Source: a virus
Length of the DNA stretch: 37,442 nucleotides
IMG/VR virus record: IMGVR_UViG_3300034198_008918
Coordinates: 1 to 37,442 of that record
Reading direction: 5' to 3' (one strand)
The notes below the pieces were generated by a model, which was not told the DNA's origin, did not search any database, and saw only the letters and a program-made list of their open reading frames with translations. Of the stretch, positions 1-37,442 are shown piece by piece; positions within the stretch are counted from its first letter, which is position 1; every line of letters begins with the position of its first letter. A program made the translations under genes and the position numbers.

Positions 1-11
1 AAAATCGTCTT

Positions 12-221
12 TTATTGACATGAGCACCAATGTTTTCTATGAAATTTAAATGCGGTTAGTCCTATGGGAATGTTAAGTTGTTGTTCTAAAAACCTGTGAA
101 GAATAGCTGTAGACGCGTTAGAAGTAAGTAAATCATTTAAGCTTTCCTTTGTTTCTACGTCCAGCGTAGACAACCAATTAGCAAAAGAACATGACTTCTT
201 TTGATTACTTGATACTTTCAC
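12..221 (-). CDS. Small HTH-like protein, possible terminase small subunit type
   Basis: This 69-aa protein starts at GTG (219-221) and ends in a Cys-x-Cys tail. The layout is an N-terminal Cys/Trp segment, a helical stretch with LD-xE-xxxxL spacing, a second helix containing HRFL, and a closing HRKHWCSC motif. It recalls a short helix-turn-helix family often found at the start of actinophage structural operons and sometimes annotated as terminase small subunit; this is recollection of a pattern, not a search result. The start has no Shine-Dalgarno sequence. Instead a TANNNT-type -10 lies 6 nt upstream, so the mRNA is probably leaderless. It follows a terminator and is therefore the first gene of a new transcription unit running out of the window. 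If it is terminase-related, the head genes should follow to the left. Confidence 0.6.
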   Translation of the reverse strand: MKVSSNQKKSCSFANWLSTLDVETKESLNDLLTSNASTAILHRFLEQQLNIPIGLTAFKFHRKHWCSCQ

Positions 222-227
222 CGTTGT

Positions 228-256
228 AGTTTAACCACACATTGAGGGTTTTACAA
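228..256 (-). promoter_or_regulatory. Candidate promoter for a leaderless gene
   Basis: On the minus strand, TTGTAA (251-256) and TAAACT (228-233) are separated by exactly 17 nt. The -10-like hexamer fits the actinobacterial TANNNT pattern and ends 6 nt before the GTG start at 221. It lies just downstream of a terminator. Each hexamer matches the sigma70 consensus at only 4 of 6 positions, so this rests mainly on spacing and position. Confidence 0.45.
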
Positions 257-275
257 CTCAACGACACGAAAAGAA

Positions 276-301
276 AAGCCCCCTAATTGCTTAGGGGGCT
301 T
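276..301 (-). terminator. Intrinsic terminator ending the replication operon
   Basis: An 11-bp perfect stem with AAGCCCCCTAA as its 5' arm encloses a GCAA loop (GNRA type) on the minus strand. It is followed by a T-rich tract, TTCTTTTC. It sits 14 bases past the stop of the gene at 315-641. The plus-strand flank is also T-rich, so it could act in both directions. Confidence 0.85.
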
Positions 302-314
302 ATTACTTAATTAC

Positions 315-641
315 TTATTCAGCCATACCTGCTGAGAAGTTAGGTTTGCTACGATTGACAGCAGGAGGGATAAGTCGTCCGTTGCCTTGTGTAGCGCCAG
401 CTTCTGGTGAAGCCTGGTGTTGGAAGCCAACACGTATGCCGTAACGAGCGCCTGAACGTGCTTTAACGTTTGAGCGATGGTTAGTTGGACCAAGTACTGG
501 ATTGGCGGCTTGTGTGTTTTTCTTCTTCACGAGTGTTCCCTTTTCTACAGGTGCGACACGTGGCTTTGAACCTGTAGCATTTGATGGCTCAGCTGATGTT
601 GGAGCCAATGGTGCTGGGTTCTTCTTTGAGTCTGTCTTCAT
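315..641 (-). CDS. Basic, disordered protein of unknown function
   Basis: This 108-aa protein is rich in Lys, Arg, Pro, Ala, Ser and Asn, with no hydrophobic core pattern, and is predicted by composition to be disordered and positively charged. The N-terminal half is Pro/Ser-rich. The C-terminal half holds Arg- and Gly-rich segments (ARSGARYGIRVGF, GNGRLIPP). I do not recognise a family; a nucleic-acid-binding or virion-associated role would fit the charge but is a guess. The ATG at 641 is preceded by AAAGGAAACTA, and that AAAGG is one arm of a palindrome (649-660). It is the last gene before the terminator. Confidence 0.65.
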   Translation of the reverse strand: MKTDSKKNPAPLAPTSAEPSNATGSKPRVAPVEKGTLVKKKNTQAANPVLGPTNHRSNVKARSGARYGIRVGFQHQASPEAGATQGNGRLIPPAVNRSKPNFSAGMAE

Positions 642-648
642 TTAGTTT

Positions 649-660
649 CCTTTGCAAAGG
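649..660 (-). promoter_or_regulatory. Palindrome overlapping the ribosome-binding site
   Basis: CCTTTGCAAAGG is a perfect 12-bp palindrome. On the minus-strand transcript its AAAGG half is the Shine-Dalgarno sequence of the gene starting at 641. A small hairpin (CCTT-TGCA-AAGG) would cover that site. The stem is short, so any effect may be modest. An outer GGTTAA/TTAACC pair (662-667 with 701-706) could enclose it. Confidence 0.45.
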
Positions 661-700
661 GGGTTAAATAACAATAAGGCATTTGGAGCTTAAATACTGC

Positions 701-988
701 TTAACCTGCTGCAGAAACGACAAATACAATAGCTGAAACTGTGCCATCGTGGCTTTCTACGCTGGCAAAACCAGGAATGCAGATGAGGTCCAGCCCTCGT
801 GGGGCGGTATAACCTCGAGCGATTGCAATTGCTTTAACAGCTTGATTGACTGCACCTGCGCCGATAGCTCGGATTTTGCAATTACGGGTCTCATAAATGC
901 TATGAGCGATTGCTGATGCTACGGCTTGTGGATTAGAACCGGCTCCTACGCGTAGGATGCCTTCTTCTTCTTTTACTACATCTGACAT
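701..988 (-). CDS. spoVS: SpoVS family protein
   Basis: This 95-aa protein covers the full length of the stage V sporulation protein S family. The hallmark core is present at about residues 38-75: IRAIGAGAVNQAVKAIAIAR followed by Gly-Tyr-x-Ala-Pro and DLICIPGF. Family members are small Alba-like proteins; in Bacillus SpoVS affects sporulation and septation, and its biochemical role is poorly defined. Alba-like folds commonly bind nucleic acids, so a role in phage or host nucleoid or RNA binding is possible but inferred. The residues after 76 look less conserved, and the N-terminus carries a short acidic extension. The ATG is preceded by AAAGGAATAACT, a Shine-Dalgarno buried in a long RNA hairpin (993-1051), which suggests controlled translation. 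Confidence 0.9.
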   Translation of the reverse strand: MSDVVKEEEGILRVGAGSNPQAVASAIAHSIYETRNCKIRAIGAGAVNQAVKAIAIARGYTAPRGLDLICIPGFASVESHDGTVSAIVFVVSAAG

Positions 989-992
989 AGTT

Positions 993-1051
993 ATTCCTTT
1001 TTATGCTCGAATTGGTAGGACCCATAAATTATGGGGATTCGAGCAAGGAAT
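993..1051 (-). promoter_or_regulatory. Structured mRNA leader masking the spoVS ribosome site
   Basis: On the minus-strand transcript three nested stems line up. The outer stem pairs ATTCCT with AGGAAT (1046-1051 with 993-998), and AGGAAT is part of the spoVS Shine-Dalgarno. The middle stem is 9 perfect bp, TGCTCGAAT with ATTCGAGCA (1037-1045 with 1004-1012). The inner stem is 6 bp, CCCATA with TATGGG (1021-1035), with a 3-nt loop. A 5-nt bulge (999-1003) and an asymmetric internal loop separate them. No U-tract follows, so it is not a terminator. It fills the only sizeable gap upstream of spoVS. Confidence 0.7.
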
Positions 1052-1057
1052 GTCAGT

Positions 1058-1231
1058 CTAAAAGTCCATAGGAGTTGGGGCCGTTGCTTTTGAGTGACAG
1101 AGGGCACATTCCATATCTAGCATGTAAAGGGATATTTCCCCCTCCTCGAACATCGCCTGAACATTCCATAGGAACGAACCGCAAATGCACACATGAAGGG
1201 GGTTATCTTTGTCCCTAAGGTCTAAAGGCAT
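1058..1231 (-). CDS. 57-aa zinc-ribbon-like microprotein
   Basis: ATG at 1229-1231, stop TAG at 1058-1060. The protein begins MPLDLRDKDNPLHVCICGSF and has two Cys pairs: C15-x-C17 and C42-x2-C45 (ECALCH), about 25 residues apart, as in a small zinc ribbon. The ATG overlaps the TGA of the preceding gene (TGATG), so translation is probably coupled. The reading frame is intact and Cys spacing is ribbon-like, which is why I accept a gene this short. Function unknown. It is the last of four consecutive Cys-rich microproteins. Confidence 0.65.
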   Translation of the reverse strand: MPLDLRDKDNPLHVCICGSFLWNVQAMFEEGEISLYMLDMECALCHSKATAPTPMDF

Positions 1232-1458
1232 CAGATGAGCTCAATCTTCTTATCTAGTTGAGCCTGCATAATCTTAGGCGCAGTAAAAGCCAAAAATTCA
1301 CGCCAATAACAATCTGAACATCCGCAATAAGGTTGACCTGACAAAGTTTCTACATCAGTATCTTCGTCAATGCTGTCTTGCAAAAGCATCATGTAGTCTT
1401 CTATGCCACGTTGTAGCATGGAAGCCCACTCAGGGTCATTAATTTGAAAATTGGTCAT
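1231..1458 (-). CDS. Small acidic protein with CGCSDC motif
   Basis: This 75-aa protein starts MTNFQINDPEW. I chose the ATG at 1456-1458 over one 12 nt upstream because it is preceded by GGGGAGGACA and overlaps the TGA of the upstream gene (ATGA). The first 45 residues are acidic and helical (GIEDYMMLLQDSIDEDTD). Then comes QPYCGCSDCYWREFL, three Cys in a C-x-C-x2-C arrangement that could bind a metal, and a C-terminal helix. No family recognised. Confidence 0.65.
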   Translation of the reverse strand: MTNFQINDPEWASMLQRGIEDYMMLLQDSIDEDTDVETLSGQPYCGCSDCYWREFLAFTAPKIMQAQLDKKIELI

Positions 1459-1622
1459 TGTCCTCCCCATCCTCCGCCTTTAAAATGAATTGCAGGCGGT
1501 GTAAATGCTTTAATCATAAATTCTCCGCAGTTTTCACAAACAGGACGGTCTACGGCGTTGTACAACATGTGAATTTCTGTGGTCCTATCACATGAAATAC
1601 ACGTAAAATCGTAATTAGGCAT
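1455..1622 (-). CDS. FmdB-like zinc ribbon microprotein
   Basis: This 55-aa protein is built like the FmdB-type zinc ribbon: an MPNYDFTC start, two CxxC knuckles (C8-x2-C11 and C29-x2-C32) and a Gly-rich end (KGGGWGGQ). FmdB-type ribbons are widespread in bacteria and phages; their phage role is not established. ATG is at 1620-1622 inside the 3' end of the upstream gene (8-nt overlap), and its TGA overlaps the next ATG (ATGA), so it sits in a tightly coupled set. A second FmdB-like gene lies at 35392-35577. Confidence 0.8.
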   Translation of the reverse strand: MPNYDFTCISCDRTTEIHMLYNAVDRPVCENCGEFMIKAFTPPAIHFKGGGWGGQ

Positions 1623-1830
1623 AACTGATGCCTTCTTTTTTGTGCATAAATCTTATATTGTGATAATCGCATACTTTATGCGTGCGTGTGTACGAGTTAA
1701 CCTGTGGGTTTTCAGTACCTGGAATACGCTCATTGCATTGGCATACTTTGCGGTATTCGTTTTCTAAATCTTTAAGTTTTGCTTTAGTGTTGCGAATTTG
1801 TTGCAACAAATCCATTGATTGTTGAGTCAT
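1615..1830 (-). CDS. 71-aa coiled-coil protein with CxC/CxxH
   Basis: The start is ATG at 1828-1830 (MTQQSMDLLQQIRNTKAKL), preceded by GGGAAAGGTAAA and lying just after the ruvC stop. A longer frame into ruvC is possible but has no ribosome site. Residues 1-28 form a charged amphipathic helix (LQQIRNTKAKLKDLENEYRK). Then VCQCNERIP and VCDYHNIRF give a C-x-C and a C-x2-H that together could hold zinc. No known family recognised. It is the first of four Cys-rich microproteins in a row. Confidence 0.7.
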   Translation of the reverse strand: MTQQSMDLLQQIRNTKAKLKDLENEYRKVCQCNERIPGTENPQVNSYTRTHKVCDYHNIRFMHKKEGISYA

Positions 1831-1831
1831 T

Positions 1832-2374
1832 TTACCTTTCCCTAAACTTTGGGTCTTGAAGTTTATCGTAAACTTCTTTTTCATATGCAAGGTCATGGGT
1901 ACCCGACACGAGTCTGGCTAACGAATATGAATCCGCCGCATTATCATCGGTAAAGGTTTCTCCCCACTTCTTGTAGACGTACAATAGCATTTGACTCTTA
2001 GGAACGCCATTTCCTTTACCTGTAACAAACTTCTTAAGGTTAGTGGGAGGGACTATAAGGGGGTAGACGCCAAAATCCAAAAGCGTAAGTTTGACCATAC
2101 CGCCAAGCTCTCCCAACATATTAGCCATCTGAGAACCGAACGCATAACCTTCCATGGCTACATCTTCTATTTCATACCCTACAAGGACTGCCATAACATG
2201 GGACTGGATATCCCTTAAACGGTCAATACCACGCTTCTCAGACTTGTACACAGTAGTTGAGTGAGTGCTGGTCAACTTATCAAAAAGGGTTATAGCAAAG
2301 CCACTATAGGACTGGTCTATGCCTACGTAGACTTTGGTAGTAGAAAGTCCGCCATCGAACTTCTTTATACTCAT
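1832..2374 (-). CDS. ruvC: RuvC-like Holliday junction resolvase
   Basis: This 180-aa protein has an RNase H-fold RuvC layout. A first strand carries GIDQSYSGF (catalytic Asp20), an acidic residue lies in VAMEGYAFG (Glu75), PPTNLKKFVTGKGNGVPKSQM is the typical basic loop and helix, and DDNAADSYSLA supplies the last acidic residues (Asp144 and Asp148). It should cut four-way junctions or branched replication intermediates before packaging. The start overlaps the upstream stop as ATGA. It belongs to the recombination block with RecA, the Cas4-like nuclease and the Hjc-like nuclease. Two resolvase-type nucleases in one operon suggests divided tasks. Confidence 0.9.
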   Translation of the reverse strand: MSIKKFDGGLSTTKVYVGIDQSYSGFAITLFDKLTSTHSTTVYKSEKRGIDRLRDIQSHVMAVLVGYEIEDVAMEGYAFGSQMANMLGELGGMVKLTLLDFGVYPLIVPPTNLKKFVTGKGNGVPKSQMLLYVYKKWGETFTDDNAADSYSLARLVSGTHDLAYEKEVYDKLQDPKFRER

Positions 2375-2856
2375 GCGGTATAGCGGTTGACTGCGTTATA
2401 CCCGCTACGGCGCTTTACTTCGCTGTTGATAAGCCAATGATAAGCGTCAATTTTGTCCAGATATGACTCAAGGGTGTTTCGGTACATATGTATTTGAAGG
2501 AACAGCTCATGCGCACGTTCTACATCTGGGTCAGTGGAAACGGCAGCTTTAAGAATAGTTGCTTTTTCTGTGCTTTTACCTGTACTAAGCAAAAGGGTTT
2601 TTCTATTAGATAAAGATTCATAAGAGGTTTCTGCTTCAGTCTCAGCATTTTTAGCGAGCGCAACCTGTGTTTCTAGAAATCCGCGGTATTCAATATACTG
2701 AGAAGCTAAGTGCATGAGCGAGGACGCGTCAATAGAAGTAATGTCTTCAGGTAGTTCAGGAACGTCCATGTCAAGCGTTCGTGCGACCCTAATGCCTTGG
2801 GCATCTAAAATATTAAGAAGCGTTTCGCTGTATCCGTTTACCTTTAATTCAAGCAT
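2371..2856 (-). CDS. Helical protein in recombination block, possible UvsY-like mediator
   Basis: This 161-aa protein starts at ATG 2854-2856 (MLELKVNGYSETLLNILDAQ); AAGGGG lies 7 nt upstream, while another ATG two codons earlier is too close to it. A short N-terminal beta segment is followed by an acidic linker and three long helices with heptad-like spacing (residues about 50-155), ending in a basic segment (INSEVKRR). Size, helical content and position between RecA and RuvC resemble T4 UvsY, the recombination mediator that loads UvsX. No sequence identity to UvsY is visible to me, so this is inference from context. It overlaps the upstream gene by 8 nt and ruvC by 4. Confidence 0.6.
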   Translation of the reverse strand: MLELKVNGYSETLLNILDAQGIRVARTLDMDVPELPEDITSIDASSLMHLASQYIEYRGFLETQVALAKNAETEAETSYESLSNRKTLLLSTGKSTEKATILKAAVSTDPDVERAHELFLQIHMYRNTLESYLDKIDAYHWLINSEVKRRSGYNAVNRYTA

Positions 2857-3724
2857 TTTCATACCCCTTACATTGATAGCAGCCTTCATTAACGTCAATG
2901 TTACACGCAGGTGGGGTCTTGTTGTCAACTGCATCCACAATCATGGCTGCATCTTCAAGTATCTGTGAAATGCCAAAATCACTTTTAGGCATAACAAATT
3001 CTTTTTGCGTTTGATTGGCTTTGTTTTCATATAAAAATAAAGCTTCTTGTGGCTGGTATTCAAGCCCTATAAGCTCAGCTAATTTCATATACATCTGTGC
3101 CTGAAGTATGTGACTGGTAAACGGGGATGTGAGGTCTTTCCACATCTCATCTAAGTTTCCATCGTGTTTAGACATCAACTGAGGCGCTTCAAATCTAAAA
3201 GTTCCTGCACCAATAGACTTAATCTCCAACATTAATGGCTCACCAAATCCTAAAAGGATTCCATCGGCGTGCCCTGCAATACGTAGTTTATCGTAGAATA
3301 ACGGCACTTCTTTATACACTAAGTGCTTTGGGTCAATTTTGTGATTAGAGGGAATTCCGGTAAAAGTGGAACGGCAGTCTGAACAATAATACTTTCCCCA
3401 CAATTGGTCCATATCTTTAAATATCTCTTGCCAACCTGAATGAATGTCGTGTCCGGTTTGAAAAACGCGTTTCTGACTTAAGGTAACGCGGTATTTACTT
3501 GGAGGCGGTGGAAAACCTAATAACTGAAAATATGATGAACGATGGCACCAATCGTCTTTAACCATTGCAGATGGATGTAGCACATCTGAAGGCCTATCAT
3601 TAGGTGCGGGTTTTGATATAAGGTGGCGTTCTACGCTTTTAAGTACGCGTGAGTCCTTTTTACCGGCATCAACAAATCTTTTAAGACTGCCTTCTGGTTT
3701 AAACTTTTCGCCTTTTACTGCCAT
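2849..3724 (-). CDS. Cas4-like Fe-S exonuclease (PD-(D/E)XK)
   Basis: This 291-aa protein has the Cas4/AddB-type architecture. One N-terminal Cys (C60) and three C-terminal Cys (C274, C282, C285) are spaced as a 4Fe-4S cluster that clamps the nuclease fold. Nuclease motifs are GHDIH (H92), GHADGIL (D154), MLEIKSI (E167, K169) and QAQMYM (Q210, Y212). Phage members are annotated as Cas4-family or RecB-like exonucleases and resect ends to make 3' single strands for RecA. An extra CxxC at C114/C117 within a 25-residue insertion could bind zinc and is not part of the Fe-S set. There is no CRISPR locus nearby. The ATG at 3724 lies inside the whiB frame (26-nt overlap). Confidence 0.88.
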   Translation of the reverse strand: MAVKGEKFKPEGSLKRFVDAGKKDSRVLKSVERHLISKPAPNDRPSDVLHPSAMVKDDWCHRSSYFQLLGFPPPPSKYRVTLSQKRVFQTGHDIHSGWQEIFKDMDQLWGKYYCSDCRSTFTGIPSNHKIDPKHLVYKEVPLFYDKLRIAGHADGILLGFGEPLMLEIKSIGAGTFRFEAPQLMSKHDGNLDEMWKDLTSPFTSHILQAQMYMKLAELIGLEYQPQEALFLYENKANQTQKEFVMPKSDFGISQILEDAAMIVDAVDNKTPPACNIDVNEGCYQCKGYENA

Positions 3725-4040
3725 GTTTTGTTACCCACTCCTCTAATGTAAGGCCTACCTTAGCAGCTTTTCTAGACAGTGCATTACGCTCTCGGTGGGA
3801 CATGCCACCCCATATACCGTGCTGTTCGTTCATCTTCTCTGCGTATAAAAGACATTGAAGTCGAACCGGGCATTCAGGAGCACCGTCTTTACCAAAACAT
3901 ACGGCTTTAGATTTATCTGCAATTGTTTTATATTTAGCTTTGTCTCTAGGGGGATACCAAAGCTCTGTGTCTAGACCACGACACTTGGCTGTATAACGCC
4001 AATCTTCTACATCTCCTGAACCTTCGTATGACAAGTGCAC
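3699..4040 (-). CDS. whiB: WhiB-family Fe-S transcription factor, variant Cys spacing
   Basis: This 113-aa protein has the WhiB core: DWRYTAKC (C20), then C48, C57 and C63 in the segment leading to QCLLYAEKMNEQHGIWGG, the GIWGG turn (75-79) and a basic C-terminus (KHGSKRRKV) for DNA contact. WhiB proteins bind a 4Fe-4S cluster and the principal sigma factor. Canonical members have C-x2-C-x5-C; here the middle pair is spread to C48-x8-C57 by an inserted FGKDGAPE, while C57-x5-C63 is kept. It starts at GTG 4038-4040 inside the upstream nuclease gene (34-nt overlap) with a weak ribosome site, so the true start is less sure. It probably redirects host transcription. Confidence 0.88.
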   Translation of the reverse strand: MHLSYEGSGDVEDWRYTAKCRGLDTELWYPPRDKAKYKTIADKSKAVCFGKDGAPECPVRLQCLLYAEKMNEQHGIWGGMSHRERNALSRKAAKVGLTLEEWVTKHGSKRRKV

Positions 4041-4351
4041 TCCATGAGGTTATGGCGCATTTCTTCAAAGTCATCTTCGAGTAGCAATATGTAATTCTCG
4101 TTATTAAGACTAATACCCAATACAGGCATTCGGCTATCAAGAATTGCTTCGTTGACAATCTTCTCCAAAACTGCCGCTTTGACAGTAAAGGAGGTTTTGC
4201 CCGTCCACTTATGTTCTATAAGAAGGTCGCTACTACGAACATCACCTTTACGGTTCCAAAAAGCTCCGCTGGCAGCTGTTCGCTTACCATCAAACTTCTT
4301 TGCTAACCGTGCCTCATGTTTTTGAGACTGCTTTTGTCCCTCACTCTTCAT
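4007..4351 (-). CDS. Hjc-like PD-(D/E)XK nuclease
   Basis: This 114-aa protein starts at ATG 4349-4351, preferred over a TTG 18 nt upstream. It has the compact archaeal-Hjc/PDDEXK pattern: Glu13 in an N-terminal basic helix (KHEARLAKKF), a Gly/Ser-rich turn (RTAASGAFW), GDVRSSDLLIEHKW carrying D42 and the E46-x-K48 catalytic pair, then a helix and a beta strand (PVLGISL). It should cut Holliday junctions or other branched DNA. The start overlaps the recA end by 11 nt. A Cys pair near the C-terminus (ECTCH) is unusual and unexplained. Confidence 0.78.
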   Translation of the reverse strand: MKSEGQKQSQKHEARLAKKFDGKRTAASGAFWNRKGDVRSSDLLIEHKWTGKTSFTVKAAVLEKIVNEAILDSRMPVLGISLNNENYILLLEDDFEEMRHNLMECTCHTKVQEM

Positions 4352-5408
4352 CAGAGTTTTCTGCAACAAATCTAGAATTCAATTTAATAGATTCTAAGAC
4401 TTCTTGCTCCAGGGCTTCTTTCAAGTCTATCTCTTCCCGTATGGAGATAAGCATAGCATCTGCACCCTGCCATTGTCGTTCGGCATACCGATAATAGGCT
4501 CCAGCACGAGTAATTACCTTATTGATAATACCCATAGCCACAATTTCTTTAGCAAAATCATAGTCTCCACGGTTTACTTCTCCCCCATTTGCAAAGTAAA
4601 AGTCCATAAAAGCGACTTGGGAAGGTGGGGCTGATTTATTCTTAATAGTTCTAATCTTGATAGTCTGTCCTACACGCGACTTCTCTTGACCTGTTCCTGC
4701 CTCAATCCAATCATCGCGCTTAACCTCAACGCGGGTAAAGTATGCAAAGTTCTTACCTTTGCCTCCTGGTGTGGTCTTTGGGTCACCGTACATAACGCCA
4801 ACCTTGTCACGCCATTGATTAATCATCAAACCAATAAATGGACGTTCCATCTCCGTGAGGGACCTCTTAGAAGCTTTACCAATCTTGCGAAAGAACTTGT
4901 TAGTTAGAAGTGCTCCCCGTCCAACGGTGAACTCATCCATTTCTTTTTCATCCTCCGCACTAGGAATGAGGGCAGGAAGGCTATCAATAACAATACAATC
5001 CACGGACTTACTTTCCGTAAGTTGGATGACTGCTTCATATGCTTCCTCCATGATGTTAGTAGAGATGACATATACTCGTGAAAGGTCTACACCGCACATC
5101 TCTGCATACGATGGCACCCACTCTTCTGCTGCAACCCATACGGTTGTATATCCAGGGTCTACCTTTTGGTTAGCAGCAACTGTTTTTAATGCTATTGCAC
5201 TTTTACCTTGTGACTCATCTCCAACAACTTCATGCCATTGGTTAACAGGCCATCCACCGCCTAATGCAACATCAAATGCTAATGAACCGGTAGTCATGCG
5301 ACCATGGACATCAATGATGTCTTCTCCGTGGATGATGGTGTCTTCGCCAAACTTCTTATTAATCTTATTGATTATCTTAAGAAGTTCAGGATTATTAGTT
5401 TTTGCCAT
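4341..5408 (-). CDS. recA: RecA recombinase
   Basis: This 355-aa protein is about the length of bacterial RecA. Walker A is GDESQGKSA (63-71), a variant of the usual GPESSGKT. The catalytic Glu is in VWVAAEEW (E95/E96), Walker B is VDCIVIDSL (136-144), and DNA-binding loop L2 is seen around GDPKTTPGGKGKNFAY. It forms filaments on single-stranded DNA and drives strand exchange. The order RecA, Hjc-like, Cas4-like, UvsY-like, RuvC gives a full phage recombination set. Its ATG overlaps the upstream TAA (TAATG). The acidic C-terminal tail is short (ENSDEE). Confidence 0.96.
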   Translation of the reverse strand: MAKTNNPELLKIINKINKKFGEDTIIHGEDIIDVHGRMTTGSLAFDVALGGGWPVNQWHEVVGDESQGKSAIALKTVAANQKVDPGYTTVWVAAEEWVPSYAEMCGVDLSRVYVISTNIMEEAYEAVIQLTESKSVDCIVIDSLPALIPSAEDEKEMDEFTVGRGALLTNKFFRKIGKASKRSLTEMERPFIGLMINQWRDKVGVMYGDPKTTPGGKGKNFAYFTRVEVKRDDWIEAGTGQEKSRVGQTIKIRTIKNKSAPPSQVAFMDFYFANGGEVNRGDYDFAKEIVAMGIINKVITRAGAYYRYAERQWQGADAMLISIREEIDLKEALEQEVLESIKLNSRFVAENSDEE

Positions 5409-5794
5409 TATTTAAAGTTCCCGTCTGGACCGATAGCTGGAGTTGAGCCGTGAAAACCGCCTGTTGCTACTTGTTTAGCAGGAGTAGCGGAACCTGCAGC
5501 AGTTCCTCCTTGAGAAACAATGCCTCGACCTAATCCTGAGCCTGATTGCTGTACAGGATAACCGCAATCATAACAACGAGGTTTGAAGCCAGGAGCACCG
5601 CCGTAGTTACCACTACCGCAGCCCGGGCAACGAGCAGCTTGTGGTGTTACTTGTTGCGTTGGAGGATAATTTTGCTGTGAAGGCGCATATTGAGCAGGCT
5701 GTGGAGCTGCGTATTGCACAGGTGGTTGAACCGGCGCTGACTGTCGTGGCTGTTGCTGGGGTGTTCCCAATTTATCTGCCCACCAATTACTCAT
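5408..5794 (-). CDS. Pro/Gln-rich protein with zinc ribbon
   Basis: This 128-aa protein opens with MSNWWADKLG, continues with about 45 residues rich in Pro, Gln, Ala and Tyr, then has a zinc ribbon (CPGCGSGNYGG followed by PRCYDCGYP, two CxxC pairs) and ends in a Gly/Ser/Thr-rich tail. I know similar proteins from actinophage replication regions without a known function. The low-complexity arm suggests a flexible protein-interaction region. The start overlaps the upstream stop (ATGA), and its stop overlaps the recA start. Confidence 0.75.
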   Translation of the reverse strand: MSNWWADKLGTPQQQPRQSAPVQPPVQYAAPQPAQYAPSQQNYPPTQQVTPQAARCPGCGSGNYGGAPGFKPRCYDCGYPVQQSGSGLGRGIVSQGGTAAGSATPAKQVATGGFHGSTPAIGPDGNFK

Positions 5795-6255
5795 AAGTCC
5801 TCCTCTTCAAATGTTCTTGCAGTTCCTGTTGTGCGAACATGAATTATATCCAGTTGTATACCTGCTGAAAAAGCAGATACAAGTGCTGAAAAGCCTATTG
5901 CTTGATAGAAGCCTACCATGGTGTCTACGTCTTCTTCACTAAGCTCTTCCATGTCTCTTATGCCAGATTCTTTAACTTCTCTCATCTGTACAGAAGCCAC
6001 AATTCGAGCGTTAAGTTCGCTAATAACGTCTATAAAAGGTAACACATCATCGAGGTAGGCTAGTCTAATTTCGCTGTCTTCTTGTTCTTTTTCATCCCCT
6101 TCTTTACTTACAGGAGTAAGTCCAAGTTTAGACGCAATTTCATTAGGGTTATCAATGCCAAAATCATAAAGAGCCCATCTAAGAACTGTGCTTAGTGGGA
6201 CATTAGTAGTAACTTGCTCAGGTTCTTTTCTAAACCTGTTGTTAAACCAACTCAC
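5791..6255 (-). CDS. Conserved phage protein downstream of DNA polymerase
   Basis: This 154-aa protein (MSWFNNRFRKEPEQVTTNVP) starts at GTG 6253-6255, which overlaps the polymerase stop as GTGA and has GGGGAG 8-9 nt upstream; a GTG 15 nt earlier lacks that support. It has a basic N-terminus, a helix-turn-helix-like segment (LSTVLRWALYDFGIDNPNEI ending in Ala-Ser-Lys), an acidic linker and two long helices, the last quite hydrophobic (FYQAIGFSALVSAFSAGI). Function unknown. Position suggests a replication accessory role, which is only inferred. Confidence 0.7.
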   Translation of the reverse strand: MSWFNNRFRKEPEQVTTNVPLSTVLRWALYDFGIDNPNEIASKLGLTPVSKEGDEKEQEDSEIRLAYLDDVLPFIDVISELNARIVASVQMREVKESGIRDMEELSEEDVDTMVGFYQAIGFSALVSAFSAGIQLDIIHVRTTGTARTFEEEDL

Positions 6256-8252
6256 TTGGCTTCTCCCCACTTTTGAACAATCTTAATATCCGCAATCAAG
6301 GGTACATCAAGCAAATGAATATCCTCCATCGCCTCTCTGATAGCCTCTGCAGTTTTATCTGCTAAATGGTCGGGGGAAAGGGTAACGAGCTCATCGTGAA
6401 CTGTGAGGATAAGCTTGGACTCCTTAGGAATCATGTCGTATGCACGGACCATAGCAAGCTTAATAATATCGGCTGCAGAACCTTGGATACGAGTGTTAAA
6501 AGCCTGGCGCTCAGCGCTTGATTTGTCCTTGAACACCTTGGAGTTAATCTCGGGAAGATACCGCTTACGACCAAGGATAGTTGTTACATACCCACGCTGG
6601 CGGGTACTTCCTACTACAAGCTGTCTATATCGGTCTACGGAAGTGAACTTAGCGGAAAAGTCGTTAAGTAGCTGTTTAGCTTCGTTTAATTTACAACCAA
6701 TCTGACTAGCAATCTTGTCAGGCCCTACGCCGTACGCCATAGCAAGTACTAACACCTTACCGGCTTTACGGTTTACTCCCATAGTGTCTCCTACGGTTGT
6801 GTAGATATCGCCACCTTTTAGGTAGTTATCCAACATGATTGGGTCTTTAGACATAGATGCGATAACTCTAGGCTCGATTTGTGAATAATCCGCTACAACT
6901 AACTTATATCCTTCGGGTGCGTAAAAAAGGTTTCGTAGCATACGACCGTACTGCTTATCATCAGGAACTTTAGTTGGGTCTTCAGGAGCAGGTATGTTTT
7001 GTAAATTGGGGTTTTTAGAACTAAAACGACCTGTCTCAGCACCATGTTGTACAAAGTCGCAATGTATTTTGCCGTTAAACATTAAACTTTCTTTATAAGA
7101 AGTTTTCTCTTTACCATTGGTAGTGCGAATTACATCGCCTCCTAAATACGGAATAACATAAGTACTTAATAACTTATTTAAATCCGCGTAGTCTAACAAC
7201 GCGGAAGCTAATTTGTTAGAAGCTCTGTAGGGCTCTAATGCTTTGGAAGATACAGAATAATCAGAAATGGTAAGCGTTTGTCCATCAATATCTTTTTCAA
7301 TACCTTTATCTGTATACAATTTAGGTTTTAATCCTTGACCACCTTCATCTTTACTTCCATACAAAATTGCTTGTTTTTCAGAATTGGCGTTAATATTAAA
7401 AACTCGTCCAGCAATGCTGTAAATTTCAGAACGTGCTTTTTCCAAATTAACCTCTAAACGGTCGTGAAGGAGAACTAACTGCTCTTGGTCTACGGGTGCC
7501 CCTGTAAGCTTCATATCGCATAGTACGCGAAGAACGCTCATTTCAAGGTTCATTATCTTTGTTAACTGGGCTTCTTCCAACTTCTTTTGCAAAACGCTGG
7601 TGTAAAGCATGTAGGTGTACTTAGCGTCAAGGTAAGCGTATTTAGCAACAACACTAAAAGCATACTTTTCAACTTCTTTACCAACGCCTTTGACCATGTG
7701 ATACCCAAACTCTCGAGCAAGGCATGCGTCAAGGCTTACTTTATTTTTATTCTTATTATCATAAAGAAAAGAAGCAATCATCGTATCAAAATAAGGGCCG
7801 TTGGGTACTTTGCCTCCGTAGTACTTAGCGATAGACGTCAAGTCAAACACCAAGTTATGGCCCACCAATGTGCGGTCTTCTCCAAACATAAGTGGTTTGA
7901 GAGCAGCGAACACCTCAGCAGGAAACAGTTGAGGCGGTGGTGGAAAAAAATGGTGAATAGCTTTTTTCTTATCTTTAGAATAATCGGTGGCTTTTAATTC
8001 AATGCCTTCTGCAATCTTTTTCTCACCTTTAGGTAGGAGCGGGAAAGACTCATAATCGAACTCTCCGTTAGGATGCCCTAAAGGAATAACATCACCGCGC
8101 CCATGTGTCGCTAGTGAAATCCATAAAACTTCATTAACAACTGTCACACCACGAAATGGTCCTACAGTTTCTAGGTCGTAAGCAAACGAGTCTTGCTTAA
8201 GGTAATACTCAACTAATTCATCAAGTTGTTTTTTAGTCGTAATAATATTCAT
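6252..8252 (-). CDS. polA: DNA polymerase I (family A) with 3'-5' exonuclease
   Basis: This 666-aa protein has no 5'-3' exonuclease domain. Proofreading motifs are YDLETV (D26, E28), GHNLVFDL (N133, D137) and YAYLDAKY (Y205, D209). Polymerase motifs are A, VVADYSQIE (D455); B, RKAGKVLVLAMAYG (R495, K499, Y507); C, LTVHDELV (H619, D620, E621). The primer-grip-type segment TGRFSSKNPNLQNIP is at 407-421. At the position matching E. coli Phe762 it has Leu503, a variant that metagenomic studies associate with a temperate-like or slower lifestyle. It is the main replicative polymerase of the phage. ATG at 8252 has an ideally spaced AAGGGG, which lies in a folded leader (8253-8305). Confidence 0.96.
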   Translation of the reverse strand: MNIITTKKQLDELVEYYLKQDSFAYDLETVGPFRGVTVVNEVLWISLATHGRGDVIPLGHPNGEFDYESFPLLPKGEKKIAEGIELKATDYSKDKKKAIHHFFPPPPQLFPAEVFAALKPLMFGEDRTLVGHNLVFDLTSIAKYYGGKVPNGPYFDTMIASFLYDNKNKNKVSLDACLAREFGYHMVKGVGKEVEKYAFSVVAKYAYLDAKYTYMLYTSVLQKKLEEAQLTKIMNLEMSVLRVLCDMKLTGAPVDQEQLVLLHDRLEVNLEKARSEIYSIAGRVFNINANSEKQAILYGSKDEGGQGLKPKLYTDKGIEKDIDGQTLTISDYSVSSKALEPYRASNKLASALLDYADLNKLLSTYVIPYLGGDVIRTTNGKEKTSYKESLMFNGKIHCDFVQHGAETGRFSSKNPNLQNIPAPEDPTKVPDDKQYGRMLRNLFYAPEGYKLVVADYSQIEPRVIASMSKDPIMLDNYLKGGDIYTTVGDTMGVNRKAGKVLVLAMAYGVGPDKIASQIGCKLNEAKQLLNDFSAKFTSVDRYRQLVVGSTRQRGYVTTILGRKRYLPEINSKVFKDKSSAERQAFNTRIQGSAADIIKLAMVRAYDMIPKESKLILTVHDELVTLSPDHLADKTAEAIREAMEDIHLLDVPLIADIKIVQKWGEAK

Positions 8253-8305
8253 ATAGTCCCCTTAGGCGAAATGACTGGACTATAAGGCAGGGGGTAGCCC
8301 AGTCA
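8252..8305 (-). promoter_or_regulatory. Two-state RNA leader of the DNA polymerase gene
   Basis: On the minus-strand transcript, fold A is an 11-bp stem (5' arm UGACUGGGCUA, 8305-8295; 3' arm UAGUCCAGUCA, 8282-8272) with a 12-nt loop (8283-8294); one pair is G-U and exists only in this strand's RNA. The loop sequence CCUUA can pair with UAAGG at the ribosome site, as in a pseudoknot. Fold B pairs UAUAGUCC (8284-8277) with GGACUAUA (8259-8252), covering the end of the Shine-Dalgarno and the A of the ATG. A and B share bases and exclude each other. No U-tract, so not a terminator. Confidence 0.65.
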
Positions 8306-8319
8306 CTTCACATCTATTG

Positions 8320-8976
8320 TTAGATTAAGCTTGCAACGACTTCGTTAAGTTCTTCAGCTGAAAAACGACGAACCGAAGTAGAATCAAACGCTTGCATTTC
8401 TGCAATCGCTCTTTGTGCTTTAGCTTCATCAATGCCGTAGTCCTCCATGAGGTCACGGCCTTTAACAGGGTTAACTGTATATGTTGTTTGTTGCATCTGA
8501 CCGGCACGAGAGATTGACCAATAGTTATTAGTCAATGGACCAGATGTGGGATTGTGCTCTGCTGCCAGCAACGCTCTAAAGAAAAGCGGAGTAGCAATAA
8601 GCTTTGTTAAAGTTGTTTCCTCTGGTGTAAGTACTGCTACTGAGAACATGTACTTTTTTTCGGCTTTGTCTTTAAGACGAAGACACAACGGGCAAGACGC
8701 TCCGATACATACATAAGAACGCTGTCCTTCCTTTTGTAGGAAGTGCTGCTTGTATTGAACAGGGCCCTCTGTGCCAAGGAACTTAACAATCTGTGGAGTT
8801 TCGCTAGGCTTAAAATCCTTCGCGTATTCCTTTGGTTTTACTGATTCTTCTGCAGCTGCCCATCCTTGTTTTACTACATCATCTGTAGTTCCAGCTGGTC
8901 GAGCATCTACGTTTTCAATTGCGAATTCGTCTGTTTCTGGAACGAAATCGTCTGTTACTTTAATTGACATGTGCAT
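8320..8976 (-). CDS. Single-stranded DNA-binding protein, T4 gp32-like zinc type
   Basis: This 218-aa protein has an acidic disordered N-terminus (about 1-60), a central domain with H78-x11-C90-x4-C95-x2-C98 (in QHFL and CIGASCPLC) resembling the zinc site of T4 gp32 (His, then three Cys ending C-x2-C), followed by beta-strand segments (KYMFSVAVL, NNYWSISRAG, TYTVNPVKGRDL). The C-terminal part is mixed-charge and helical. It should coat single strands during replication and recombination. It directly precedes polA. ATG at 8976 has AAAGG upstream. The gp32 link rests on the Cys/His pattern and context, not identity. Confidence 0.75.
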   Translation of the reverse strand: MHMSIKVTDDFVPETDEFAIENVDARPAGTTDDVVKQGWAAAEESVKPKEYAKDFKPSETPQIVKFLGTEGPVQYKQHFLQKEGQRSYVCIGASCPLCLRLKDKAEKKYMFSVAVLTPEETTLTKLIATPLFFRALLAAEHNPTSGPLTNNYWSISRAGQMQQTTYTVNPVKGRDLMEDYGIDEAKAQRAIAEMQAFDSTSVRRFSAEELNEVVASLI

Positions 8977-9010
8977 TTATCCTTTGTTTGCATAGTTGGC
9001 ATGTATTGCA

Positions 9011-9475
9011 TTATTTAGTTTCCTCATCAAGGATTTGACTCCAAGATGCCGCAATCAATTGGGTTATATTGCGGTTCGCTTCCCAGTCTATACGCTTGAC
9101 ATGAAGAAGTCCAGCCTTATCAAATATTGATAGGGCAGATTCAATCATGGCACGGCTATAGAGGCGCCTACCTTCATGGTCGTTGCCATTCTTGTCTTTT
9201 GTAGTAGGGAGACGATAGGGCGATTTAGGTAAATAGCCGTTTTTGTTCCATACTCGTATAGAAACGAATGGTCGCCCTAAGGCGCTGGCAAGTGCCCCCA
9301 CCGTAAAGAGTTCTATCTCTTTGCCGTTGGGAAGAGGTTTAAGTTGGGGTTTGGAATCCCAATGTACTTCGGTTTTTACTTCTACTTTTTTAAACTCACG
9401 ACGTTTTCTTTTACTTCCTGGGTAATAAGAATCTACGCTGCTAAACATTTCGTCAATCAAATCATCGCTCACCAT
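9011..9475 (-). CDS. MerR-like helix-turn-helix DNA-binding protein
   Basis: The 154-aa protein starts at ATG 9473-9475 (MVSDDLIDEMF), preferred over a TTG 15 nt upstream because AGGG lies at suitable distance. After a charged N-terminus (RKRREFKKVEVK) a MerR-type winged helix is visible at about residues 55-120: ELFTVGALASALGRPFVSIR, then a Trp-rich NGYLPKSPYRLP wing and GRRLYSRAMIESAL. No effector domain follows, only a short helical tail. It may regulate the phage or serve as a DNA-binding accessory factor. Its start overlaps the end of the 39-aa gene at 9469-9588. Confidence 0.8.
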   Translation of the reverse strand: MVSDDLIDEMFSSVDSYYPGSKRKRREFKKVEVKTEVHWDSKPQLKPLPNGKEIELFTVGALASALGRPFVSIRVWNKNGYLPKSPYRLPTTKDKNGNDHEGRRLYSRAMIESALSIFDKAGLLHVKRIDWEANRNITQLIAASWSQILDEETK

Positions 9476-9588
9476 TGAATCCCTATCCAAAAAGGTCCAA
9501 AATCTATATTAAAAGAATAGTAATCTAAAGAAATCCCCACAGCAAAACGTTTTCCAACTCCGCATACAAAAGTAAAATGTTTGGTCAT
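9469..9588 (-). CDS. 39-aa conserved-type microprotein
   Basis: ATG at 9586-9588, stop TGA at 9469-9471. The sequence opens MTKHFTFVCGVGKRFAVGIS and closes IDFGPFWIGIQW: an alternating hydrophobic, Trp/Phe-rich beta-hairpin-like peptide with a single Cys. I recall similar short proteins ending in a GFWWIGxEW-like strand in other phages, without a known function. The ATG overlaps the upstream TGA (ATGA) and its end overlaps the next start by 7 nt, so it fills an otherwise empty 95-nt gap exactly. This fit is the main support. Confidence 0.65.
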   Translation of the reverse strand: MTKHFTFVCGVGKRFAVGISLDYYSFNIDFGPFWIGIQW

Positions 9589-9974
9589 TTAGCATTAACC
9601 AAAAATGCGTAAGAAACTTTAAGTGGAAACATCTCATCAATCTCCTGCTCTGTAATGAGCTCTTTGTAGTAAGCAGCCATTATGGCATCAGAGTCTAGCT
9701 GAGGAACCATCTTTATACATTCTTTTTCAAGGCTTTTCTCAGCAATAATGCGTTGAGCTATTTCCATGTCAATAGGATTAGATGTTTTACGCTGACGTAC
9801 GAGTTTGACAGAACCTACTTCTAATGTCATATGACCTTTGCCGTCTACTTCACCTTCAGTTTCGACAGTTTCCATAAGACGTTTTTTAAGTTCATCTTTA
9901 CGTTTTGATAAAAGTTTAATTTGTTCATCAATAGACACATACTGCTCTACCGTATTTTCAAGACCTGAACTCAT
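9585..9974 (-). CDS. Coiled-coil protein of unknown function
   Basis: This 129-aa protein begins with a strong coiled coil (about 8-40: VEQYVSIDEQIKLLSKRKDE and onward), then a beta segment (HMTLEVGSVKLVRQRKT), then helices (IDMEIAQRIIAEKSLEKECI) and a hydrophobic strand. The layout of a coiled coil followed by a small beta domain resembles Gam-like or siphovirus nuclease-inhibitor proteins, but I see no diagnostic motif. ATG 9972-9974 has AAGGGGGATTT upstream; that run of G can pair with CCCC 13-16 nt further up (9992-9995), a weak masking stem. Confidence 0.7.
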   Translation of the reverse strand: MSSGLENTVEQYVSIDEQIKLLSKRKDELKKRLMETVETEGEVDGKGHMTLEVGSVKLVRQRKTSNPIDMEIAQRIIAEKSLEKECIKMVPQLDSDAIMAAYYKELITEQEIDEMFPLKVSYAFLVNAK

Positions 9975-10003
9975 AAATCCCCCTTAAGTATGGGGTGAGC
10001 CTA

Positions 10004-10159
10004 TTACTCCTTAGAGGGAGATGTCAAATAAGATTCGAGCGCTTTAATAATAACGCTAGTAACAGTCACGCCTTCTGAGGCAGTTTTCTTTTGTACGGCC
10101 TTCCACAGGTCGTCAGGGACGCGAATAGTACGCGTGGGGGTTTTCGCTGGTGTAGCCAT
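10004..10159 (-). CDS. Ribbon-helix-helix DNA-binding protein
   Basis: This 51-aa protein reads as a complete RHH domain: the strand TRTIRVPDDLW (9-19), helix 1 KAVQKKTASEG, then the turn and helix 2 VTSVIIKALESYL. RHH proteins bind DNA as dimers and often repress their own promoters. There is no Shine-Dalgarno; TAGAAT (10166-10171) lies exactly 6 nt before the ATG, the same geometry as the leaderless gene at 12-221, but I see no good -35. It lies 9 nt after the SNF2 helicase stop. Confidence 0.82.
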   Translation of the reverse strand: MATPAKTPTRTIRVPDDLWKAVQKKTASEGVTVTSVIIKALESYLTSPSKE

Positions 10160-10168
10160 TAGTATATT

Positions 10169-11758
10169 CTACACCGAAGAAGCTATCAAAAAGGAACGTA
10201 AAGTACTCACTGTAAGTGGAACTCCGCCTTTATCATCAATACCTTCTCCATCAATAATTGCGCTCGCTACACTTGATTTTTGTTGGAGTGAAGCCCATTG
10301 GCGCTCTTCCACAGACCCTGCGATGATAATGTCCTGTATTACAGCGGACTGAAATCTAGAGGAAGCTCGGATAATACGTCCGTTTCTTTGAGTCGCTGCT
10401 CCGGATGACCATGGTAGGTCATAGTTAATCAGGAGGTTTCCCGCTGGCAAATCTACGCCATAACCCCCAGCATCGCTGCTAATAAGCACGCGAACACTGT
10501 CATCGGTATTGAAAGCAATTTTGTTATCTTCTTTGGTTTTAGCATCTAACTTACCTGAGTATAGGCGGCAAATATCTTCACCTAGTTCAGACGCAATCTT
10601 ATCTAACATATCTACGTAGGTAGCAAAGATAACTACTTTATTAACATCATCTTGTTCAAGGAAGTCTTTAACGTATTGAATAAGATATTCCAATTTAGGG
10701 GACTTAGTAATTCCTTCTAATAATCCTTCGTTAACAAGTTCTGTGGCGTATGCCGAACCTTCTCCGTTCATTAAACCAAATTTAATAGCAGAGCTACGAA
10801 TGAGGTCGGGGTGGGAACAGACCATTTTCAATGCGCCAACCTTTGACATAATCTTGCCACGCATTTCATCTTCCGGTCCACCTCTAGAGGATTCAAAACC
10901 GTAATGGGCGTTAATGTTAAAAGAGCTTCCAAACATCGATTGAGCATCGTCTAAATCTTGCAAAAGGTCTCGTTGAATTTTGTCATACAACTTTGCAGAT
11001 TTTCTATCAAAAACAACAGCTGCAGGTTCTTTGTGAATAACATCGGGAAGAAAAGGTGCTACGTCTGGGTCTTTTTGAGATTTGCGTACAGCTACTTTTT
11101 TCATAACATCGTGAAGTGTTTGAAGATTTCGGTAACGGTCTACTCCACCCCACTTGTTACGTACAATGAACGTACTGTCAAATATATCAAAACGACCTAG
11201 CACATCTGCGTCTACGAATTGCATGATGGAGTACAACTCTTCTGGTTTACCGTTTTCAATTGGAGTTCCAGTCAAAGCAAATTTAAAAGGAGCATTGTTT
11301 AATCGTTTTGTGTATTTAGAACGTTTAGAACGAAACGACTTAATAGCTGTTGCCTCGTCTAGTACTACAAATCCTCTAGGGAGCTTTTTGATGAAATCCC
11401 AGTCGTTAACAACTTGCTCGTAGTTAAGGATGATGTAATCAACTTTGGAGTTTCGCCAGTCGGCAGCTTCAGCATACTGTTCTGTTCTTTTAGCCTTGGA
11501 GCCATCAATGACCAAAGGGTTTGAAGTGCCATTTGTAAACTTCCTAATTTGATTAGCCCATTGATATTTAAGGCTAGATAAACAGATTACCATTCCCGGC
11601 TCTGTAATATCTTGTGAATCCATAAGGCGCTCAATAGCAGCAATAGTCAGAACAGTCTTACCCAGCCCAAGGTCGTAGGCAACAAGCATCTTGCGACGCT
11701 CACACATTTTGTCTACGGCTTCCGGTTGATACGGGAGAAGTGTTCCTGTAAAAGTCAT
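10169..11758 (-). CDS. SNF2/DEAD-like DNA helicase
   Basis: This 529-aa superfamily 2 ATPase of the SNF2 type shows motif Q-like TGTLLPYQPEA, I DLGLGKT (29-35), Ia SLKYQW, II DEAT (134-137), III LTGTP (162-166), IV KVVIFATYVDML, V SSDAGGYGVDLPAG and VI QRNGRIIR. It is compact, with no accessory nuclease or chromodomain. Phage members are thought to remodel or unwind DNA in replication or recombination; the exact role is not established. ATG overlaps the kinase stop (ATGA). Confidence 0.93.
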   Translation of the reverse strand: MTFTGTLLPYQPEAVDKMCERRKMLVAYDLGLGKTVLTIAAIERLMDSQDITEPGMVICLSSLKYQWANQIRKFTNGTSNPLVIDGSKAKRTEQYAEAADWRNSKVDYIILNYEQVVNDWDFIKKLPRGFVVLDEATAIKSFRSKRSKYTKRLNNAPFKFALTGTPIENGKPEELYSIMQFVDADVLGRFDIFDSTFIVRNKWGGVDRYRNLQTLHDVMKKVAVRKSQKDPDVAPFLPDVIHKEPAAVVFDRKSAKLYDKIQRDLLQDLDDAQSMFGSSFNINAHYGFESSRGGPEDEMRGKIMSKVGALKMVCSHPDLIRSSAIKFGLMNGEGSAYATELVNEGLLEGITKSPKLEYLIQYVKDFLEQDDVNKVVIFATYVDMLDKIASELGEDICRLYSGKLDAKTKEDNKIAFNTDDSVRVLISSDAGGYGVDLPAGNLLINYDLPWSSGAATQRNGRIIRASSRFQSAVIQDIIIAGSVEERQWASLQQKSSVASAIIDGEGIDDKGGVPLTVSTLRSFLIASSV

Positions 11759-12273
11759 GCTAGGCAGGCTGCAATCTGATTTTTAAGACCATCAAGCCCT
11801 GTGTTATTAACAATAATCTTGTCAAATTTCCAATCGTCCATGGCTGACTCTGAGGGATGGTTATTGACTGCATTGACACCTGGACGCTGTATACGCCAAA
11901 TTTCTCCACCCAAGTCTTTAATAGTTGAGGCTTCATTAGGAAAACGAACATCGGTAAAAACAATTTTATCTCCTGCGGATACCCCATCAATTGCTCGTTT
12001 TACCCACACATCTTCACCAAAAAACTTACGAGCGTTGAGCCCAAGCTCTTGAAGAAGTCTGCGGGTTTCTGTTCGTGCTTTAGCAACTTCCCAATTAAAT
12101 TGAGAGACTACTTCATTTACACGATGACCGTCTTCAAGTATTGGGTTAAGCGTTAATAGCAATTCACGTACACCATTAGCAAATGCGCGATTATCGTAAC
12201 CGTGAAGTCCTATCAACATCCCTGCAGTTGTGTCTTTACCGCTACGGGCATATCCGCTAAGACCGATAATCAT
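11755..12273 (-). CDS. Deoxynucleoside monophosphate kinase
   Basis: This 172-aa protein has a P-loop GYARSGKDT (7-15), a LID-like basic region (ARTETRRLLQELG) and the TDVRFPNEA motif typical of T4 gp1-type dNMP kinases. It phosphorylates dNMPs recovered from host DNA to dNDPs, feeding replication. It lies between the primase and the SNF2 gene and overlaps both by ATGA. A host-type (d)CMP kinase or dephospho-CoA kinase is less likely given VRFPNEA. Confidence 0.88.
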   Translation of the reverse strand: MIIGLSGYARSGKDTTAGMLIGLHGYDNRAFANGVRELLLTLNPILEDGHRVNEVVSQFNWEVAKARTETRRLLQELGLNARKFFGEDVWVKRAIDGVSAGDKIVFTDVRFPNEASTIKDLGGEIWRIQRPGVNAVNNHPSESAMDDWKFDKIIVNNTGLDGLKNQIAACLA

Positions 12274-13199
12274 AAAAAAGCTCTCTTTCCATATAATGAA
12301 TGACGTGCGTTATTAAGCCCGAACAGTATCTCGTCTTTGCTCATTCCGCCAATATCCTTTTGGTTGCAATCGCCATAATTAAAAAACCAACATTCAAATC
12401 CCATTGCTTTTGAATAGTCTAGTAATGCTGAAGATGAACTTAAACCAGCTTGGTCATTGTCCATGGCAAAAATGATTTTGTCAGCACCTCTAATAAGATT
12501 AATTTGGTCTTTAGAAACACCTGAACCACAGGTTGATACTCCGCCAAATATACCTACAGACGCCAAGCGAGCGCAGTCAAGAGGGGACTCAACAACAATC
12601 ATGTCTCCATCTCGATACTGTTCATATCCAAACAAAGATGATGATTTGTTTATTTTTGGTGGGTAGTTATTGAAACGCCGTTCTTTAAGCCACTTCTCTT
12701 GCCAACCAATTAACTGGTTGTTGTAAGGATTGCGTAAAGGCAAAATCCAACTTTCATTATATGAATCCCATAAAATTTTATAGTAAGAAGCAGCTATTGG
12801 TGTAATCCCTCTGGTCTGTAGTGCGTAAACGGGGGGATTAGTAAACGCGCTTAACATAGACTCTGTAATTCGTACAGACTCTTCCACTAAAGGTGCGGGA
12901 GCGGTTAACCGCTCATAAGCTTTGGTGAGGTCACGTTCACCGCTGTTAAGCCATGTCTTTGCGGTGTCTAAGTCATATCCTTGAACGTATTCAATAAGAC
13001 TAATAGAGCTGCCTTTAAAATGGCAAGAAAAACAGTTGTGCATTCCGGTGTCTGCGTTTATAGACCACGAAGGGTTGCTGTCTATCTTTCCTTTGCGCTC
13101 TAAATGGGCAGGACAATGGCCTTTAATCTCATCACCTGTAATGCTGACAATCTCAATACCAAGACGGTCAAGCAGGTCTTCCATCTCTTCTACGGTCAT
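12270..13199 (-). CDS. dnaG: DnaG-like primase (CHC2 zinc finger and TOPRIM)
   Basis: This 309-aa primase has a zinc finger C29-x2-H32 ... C56-x2-C59 (GHCPAH, NCFSCH) and a TOPRIM core with VVESPLDCARL (E204) and FAMDNDQAG (D247, D249), followed by KD (281-282). It is much shorter than bacterial DnaG and lacks the C-terminal helicase-binding domain. It makes RNA primers for the lagging strand. The neighbouring upstream gene is the DnaB-like helicase, whose stop overlaps this ATG (ATGA), so the two are translated together. Confidence 0.93.
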   Translation of the reverse strand: MTVEEMEDLLDRLGIEIVSITGDEIKGHCPAHLERKGKIDSNPSWSINADTGMHNCFSCHFKGSSISLIEYVQGYDLDTAKTWLNSGERDLTKAYERLTAPAPLVEESVRITESMLSAFTNPPVYALQTRGITPIAASYYKILWDSYNESWILPLRNPYNNQLIGWQEKWLKERRFNNYPPKINKSSSLFGYEQYRDGDMIVVESPLDCARLASVGIFGGVSTCGSGVSKDQINLIRGADKIIFAMDNDQAGLSSSSALLDYSKAMGFECWFFNYGDCNQKDIGGMSKDEILFGLNNARHSLYGKRAFL

Positions 13200-14440
13200 A
13201 GGTCACTCGCATCAATCTCGCGGAAAGTACCGCTACCCCAATCCCATAGCATTGAAACCTCTGCGGGTCCAGAGTTACGGGAGGCAATAACTTTAAGTAA
13301 ACGCGTATCATCTACGTTTTCATCTTCTCGTTGTAAACCAAAAATAACATCCGCATCTTGATGAAATGAGGATGAGTAACCGATTGCATCTGTGGTTACT
13401 TGTCCATTGCGCATTTTGTTTTCAAGAATCTGTGTGGAAATTACAATCGGTTTATTTACGCGCTGAGCTAGCCTTTTAAGAGAACGAGTGATATTGGTAA
13501 GAGCTTGTGGACTTCCTGGTTTTTCACCATTCTCATCCATCATCAAGTACATACCGTCAATAAAAACAACATCAGGTTGTAGTATCTGGATTTTGCTAGC
13601 AATACCGGATACCGTTGCACCGGATGCTGAATCCACAAGCCAAAACTTCTCACGCATATGTTCCATGTTCATAAGTTTTGTCTTAACACGTGATTCTTCT
13701 TCGTTAGTTAAAGCGCCATTCTGATAACGAGTGTGTGAGACTCGAGCACGCATAGCTACATATCTAGAAAGCTGCTCATGGTTACTCATTTCAAACGACT
13801 GAAACATTGGCGTGCTGCCTTTAAGATGAATGTTCTGAGCAATCTGTAAAGCAAGAGTGGACTTACCGGTCTTAGGTGGGGCAACAATAATAACTCGTGG
13901 TCCGTTTTGTAATCCTCCGGTAGCGGCGTCAATAGTTGGAAATCCTGTAGGGACTCCAAGAAGTCCTGGATTATCTTTGCGGTACAAATACTCTTCCCAA
14001 CGTTGCATTGGGTTTTCTGTAATATCAATATCAGAAGTTTGGCTAAGGCCATCTTCTTCTAACTTAATAATTCCCTTTTGAAGTTCGAGCAAAGCTCCCT
14101 CAGGGTCTTTGCGCTTATCAATAGCTTCAATAGCCTCACCAATCATGGTGACAGTTGCAATCTTACGACGTGAGGCTAGTATGCCGTCTAAGAGATACTC
14201 AACACTATCGTTAACTTCAACTAGGCTGTATGAAGGAAAGTTTTCTTTAACTACATCAACACTTGGGCATTCTCCGTACTTAGTAAAATGCGATTTAAGC
14301 AACGACCAAACTTTACGGTCTTCATTATCAACAAACCATGAGTCGTTAACGTTGCGTTGAAACAACGGTGATAAGTCGCGGTCATTAATAACTTTGCTGA
14401 GTAGCAGCTTTTCTTTAGGTAAACGTGGCTCTGTGCTCAT
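13196..14440 (-). CDS. dnaB: DnaB-like replicative helicase
   Basis: The 414-aa protein starts at ATG 14438-14440 (MSTEPRLPKEK), which overlaps the upstream TGA (ATGA); a TTG 24 nt earlier is less likely. An N-terminal helical domain (about 1-130) is followed by a RecA-type motor: Walker A APPKTGKST (187-195), catalytic Glu in FQSFEMS (E217), Walker B DVVFIDGMYLM, and STQ (VISTQILE). It unwinds the fork as a hexamer, loaded by the DnaC-like ATPase encoded upstream at 15156-15839. Confidence 0.92.
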   Translation of the reverse strand: MSTEPRLPKEKLLLSKVINDRDLSPLFQRNVNDSWFVDNEDRKVWSLLKSHFTKYGECPSVDVVKENFPSYSLVEVNDSVEYLLDGILASRRKIATVTMIGEAIEAIDKRKDPEGALLELQKGIIKLEEDGLSQTSDIDITENPMQRWEEYLYRKDNPGLLGVPTGFPTIDAATGGLQNGPRVIIVAPPKTGKSTLALQIAQNIHLKGSTPMFQSFEMSNHEQLSRYVAMRARVSHTRYQNGALTNEEESRVKTKLMNMEHMREKFWLVDSASGATVSGIASKIQILQPDVVFIDGMYLMMDENGEKPGSPQALTNITRSLKRLAQRVNKPIVISTQILENKMRNGQVTTDAIGYSSSFHQDADVIFGLQREDENVDDTRLLKVIASRNSGPAEVSMLWDWGSGTFREIDASDL

Positions 14441-14844
14441 AATTGTGTGAAATCCAATCCCCAATGACCGTACCGTAGCATTCTCTCTGGTAAATCCAAA
14501 ACTCCTACAACTTCTGGTCTATATGGCAACTCTGCTATCAATTTATCAGGTGCAGGATAGGCTGTGAAATATCTAAATGGATTAGTTCCCATATGGTCTA
14601 GCTGGTCTACTAATATTTCTAAATCTTTGTTATTTAAAGTAAATGACACAATTTCCATCGTATATCCCATTTTTTGAGCAAAAACGTATAAGTAACTTAA
14701 CATTGTTCTATTAATTTTAATATCTTTTTCAGGCACAGAAAATATACGTAAAATCTTTTTCATAACAATCTCTGATTCTAAAAAAGTATCTGCTACAACG
14801 ATAACTCGTTTAGGTAAGTCGTTGCTTATATCCCCCTTGTACAC
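14437..14844 (-). CDS. Unknown protein in the replication module
   Basis: This 135-aa protein starts at GTG 14842-14844, 3 nt after the SWIM gene stop, with no clear ribosome site. Alternating hydrophobic strands and helices (RVIVVADTFLESEIVMKKIL, YTMEIVSFTLNN, EVVGVLDLPERML) suggest a Rossmann-like alpha/beta fold. VVADTF and VVGVLDLPER loosely recall HAD-type or receiver-like acidic loops, but no complete catalytic set is visible. It lies between the SWIM protein and the helicase, so a link to helicase loading or nucleotide handling is possible but speculative. Confidence 0.65.
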   Translation of the reverse strand: MYKGDISNDLPKRVIVVADTFLESEIVMKKILRIFSVPEKDIKINRTMLSYLYVFAQKMGYTMEIVSFTLNNKDLEILVDQLDHMGTNPFRYFTAYPAPDKLIAELPYRPEVVGVLDLPERMLRYGHWGLDFTQL

Positions 14845-14847
14845 TGG

Positions 14848-15156
14848 TTACGACGCTTCTACAACACCGTATAAAGTAACTATACGACTGTACTCTTGAT
14901 TGGATTTAGTAGCGTCTGCGTATGCTGTAACAGGGGCATCAGCAGTAAGTTCTAAAGGATATTCTCCGCTGTATTCTTCCATCTTGTTTTTTACAAACTT
15001 GTAATGTTTACACGAACGACTTCCTGTAAAGGTTGCACAGGTACAAACAACTTTATTGTTTTTAAGACTTACCTCATAAACGGCTGGTCCTGGGACAATA
15101 GAGTCGGATAGGAATATTTGAAGAAGCTTAACGTCGCTTTCCAAGGTTTCTTCCAT
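14848..15156 (-). CDS. SWIM-type zinc finger protein
   Basis: This 102-aa protein has VVCTCATFTGSRSCKHYKFV, the C-x-C ... C-x-H arrangement of the SWIM zinc finger (C38, C40, C49, H51). SWIM domains bind DNA or protein and occur with SNF2 ATPases and recombination factors such as Sws1/Shu complexes. Here it stands alone, between the DnaC-like loader and the helicase genes. Flanks are an acidic helix (MEETLESDVKLLQIFLSDS) and a Thr/Ala-rich tail. ATG overlaps the loader stop (TAATG). The family assignment is from the Cys/His pattern. Confidence 0.75.
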   Translation of the reverse strand: MEETLESDVKLLQIFLSDSIVPGPAVYEVSLKNNKVVCTCATFTGSRSCKHYKFVKNKMEEYSGEYPLELTADAPVTAYADATKSNQEYSRIVTLYGVVEAS

Positions 15157-15839
15157 TATCGTAAGTCCGCAGTTCCATTAACTGGAATATACACAAAAGC
15201 CTCTTTGATAAAACTTCCAGTTGCATCTCCATACGCGTCTGCCCAATCTTCTTTAGCAATGTTGCTTGTAACAATCGTAGGAAGTCCGGCATTAAATCTG
15301 GTACGTAAAACGTGATGAAGCATGTTTTTCTGCCATCCTGAGAGGCTGGAGTGTTCTTTACCAACATCGTCTATAACCAAAACTCGAATGTTGTACGCGT
15401 CATCTTTGCACTCACCTAGCATCCCTTGGTAGAGGCGCTCTTCTTCATCGGTTGGATTATCAAACAATCTGCCCTTTAAATCTAAAACCCCATTAAACGT
15501 GGTGAAGTAGCAAGGGCGAACTATGACCATACCCTCAACAGGGGCAAACGCTTCTAGAGGAAACGTGGTCAGCATCTCCTGTATGATGGCAAGAGCGAGA
15601 GTGGTTTTACCCCTACCGGGCTCTCCGTACAAAAGGATTCCACGGCCGCATTTAGCCCCTCCAGCTTTCAAGATGTATTCACCCTTAAGGGCAAGCTTCA
15701 TCCAGCCTCTAATCGGCTCCAAAGCCGTTTTAGGGGCATCTGTACAGTCATCTATAACCCAGCCAAGACGGGCTTTTGGAATAGCAGCAGATTGAACCCA
15801 TGCACGACGTCTAATTTTAAGTTCTAAAATATTAAACAT
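15156..15839 (-). CDS. DnaC-like AAA+ helicase loader
   Basis: The 227-aa protein starts at ATG 15837-15839 (MFNILELKIRRRAWVQ) with GGGGAGG 6 nt upstream. Walker A is GEPGRGKTT (72-80), Walker B VLVIDDVG (153-160), a sensor-1-like TIVTSN lies further on, and an Arg (HHVLRTRFNAG) sits where DnaC-type arginine fingers occur. The basic N-terminus is probably the helicase-contact arm. It loads the DnaB-like helicase at the origin. The start overlaps the upstream winged-helix gene by 8 nt. Confidence 0.88.
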   Translation of the reverse strand: MFNILELKIRRRAWVQSAAIPKARLGWVIDDCTDAPKTALEPIRGWMKLALKGEYILKAGGAKCGRGILLYGEPGRGKTTLALAIIQEMLTTFPLEAFAPVEGMVIVRPCYFTTFNGVLDLKGRLFDNPTDEEERLYQGMLGECKDDAYNIRVLVIDDVGKEHSSLSGWQKNMLHHVLRTRFNAGLPTIVTSNIAKEDWADAYGDATGSFIKEAFVYIPVNGTADLR

Positions 15840-16710
15840 TAAAATCCTCCCCAAATTCTCTCTTCCACTGCGCTTCAGCATCTGCCAGTGCTGCATCCAT
15901 CTTCTCAGGGGAACTTATACGTAATCTAGCCTGTGTGGCAAGTTCTGAAAACTTGGATATAAATAACAACCACAACTTATCGGCATCTGTTTCTTTATTG
16001 ACTTTGAGTTGTGTAAAAAATATCCGCATCATCTCTTGTTCAATTTGCCCGTTAGTGTCGTATTTCTGTCGAGCAGAAGCAAAAGCCACAAGAAATCGAG
16101 TACCTGCCATACGCCACGGGGCAATTCCCCATACGTCGGTCATTTGCTCTTGGAATTCTAAAGCCGATTGATTGACTGTCCAGTCTTTAGGTTCGCGGGT
16201 TTCGCGTAAAGCTGCTTTTTCCGCATGAACTTTAGCTTTTTGCTCCTGATACTCCTTCTTGCGCTGGGCTACCGCCCTGAGGCGTTCACGCTCACGCTCA
16301 GTAGTTTCACTAGCGGTGTTGTTTTCAAAGAACTCATAACCCATCTTTTTTTCTCCCAATCGCTCGTCGATTGTTGTTTTTTTAGCATTATTAGCTGAAT
16401 AAGCATATATGTTGCTTATATTGCTATTCTGCTTATTGTGCTGTATCAGAGGGGGGATTATCAGGCCCCACAAACCCGCCTCCACGAATCCTGCTTCGGT
16501 CACATAACTGACCGTCTTGATGTCTTTTCCTACACGTTCTTTGCGGGTCGTAATCAGACCAGCAACTCGCAACTCCTTGAGTGCGGTTCGTATTGCGTCT
16601 CTGCCTTCTAGAACTTCTGGAACCAAACGGGCAGCAGAAATACCCTCCCGGCTATTAATAAAATACTGAAGGGCAAACAGCGCCCTCATAGATAGTTTTT
16701 GTTTACTCAT
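15832..16710 (-). CDS. Winged-helix protein, likely replication initiator or primosome factor
   Basis: This 292-aa protein has an N-terminal winged helix (about 1-75): ALFALQYFINSREGISAARL, AIRTALKELRVAGLITTRKE and a beta wing (IKTVSYVTEAG). A linker, a charged coiled coil (about 135-175, ERERERLRAVAQRKKEYQEQ) and a helical C-terminal domain follow. DnaD- and O-type initiators share the order winged helix plus helicase-loader-contact domain and sit directly before the loader gene, as here. I see no iterons in the gene, so origin binding is inferred. TAATG overlap with the upstream gene. Confidence 0.72.
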   Translation of the reverse strand: MSKQKLSMRALFALQYFINSREGISAARLVPEVLEGRDAIRTALKELRVAGLITTRKERVGKDIKTVSYVTEAGFVEAGLWGLIIPPLIQHNKQNSNISNIYAYSANNAKKTTIDERLGEKKMGYEFFENNTASETTERERERLRAVAQRKKEYQEQKAKVHAEKAALRETREPKDWTVNQSALEFQEQMTDVWGIAPWRMAGTRFLVAFASARQKYDTNGQIEQEMMRIFFTQLKVNKETDADKLWLLFISKFSELATQARLRISSPEKMDAALADAEAQWKREFGEDFNV

Positions 16711-17243
16711 TAACGGCTATTTACAAACTTTTCAAAAAGACGAGTGGCAGCTTCCAAATGACCTTTAATCTCAGTCGCAATATCTTGGCTAAGTGTTTCT
16801 TTAACAACTACTTTAGGGGTAGCGTCAGTTTCAGGAGCAGAGTGCAAAGGAACTAGGCCATCGCAAAGGTCTTGTACCGAAATACCGGCTTCCACGCATC
16901 TAGCAACTGTTAGGGTTGAATCCGAATCCAAGTCAGAATACAACAAATACGCTACTGACTCTTGGTCTTTAAGAAACTCAATAGCAGAAACGATAGGGGA
17001 GTTACTTGAATTCTGAGTAGCCCCAGGTATTCCCGTAGTTTGAGCATCTTCATGGCAAAAGACAATTAAATCTTTTTTGGCTTCGGCTGAGTACTGTGCT
17101 ACATACGATTGCCCTTTGGACGGTGCGCTTTCATATGCCAATACAACAGTAGTATCGGGTTTTGCGTAAAAAACGTCTTCCATAAGCGCTTCTACATTGG
17201 CACGACTTGTTTCGCCATTACCAGCGATTAAAATGTACTGCAT
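16710..17243 (-). CDS. Rossmann-like protein of unknown function, first gene of the replication operon
   Basis: This 177-aa protein opens YILIAGNGETSRANVEALME, a beta strand with a Gly-rich turn and helix; further strands TTVVLAYE, DLIVFCHED and VAYLLYSDLDSD each end in acidic residues, as in a nucleotide- or nucleic-acid-binding alpha/beta fold. The C-terminal half is a Pro/Thr linker and an amphipathic helix (IATEIKGHLEAATRLFEKFV). No catalytic family recognised. The ATG at 17243 has a strong AGGAGG at ideal spacing, but that site lies in a hairpin (17248-17263). Confidence 0.68.
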   Translation of the reverse strand: MQYILIAGNGETSRANVEALMEDVFYAKPDTTVVLAYESAPSKGQSYVAQYSAEAKKDLIVFCHEDAQTTGIPGATQNSSNSPIVSAIEFLKDQESVAYLLYSDLDSDSTLTVARCVEAGISVQDLCDGLVPLHSAPETDATPKVVVKETLSQDIATEIKGHLEAATRLFEKFVNSR

Positions 17244-17247
17244 ATGA

Positions 17248-17263
17248 CCTCCTGTGTAGGAGG
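17248..17263 (-). promoter_or_regulatory. Hairpin covering the Shine-Dalgarno of gene 16710-17243
   Basis: On the minus-strand RNA, CCUCCU (17263-17258) and AGGAGG (17253-17248) form a perfect 6-bp, mostly GC stem with a 4-nt ACAC loop. AGGAGG is the consensus ribosome site 4 nt before the ATG at 17243. No U-tract follows, so termination is unlikely. Confidence 0.6.
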
Positions 17264-17266
17264 GTT

Positions 17267-17295
17267 AGCATACACAGATTAACGCTCACGTCCAA
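17267..17295 (-). promoter_or_regulatory. Candidate promoter for the replication operon
   Basis: Minus-strand TTGGAC (17290-17295) and TATGCT (17267-17272) are spaced by 17 nt, and TG stands directly upstream of the -10 (GTGTATGCT). Only 3 of 6 positions match the -35 consensus. Predicted transcription would begin near 17260, inside the first arm of the 17248-17263 hairpin. Confidence 0.4.
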
Positions 17296-17560
17296 CTGCG
17301 TGAACTACCGACGGTTCGGCTCCTATATTTTCACCTATACTTACAAGAAAATAGCCAAAAAATGCACCAGCAATAGCGTACAAAGGTTTATCGTGTTTGG
17401 CGCTTGAGGTGTACGTTGCAATAAAAGATACAATAATGCACGATAATGCTCGTGGTAGTTTCATACTTTTACTTATAATGTTTTCAAGAAAAGTAAAAGC
17501 AGGGTTAATAACAGCAAAAATAAATGCTGTAGAGCCAGAGATTAAAAGTAGGGTCAACAT
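17279..17560 (-). CDS. Small membrane protein, possible holin
   Basis: This 93-aa protein has three hydrophobic segments: about 3-24 (LLLISGSTAFIFAVINPAF), 36-51 (ALSCIIVSFIATYTSS) and 60-77 (LYAIAGAFFGYFLVSIG), with short charged loops (KSMK, KHDK) and a polar tail ending GRER. Size and topology fit a class I holin, and it ends the tail operon, a common place for lysis genes; but no endolysin gene adjoins it, so a generic membrane protein is equally possible. ATG 17560 has AGGG upstream. Confidence 0.6.
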   Translation of the reverse strand: MLTLLLISGSTAFIFAVINPAFTFLENIISKSMKLPRALSCIIVSFIATYTSSAKHDKPLYAIAGAFFGYFLVSIGENIGAEPSVVHAVGRER

Positions 17561-17572
17561 GACCCTATACTA

Positions 17573-19591
17573 CTACGTTCCTGGTTGAGCTAGAAACAGC
17601 TCAAAAGTGCTTCCTAGAGTAATCCAATCGGGTATAGTCTTAACTAAACGACTTTGTACGGCAAACCGATTAAGATAATAATGGCTTCTTCCGTTATTAA
17701 CGGAACCGCCTTCCCAAAATAGGTCACTAAGGTTAGCTACTCCATGACTTCCATCAAAAAAACTGTTAACAAACGAAGACTTTTCAAACAATGCTGCGTC
17801 TACATTTATCTCATATCCGGCGCCAGGCGCTGTCCAAGTAAACCCTACTTTTGCCGTAACAGCAGTTGAAGGAGCGGTTGATGTTACAAAAGGTCTAAGC
17901 CATGAACCAATTACAGAAGTTACTGGAGTTCCCGTGGTTGTGGATATAAGAGTAGAGGAGCCGTTGTACCAAGAAATATAAGGAGTTACTGCTCGAACAG
18001 TCGAACCTACTTCTGTGTATACATAAATACTAAACGTATAGTCATTACCTGAAAAAACAGGCCTAGCGCTAGAAGCAAGAGTAACAAGTCCAGATGCTGA
18101 AGAATAAATTTCAGCAGACCCTCCGCTAATATTTACAGAAGGAGCGTTATCACCTGGTTCAACTTCAGTGCTATCCAACAATAAAGTTCCATTAGTAGCT
18201 GTCCAGTTATTTGTATTAACTTCAAAATTTGGGTTGAGTAGTTCATTAATTCTTGTTGCTCTTAAAGTAATTTTAATTTGTCTGGCTTCTTGAAAAGTAG
18301 TTACAGATGAGTTAGCTTCAAATTGAAGTGCGTCAAAGTAATGTTTTTCAGAAGAAGTTGCACTTGCAAGTTGTATGTGAGGAACTGCAAAATACGCTGT
18401 AGCGGGGGATGTTGCAGTATTATAAAAACGTCTCCACCCTCCGGCGGTGTTAGTAACACCTGTTCCAGTAGTTGAATTGCTTATAAATGTTCCAAATCTG
18501 TCATACCAGGAAATAAAAGAAGAGACTGACCGAGCAGTTGTTGCTGCTTGTGAATACCCACTAAAGGAATAAACGGTAGATGCGCTTACAGGAATACCAT
18601 AATGAATGGGACTGTCCCCCGATAACGCAATTTCCACAGTTCCGCTACCAGACGCGGTTACTTCAAGAGTAGCTTTTTGTAAATTTGGAAAATCAGATTG
18701 GGCAGTAGATTCAGCGTAAGGTGCAATTGTTGGACTATCTGCCGCCAAATGTCTAGCTAATGTAGCATTACTGATTGATGCCCAAGAGCCAATAGTTTGT
18801 TCAAAAGAAGAATCGTTTTGGTCCAACATAAGGTTTTTACCCATAACAACCGTGCTGTCATACCCAGCATACGCTTTTACGTATTCTTTAAGGCCAAGTT
18901 TACTTCCTTTGTTCTTGTATAAACGAATAGCATTATTTAACATAACTCTAGACTGTTTAAGTCCAAGTTCTGGTTCGTATTTCATACCAAATTGACGCAT
19001 AAGTATGGGTATGAGAATTCCATTAAGGTTAGTAATGTCGTAACGATTTAATATATTTTCTGTTTGAGTTTTGTATAAATCAAGACTTACTGCAAATATC
19101 TTTAAAAATCTGTAAAGAATGTCATTAGATTGTTCTACAGAAGCGTCGTAAGGTACTTGAGAAGTAAGAATAGTAGGCAAAGAGTTGTACATGTTTGAAA
19201 GGGTGTTGTAATCTTTTACAGATATTCCTACGGTGTTTGCCGCAACTTGCCAAGTACTGTGCACAGTTTCTCTTACATAAATAGAATAATAATAAGCGTG
19301 TCCAGGCTTTAATTTAATATTATTAGGTGTTTGACCTTTATCTATGTACACAATTCGTGAAGAAGCTACTCCATCTTCAAATAGCACATCCCCGTCATCT
19401 GCGGTAATAGGAAATCCGTAAGAGTTACGAACTAAACGAAGGTAATCCCACCCACCACTAGGGGTAACCCATGTTAAACGGATGGATTGATAGTCATACG
19501 GTATGGCAAGAAAAGGTTTGGCGTTAAAATCTGACAGGGTGTTAGCCCCATAATACGCCGCATTATAGTAATCAATGCCATAACGTGACAA
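17573..19591 (-). CDS. Tail protein I (P2 gpI-like) with FN3 and carbohydrate-binding-like modules
   Basis: This 672-aa protein has several parts. Residues 25-125 look like an FN3 fold (SIRLTWVTPSGGWDYLRLVR, HAYYYSIYVRE). Residues 140-245 resemble the P2 gpI tail-protein domain that joins baseplate J to fibres (ILYRFLKIFAVSLDLYKTQ, NKGSKLGLKEYVKAYAGYD). Two jelly-roll, CBM-like modules follow (about 252-435 and 448-615), each with a YxFSxY strand, ISWY and a closing F-D-A-LxFE or D-A-ALFE strand. The gene follows baseplate J and the small fibre gene's partner, as expected. The modules suggest glycan contact at the cell surface. Confidence 0.85.
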   Translation of the reverse strand: MSRYGIDYYNAAYYGANTLSDFNAKPFLAIPYDYQSIRLTWVTPSGGWDYLRLVRNSYGFPITADDGDVLFEDGVASSRIVYIDKGQTPNNIKLKPGHAYYYSIYVRETVHSTWQVAANTVGISVKDYNTLSNMYNSLPTILTSQVPYDASVEQSNDILYRFLKIFAVSLDLYKTQTENILNRYDITNLNGILIPILMRQFGMKYEPELGLKQSRVMLNNAIRLYKNKGSKLGLKEYVKAYAGYDSTVVMGKNLMLDQNDSSFEQTIGSWASISNATLARHLAADSPTIAPYAESTAQSDFPNLQKATLEVTASGSGTVEIALSGDSPIHYGIPVSASTVYSFSGYSQAATTARSVSSFISWYDRFGTFISNSTTGTGVTNTAGGWRRFYNTATSPATAYFAVPHIQLASATSSEKHYFDALQFEANSSVTTFQEARQIKITLRATRINELLNPNFEVNTNNWTATNGTLLLDSTEVEPGDNAPSVNISGGSAEIYSSASGLVTLASSARPVFSGNDYTFSIYVYTEVGSTVRAVTPYISWYNGSSTLISTTTGTPVTSVIGSWLRPFVTSTAPSTAVTAKVGFTWTAPGAGYEINVDAALFEKSSFVNSFFDGSHGVANLSDLFWEGGSVNNGRSHYYLNRFAVQSRLVKTIPDWITLGSTFELFLAQPGT

Positions 19592-20068
19592 TTACATACC
19601 ACCCAAAAGCATATTAGACGTAAAGTCGGTTCCAGAACCAACTTGACCACCGGCAGCATAAAGAATACCGTCTGGACCTACACGCGTTACTACGGTTCCT
19701 GATGCGTCTTTCCATTGCATCAAATCGGCAGATTGACTAGCAGCTGCTGTAACCTTTAATCCAACTACAGAAGGTCCACTTATTACAATTTCGCTTCCAC
19801 CCACGTTTTTTACGTATTGAGTGTGGGTATCAGCAACAATACCTTTTTCAATATTAGCAAGACGACCATTAATTGTGGTGTAGTCAGTGGCGGTATTTGC
19901 CCAACCAGAAGCTGTAGCAGCCGTGGCAATCGACGGAGTTGTTCCTATCACTGACTCAATAGCGGTAACTTCATCAAACAGCGAATTGGGGTCAGCTGCT
20001 TGAATGAGGTCTACAACGTTTACTTTAGGGGTAAACGACTTAACGTTACTTGGGTATGAGGCTGCCAT
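19592..20068 (-). CDS. Small fibre-like protein
   Basis: This 158-aa protein has an N-terminal segment with NVVDLIQAADPNSLFDEVTA followed by helical IESVIG, then a beta-rich C-terminal part containing SADLMQWKDASGTVVTRVGP, a motif common at the repeats of phage tail fibres and minor tail proteins. It lacks a receptor-binding tip, so it may be a fibre base or connector to the baseplate. AAGGATAAAT precedes the ATG. It sits between baseplate J and tail protein I. Confidence 0.72.
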   Translation of the reverse strand: MAASYPSNVKSFTPKVNVVDLIQAADPNSLFDEVTAIESVIGTTPSIATAATASGWANTATDYTTINGRLANIEKGIVADTHTQYVKNVGGSEIVISGPSVVGLKVTAAASQSADLMQWKDASGTVVTRVGPDGILYAAGGQVGSGTDFTSNMLLGGM

Positions 20069-20076
20069 ATTTATCC

Positions 20077-21792
20077 TTAGATTAAGATTCCGCCGATAGG
20101 GTTAAGTGTTATAGCCCCAGCTTTAGGAATTTCATTGGTTGCGCACGTAACATTTTGGGTTCCTGTTGTAGACACAGCAGACGTCCACAAAGAGGTACCC
20201 GTAGTGGACCCACTACCTCCTGCAGCAGCGGATAAAGTAATCGTTTTAGCTACCGAATCAAAAGACGAAATAGTTGTACCAGATGCAATTGTTACCGAAG
20301 ACACTACTCCAGCAGCTATTGCTACTTTTTGTCCTACAGCAACATTTAAAAACGAGGATACGTTAGATATGGTTGTACTTGATGCCGTTAAATTACCTGT
20401 AAAGGAAGCATCTGCCCGAGTAAGTAGCGTAATATCCGCCCAAGATAATCCAGGTATTCCGGAAAGCGATGACATTACGTATTGCACTACAAACTGTTCA
20501 GCAAAAATTACGTTATCAAAAGATAACAAAGAGTTTAATGCAGCATACGCTGCGTTTGTAACCGTTGATTGTTTGTATTGGTCAGATATATGCAAATCCA
20601 CGCTAATGTTTATTGGGACGTATTTTGGAGGTAAAATAGTTACCGTAGTTGTTGCTGGAGCTTTATCTGTTAAAAATGCAATTAATTGCGTAGATGCGTT
20701 TGTAAATACTGTATCTCCCGCGCCAGTTACATCTACCCCAGGAGTAGATAAAGCGTTGTCTCCATAAGGAGCCATATACAAAATAATATTATTATAAGAA
20801 CTTCCATCGGCAACTGCTTTTGCTACCGAAGGTACTTGAATAGATAAAGCCGCATAATCTGAAAGAGATACGGCACGGTTTAACGCGCTAAGCGCAAACG
20901 GTGCGTTAAACCTAATACTATCTGTAGATTCTGAATTAGCACCAACAGAAGCGGCTGTTTGATTATTTACTGTAAGTCCAGCTACAACGTTACTAATAAG
21001 ATAATTAATAGTATTTGGTCCTACGTTTCCGTAGGTACCTCCTCCTACACGATAAGAAACATATACAGCTCCAACAGGCGGTATGCGACCACTTATGTTG
21101 TCACCAAAGTTAAGATACGAAATACCATTAGCATCCGTAGAAACAGTGTAAACAGGGTCGTTATATCCAGCATCAATAAGGTAAGGTACTTTTACGTAAG
21201 AAACGCCGTTAGCCACTACAGAAGTTGTGTTTGGAATAAGTGGGTGTTTAGCCAAACTAAAAGTTTGGTAAGCCGTTCCATTGGAGTCTCCAAGGTATTC
21301 ATTTGTTACCGTGTACCCTTGTGTAGCGGATACAGTAGCCGCTCCTTTTACGGCGCCTACTGCTGCAGGCACAGACACGGATGTATCTGTTTCAAAAATA
21401 ACTTGAGTGCTAACTCCGTTAACAGTGGTAGTTGTAGCTACTTTAGTTAAAGCTGGAACGGTAATGATAGAAGCTGTGGAATTTTGAAAAGTAAGGGTTA
21501 CAGTAGAAGGGGCGCCCGAACTAGGGGTGTAATTAAGCATATTTGCAAGAGATAACACGGAGCTACGTTGAGTAGCCGTATTGATGAATCCTTCGTTTGC
21601 TGCGCGGTCGATAGAAAAGTTAAGGCGGTCTGCTTCATAGGCAAACAGCTCAATAAGAGTTATACCAAAATCTGAAGCGTCAGTTGTTGTCCATTCAGGT
21701 AAAAGGGACGGGATAAGAGCAATAAGGTCATCACGAATAGAGGCATAGTCACGAGACGTGTAGTCTACTTGTGGTACATAGTTTGAAGCCAT
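20077..21792 (-). CDS. Baseplate J-like wedge protein
   Basis: This 571-aa protein shows the J-like baseplate pattern: an N-terminal DYTSRDYASIRDDLIALIPS, WTTTDASDFGITLIELFAYE, DRLNFSIDRAANEGFINTAT and a central beta domain (TVTLTFQNS, PALTKV), then VGGGTYGNVGPNTINYLIS and SDYAALSIQVPSVAKAVA. It corresponds to T4 gp6 / P2 gpJ and forms the wedge ring that holds the hub. Its C-terminal part from about 440 has an added beta region rich in Thr, Ser and Ala. The start has CCAGGAGTACTA and overlaps the gp25-like stop (TAATG). Confidence 0.95.
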   Translation of the reverse strand: MASNYVPQVDYTSRDYASIRDDLIALIPSLLPEWTTTDASDFGITLIELFAYEADRLNFSIDRAANEGFINTATQRSSVLSLANMLNYTPSSGAPSTVTLTFQNSTASIITVPALTKVATTTTVNGVSTQVIFETDTSVSVPAAVGAVKGAATVSATQGYTVTNEYLGDSNGTAYQTFSLAKHPLIPNTTSVVANGVSYVKVPYLIDAGYNDPVYTVSTDANGISYLNFGDNISGRIPPVGAVYVSYRVGGGTYGNVGPNTINYLISNVVAGLTVNNQTAASVGANSESTDSIRFNAPFALSALNRAVSLSDYAALSIQVPSVAKAVADGSSYNNIILYMAPYGDNALSTPGVDVTGAGDTVFTNASTQLIAFLTDKAPATTTVTILPPKYVPINISVDLHISDQYKQSTVTNAAYAALNSLLSFDNVIFAEQFVVQYVMSSLSGIPGLSWADITLLTRADASFTGNLTASSTTISNVSSFLNVAVGQKVAIAAGVVSSVTIASGTTISSFDSVAKTITLSAAAGGSGSTTGTSLWTSAVSTTGTQNVTCATNEIPKAGAITLNPIGGILI

Positions 21793-22187
21793 TAGTACTC
21801 CTGGATAACGTCGCCTGAAAGGGTAAGAACACCCGTCTTTAATGAAACTTGGTCGAGTTGCCCATTAGGCAACTGATAGTAAATTGTAACGCTTATGGTG
21901 CCCAGTTGGGAGTCCATAGATGTGACAATATCCTTTAACTTTAAAGTTTTGAGGAAAGCACTAAAGGTATTTTTTACACTTTTTTTAATTACAGCATCTG
22001 CGCCAGCAGAGTTTTCAAAAAGTGCTGATTTTATAGTACCGCCATATTGAGGACGAAATACGCGTTCTCCCAATTGGGTCATTACCGCTGCAATAACTCT
22101 ACTTTGCCAAATCTTTGTAGGGTCAGCAGACGACAAAATAGACCCCGAAGCGTCAATTGAAAAAGGAAGAACAATAGCGCGTTCCAT
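21792..22187 (-). CDS. gp25-like baseplate wedge protein (GPW/gp25)
   Basis: The 131-aa protein starts at ATG 22185-22187 (MERAIVLPFSIDASG), overlapping the upstream TGA and with GGGAG 8 nt upstream; an in-frame ATG 18 nt earlier is less well placed. The family signatures are KIWQSRVIAAVMTQLGERVF, RPQYGGTIKSALFEN and the final beta hairpin TISVTIYYQLPNG. T4 gp25 and P2 W are the wedge components that start sheath polymerisation. Fold is as expected with no active-site residues. Confidence 0.94.
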   Translation of the reverse strand: MERAIVLPFSIDASGSILSSADPTKIWQSRVIAAVMTQLGERVFRPQYGGTIKSALFENSAGADAVIKKSVKNTFSAFLKTLKLKDIVTSMDSQLGTISVTIYYQLPNGQLDQVSLKTGVLTLSGDVIQEY

Positions 22188-22654
22188 CAATATACTCCCA
22201 TCCATACTGGAAAATTAGGGTCTCCGCCTTCAAACATTACCCATACTCCTTGATTAAGTGTAGGCAATTTTCTGTGGGGAGTGTGCTCAGTTCCATTTAC
22301 TTCCAAAGGGTCAGTACTGTCTATATGAGCGTGGTTTAAGTAATTGCTATTTAAAGCCACTACTGTAAGCGCAGGTACCGTAGAAGTTACAGCTACGGAA
22401 CCTCCAAGAGTTCCTGAACCAGAGCCTGAAATTGATACAGGTGTGGTGGTAAGTAATGCGGCCACTTCTGCTGCCAAATGTGGTTTATGGTCAGGATGAT
22501 TAGCATTGTCAGTAACAGGTAGACATGGGTAGGCCCAATTAGTTATATTTGTGTGTAATACTTGTGGAACTTTTAATCTAATTCGATACAACTTATCCGG
22601 GTCTGCGTTGTCTACGCACACTCCCCGGTATATTCCGTAAAAGTGGTTATCCAT
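22187..22654 (-). CDS. Baseplate spike/OB-fold protein (gpV/gp5-type)
   Basis: This 155-aa protein begins HFYGIYRGVCVDNADPDKLY followed by RIRLKVP, the OB-fold start of gpV/gp5 N-termini, and ends QGVWVMFEGGDPNFPVWMGVY, the matching end strand. Between them lies a Ser/Thr/Gly-rich stretch (about 70-100) and a His-rich segment (HAHIDST, EHTPHRKLP). A His-rich apex could bind metal as in spike tips, which is inference. No lysozyme domain or beta-helix is fused. Overlaps both neighbours by TAATG or TGATG. Confidence 0.9.
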   Translation of the reverse strand: MDNHFYGIYRGVCVDNADPDKLYRIRLKVPQVLHTNITNWAYPCLPVTDNANHPDHKPHLAAEVAALLTTTPVSISGSGSGTLGGSVAVTSTVPALTVVALNSNYLNHAHIDSTDPLEVNGTEHTPHRKLPTLNQGVWVMFEGGDPNFPVWMGVY

Positions 22655-23961
22655 TATGCAAGCTTCTTATTAAGCACGACTGCAGGCATGCTTGCACTAG
22701 GAACAGTTGTTTGTAATAAATTACCCGAAACCCCTACCCACTGGTGTGTAGGTGCTGAAGTCACTTGAACTTTAGGAACGTTTTTTACTAAAGATAATGG
22801 GGAAGTAGCGCCTTTTTGTAATGTTGCAGAGCTTTTTTTAAGTACAGTTGTAGGAACAACATTGGTTTGTCGAAGTCCTGGGGTTACAACTCGAGTAATA
22901 GTTTGATTAGGCATTGCTATGTTTTTATTGTCTGTCCATGTAGCAGATAAGCCAAGAGAATCTGAGCCAACTTCTAAAGTAGTTGTATACACCTCTTCTT
23001 TGACAAAGTGTTCAGAAGAAATAACTGTCCAGTAACCTGAATACGCAGGGGTAACTCCGTCAAGATAGATAGGGGAATCAGGAAGAATAGTTGGATTTCC
23101 AGGAATAACAACACTTCCTCTGTATGCGTACCTGTTACGTTCGTCCGCAGCATCTGATTCATATTTAGCAATTTCAAAAGTAGGAGCCACAGTCCCGGTG
23201 TGGTACGAATCAAATATGGGGTCTACCGAAAGCGCTCTGGTAGTTGTGATAAAAAATTGGTTTGTGTTGGCATGGTCAACTGCTGTTTTTCTGTCTACTC
23301 CTGAAATAGCCACAGTTGTTTTTTTAGCATCGGCATATGGAATAGAATCACCAATTAAAGGTTTAAATGAGTAGATACCTGTGGATTTTCCTTCTAGACC
23401 TCCCATAACATAATAGGTGGCGTTTTGTCTCATATCTGTAAAGTCTTGAGTAAGTGGTTGAAAAATAATAGTAGTGTTATCTGATTTTAAAGAGTATCCG
23501 GATTGTTTAGCTAGTTTAACCATAAGCTGCCAGTCGGTCATACCCGCTTGTGAAATTTGGTCGTATACGCGGGGATGCGGAACAGCGATATAAGAAAACC
23601 CATTATCGCTAGCAATATCCGCAATCACTTGGTCAGCAGTTGCATTAGCCCATACTCGTTGTGATTGTTGTTTAAGTATGTAAGAAGGCCCTATTACGGT
23701 TGCTTTTACGTGGTTTAGACTAGGCGATAGGTTTGGCTCAATATGGTGAATGTATCCATTTATTGTTCTAGACGCTCCCAATCCAGAAAGAGTAATACTT
23801 ACAGGAGTACCAGATGAAATGGATTCGTAAGGAACATTCCAATCAGCAAAATAAATATCAGCAATTTCATGTTCGTATCTAGCGTGTGTGTATGTAAACT
23901 CGGCTGCCCTATACAATGGAACATCAAGTGTGGGAAATTGAATATCTAAGTAATTAAACAT
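22654..23961 (-). CDS. Baseplate hub protein (gpD/gp27-like)
   Basis: This 435-aa protein carries the gpD/gp27 hub architecture: beta-rich N-terminus (EFTYTHARYEHEIADIYFAD), a middle domain with VIADIASDNGFSYIAVPHPR and QAGMTDWQLMVKLAKQSGYS, the typical late-hub signature, and a C-terminal beta region (YWTVISSEHFVKEEVYTTTL). The last 80 residues are low complexity and Thr/Val-rich. It forms the trimeric hub beneath the tube and carries the spike encoded by the next gene. Confidence 0.92.
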   Translation of the reverse strand: MFNYLDIQFPTLDVPLYRAAEFTYTHARYEHEIADIYFADWNVPYESISSGTPVSITLSGLGASRTINGYIHHIEPNLSPSLNHVKATVIGPSYILKQQSQRVWANATADQVIADIASDNGFSYIAVPHPRVYDQISQAGMTDWQLMVKLAKQSGYSLKSDNTTIIFQPLTQDFTDMRQNATYYVMGGLEGKSTGIYSFKPLIGDSIPYADAKKTTVAISGVDRKTAVDHANTNQFFITTTRALSVDPIFDSYHTGTVAPTFEIAKYESDAADERNRYAYRGSVVIPGNPTILPDSPIYLDGVTPAYSGYWTVISSEHFVKEEVYTTTLEVGSDSLGLSATWTDNKNIAMPNQTITRVVTPGLRQTNVVPTTVLKKSSATLQKGATSPLSLVKNVPKVQVTSAPTHQWVGVSGNLLQTTVPSASMPAVVLNKKLA

Positions 23962-24232
23962 GAGGTATCTTCAATACTGTGCCCGGCGTTATATTATCAA
24001 AATCATATACTTGAGGGTTGTACTCAGGTATAATCCACCATAAATCAGGACGAGAGTAGTATTGATAAGCAATTGAGTCTAGTCGTTCGCCCGCAGAGTA
24101 AATGTGCTCTGACCAAGTAGATAATCCTGGCGCATCCATTGAATAAAAAACAATAGGGTAGTTATCCCCCGTAGGATAAAAAGCTATGTAGTCTATAAGT
24201 TGATTGTAATATCTGGAATTTTGATAAATCAT
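23954..24232 (-). CDS. LysM-containing baseplate protein
   Basis: This 92-aa protein has a single LysM module with ERLDSIAYQYYSRPDLWWII, PEYNPQV and ITPGTVLKIPHV at about 48-92, preceded by a short N-terminal part with FYSM. Such LysM proteins (P2 gpX, eCIS Afp7-type) sit in the baseplate or tail tube hub. The peptidoglycan contact typical for LysM has not been shown in tails. It overlaps the hub gene by 8 nt and the upstream gene as ATGA. Confidence 0.92.
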   Translation of the reverse strand: MIYQNSRYYNQLIDYIAFYPTGDNYPIVFYSMDAPGLSTWSEHIYSAGERLDSIAYQYYSRPDLWWIIPEYNPQVYDFDNITPGTVLKIPHV

Positions 24233-25446
24233 GGTGTTGTTTTTCCACCCGGAACGTTTGTTGCAGCAGCTCCCGTAGCTTGAGTATTACTGTTAGCATA
24301 TTGAGTGTTTGCCTTAAGGTCTATTGAGATAGCCACGTCTGAACGAATAGGAATCATGTCTCTAGTAAACGCTAAATGAGTAACACCGATGCTTTGAATC
24401 ATTCCAACAAGGCGTTGAGGTCCTAAATCTAATCGAATGACTGTAGGCATTAAATAAGAAATATTAGAGGTGTCTACTCCAAGGTAACTAAACCCATCTC
24501 CGTTAATTGCACGATACAAAAATTCTAAATCAGCTTCCGTTCCTCTTTTAAGCAAATCAGTAATTTTATCATCCATATTTGCAGCAAAATCAGCAGCACT
24601 TCCGGGGGCTTGTCCGTATTGATAATAAGATGCAAACGTATTTGCGTTTGTTGACGGAATTGGCCAACTATCTCTTAAAACTCCAGGATTATTTGCAGGC
24701 CAATTTACAAACAGGGCTTTAGCAGCAGCAAAATCGTTAGTTCTATCTAACCTAAGAGTAAAATTTATAGTTGAGTTAGAAGCCACTAACCCTGTAAGTC
24801 CAGAAGTAGTATCATTTTGGGCGGGAGTAACACCCCAGTTGACTTGCGTATTTTGGCTAAATGTTTCTGGATTCCATACAAATTGAAAACCGTAGTTAGC
24901 TTGATATGTTCCAAGTCCGTTTTGTACTGGTTTTCCGGTTTTAGGGTCAGCTGAGGTTGTAGCCCCAACATATTTACGTCCAACAAATATCAAACCGCGT
25001 CTGCGCGTATGCAGTGCGCTAGCGTCTCCAGGAGCAGTTACGCTATCGGAAACAGAACCAGGGTCTACCGGAAGACTCCATTTATGAGGAGGAAGGTTCC
25101 ATTGATAAGTAGAATCGGGGTCTGTAACAATTGGAGTAATTTGTGTAACAGATGTTGCTTGTTTAACTTTTGAACTAGTAGATGTAGTAGTGGCGTTAGA
25201 AAGGGACAAACGAGTAAGCCCTGCGGTATTAAACGTGGTTTGAACTGTACCCAAAATTGTATGAAAACTTATATTTTTAGGATTAACTGGAGCAAAAGCT
25301 GTATTGTTTAAATTAGTAGGCATACCAAAATTAGTATTAAAAGGGTTTGGAGCGTAAGGGTTGTTAGGGTCCGTTTTGTTGTTAGCGACTTTGGGGGCAG
25401 CTGTTGTGCCGCCTCGTTTAGCTGGTCCGCTTGTTACAGATGCCAT
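24229..25446 (-). CDS. Tail tube initiator or hub-associated protein
   Basis: This 405-aa protein has a disordered, Pro/Asn-rich N-terminus (about 1-120), then a beta-rich domain with HTRRRGLIFVGRKYVG, YGFQFVWNPETFSQNTQVNW and NSTINFTLRLDRTN, and a C-terminal strand set (MPTVIRLDLGPQRLVGMIQS, DMIPIRSDVAISIDL). Its place between the tape measure and the LysM protein is that of T4 gp48/gp54 and of eCIS hub factors. The tube-like beta fold suits this. I could not tie it to a family by sequence. Confidence 0.75.
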   Translation of the reverse strand: MASVTSGPAKRGGTTAAPKVANNKTDPNNPYAPNPFNTNFGMPTNLNNTAFAPVNPKNISFHTILGTVQTTFNTAGLTRLSLSNATTTSTSSKVKQATSVTQITPIVTDPDSTYQWNLPPHKWSLPVDPGSVSDSVTAPGDASALHTRRRGLIFVGRKYVGATTSADPKTGKPVQNGLGTYQANYGFQFVWNPETFSQNTQVNWGVTPAQNDTTSGLTGLVASNSTINFTLRLDRTNDFAAAKALFVNWPANNPGVLRDSWPIPSTNANTFASYYQYGQAPGSAADFAANMDDKITDLLKRGTEADLEFLYRAINGDGFSYLGVDTSNISYLMPTVIRLDLGPQRLVGMIQSIGVTHLAFTRDMIPIRSDVAISIDLKANTQYANSNTQATGAAATNVPGGKTTP

Positions 25447-27722
25447 TAGTGGGTAGCCACCTTTGTAGAAATAGATAGGGATTTAAGCTCATCTTTGATG
25501 GCTTTAGAGATATCTTTTGCAGTAACTTGTGCTCCGTGGGGGACCTTAACTTCAACCGTAACGCCGCCGTAGTTGATAGTCGTTCCAGCGGTATTTGCTG
25601 TTTCTAGTGTACCAGTCTTAGTATTGATGAACGCGTACTTATTGCCAAAATTCATAGAAGATGAAGCAGGATATACAGATGAAGACGTCTCCGCCCCCAT
25701 CCCTAGACCAGAGCTAGACGTTGTTCCTCCCGACATAGCTTCTTTAGAAGAATACCCGCGAAGCTCACTTACGGTAGCCATCGCCCCTACAATCCCGCCT
25801 GTAGCGTATCCAACAGACGAAGGATTATAGCCACCAGCAACAGTGAGCAGATTGGTTAAACTTGTTGTTCCCGTAGCTCCATCAAGGACACGAGAGCAAC
25901 TTGTTACAGAACGCAAATCTACAGAAGCGCGTTTTACAACATCCCCCGTATGAGGGGCTTCAATCATAACTCCGTTACCAGCATAAATAGCCACATGGTG
26001 CGCAGGGTTACCCCAAAACAAAAGGTCTCCGGGTTGCGCGTCTACTGGATTAATTTGCTTACCCATTTTTTGTTGGTCTTGAGAAGTACGAGGCAAAGCA
26101 ACACCAAGTTTAGACATTACAAATCTAACAAAAGAAGAACAGTCAAAGCCTACGGTATCTGTTCCACTTCCCTTTCCTGTAGTTGCTCCACTATTGCTTC
26201 CACCTCCCCAAGAGTAAGGGGTTCCTAGTTGTGTTTGAGCTATAGCAATTGCGGCTTGTCCCGCAGGGGCACCAATAGTCAATGATTTAGAAACAGCACT
26301 AGCAACAGACGCTCCGTGTCCATTTCCGCTACTTCCAGAGGACGCTCCACTAATAGGTGCTTTTCCACCACCAATAATCTTTTTAACAAGTGTAGGAGCA
26401 AACAATCCAAGAGTAAACGCTAAAGCGCCCGTAGCTAACCCTGATAATCCAGCCGTTTCAGCTCCCCCAAGAACTTCACCTTCTACAGCAGCCGTAGCGC
26501 CTAATTTAGCTGCGGTAGCTCCTCGTCCTGTGATAAAGCTACCTATTTTACTAAATACGCTTTTACCAGCGCCAAGTGCCCCACCAATGAGGCCACTAGA
26601 TGCAAGAACAGCAAGAATACTAAGACCAGCTTTACCTATATTATCTGCCGCAAGAGTTTCTGCTTTAGCAAGTTGCTTAACCGCGTCATTAGCCAGCTTA
26701 GAGGTAGCAAGAGTGTCTGACATTCTTTGATTAAACGTGATAAGAAGATTAGAAGCTTCTATAAACCCTTGAGACATGGCGGGAGCAGCTGCTACTTCAG
26801 TACCAAATTTAGAAGCATTTAACGCACTTGCTGAATTTTGAGCAGCTGTAGTTAATCCTGTTTTTGTAGTACTTGCTTGAGTGAGGTTACCGCCTTGAGC
26901 AAATTGCATAGCAGAAGTTTGAAGAGCGGAACGAAGGTTCTGGTCATTACCAGCAACAAAATCTAAGAAGTTAGAAAGTCCATTACCGGATTGAGAACCG
27001 ATAGCTACATCTTTAGCTGTTAACTTTTTACCAGCATTTTGAGAAGCAAAATTGTATACCTGCTTAAAAATATCTGCAGGGTTATTCATTCCTCCATTGG
27101 CATTACGCACATTAATACCAAACATGCGAAGCCTATTTACAGTCCCTGCTTGGTCAAGACCAACAGCTGCCTGCATGGCCGTAGTAGAGCTTCCTGTCAC
27201 ATTTGAAATATCTCTTACACCGTTAAGAACTCCGTTGTATCCCGGGAGAGCAGGCATTAATCCACCAGCAGTTCCCAGCGATACTGCTTGAATCATGTCT
27301 TGTGGACTTACGTTTTGACCACCACGCATGGCAGCTTGAATGGTTGTCCCAGGATTGGACATTCCTGAAAAGCGTGCTTGAGAAGTTAAAAGTTGAGTGC
27401 TAAGAACGTCTTGAACGCTAGGAAGTGCTTGAGCTGCGCCAGAAGCTAAACCGGCTACCGTTGCTACGGTTCGTTTTACAAAGCTACCAACATTGGCGAT
27501 AACGCCTGCGCCTCCACCGCCATTAGTGAATGTACCTGTAGTGGTTAGTCCACCGGCACCCCCGCCAGCACCCATTTGTGGTATGCCAAATGCTTTAAGA
27601 ATTGCATTAGCTTTTTGAAGAGTTACATCAAGTTCTTTATTGAACTTAGCTTGTTTAGCAGTATTATTATCAATATTGCTAGACAGTTTTTGACCTGAGG
27701 AGCTACCTGGTGTATCAGCCAT
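25446..27722 (-). CDS. Tape measure protein with embedded NlpC/P60 peptidase
   Basis: This 758-aa protein has a Gly/Asn-rich N-terminus, long helical stretches (130-450), two hydrophobic segments (365-390, 430-450) and then an NlpC/P60 domain (about 485-615). Catalytic residues are visible: C528 in GFDCSSFV, H576 in HHVAIY, H591 in EAPHTG. The domain should cleave peptidoglycan stems as DNA enters. The C-terminus ends with a hydrophobic strand and a helix (TAKDISKAIKDELKSLS). Length sets the tail length; 758 aa suggests a moderate tail. AAGGGATAATCC precedes the ATG. Confidence 0.93.
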   Translation of the reverse strand: MADTPGSSSGQKLSSNIDNNTAKQAKFNKELDVTLQKANAILKAFGIPQMGAGGGAGGLTTTGTFTNGGGGAGVIANVGSFVKRTVATVAGLASGAAQALPSVQDVLSTQLLTSQARFSGMSNPGTTIQAAMRGGQNVSPQDMIQAVSLGTAGGLMPALPGYNGVLNGVRDISNVTGSSTTAMQAAVGLDQAGTVNRLRMFGINVRNANGGMNNPADIFKQVYNFASQNAGKKLTAKDVAIGSQSGNGLSNFLDFVAGNDQNLRSALQTSAMQFAQGGNLTQASTTKTGLTTAAQNSASALNASKFGTEVAAAPAMSQGFIEASNLLITFNQRMSDTLATSKLANDAVKQLAKAETLAADNIGKAGLSILAVLASSGLIGGALGAGKSVFSKIGSFITGRGATAAKLGATAAVEGEVLGGAETAGLSGLATGALAFTLGLFAPTLVKKIIGGGKAPISGASSGSSGNGHGASVASAVSKSLTIGAPAGQAAIAIAQTQLGTPYSWGGGSNSGATTGKGSGTDTVGFDCSSFVRFVMSKLGVALPRTSQDQQKMGKQINPVDAQPGDLLFWGNPAHHVAIYAGNGVMIEAPHTGDVVKRASVDLRSVTSCSRVLDGATGTTSLTNLLTVAGGYNPSSVGYATGGIVGAMATVSELRGYSSKEAMSGGTTSSSGLGMGAETSSSVYPASSSMNFGNKYAFINTKTGTLETANTAGTTINYGGVTVEVKVPHGAQVTAKDISKAIKDELKSLSISTKVATH

Positions 27723-27734
27723 GGATTATCCCTT

Positions 27735-27923
27735 CTACGGTCTCGCGGCTCTTTCAAGCCAGTTAGTGCGTTCTCTAAAAGACAATGAACGTATATCGTT
27801 CAAAGTCCAACCTGTAAATGCACGAGTTAGTAGTTCGTATTGGTCCATTAAGTACTCGTAATCGTTAGCGTTATAAGCGAAACAAAGCCGCGATACTAAG
27901 TGGAGTTTCCATAGATTCTCCAC
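27735..27923 (-). CDS. Downstream half of the assembly chaperone (frame +1)
   Basis: Only 62 codons from GTG 27921-27923; the first 18 codons overlap the end of the upstream gene. From AYNANDYEYLMDQYELLTRA on, the sequence reads like the C-terminal helices of a T4 gp26-type hub assembly protein, including LNDIRSLSFRERTNWLERAA. Translation alone would need GTG 27923 (only GAGG close by) or ATG 27848 (no ribosome site). I take it as the second half of a frameshifted product; independent initiation is not excluded. Confidence 0.6.
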   Translation of the reverse strand: MENLWKLHLVSRLCFAYNANDYEYLMDQYELLTRAFTGWTLNDIRSLSFRERTNWLERAARP

Positions 27924-28665
27924 ATGCCTCGCAGTTCTTTGTCACCTCCCCAAGGCGTGGGCCTGGGTTATGTTCAACAATCTCTGCAATAAGCTTTTCA
28001 CGGTCAGCCATTCCAAGCTTCAATACCGAAGCATTTCCTGTAGCAACTTGCCCGTTAATCGTTAATACGCATCCAGCTAACAACACAGTACTAAGCTCAG
28101 CAACTGTTTTGTCAGTAGACTCAATAAGTTTTTTCTGTGTGGTTCCTGTAGGTAATCCTAGAACTACTGGTCCAACTTTTGTTTCTACTGTCCATTGACG
28201 GTCTTCCATAGGATTATCTAATTCAGTTAGCGGGATATCATTAACTAAATCAATGTCTAGTACTTGTTCTTTTCCGCAACTTGTGCAAAAAGCGCGATAT
28301 TCTGCTAAATCACCAAAAGTGATTCTACGAATTGCTAAAAGCAAAGCATCTCTGTCTGCTGATAGCATATTGTCTAAAGCATCTTTAGCCACTGGCTCTC
28401 CGCCAATACTCACTACTCCTCTTTGAAGAATAGTGACTAAAGACTTTCCTAATGAACCTGAACGAGAAATAGATTCCTCATCAGCGCCATTAAGCTCCCT
28501 AACCTCTGCATATTTATGAAGCACTCCGCCTGGGGCGATAAAGCCGCCAGGCAGAGTAACCTCAGTATTAGAAGGCGGGATAGTTGCTACTTTAACAGGA
28601 GCGTCATTGCTGACCTCGGCTATAGCAGCGTTTACTACCTTTGGGTCCGAACTAAGTGTTGTCAC
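27871..28665 (-). CDS. Baseplate hub / tail assembly chaperone, zinc-bearing (gp26-type), upstream half
   Basis: This 264-aa protein starts at GTG (28663-28665) with AAGGAGC upstream. N-terminal half: VTLPGGFIAPGG, EVRELNGADEE and helical regions (LLLAIRRITFGDLAEY). Two CxxC pairs, C127-x2-C130 and C245-x2-C248, would hold one zinc. Size, CxxC pairs and position before the tape measure match T4-type gp26 (and the analogous lambda G gene). It stops after SIAALFRL, whereas the fold seems to go on in the +1 frame. It probably acts as a chaperone rather than a virion part. Confidence 0.78.
   Translation of the reverse strand: MTTLSSDPKVVNAAIAEVSNDAPVKVATIPPSNTEVTLPGGFIAPGGVLHKYAEVRELNGADEESISRSGSLGKSLVTILQRGVVSIGGEPVAKDALDNMLSADRDALLLAIRRITFGDLAEYRAFCTSCGKEQVLDIDLVNDIPLTELDNPMEDRQWTVETKVGPVVLGLPTGTTQKKLIESTDKTVAELSTVLLAGCVLTINGQVATGNASVLKLGMADREKLIAEIVEHNPGPRLGEVTKNCEACGESMETPLSIAALFRL
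27879..27882 (-). other. Candidate +1 frameshift site TTT-C
   Basis: At 27882-27880 the upstream frame reads TTT followed by C (27879). A Phe-tRNA could slip +1 from TTT to TTC; the next codons are GCT TAT AAC (Ala-Tyr-Asn), in the frame of 27735-27923. The upstream frame otherwise meets TAA two codons later (27873-27871). The fusion would have about 309 residues. Confidence 0.45.
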
Positions 28666-28687
28666 GAATATTGCTCCTTAAAATAGA

Positions 28688-29290
28688 TTAGAGAACTTTT
28701 GTTGTTGCGTCGCCTACAAAACCAGCAGATAGGCCTTCATGTACGAGGGTCATCTGTTCGAACAAAATGTTCTGGTCTCCAGCGTTTAGGTCAGAGTATT
28801 GTAGCGTTGTAATCCATGCGTTGTGAAGCTTGATGTGCATTTTTGCGTTTGCAACCATATCCGTGTTATCAGCGATAACAGCTGGGTGGTCTAGGATGTA
28901 GATATCCACGTTTACACGGAAGTCTTGACCTGAGGTAAGAGCAACGCCTTCTCCTGAAGCAGCAGCAAATAGCTGACGCATCCAGATAAGACCTTGGGTA
29001 TTACCTGTCAAAGTACCACGCTGTAGAGTTACAGGTGAGAATGTAGTCATTCCAGGAATTTGGTGAATAGTGGTGTTGTAACCACCTTCACGGTAAGGAA
29101 TTGACTGAGTGTTGATAGCCAGACCAGTTACGCTAGTAAAGCCACCTTTAATTGTGGTGATGGCTGAGTTAGCTGTAGCTGGAGCGACATCCGTAGGCCC
29201 ATTTGTAGTGTTCGAAAACTCTACGTAAAACTTAAAGTTACGTAATGGGTCTGTCGCAATGGATGAGAAGCGACTGATATTTGTTGGCAT
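28688..29290 (-). CDS. Tail tube protein (gp19-like)
   Basis: This 200-aa protein has the phage T4 gp19-type tube signature: FKFYVEFSN at the start, FTSVTGLAINTQSIPYREGG followed by N-x-x-I-H-x-IPGMTTFSPVTLQRG, and DFRVNVDIYILDHP. It polymerises as hexamer rings around the tape measure. AAGGAGCCTATAA precedes the ATG. It directly follows the sheath gene, as is usual. Confidence 0.95.
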   Translation of the reverse strand: MPTNISRFSSIATDPLRNFKFYVEFSNTTNGPTDVAPATANSAITTIKGGFTSVTGLAINTQSIPYREGGYNTTIHQIPGMTTFSPVTLQRGTLTGNTQGLIWMRQLFAAASGEGVALTSGQDFRVNVDIYILDHPAVIADNTDMVANAKMHIKLHNAWITTLQYSDLNAGDQNILFEQMTLVHEGLSAGFVGDATTKVL

Positions 29291-29301
29291 TTATAGGCTC
29301 C

Positions 29302-30798
29302 TTACGCCACTGTGACGGTTGTGCCGCCATCGAATTGACCGATATTGATTACTACAAACTCAGCTGGGCGCTGTAGAGCTACGCCTACCTGAATATTTAC
29401 TTGACCAGCTTCTACGGTTCCCAAAGTGTTATTCGTGGTATCGCACAAGACAAAGAAAGCTTGGTCAGGTGTTGCTCCACGAAGACCCCCCTGTGACCAG
29501 AAGTTAGTCAAAAATGCAGTTACTGTCGCTGTTATACGACGGTATAGAACTGTGTCATTTGGCTCAAAGATTGCAAATCTAGTTAAATCCATGAGTGCTT
29601 TTTCTAAGAATATGAGAGAACGTCGTACTGGGACGTACATTGACGCATATCCAGGTTGAAGTGTACGCGCACCCATTACTACAATTCCAGAACCCGGAAT
29701 AAAACGAATGGCGTTTACTGGAGCAGCAGCTGAGTTTAAGTTGTCTAAGTTTGTGTTGGTTAGTGGAGGAACAGATACTGCTCCACCTAAACGAACGCTT
29801 AAACCAGCAGGGGCTTTAAACACTCCACGCGACTTATCTGTTGCTGAGTACTTTCCTACAATCGCACCACCTGGGTTAGCAGTTGCAATAACTGTTCCCG
29901 GTGTTGTGTTTGTTGGGTCATTAATTGTAATTGTTGGGTAGTACACTGCACCAAAAGATGTTGGGGTGTAGGTAGCAGCCAACGAAATTTGGTTAGCAAC
30001 AGTGTCATTTATTGGGTCAACAACAACAAAAACGTCGTTACGTGCTGTTGCATATGCAAGCAACAAGTTAACTGAAGTAGCGTCTGTAACTCCTGGTGCA
30101 TTAAGAATTAATGAAGAGTAAACGGTATCAAAAGCATTTACTCCATTAGCAATATTAGCAGCAGAGGGCGTTGTGCCATCAGCACCTGAAGCAAGGGCCG
30201 TAGCACTTGCAGCAGCAGGGTTACGTGCAGCACCTGTAGAAGATGAACCGGCGTCTACAGCAACTATGTATGCAGACTGAACGTTAATAACAGGAATCGC
30301 GTAACGAGCATCAGAGGCTGTCATGCTGAGGTTTGTAAATGATTCTACTTTATTGGAAGCAGCTGTTCCGCCGTAGTAGACAGTTATGTCAAAATAACCT
30401 GTAGCTCCAGGAGAGTTTGCAATAGTAATTGCAAGGCTATTTCCCCATGTTCCTGGGTTTGCAGCAGATATTGTAAGAGTATTAGCAGGTGTTCCGCCAG
30501 TATCTTGGAAGGTACGAGTAGCCGCTACAGGTGAGCCTGCGGTTACGCGTTGTACATAAGCTTGGTTTCCACCATTAGCAAAGTACAAGAATACGGCAAG
30601 AGCCAATGTGTTATTGGAAGTCCATGAGCCGTAGTAGTTTAAGTAATCACTCCATGAGTTAACTAGAGTGGGGGTTAGTGGTCCACGAGGGTTTGAGCCG
30701 ATAAAAGCCGCTACCGATGCGGAGTTAGCACCAACGATAGGCGCGACAGGGTTCAGGGTTTCCTGAACATACACGCCCGGGCGTAGATATGAAGCCAT
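29302..30798 (-). CDS. Tail sheath protein
   Basis: This 498-aa protein begins with YLRPGVYVQETLNPVAPI, then SVAAFIGSNPRGPLTPTLVN and FLYFANGGNQAYVQRVTAG, as in sheath N-termini. It ends with the long helix and C-terminal domain (PGYASMYVPVRRSLIFLEKA, ATVTAFLTNFWSQGGLRGAT, EAGQVNIQVGVALQRPAEFV). This marks a contractile tail. The middle Ala/Thr/Asn-rich domain (about 90-290) is a surface insertion. AAGGAGATAAATA precedes the ATG. Confidence 0.97.
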   Translation of the reverse strand: MASYLRPGVYVQETLNPVAPIVGANSASVAAFIGSNPRGPLTPTLVNSWSDYLNYYGSWTSNNTLALAVFLYFANGGNQAYVQRVTAGSPVAATRTFQDTGGTPANTLTISAANPGTWGNSLAITIANSPGATGYFDITVYYGGTAASNKVESFTNLSMTASDARYAIPVINVQSAYIVAVDAGSSSTGAARNPAAASATALASGADGTTPSAANIANGVNAFDTVYSSLILNAPGVTDATSVNLLLAYATARNDVFVVVDPINDTVANQISLAATYTPTSFGAVYYPTITINDPTNTTPGTVIATANPGGAIVGKYSATDKSRGVFKAPAGLSVRLGGAVSVPPLTNTNLDNLNSAAAPVNAIRFIPGSGIVVMGARTLQPGYASMYVPVRRSLIFLEKALMDLTRFAIFEPNDTVLYRRITATVTAFLTNFWSQGGLRGATPDQAFFVLCDTTNNTLGTVEAGQVNIQVGVALQRPAEFVVINIGQFDGGTTVTVA

Positions 30799-30814
30799 TA
30801 TTTATCTCCTTGGG

Positions 30815-31435
30815 TTAGGGTGTAACAGGTGTGAGACCGTGAGGTATATTCGTAGTGACCCGATTGATTTTAACAGTTTGTACGATGTGTAGGGCATTGT
30901 CAGCTGTGACTGGTGTCATTTCACTAACAACTCTTACTGTGTAAACATTTCTAAATAGGCGTTTACCGTCCTCATCTATCTGGTCTCTTTTTAAGAAACC
31001 ATCAAGAAACATATGGCGTTTTGCAGTTTCCGTACCCAATTCGTTAGGCACCTGTAGTGTGCCGTACTGGCTAGGAAACTTCTGCTGAAGTTGAAACATA
31101 ATTGCTCTATCGTGGCGAGGGTGACGAGAGTACGTAGTAACTTGATATACCAAGTCATATGGAAGAGGAACTGAGTAGCCGTAAACAATACCAGTTGCTC
31201 CTGCGGTTGTTCCACGGTTATCCGTATCATAAAAGACGCCAGAGGATTGGCGTTCTTTTGCCGCTCTTACATCAATAAGCTCAATAATAATATAAGGGTA
31301 AGACTGTGTACGGATTTCAACATCAGGAAATCCAAACCACACCTTTACAGGACGACTAGCCGCCTTTTCATCTGAAACTATCAGTCCACCTACATACGCT
31401 TTTAGGGCAGCATCTTCAGCAATAATAAAACTCAA
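30815..31435 (-). CDS. Tail terminator / tail completion protein
   Basis: This 206-aa protein contains YPYIIIELIDVRAAKERQSS, then VPLPYDLVYQVTTYSRHPRH and DGKRLFRNVYTVRVVSE. It sits immediately upstream of the sheath, as T4 gp15 and other tail terminators do, and the PYDLVYQVTTYSR segment is typical of these. It would cap the tube and sheath and join the neck. ATG overlaps the upstream TGA (ATGA). Confidence 0.78.
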   Translation of the reverse strand: MSFIIAEDAALKAYVGGLIVSDEKAASRPVKVWFGFPDVEIRTQSYPYIIIELIDVRAAKERQSSGVFYDTDNRGTTAGATGIVYGYSVPLPYDLVYQVTTYSRHPRHDRAIMFQLQQKFPSQYGTLQVPNELGTETAKRHMFLDGFLKRDQIDEDGKRLFRNVYTVRVVSEMTPVTADNALHIVQTVKINRVTTNIPHGLTPVTP

Positions 31436-31746
31436 TTAAATACCCCCAAAGTCATAGCTACATCTTCAAAAGCAGACTCATAGATATCTTGAGTATTTTC
31501 AGTATGAAGGTACATAAAAGGGCGAATAACAGCGCTGGCGTATCCGCCATTACCGTACTCTAAATCATAAACTTCTTCGTCATGCCCGTGGCAATCAACA
31601 TAAATCTCACCATCTTTTTCTTCTACGGTGATGTATTCAACGATGTATGGAGGCCATCCAGCCATAAGGGCTTTGTACCTAAGTTCAGGGGTCAAGCGCT
31701 CAGCTGCTTTACGCAGGGCTGCTTGAGCAATAGCGTCTGTATTCAT
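31432..31746 (-). CDS. Putative neck / head-tail connector protein
   Basis: The 104-aa protein starts at ATG 31744-31746 (MNTDAIAQAALRKAAERLTP), which overlaps the upstream TGA (ATGA); an in-frame TTG 18 nt earlier lacks support. It has an N-terminal amphipathic helix, then beta strands (YIVEYITVEEKDGEIYVDCH) and a C-terminal helix (ESAFEDVAMTLGVF), an order seen in HK97 gp10-like or neck proteins. Position before the tail terminator agrees. No family signature is strong enough to be sure. Confidence 0.65.
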   Translation of the reverse strand: MNTDAIAQAALRKAAERLTPELRYKALMAGWPPYIVEYITVEEKDGEIYVDCHGHDEEVYDLEYGNGGYASAVIRPFMYLHTENTQDIYESAFEDVAMTLGVFN

Positions 31747-31868
31747 TTGCGGAGAAGCCGCCAAAGTGCTGCAGCGAGAATACCTGTTGCCACTGTATGC
31801 TTTTTAGGAGCGGACTCAAAAGCGCCCTTAGCAAACTCAAAAGGTGAAGGCTTGTCTATTTCAGCCAT
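31743..31868 (-). CDS. 41-aa microprotein with hydrophobic tail
   Basis: ATG 31866-31868, TGA 31743-31745. Sequence begins MAEIDKPSPFEFAKGAFESA and ends KKHTVATGILAAALWRLLRK, a helical hydrophobic stretch flanked by Lys/Arg that could sit at a membrane or be a helical packing segment. TTGGAGTTATTGCC precedes the ATG and the stop overlaps the next ATG (ATGA). It is the first gene after the terminator at 31942-31959. Function unknown. Confidence 0.62.
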   Translation of the reverse strand: MAEIDKPSPFEFAKGAFESAPKKHTVATGILAAALWRLLRK

Positions 31869-31905
31869 GGCAATAACTCCAAGGTATTTCGCAGGGTAAT
31901 GCTTA

Positions 31906-31934
31906 AACACCGCACGGTGTTCTCTCTAAGTATA
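31906..31934 (-). promoter_or_regulatory. -10-like element and operator-like palindrome at the tail operon start
   Basis: Minus-strand TATACT (31929-31934) lies just after the terminator. Eight nt on, AACACCG-CA-CGGTGTT (plus strand, 31906-31921) is a 16-bp palindrome with a 2-nt centre. A start about 7 nt after the -10 would fall at 31921, so the palindrome is either an operator at the start site or a hairpin at the 5' end of the tail transcript. No convincing -35 is visible. Confidence 0.4.
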
Positions 31935-31939
31935 AAGAA

Positions 31940-31960
31940 AAGGCCCCCTTTCGGAGGCCC
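31940..31960 (-). terminator. Intrinsic terminator before the tail operon
   Basis: The minus-strand RNA GGCCUCC-GAAA-GGGGGCC (31959-31942) forms a 7-bp stem with one G-U pair and a GNRA loop, followed by UUUUCUUU. It is 12 nt past the stop of the gene at 31972. Confidence 0.85.
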
Positions 31961-31971
31961 TAACTACTTAT

Positions 31972-32226
31972 TTATTTTTTAGCCATACCTGGCTTTTTAG
32001 CAATCTGTTTGATTTTCTTTTCATCCCAAGCGTTATCTTCTTTCATGGTTTGCTTGGTTGACTTAGGCTGTTTTTTGTCAGCTTTCTCAAAAGCGGCTTT
32101 ACCTTTAGGAGTAAGTTTTTTAGTATCTTCCTTATCCTGAGGCTTATCGTTTTTCTCGTTGTAAGGCTTCCCCTTGCCGTAGCCAGGAGCACCCTTTTTC
32201 TTACCACAACCGCACTTCATGCACAT
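31972..32226 (-). CDS. Lys-rich basic protein with CxxCxC start
   Basis: This 84-aa protein begins MCMKCGCGKKKGAPGYGKGK and is Lys-rich throughout (e.g. KLTPKGKAAFEKADKKQ). The Cys trio near the start may bind metal, the rest is disordered and positively charged. Such proteins can accompany DNA in the head or bind the tail; nothing shows which. AAGGGCATG stands upstream of ATG 32226. Last gene before the terminator. Confidence 0.72.
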   Translation of the reverse strand: MCMKCGCGKKKGAPGYGKGKPYNEKNDKPQDKEDTKKLTPKGKAAFEKADKKQPKSTKQTMKEDNAWDEKKIKQIAKKPGMAKK

Positions 32227-32228
32227 AG

Positions 32229-32369
32229 TTACATGCCCTTCTTACGGTTCATCGGCATAGGCTTAGACTTCTTAGACTTAAGAGCTTTAAAGTCTGCTCC
32301 TGTGATTTTGCCTTTAGGAGCAGCTGCTCCAGCAAGTTTCTTCTGCTTTGGTGATAGCTCTTTAGCCAT
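32229..32369 (-). CDS. 46-aa basic microprotein
   Basis: ATG 32367-32369, TAA 32229-32231. It begins MAKELSPKQKKLAGAAAPKG, followed by KITGADFKALKSKKSK. I recall short proteins with the pattern LTPKQxKxAxxAxPxxKITGADFxAL in several phages; function unknown. AGGAGCTAGAATA precedes the ATG, and its start overlaps the TAA of the acidic microprotein (TAATG). Part of a cluster of five tiny genes. Confidence 0.78.
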   Translation of the reverse strand: MAKELSPKQKKLAGAAAPKGKITGADFKALKSKKSKPMPMNRKKGM

Positions 32370-32497
32370 TATTCTAGCTCCTCATCTTCTTCAAGGTCGA
32401 AATCTTCGTCCTCAAAATCGTCTTCTTCAACCCAAAGGTCCGGGTTATCTTCAAATGAAAGCGGCTTTTCAATCCAGCTAGGAGTAATTTCGTCCAT
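32369..32497 (-). CDS. 42-aa very acidic microprotein
   Basis: ATG 32495-32497, TAA 32369-32371. It begins MDEITPSWIEKPLSFEDNPD and its last 20 residues are almost all Asp and Glu. It stands between four basic microproteins, so it may balance or chaperone them, which is speculative. AAAGGCAAGAAGTA lies upstream and both ends show TAATG overlaps, which supports translation. Confidence 0.7.
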   Translation of the reverse strand: MDEITPSWIEKPLSFEDNPDLWVEEDDFEDEDFDLEEDEELE

Positions 32498-32658
32498 TAC
32501 TTCTTGCCTTTCTGAGCCATCTTCTCCATTTTCTTAACACCATACTTCTTTATGCCAACAGCCGCAGCAACAGCCGCAGGGTTTTTGGCACCAGACTTCT
32601 TGGCTTCTTCTTCAACTTTCTTGAAGCGAGCGCCACTACCTAGCTTTGCTTTTGCCAT
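32497..32658 (-). CDS. 53-aa basic microprotein
   Basis: ATG 32656-32658, TAA 32497-32499. It begins MAKAKLGSGARFKKVEEEAK and continues with an Ala-rich helix and KKYGVKKMEKMAQKGKK. The pattern KLGSGxRFxxLxxxLxxxGAKNPxALAAxIGxKKYGxxKMxxxAxKG is known to me from many phages and has no assigned role. Overlaps the previous gene by 23 nt, the next by TAATG. Confidence 0.8.
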   Translation of the reverse strand: MAKAKLGSGARFKKVEEEAKKSGAKNPAAVAAAVGIKKYGVKKMEKMAQKGKK

Positions 32659-32779
32659 TCTTGGTACCTACTTTCTTGGGCAGCTTCTTGCCCTTAGGGG
32701 TTTCCTCTTGCCACTTTTTTGCCATATCTGGATGAGTAGCATACATCCATTTTTCTTGTTGGCGTGATTTAAAAGGCAT
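32636..32779 (-). CDS. 47-aa basic microprotein
   Basis: I take ATG 32777-32779 as the start (MPFKSRQQEKWMYATHPDMA), because the longer frame would run into the upstream gene. The motif MPFxSxxQxxWMYATHPxMAKxWxxETPKGKKLPxKV recurs in many phages without a known function. There is no visible Shine-Dalgarno; coupling to the gene ending 1 nt upstream (32781) probably provides initiation. Confidence 0.8.
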   Translation of the reverse strand: MPFKSRQQEKWMYATHPDMAKKWQEETPKGKKLPKKVGTKNGKSKAR

Positions 32780-32780
32780 T

Positions 32781-33299
32781 TTAAACAGCAGTTGCGTACT
32801 TTTGGAACTGGCTATCGTTAACCATTTCTTCAGGCATAATTTGTTGACAGTCAACTACGATAAGAGCATAACGCTCTCCAATAATTCCTCTTTGTTGAAC
32901 TCCAAAAGGGCGATAAACTTGATTTTTCCATACAATACGGCCACGTGCCTCAAGGTCTGGGTTATTTACTACATTATCGTTAATCGCGTCTACATCTCTA
33001 GAGTTAAGAGTAAGATGCAAAATATCGGTGTTATAGAAACCGCGTTCTGATTGAGGTACTTGTCCTTGTTGCCACACAGCTCTTACTACAGGGAGAAGAT
33101 GAGGTCCTACCCAAGAACGTCCATAGTTCATATAACCAACGTCATAAATAGGGTCAGTTGTGGTAGTAGCAGGGTCGTAAACCCACCATTCAGCAACAGT
33201 GCCTACGGGATTCTTTAAATCCCAATCAATGCCGTCTTGTATAGACTCAAATTCGTAATCAGAGTTAAACCGACCACCGGGAGTATACGCTCTGCTCAT
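32781..33299 (-). CDS. Small structural-type protein, unknown
   Basis: This 172-aa protein is beta-rich, begins MSRAYTPGGRFNSDYEFESI and has conserved-looking strands AEWWVYDPATTTTDPIYDVG, GFYNTDILHLTLNSRDV, RIVWKNQVYRPFGVQQRGII and GERYALIVVDCQQIMPEEM. The size and late RGIIGERY-x-x-I-V-V-D segment would suit a head completion or neck protein, but the neighbours are fibre genes, so virion location is unresolved. Overlaps the upstream gene by ATGA. Confidence 0.65.
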   Translation of the reverse strand: MSRAYTPGGRFNSDYEFESIQDGIDWDLKNPVGTVAEWWVYDPATTTTDPIYDVGYMNYGRSWVGPHLLPVVRAVWQQGQVPQSERGFYNTDILHLTLNSRDVDAINDNVVNNPDLEARGRIVWKNQVYRPFGVQQRGIIGERYALIVVDCQQIMPEEMVNDSQFQKYATAV

Positions 33300-33541
33300 T
33301 TTGGCGCTACAAACTCATCATTAGTTTCGTCATATACAAAACCAACACCTGCATAATTTCCACGAAAGTTATTATTATAAGAAGTTTGTTTCCAAACAGT
33401 ATCAGACCCATAAAGTGATTGACAGAAAGCAACTCCTTCCGCCTCACCGTCTAACCCCTCTGCGTTGTTTATAACTTCATCATTAACAACGATAACCTGA
33501 GTGACTGTACTTTTTTCATCAAGTTGCGCAAAGTGTGCCAT
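33296..33541 (-). CDS. Conserved small phage protein (MAHFAxLD type)
   Basis: This 81-aa protein begins MAHFAQLDEKSTVTQVIVVN and continues to TVWKQTSYNNNFRGNYAGVG with the closing FVYDETNDEFVAPK. This arrangement is very common in marine phages, usually near fibre genes, with no experimental role that I know. It has the look of a small baseplate or fibre-associated beta domain. Overlaps the fibre gene as TAATG and the next gene as ATGA. Confidence 0.85.
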   Translation of the reverse strand: MAHFAQLDEKSTVTQVIVVNDEVINNAEGLDGEAEGVAFCQSLYGSDTVWKQTSYNNNFRGNYAGVGFVYDETNDEFVAPK

Positions 33542-35331
33542 TAGAAAGTAATGCTCCCGCTTCCAGTAAAAGTGTAAATTTTATTTCCACCAACGTTTGT
33601 AAGAGTTGGGCTTCCTGTTGTTGAAGTGGCGTTCGCGTAAGTATTTGGATATGAAATTATAACAATACCAGAACCACCTGCTCCACCTGTTGTAGGACCG
33701 GTAGTTTGAAGAAGTCCACCACCGCCGCCGCCAAAGTTAGCAGTTGCATCTTTTCCTGCATTTCCGTTAATGGTTGCAACACCAGCGTTTGTTCCAGCAG
33801 CACCGCCGGAAGAGTAACCACCACCACCGCCGCCGCCACAGTAATATTGAGTAGTGCCAGAAATAGCTGAGCCATAAGCTCCACCGCCTGCGCCTCCCAC
33901 AGATACGGAAGCGCTACTTGCGCCACCACCAGCCTGTGTTCCAGTTCCACCATTTGTTCCCATTCCGCCACCGCCGCCAGAACCAGAGTTCAAACCGTAT
34001 GGGTAAGTACTACTATAATAACCAGCACCGCCAGCCCCACCTTGAGAACCAGTACCGCCAGCAAAACCCACGCTACCTATAGTCAGCGCAGAGTTATACG
34101 AATTTCCACCGCCACAACCACCATTTCCTGGTGAAGCACCGCCTCCGCCATACCCGCCACCATTTGCAGTCACACTACTAAATACAGAGTTATTTCCTAT
34201 TACTCCAATATTGCTAGTTCCGCTACTACCGCCAGCCCCGCCAGCACCAACAGTAACGGTTAAAGGTGTCCCCGCGGTAACCGCCAAAGTAGATGTAAGA
34301 AGTCCACCACCGCCACCACCAGGTGCTTGGGAACCGCCACCGCCTCCTCCGCCACCTGCAGCAACAAGATAAGTAACTGATGAAGTAACAGCAAGTGGAG
34401 TTATTGGTGTTGCCGAAGCACTAGATGCTGCAGAAGTTCCAATAGTGTTGGTTGCAGTAATAGTAAATGTATACGCTTGATTTGACGCAAAAGTTCCAGT
34501 GACAGTTAGAGGAGTTGTAGTTCCAGAAGTAGATAAAGTAATTGAAGGGCTAGATGTAGCCGTATAAGATGTAATAGCAGACCCACCTGTTGCTCCGGCA
34601 GTAAACGGGATAGATACCGTTGTCGAGTTAGTAACCGTTGGAGTTCCGATAGTGGGTGCTTGCGGTACAGATACTGGGGTGACCGAAGAGGATGCACTAG
34701 ATGCAGCAGAAACACCGTTAGCGTTAGTTGCCGTTACTGTATACGTTCTAGCTGTTCCTACCGTATCTGATATTGAAATAGGAGATGTTGCAGAGGATGA
34801 AGATGCTCCTGAAGATGATGTTACCGTGTATGTAGAAACCGCTTTTCCACCCGATGCTCCTGGTGTGAAAGGAACAGAAACAGACGCGCTTCCGGTGTAC
34901 GGTTGTCCGGTGGCAACAGTAGGAGTTCCAATAGTGGGTGCTTGTGGAATCGATGTTGCGGTAATAGAAGAACTGTTTGCTGAAGTTTGGGCCCCTGTTG
35001 TATTTGTACCAGTAACAGCAAAAGTGTAAGCGGTACCAGATTGAAGCCCATTAACAGTAATAGGAGATGCGCCGGTACCAGTAAAAGAGCCAGGAGTAGA
35101 TGTAGCCGTAAATGTAGTAACTGCGCCACCTGTAGCTGCTGCTGTATATGAGACCGTAGCGCTAGCATTATTATAGGATTTTGCCGTTCCTACATCTGTT
35201 GCAGTTCCAATAGTAGGTGCATCAGGAACATCTGAAATCTTGCCATATAAGCGAGAGGTAGAGTTCATCTCCTGCTTTTTAGAATCGCCAGCAAAGCTTA
35301 AAGACTCTTCACTAACATGGCGGATGCCCAT
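33541..35331 (-). CDS. FN3-repeat and glycine-rich tail fibre / adhesin
   Basis: This 596-aa protein has a 35-residue N-terminus, three FN3-like repeats (about 36-128, 129-221, 222-311), each opening with PDAPTIGTAT or PQAPTIGTPTV, and a Gly-rich domain (about 315-570) opening VTYLVAAGGGGGGGG. The end is a beta strand pair (NKIYTFTGSGSITF). Gly-rich domains of this type occur in phage adhesins such as the gp38 tips of T-even-like phages, where polyglycine helices display receptor-binding loops. It probably contacts the host surface. AAAGGCGCAAATAA precedes the ATG. Confidence 0.85.
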   Translation of the reverse strand: MGIRHVSEESLSFAGDSKKQEMNSTSRLYGKISDVPDAPTIGTATDVGTAKSYNNASATVSYTAAATGGAVTTFTATSTPGSFTGTGASPITVNGLQSGTAYTFAVTGTNTTGAQTSANSSSITATSIPQAPTIGTPTVATGQPYTGSASVSVPFTPGASGGKAVSTYTVTSSSGASSSSATSPISISDTVGTARTYTVTATNANGVSAASSASSSVTPVSVPQAPTIGTPTVTNSTTVSIPFTAGATGGSAITSYTATSSPSITLSTSGTTTPLTVTGTFASNQAYTFTITATNTIGTSAASSASATPITPLAVTSSVTYLVAAGGGGGGGGSQAPGGGGGGLLTSTLAVTAGTPLTVTVGAGGAGGSSGTSNIGVIGNNSVFSSVTANGGGYGGGGASPGNGGCGGGNSYNSALTIGSVGFAGGTGSQGGAGGAGYYSSTYPYGLNSGSGGGGGMGTNGGTGTQAGGGASSASVSVGGAGGGAYGSAISGTTQYYCGGGGGGGYSSGGAAGTNAGVATINGNAGKDATANFGGGGGGLLQTTGPTTGGAGGSGIVIISYPNTYANATSTTGSPTLTNVGGNKIYTFTGSGSITF

Positions 35332-35391
35332 TTATTTGCGCCTTTCTTCTTTTACTCTATTTTACCGACGCATATACTAAACGCGAGTTAA

Positions 35392-35577
35392 TTATACAAC
35401 AGGTGGTTCAGCTGGTTGCACTTCAACCTGGTCAGCAAGTACTGTTTCTTGAACCAACTCATAAGCGCCGCCATCACCTTTGTTGCACTCTGTAAAGAAC
35501 TGCGGCTCAGAAGCCCCGCGTTGTTCAATGTATTCGTGCCCACAAGTTGAACATTTATATTCATATTTTACTGTCAT
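35392..35577 (-). CDS. FmdB-like zinc ribbon protein
   Basis: This 61-aa protein begins MTVKYEYKCSTCGHEYIEQR, an FmdB-type ribbon start with one CxxC; a later Cys at ECNKGDG is the only other candidate ligand, so the second knuckle is incomplete. The tail is acidic and Pro-rich (EVQPAEPPVV). GGAGATAAACA precedes the ATG. It sits between two fibre genes; role unknown. Compare the FmdB-like gene at 1455-1622. Confidence 0.78.
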   Translation of the reverse strand: MTVKYEYKCSTCGHEYIEQRGASEPQFFTECNKGDGGAYELVQETVLADQVEVQPAEPPVV

Positions 35578-35595
35578 TGTTTATCTCCTTAGTTA

Positions 35596-36387
35596 TTAGT
35601 AGTACAAAAGAATACAGCCATTGCCGCCATTAGCACCAGCAGTAGTTCCTCCCCCTCCACCACCGCCACCTGAACCGCCTGCTCCGCCAACCGTAGTAGA
35701 AGCGGCAGTTCCGTTTCCTAAAACACCTGCGCCGCCACCTCCACCACCACCAGAACTTGATACGCCAGCACCGCCAGTAAATCCCCAAATACTATTTCCC
35801 CCAGCCGCACCGAAACTGCTTGTGCCGCCAAATCCACCACCTCCAGCCGTCCAACCCGAACCGCCGATTGCTCCAGCAGTGGAAGTAACTCCGCCACCTC
35901 CACCACCAGCGGCAACACCGCTTCCGCCTATCCCAGAAGCGCCACCACCTCCTGCGGCGCTTCCATAACCTCCAGTTACACCGTTAGTGCTTCCGCCTGC
36001 TCCAAATGTTTGACCGTAAAATCCAATAGAACCAGCCGCCCCAGCAGTTCCAGCATTACCGCCCCCGCCACCTGCTCCACCTATTTGACCAGACCCGTCA
36101 AATGCTCCGCCACCTCCAGCAATAAGATTTGTTAAAAGCGTATAACCACCCGTGCTTGAACCACCTGCGCCAATTACACACGAAGTTGTAGTTTTTACAT
36201 AAGCAAAACCTTGTGTAACTCCACCACCGCCACCGCCTGCACCTGAACCGCTGAAAACACCTCCGCCACCAGCGCCAACCACAATCGCATAAACCCAAGT
36301 GGTACCGGCAGGAAAGGTAATAGATGTTCCTGATGTAATTGTCTGTTGAAGCGTGAGTCCGTAAGGAGTCGCTGTGTTTAATGCCAT
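35596..36387 (-). CDS. Glycine-rich adhesin-like protein, copy 3 in transcription order
   Basis: The 263-aa protein begins MALNTATPYGLTLQQTITSG with TSITFPAGTTWVYAIVVGAGG, then a long Gly-rich domain with polyglycine runs broken by variable loops (e.g. GGYGSAAGGGGASGI, GGNSIWGFTGGAG), ending GGNGCILLYY. It is paralogous to 36404-37162 and to the partial gene at 37177-37442: the N-terminal block and the C-terminal block are nearly identical while loops differ. TAGGATTATCTA precedes the ATG. Likely a tail fibre tip. Confidence 0.82.
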   Translation of the reverse strand: MALNTATPYGLTLQQTITSGTSITFPAGTTWVYAIVVGAGGGGVFSGSGAGGGGGGVTQGFAYVKTTTSCVIGAGGSSTGGYTLLTNLIAGGGGAFDGSGQIGGAGGGGGNAGTAGAAGSIGFYGQTFGAGGSTNGVTGGYGSAAGGGGASGIGGSGVAAGGGGGGVTSTAGAIGGSGWTAGGGGFGGTSSFGAAGGNSIWGFTGGAGVSSSGGGGGGGAGVLGNGTAASTTVGGAGGSGGGGGGGGTTAGANGGNGCILLYY

Positions 36388-36403
36388 TAGATAATCCTAT
36401 CCA

Positions 36404-37162
36404 TTAGTAATACAGAAGAATACAGCCATTACCGCCGGTTCCGCGAGTAGTAGAACCGCCACCTCCGCCGCCACCACCTGAACCGCCAGTACCACCGACT
36501 CCAGATGTAGCGTTACCACCAACAGCTAGTAGTCCAGCACCACCACCACCAGCAGTAGTATTTCCAGTTCCACCTGCAAATCCCCATATGCTATTTCCGC
36601 CAACAGGTCCGGTTCCGCTGGCTGAACCAGCACCGCCGCCACCAGTCCAACCTAAACCACCAGCACCGCCACCGTATCCACCACCACCACCAGCAGTACC
36701 TGTACCACCTACAAAACCACCATTGCCGCCACCGGCAGCATAGCCTGACCCACCAGGTATACTAGAACCGCTGATTCCTCCAATTTGACCCCAATATCCA
36801 ACAGCGTTTGTTGTGTATGGGGCAGAACCAGAACCGCCTCCACCTCCACCAATAGTTCCTGCAACGCCATACCCGCCACCGCCAGCAATAAGGTTAGTTA
36901 GAAGTGTATAACCGCCATTTGCAGCAGAACCACCTGCACCAATAACACAAGGTGTTGAAGTTTTGACCATTGCCCAACCATAAGTAACTCCACCTCCGCC
37001 ACCTCCGCCAGCGTTACCTCCGGTAAGAAAACCAGAACCACCGCCACCAACAAGGATGGCATATGCCCAAGTAATATTTGACGGAATCGTAATAGAAGTA
37101 CCGGATGTAATAGTTTGTTGCAGGGTTAATCCATAAGGAGTTGCAGTATTTAGACCAGCCAT
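36404..37162 (-). CDS. Glycine-rich adhesin-like protein, copy 2 in transcription order
   Basis: The 252-aa protein begins MAGLNTATPYGLTLQQTITS, shares ITWAYAILVGGGGSGF and the C-terminal GGNGCILLYY with its neighbour, and has a different set of polyglycine-separated loops (e.g. AGTIGGGGGGSGSAPYTTNA). GAGGTAAAAA precedes the ATG. Together with its neighbours it forms a tandem array, so recombination between copies could shuffle receptor loops. Confidence 0.82.
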   Translation of the reverse strand: MAGLNTATPYGLTLQQTITSGTSITIPSNITWAYAILVGGGGSGFLTGGNAGGGGGGGVTYGWAMVKTSTPCVIGAGGSAANGGYTLLTNLIAGGGGYGVAGTIGGGGGGSGSAPYTTNAVGYWGQIGGISGSSIPGGSGYAAGGGNGGFVGGTGTAGGGGGYGGGAGGLGWTGGGGAGSASGTGPVGGNSIWGFAGGTGNTTAGGGGAGLLAVGGNATSGVGGTGGSGGGGGGGGSTTRGTGGNGCILLYY

Positions 37163-37176
37163 TTTTTACCTCACTC

Positions 37177-37442
37177 TTAGTAATAAAGAAGAATACATCC
37201 ATTGCCACCGGTACTGGCAATAATGTTACCCACTCCACCGCCACCGCCACCAGAGCCTCCGGCTCCGCCAATTGAACCGGTCCCTGCACCGCCTACTGCT
37301 AAAAGACCAGCACCACCGCCACCAGTTGACGTAGCACCAGGAGCGCCGCCTGCCCCCGCATAGCCCGACCCACCAGTAGCGTTACGAGTAGCTCCACCAC
37401 CAGCAATTCCTCCTAAACCACCATTTGAACCATTTGTTTGTG
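37177..37442 (-). CDS. Glycine-rich adhesin-like protein, copy 1 (partial, cut by window edge)
   Basis: Only the C-terminal part is present; the frame is open from the right edge to TAA at 37177-37179. It reads as polyglycine with loops (GGSGYAGAGGAPGATSTGG, GAGLLAVGGAGTG) and ends GGNGCILLYY, exactly like copies 2 and 3. The start lies beyond the window. The shared ending and GAGLLAVGG segment show common descent with the copy at 36404-37162. Confidence 0.85.
   Translation of the reverse strand, partial: QTNGSNGGLGGIAGGGATRNATGGSGYAGAGGAPGATSTGGGGAGLLAVGGAGTGSIGGAGGSGGGGGGVGNIIASTGGNGCILLYY

Follow-up and report, generated by a model that had tools for sequence, protein, structure and literature searches.

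We find that an RNA hairpin lies between a probable single-strand DNA-binding protein (SSB) gene and the downstream DNA polymerase gene polA, that its stem covaries across relatives, and that its loop is in most of the family complementary to the Shine-Dalgarno (SD) region of polA. We interpret this element as an intercistronic cis-acting RNA regulator in the SSB-polA transcript that would act as a translational brake on polA, a reading to which we assign a probability of roughly 0.6.

The locus and its hairpin

The window analysed here is the virus record IMGVR_UViG_3300034198_008918 from IMG/VR, with a length of 37,442 bases. The initial annotation had drawn attention to a 67-nt gap upstream of polA; this gap is confirmed, and it carries the entire element (Table 1).

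Table 1. Coordinates of the SSB-polA junction and of the RNA element in the window.
Feature	Position	Strand	Description or basis
Upstream gene (probable SSB)	8320..8976	minus	218 aa, probable OB-fold, H...C-x5-CPLC motif
polA	6252..8252	minus	666 aa, family A DNA polymerase with 3'-5' exonuclease domain
Intercistronic leader, 67 nt	8253..8319	minus	between upstream stop codon and polA ATG
Stem 1, 5' arm (GUGAAGUGACUGGGCUA)	8295..8311	minus	MFE fold and covariation
Apical loop CCCCCUGCCUUA, 12 nt	8283..8294	minus	complementary to polA Shine-Dalgarno region
Stem 1, 3' arm (UAGUCCAGUCAUUUCGC)	8266..8282	minus	MFE fold and covariation
polA Shine-Dalgarno region UAAGGGG	8258..8264	minus	3' strand of putative stem 2; loop complementarity

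The polA product matches the Pfam families DNA_pol_A (E 2e-88) and DNA_pol_A_exo1 (E 2e-12), and the polA ATG is located at 8252-8250. The gene upstream, whose stop codon is at 8322-8320, probably encodes an SSB. A distant homologue of its product is found beside polA in the Streptomyces phage LuckySocke, where it is annotated as 'SSB protein', and the homologue in BRock has 26% identity (E 3e-7). Weak matches to the PHROG 'single strand DNA binding protein' were detected for 10 of the 33 family members of the upstream protein (best E 0.004), and the match to Pfam gp32 is weak as well. The AF2 model of the 218-aa protein has good confidence (pLDDT 83); a fold search with this model returned OB-fold proteins as the best, albeit weak, matches (E 0.03), and a PDB sequence search for SSB structures gave nothing convincing. 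In one subclade (L066, L097, L100 and L107), the zinc-type CPLC motif of this protein is partly or wholly lost (NDPLC, NDPLI) and the remaining protein is retained.

The leader of the window folds into a stem of 17 bp (8311-8295/8282-8266) that begins 8 nt past the SSB stop codon and ends just 13 nt (CUAAGGGGACUAU) before the polA start. Its MFE of -26.8 kcal/mol (z -3.0) was matched by none of 200 shuffles. The 11-bp hairpin that had been proposed from the letters of the window is present, not as the full structure, but as the upper part of this longer stem. Rfam 15 yielded no match in the window at gathering score, and relaxing the threshold to E 10 for the leader gave no match either. A mini-hairpin further 5', over the SSB stop codon (AUCUAACAAUAGAU), was rejected, as by eye it is not conserved among relatives. 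The base of the stem is overlapped by an AUG-UGA start-stop (8313-8308, minus strand), which is AUG-UAG or AUG-UAA in many close relatives and absent from distant ones.

To compare the leader among relatives, we used IMG/VR scans with polA proteins, which resulted in 265 loci whose polA is at least 50% identical to that of the window (range about 55-90%), and in 147 usable distinct leaders from these loci. Megablast against GenBank phages and a polA scan of genome contigs detected no close relatives. A comparable hairpin is found at the SSB-polA junction in about 147 distinct leaders, with a mean MFE z-score of -4.3 and 99% of the scores below -2. Over the 147 leaders, stem 1 has a median length of 15 bp and starts at a median of 10 nt past the SSB stop codon, and the spacing between stop codon and stem varies little (mean 10.5 nt, 5-15 nt in 89% of leaders), where lengths and spacings come from a stem finder that mis-picks the stem in a few long leaders, e.g. 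L272.

Covariation was estimated from a structure-blind MAFFT alignment of 24 close leaders (A2). Here, 95.3% of the stem 1 cells are paired compared to 80.1% in shuffles, and two-sided changes are observed in 14 of the 17 pairs, including basal pairs (A2 columns 16-19). The number of two-sided cells, 72 compared to 21 in shuffled alignments, was reached in none of 500 shuffles, and pairing falls to 35-53% in slid registers. The outermost two pairs of the stem (8311-8310/8267-8266; A2 columns 14-15/62-63) are nearly invariant, with G-C in 24 of 24 leaders and a U-G wobble in 23 of 24. Among the non-Watson-Crick cells of stem 1, 59 are G-U and only one is A-C. Since G-U is far more frequent than A-C, the selected molecule is the RNA in polA sense and not the DNA or the other strand. 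The same argument had been made from a single G-U pair of the window; it is correct and becomes much stronger across the relatives. Judged by this covariation, stem 1 exists and is strongly selected as RNA. Furthermore, a covariance model from these leaders was run on 40 test sources; it recovered the SSB-polA junction in most of them and, over 404 kb, no site besides this junction, i.e. one site per genome.

Complementarity between the loop and the Shine-Dalgarno region

In the window, the loop can pair with the SD region in two registers of 5 bp each, CCCCU (8293-8289) with AGGGG (8262-8258) and CCUUA (8287-8283) with UAAGG (8264-8260). The initial annotation had listed the latter pairing as an additional possibility, and it is the loop:SD pairing that the relatives keep as second interaction, with a contiguous helix of 5-9 GC-rich bp in 80 of the 147 leaders. 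The loops mostly contain CCCC(C)UU, and the SD of polA is then usually AAGGGG, not GGAGG. Examples are the helices AUCCCCUU/AAGGGGAU in L014, UAUCCCCU/AGGGGAUA in L218 and UAUCCCCUU/AAGGGGAUA in L088, the last of which marks the upper end at 9 bp.

Over 62 leader clusters, the score of the loops with their own SD is 12.84, compared to 11.68+-0.30 for swapped loops (reached in 0 of 5000) and 10.72+-0.29 for shuffled loops. A CCCC loop occurs together with a GGGG SD in 31 clusters and neither is present in 20, while CCCC without GGGG is found in eight and GGGG without CCCC in three. On the polA tree, independent pairs that differ in both traits almost always change in the same direction (4.8 vs 0.3); the tree-based sign test by itself is non-significant (median p 0.13-0.25), with too few informative pairs. 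The flank test shows weak compensation beside the C/G runs (p about 0.1). The putative stem 2 is thus based on conserved complementarity and co-occurrence, short of full covariation. At this level of evidence, most of the family keeps a loop that is complementary to the SD, and this complementarity follows the type of SD.

The complementary loop is lost and the stem is kept in L029, the nearest relative of the window, and other clades of the window's family have kept the stem with unrelated loops (ACGUGC; UUGACAU). The ACGUGC loop recurs in L101, L113, L125, L137 and L154, where the SD is AGGA and not AAGGGG; this motif is possibly a protein contact. No loop:SD match is found in the clade with UUGACAU loops (L149, L241, L249 and relatives). 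Several of its members instead enclose the hairpin in a basal helix (UCCAAUAGC with GCUAUUGUGGA) that takes up the SD region (GUGGAG). The 5' side of this helix varies with no clear compensation, and the helix is possibly an alternative means of hiding the ribosome site.

When the window was scanned for further hairpins with matching loop:SD pairing, none was found besides the SSB-polA leader. A simpler arrangement is seen on the minus strand at 9975-10003, in the leader of a 129-aa gene (9974-9585), where CACCCCAUACUUAAGGGGG stands immediately before the ATG. As read from its letters, this is a possible SD-sequestering element, a small hairpin with CCCC opposite the GGGG of the ribosome site. 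Immediately upstream of this leader (about 10159-10002, minus strand) lies a ribbon-helix-helix-like ORF of ~50 aa (MATPAKTPTRTIRVPDDLWKAV...), which falls under the 60-aa cut-off of the ORF list.

A proposed brake on polA translation and its alternatives

In the proposed mechanism, stem 1 would fold immediately past the SSB stop codon and its loop would serve as an anti-SD for polA. The ribosome site of polA would be open in the full-hairpin state; once 4-6 basal pairs open, the loop could capture the SD as an H-type pseudoknot, and initiation would be blocked, which would keep the level of the polymerase below that of SSB. Candidate drivers of the exchange are SSB itself, the polymerase and ribosomes that finish translating SSB. 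We infer three points of this scheme: loop and SD do pair, their pairing is repressive, and the RNA passes between the two states.

The geometry of the leaders bears on this proposal. Where loop and SD can pair, the median length of stem 1 is 16 bp, and ~3 nt link the stem to the SD strand. In a pseudoknot, 3 nt are too short to span 16 bp of helix. Thus, the pseudoknot would require roughly 4-6 basal pairs to be open, with ~11 pairs left, where the span limits in this estimate are approximations. In the window, opening the six basal pairs 8311-8306/8271-8266 leaves exactly the 11-bp stem of the initial annotation. Because the basal pairs must open for the pseudoknot, the full hairpin and the pseudoknot compete; because these basal pairs covary too, both states are apparently under selection, and this pattern suggests a switch. 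In a crude energy model, the pseudoknot lies 4-6 kcal/mol above the full hairpin (median) with an error of similar size, and according to this model it may need help to form.

The idea of two mutually exclusive folds at the polA ribosome site is therefore retained in altered form. An RNA-level element with two competing states stands, but the competitor would be the loop:SD pseudoknot and not the 8-bp hairpin (8284-8277/8259-8252) that had been set against the 11-bp hairpin. The letters of this second helix are complementary in the window. In the comparison of the polA leaders for compensatory changes, which bore out the first stem, the 8-bp helix did not covary: 54.8% of its cells are paired compared to 56.1% in shuffles, with no two-sided excess, and at least 7 bp in that geometry are present in the window only among the 147 leaders. 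The helix is a coincidence of the window, and the model built on it is highly improbable.

The brake can be read more strongly as a bistable switch, in which selection maintains both the full hairpin (site open) and the part-melted hairpin with the loop:SD pseudoknot (site closed), and in which the SSB level or the ribosomes terminating on SSB set the translation of the polymerase. We propose this version tentatively and consider it rather unlikely in full; if true, it would apply to a large phage family with family A polymerases, mostly from environmental metagenomes. Several observations speak against the brake as such: compensatory variation within stem 2 is weak, the window has a mere 5 bp of stem 2 while L029 and other clades have no matching loop, and the crude energy estimate places the pseudoknot above the full hairpin.

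Streptomyces-type phages bring in a further reading. In L084, L085, L277 and others, a hairpin of the same kind is located directly behind SSB, with at least one gene between SSB and polA. Since the hairpin stays behind SSB when polA does not adjoin, it also has an SSB-linked role and is not purely a polymerase operator. L082, L084, L085 and L273-L291 carry a long hairpin (often at least 18 bp) with a recurrent apical UAGAUUA behind their SSB stop codon, and these loops have no evident SD match. We infer that the SSB-linked hairpin is the older form and that, in most of the lineage to which the window belongs, its loop turned into an anti-SD for polA. The hairpin might then primarily be a 3'-end element of the SSB message, such as a stabiliser, an RNase III processing site or an insulator favouring SSB over downstream products, with a secondary or modulating loop:SD pairing. 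The narrow stop-to-stem distance and the persistence of the stem in clades without loop:SD pairing agree with this, and we regard it as a possible minority explanation; it leaves unexplained, however, why own loops outscore swapped and shuffled loops and why CCCC loops and GGGG SDs occur together. A GC-rich hairpin right behind a stop codon could also serve as a leaky intrinsic terminator of transcription from SSB into polA, and U-rich tails do occur in a few relatives (e.g. L052, L076, L116). At least 5 U in the 8 nt past the stem are found in just 11% of the leaders, though, the window has CUAAGGGG and nothing terminator-like was found in it, which makes termination improbable.

A special case of the brake would be an autogenous translational operator, where the polymerase or SSB binds the hairpin or the pseudoknot and represses polA, in analogy to T4 gp43 and gp32. 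The gene setting is shared with the T4 control (PMC3014915), and the near-invariant G-C and U-G pairs at the stem base of the close clade as well as the recurrent loop motifs (ACGUGC; UAGAUUA in Streptomyces phages) could be protein contacts. As the stem sequence is not conserved and the loop letters vary by clade, this special case appears doubtful. The initial annotation had suggested a counterpart of the T4 operators: the SSB/polymerase functional setting is indeed the same, but the hairpin is not purely a polymerase operator, as it follows SSB without polA next to it.

Comparison with known regulatory RNAs

H-type pseudoknots that sequester the SD are known from the rpsO/S15 operator and from the preQ1 and SAM-II riboswitches. 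There, a loop or downstream strand pairs around the SD and controls initiation, as proposed here for polA. Of the features of such pseudoknots, we observe a covarying stem 1 and an SD-complementary loop that is conserved across relatives. In contrast to them, the element at the SSB-polA junction has no conserved ligand pocket and no Rfam match, and its stem sequence is free to vary.

The T4 gene 32 pseudoknot is located 67 nt before the start of gene 32 itself, is followed by an A+U-rich region and is bound by gp32 (PMC3014915, PMC535899). The likeness to the gene 32 operator of T4, T2 and RB69 lies in a phage replication gene with a (here putative) pseudoknot in its untranslated leader and an SSB in the locus. 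However, the SSB-polA element lies behind the probable SSB gene and in front of polA instead of in SSB's own leader, and directly at the SD, which is itself the putative pseudoknot strand. A+U-rich UUAAA repeats of the gene 32 type between element and start are absent from the 13 nt of the window. The T4 gene 43 operator is a hairpin with a conserved UAAC-type loop and no pseudoknot, and its repressor gp43 is an alpha-type B-family polymerase (PMC3014915). As in T4 and RB69, a hairpin stands beside the ribosome site of a phage DNA polymerase gene, whereas here the polymerase downstream is of the A family, the stem is long and variable and the loop is anti-SD. A UAAC/UAAA loop of the gene 43 type was not found over the 147 leaders, whose loops are CCCCUU-type or other. 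The Extended Start-Associated Sequences (ESAS) of Cluster K mycobacteriophages, ~17-bp inverted repeats of unknown function (PMC3203893), are similar as inverted repeats of about 17 bp shortly upstream of the ribosome site in actinophages. ESAS follow a consensus sequence and are found at many genes of each genome, whereas the element described here occurs at one site and its stem letters vary.

By analogy, the element would work like SD-sequestering pseudoknots and share its regulatory logic with the control of T4 genes 32 and 43, whose specific features are missing here wherever they could be tested. We found no earlier description of the element in the open-licence literature. Most of what is known about leader RNAs that control replication genes in phages comes from the T4 type. 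A review from 2010 described the gene 32 pseudoknot as possibly the sole viral pseudoknot in translational autoregulation (PMC3014915). The SSB-polA element comes from phages of a separate lineage, whose polymerase is of family A. Its natural variants, well over 100 in number, are a ready-made mutational series, and it offers a clean test of how the stoichiometry of SSB and polymerase is set.
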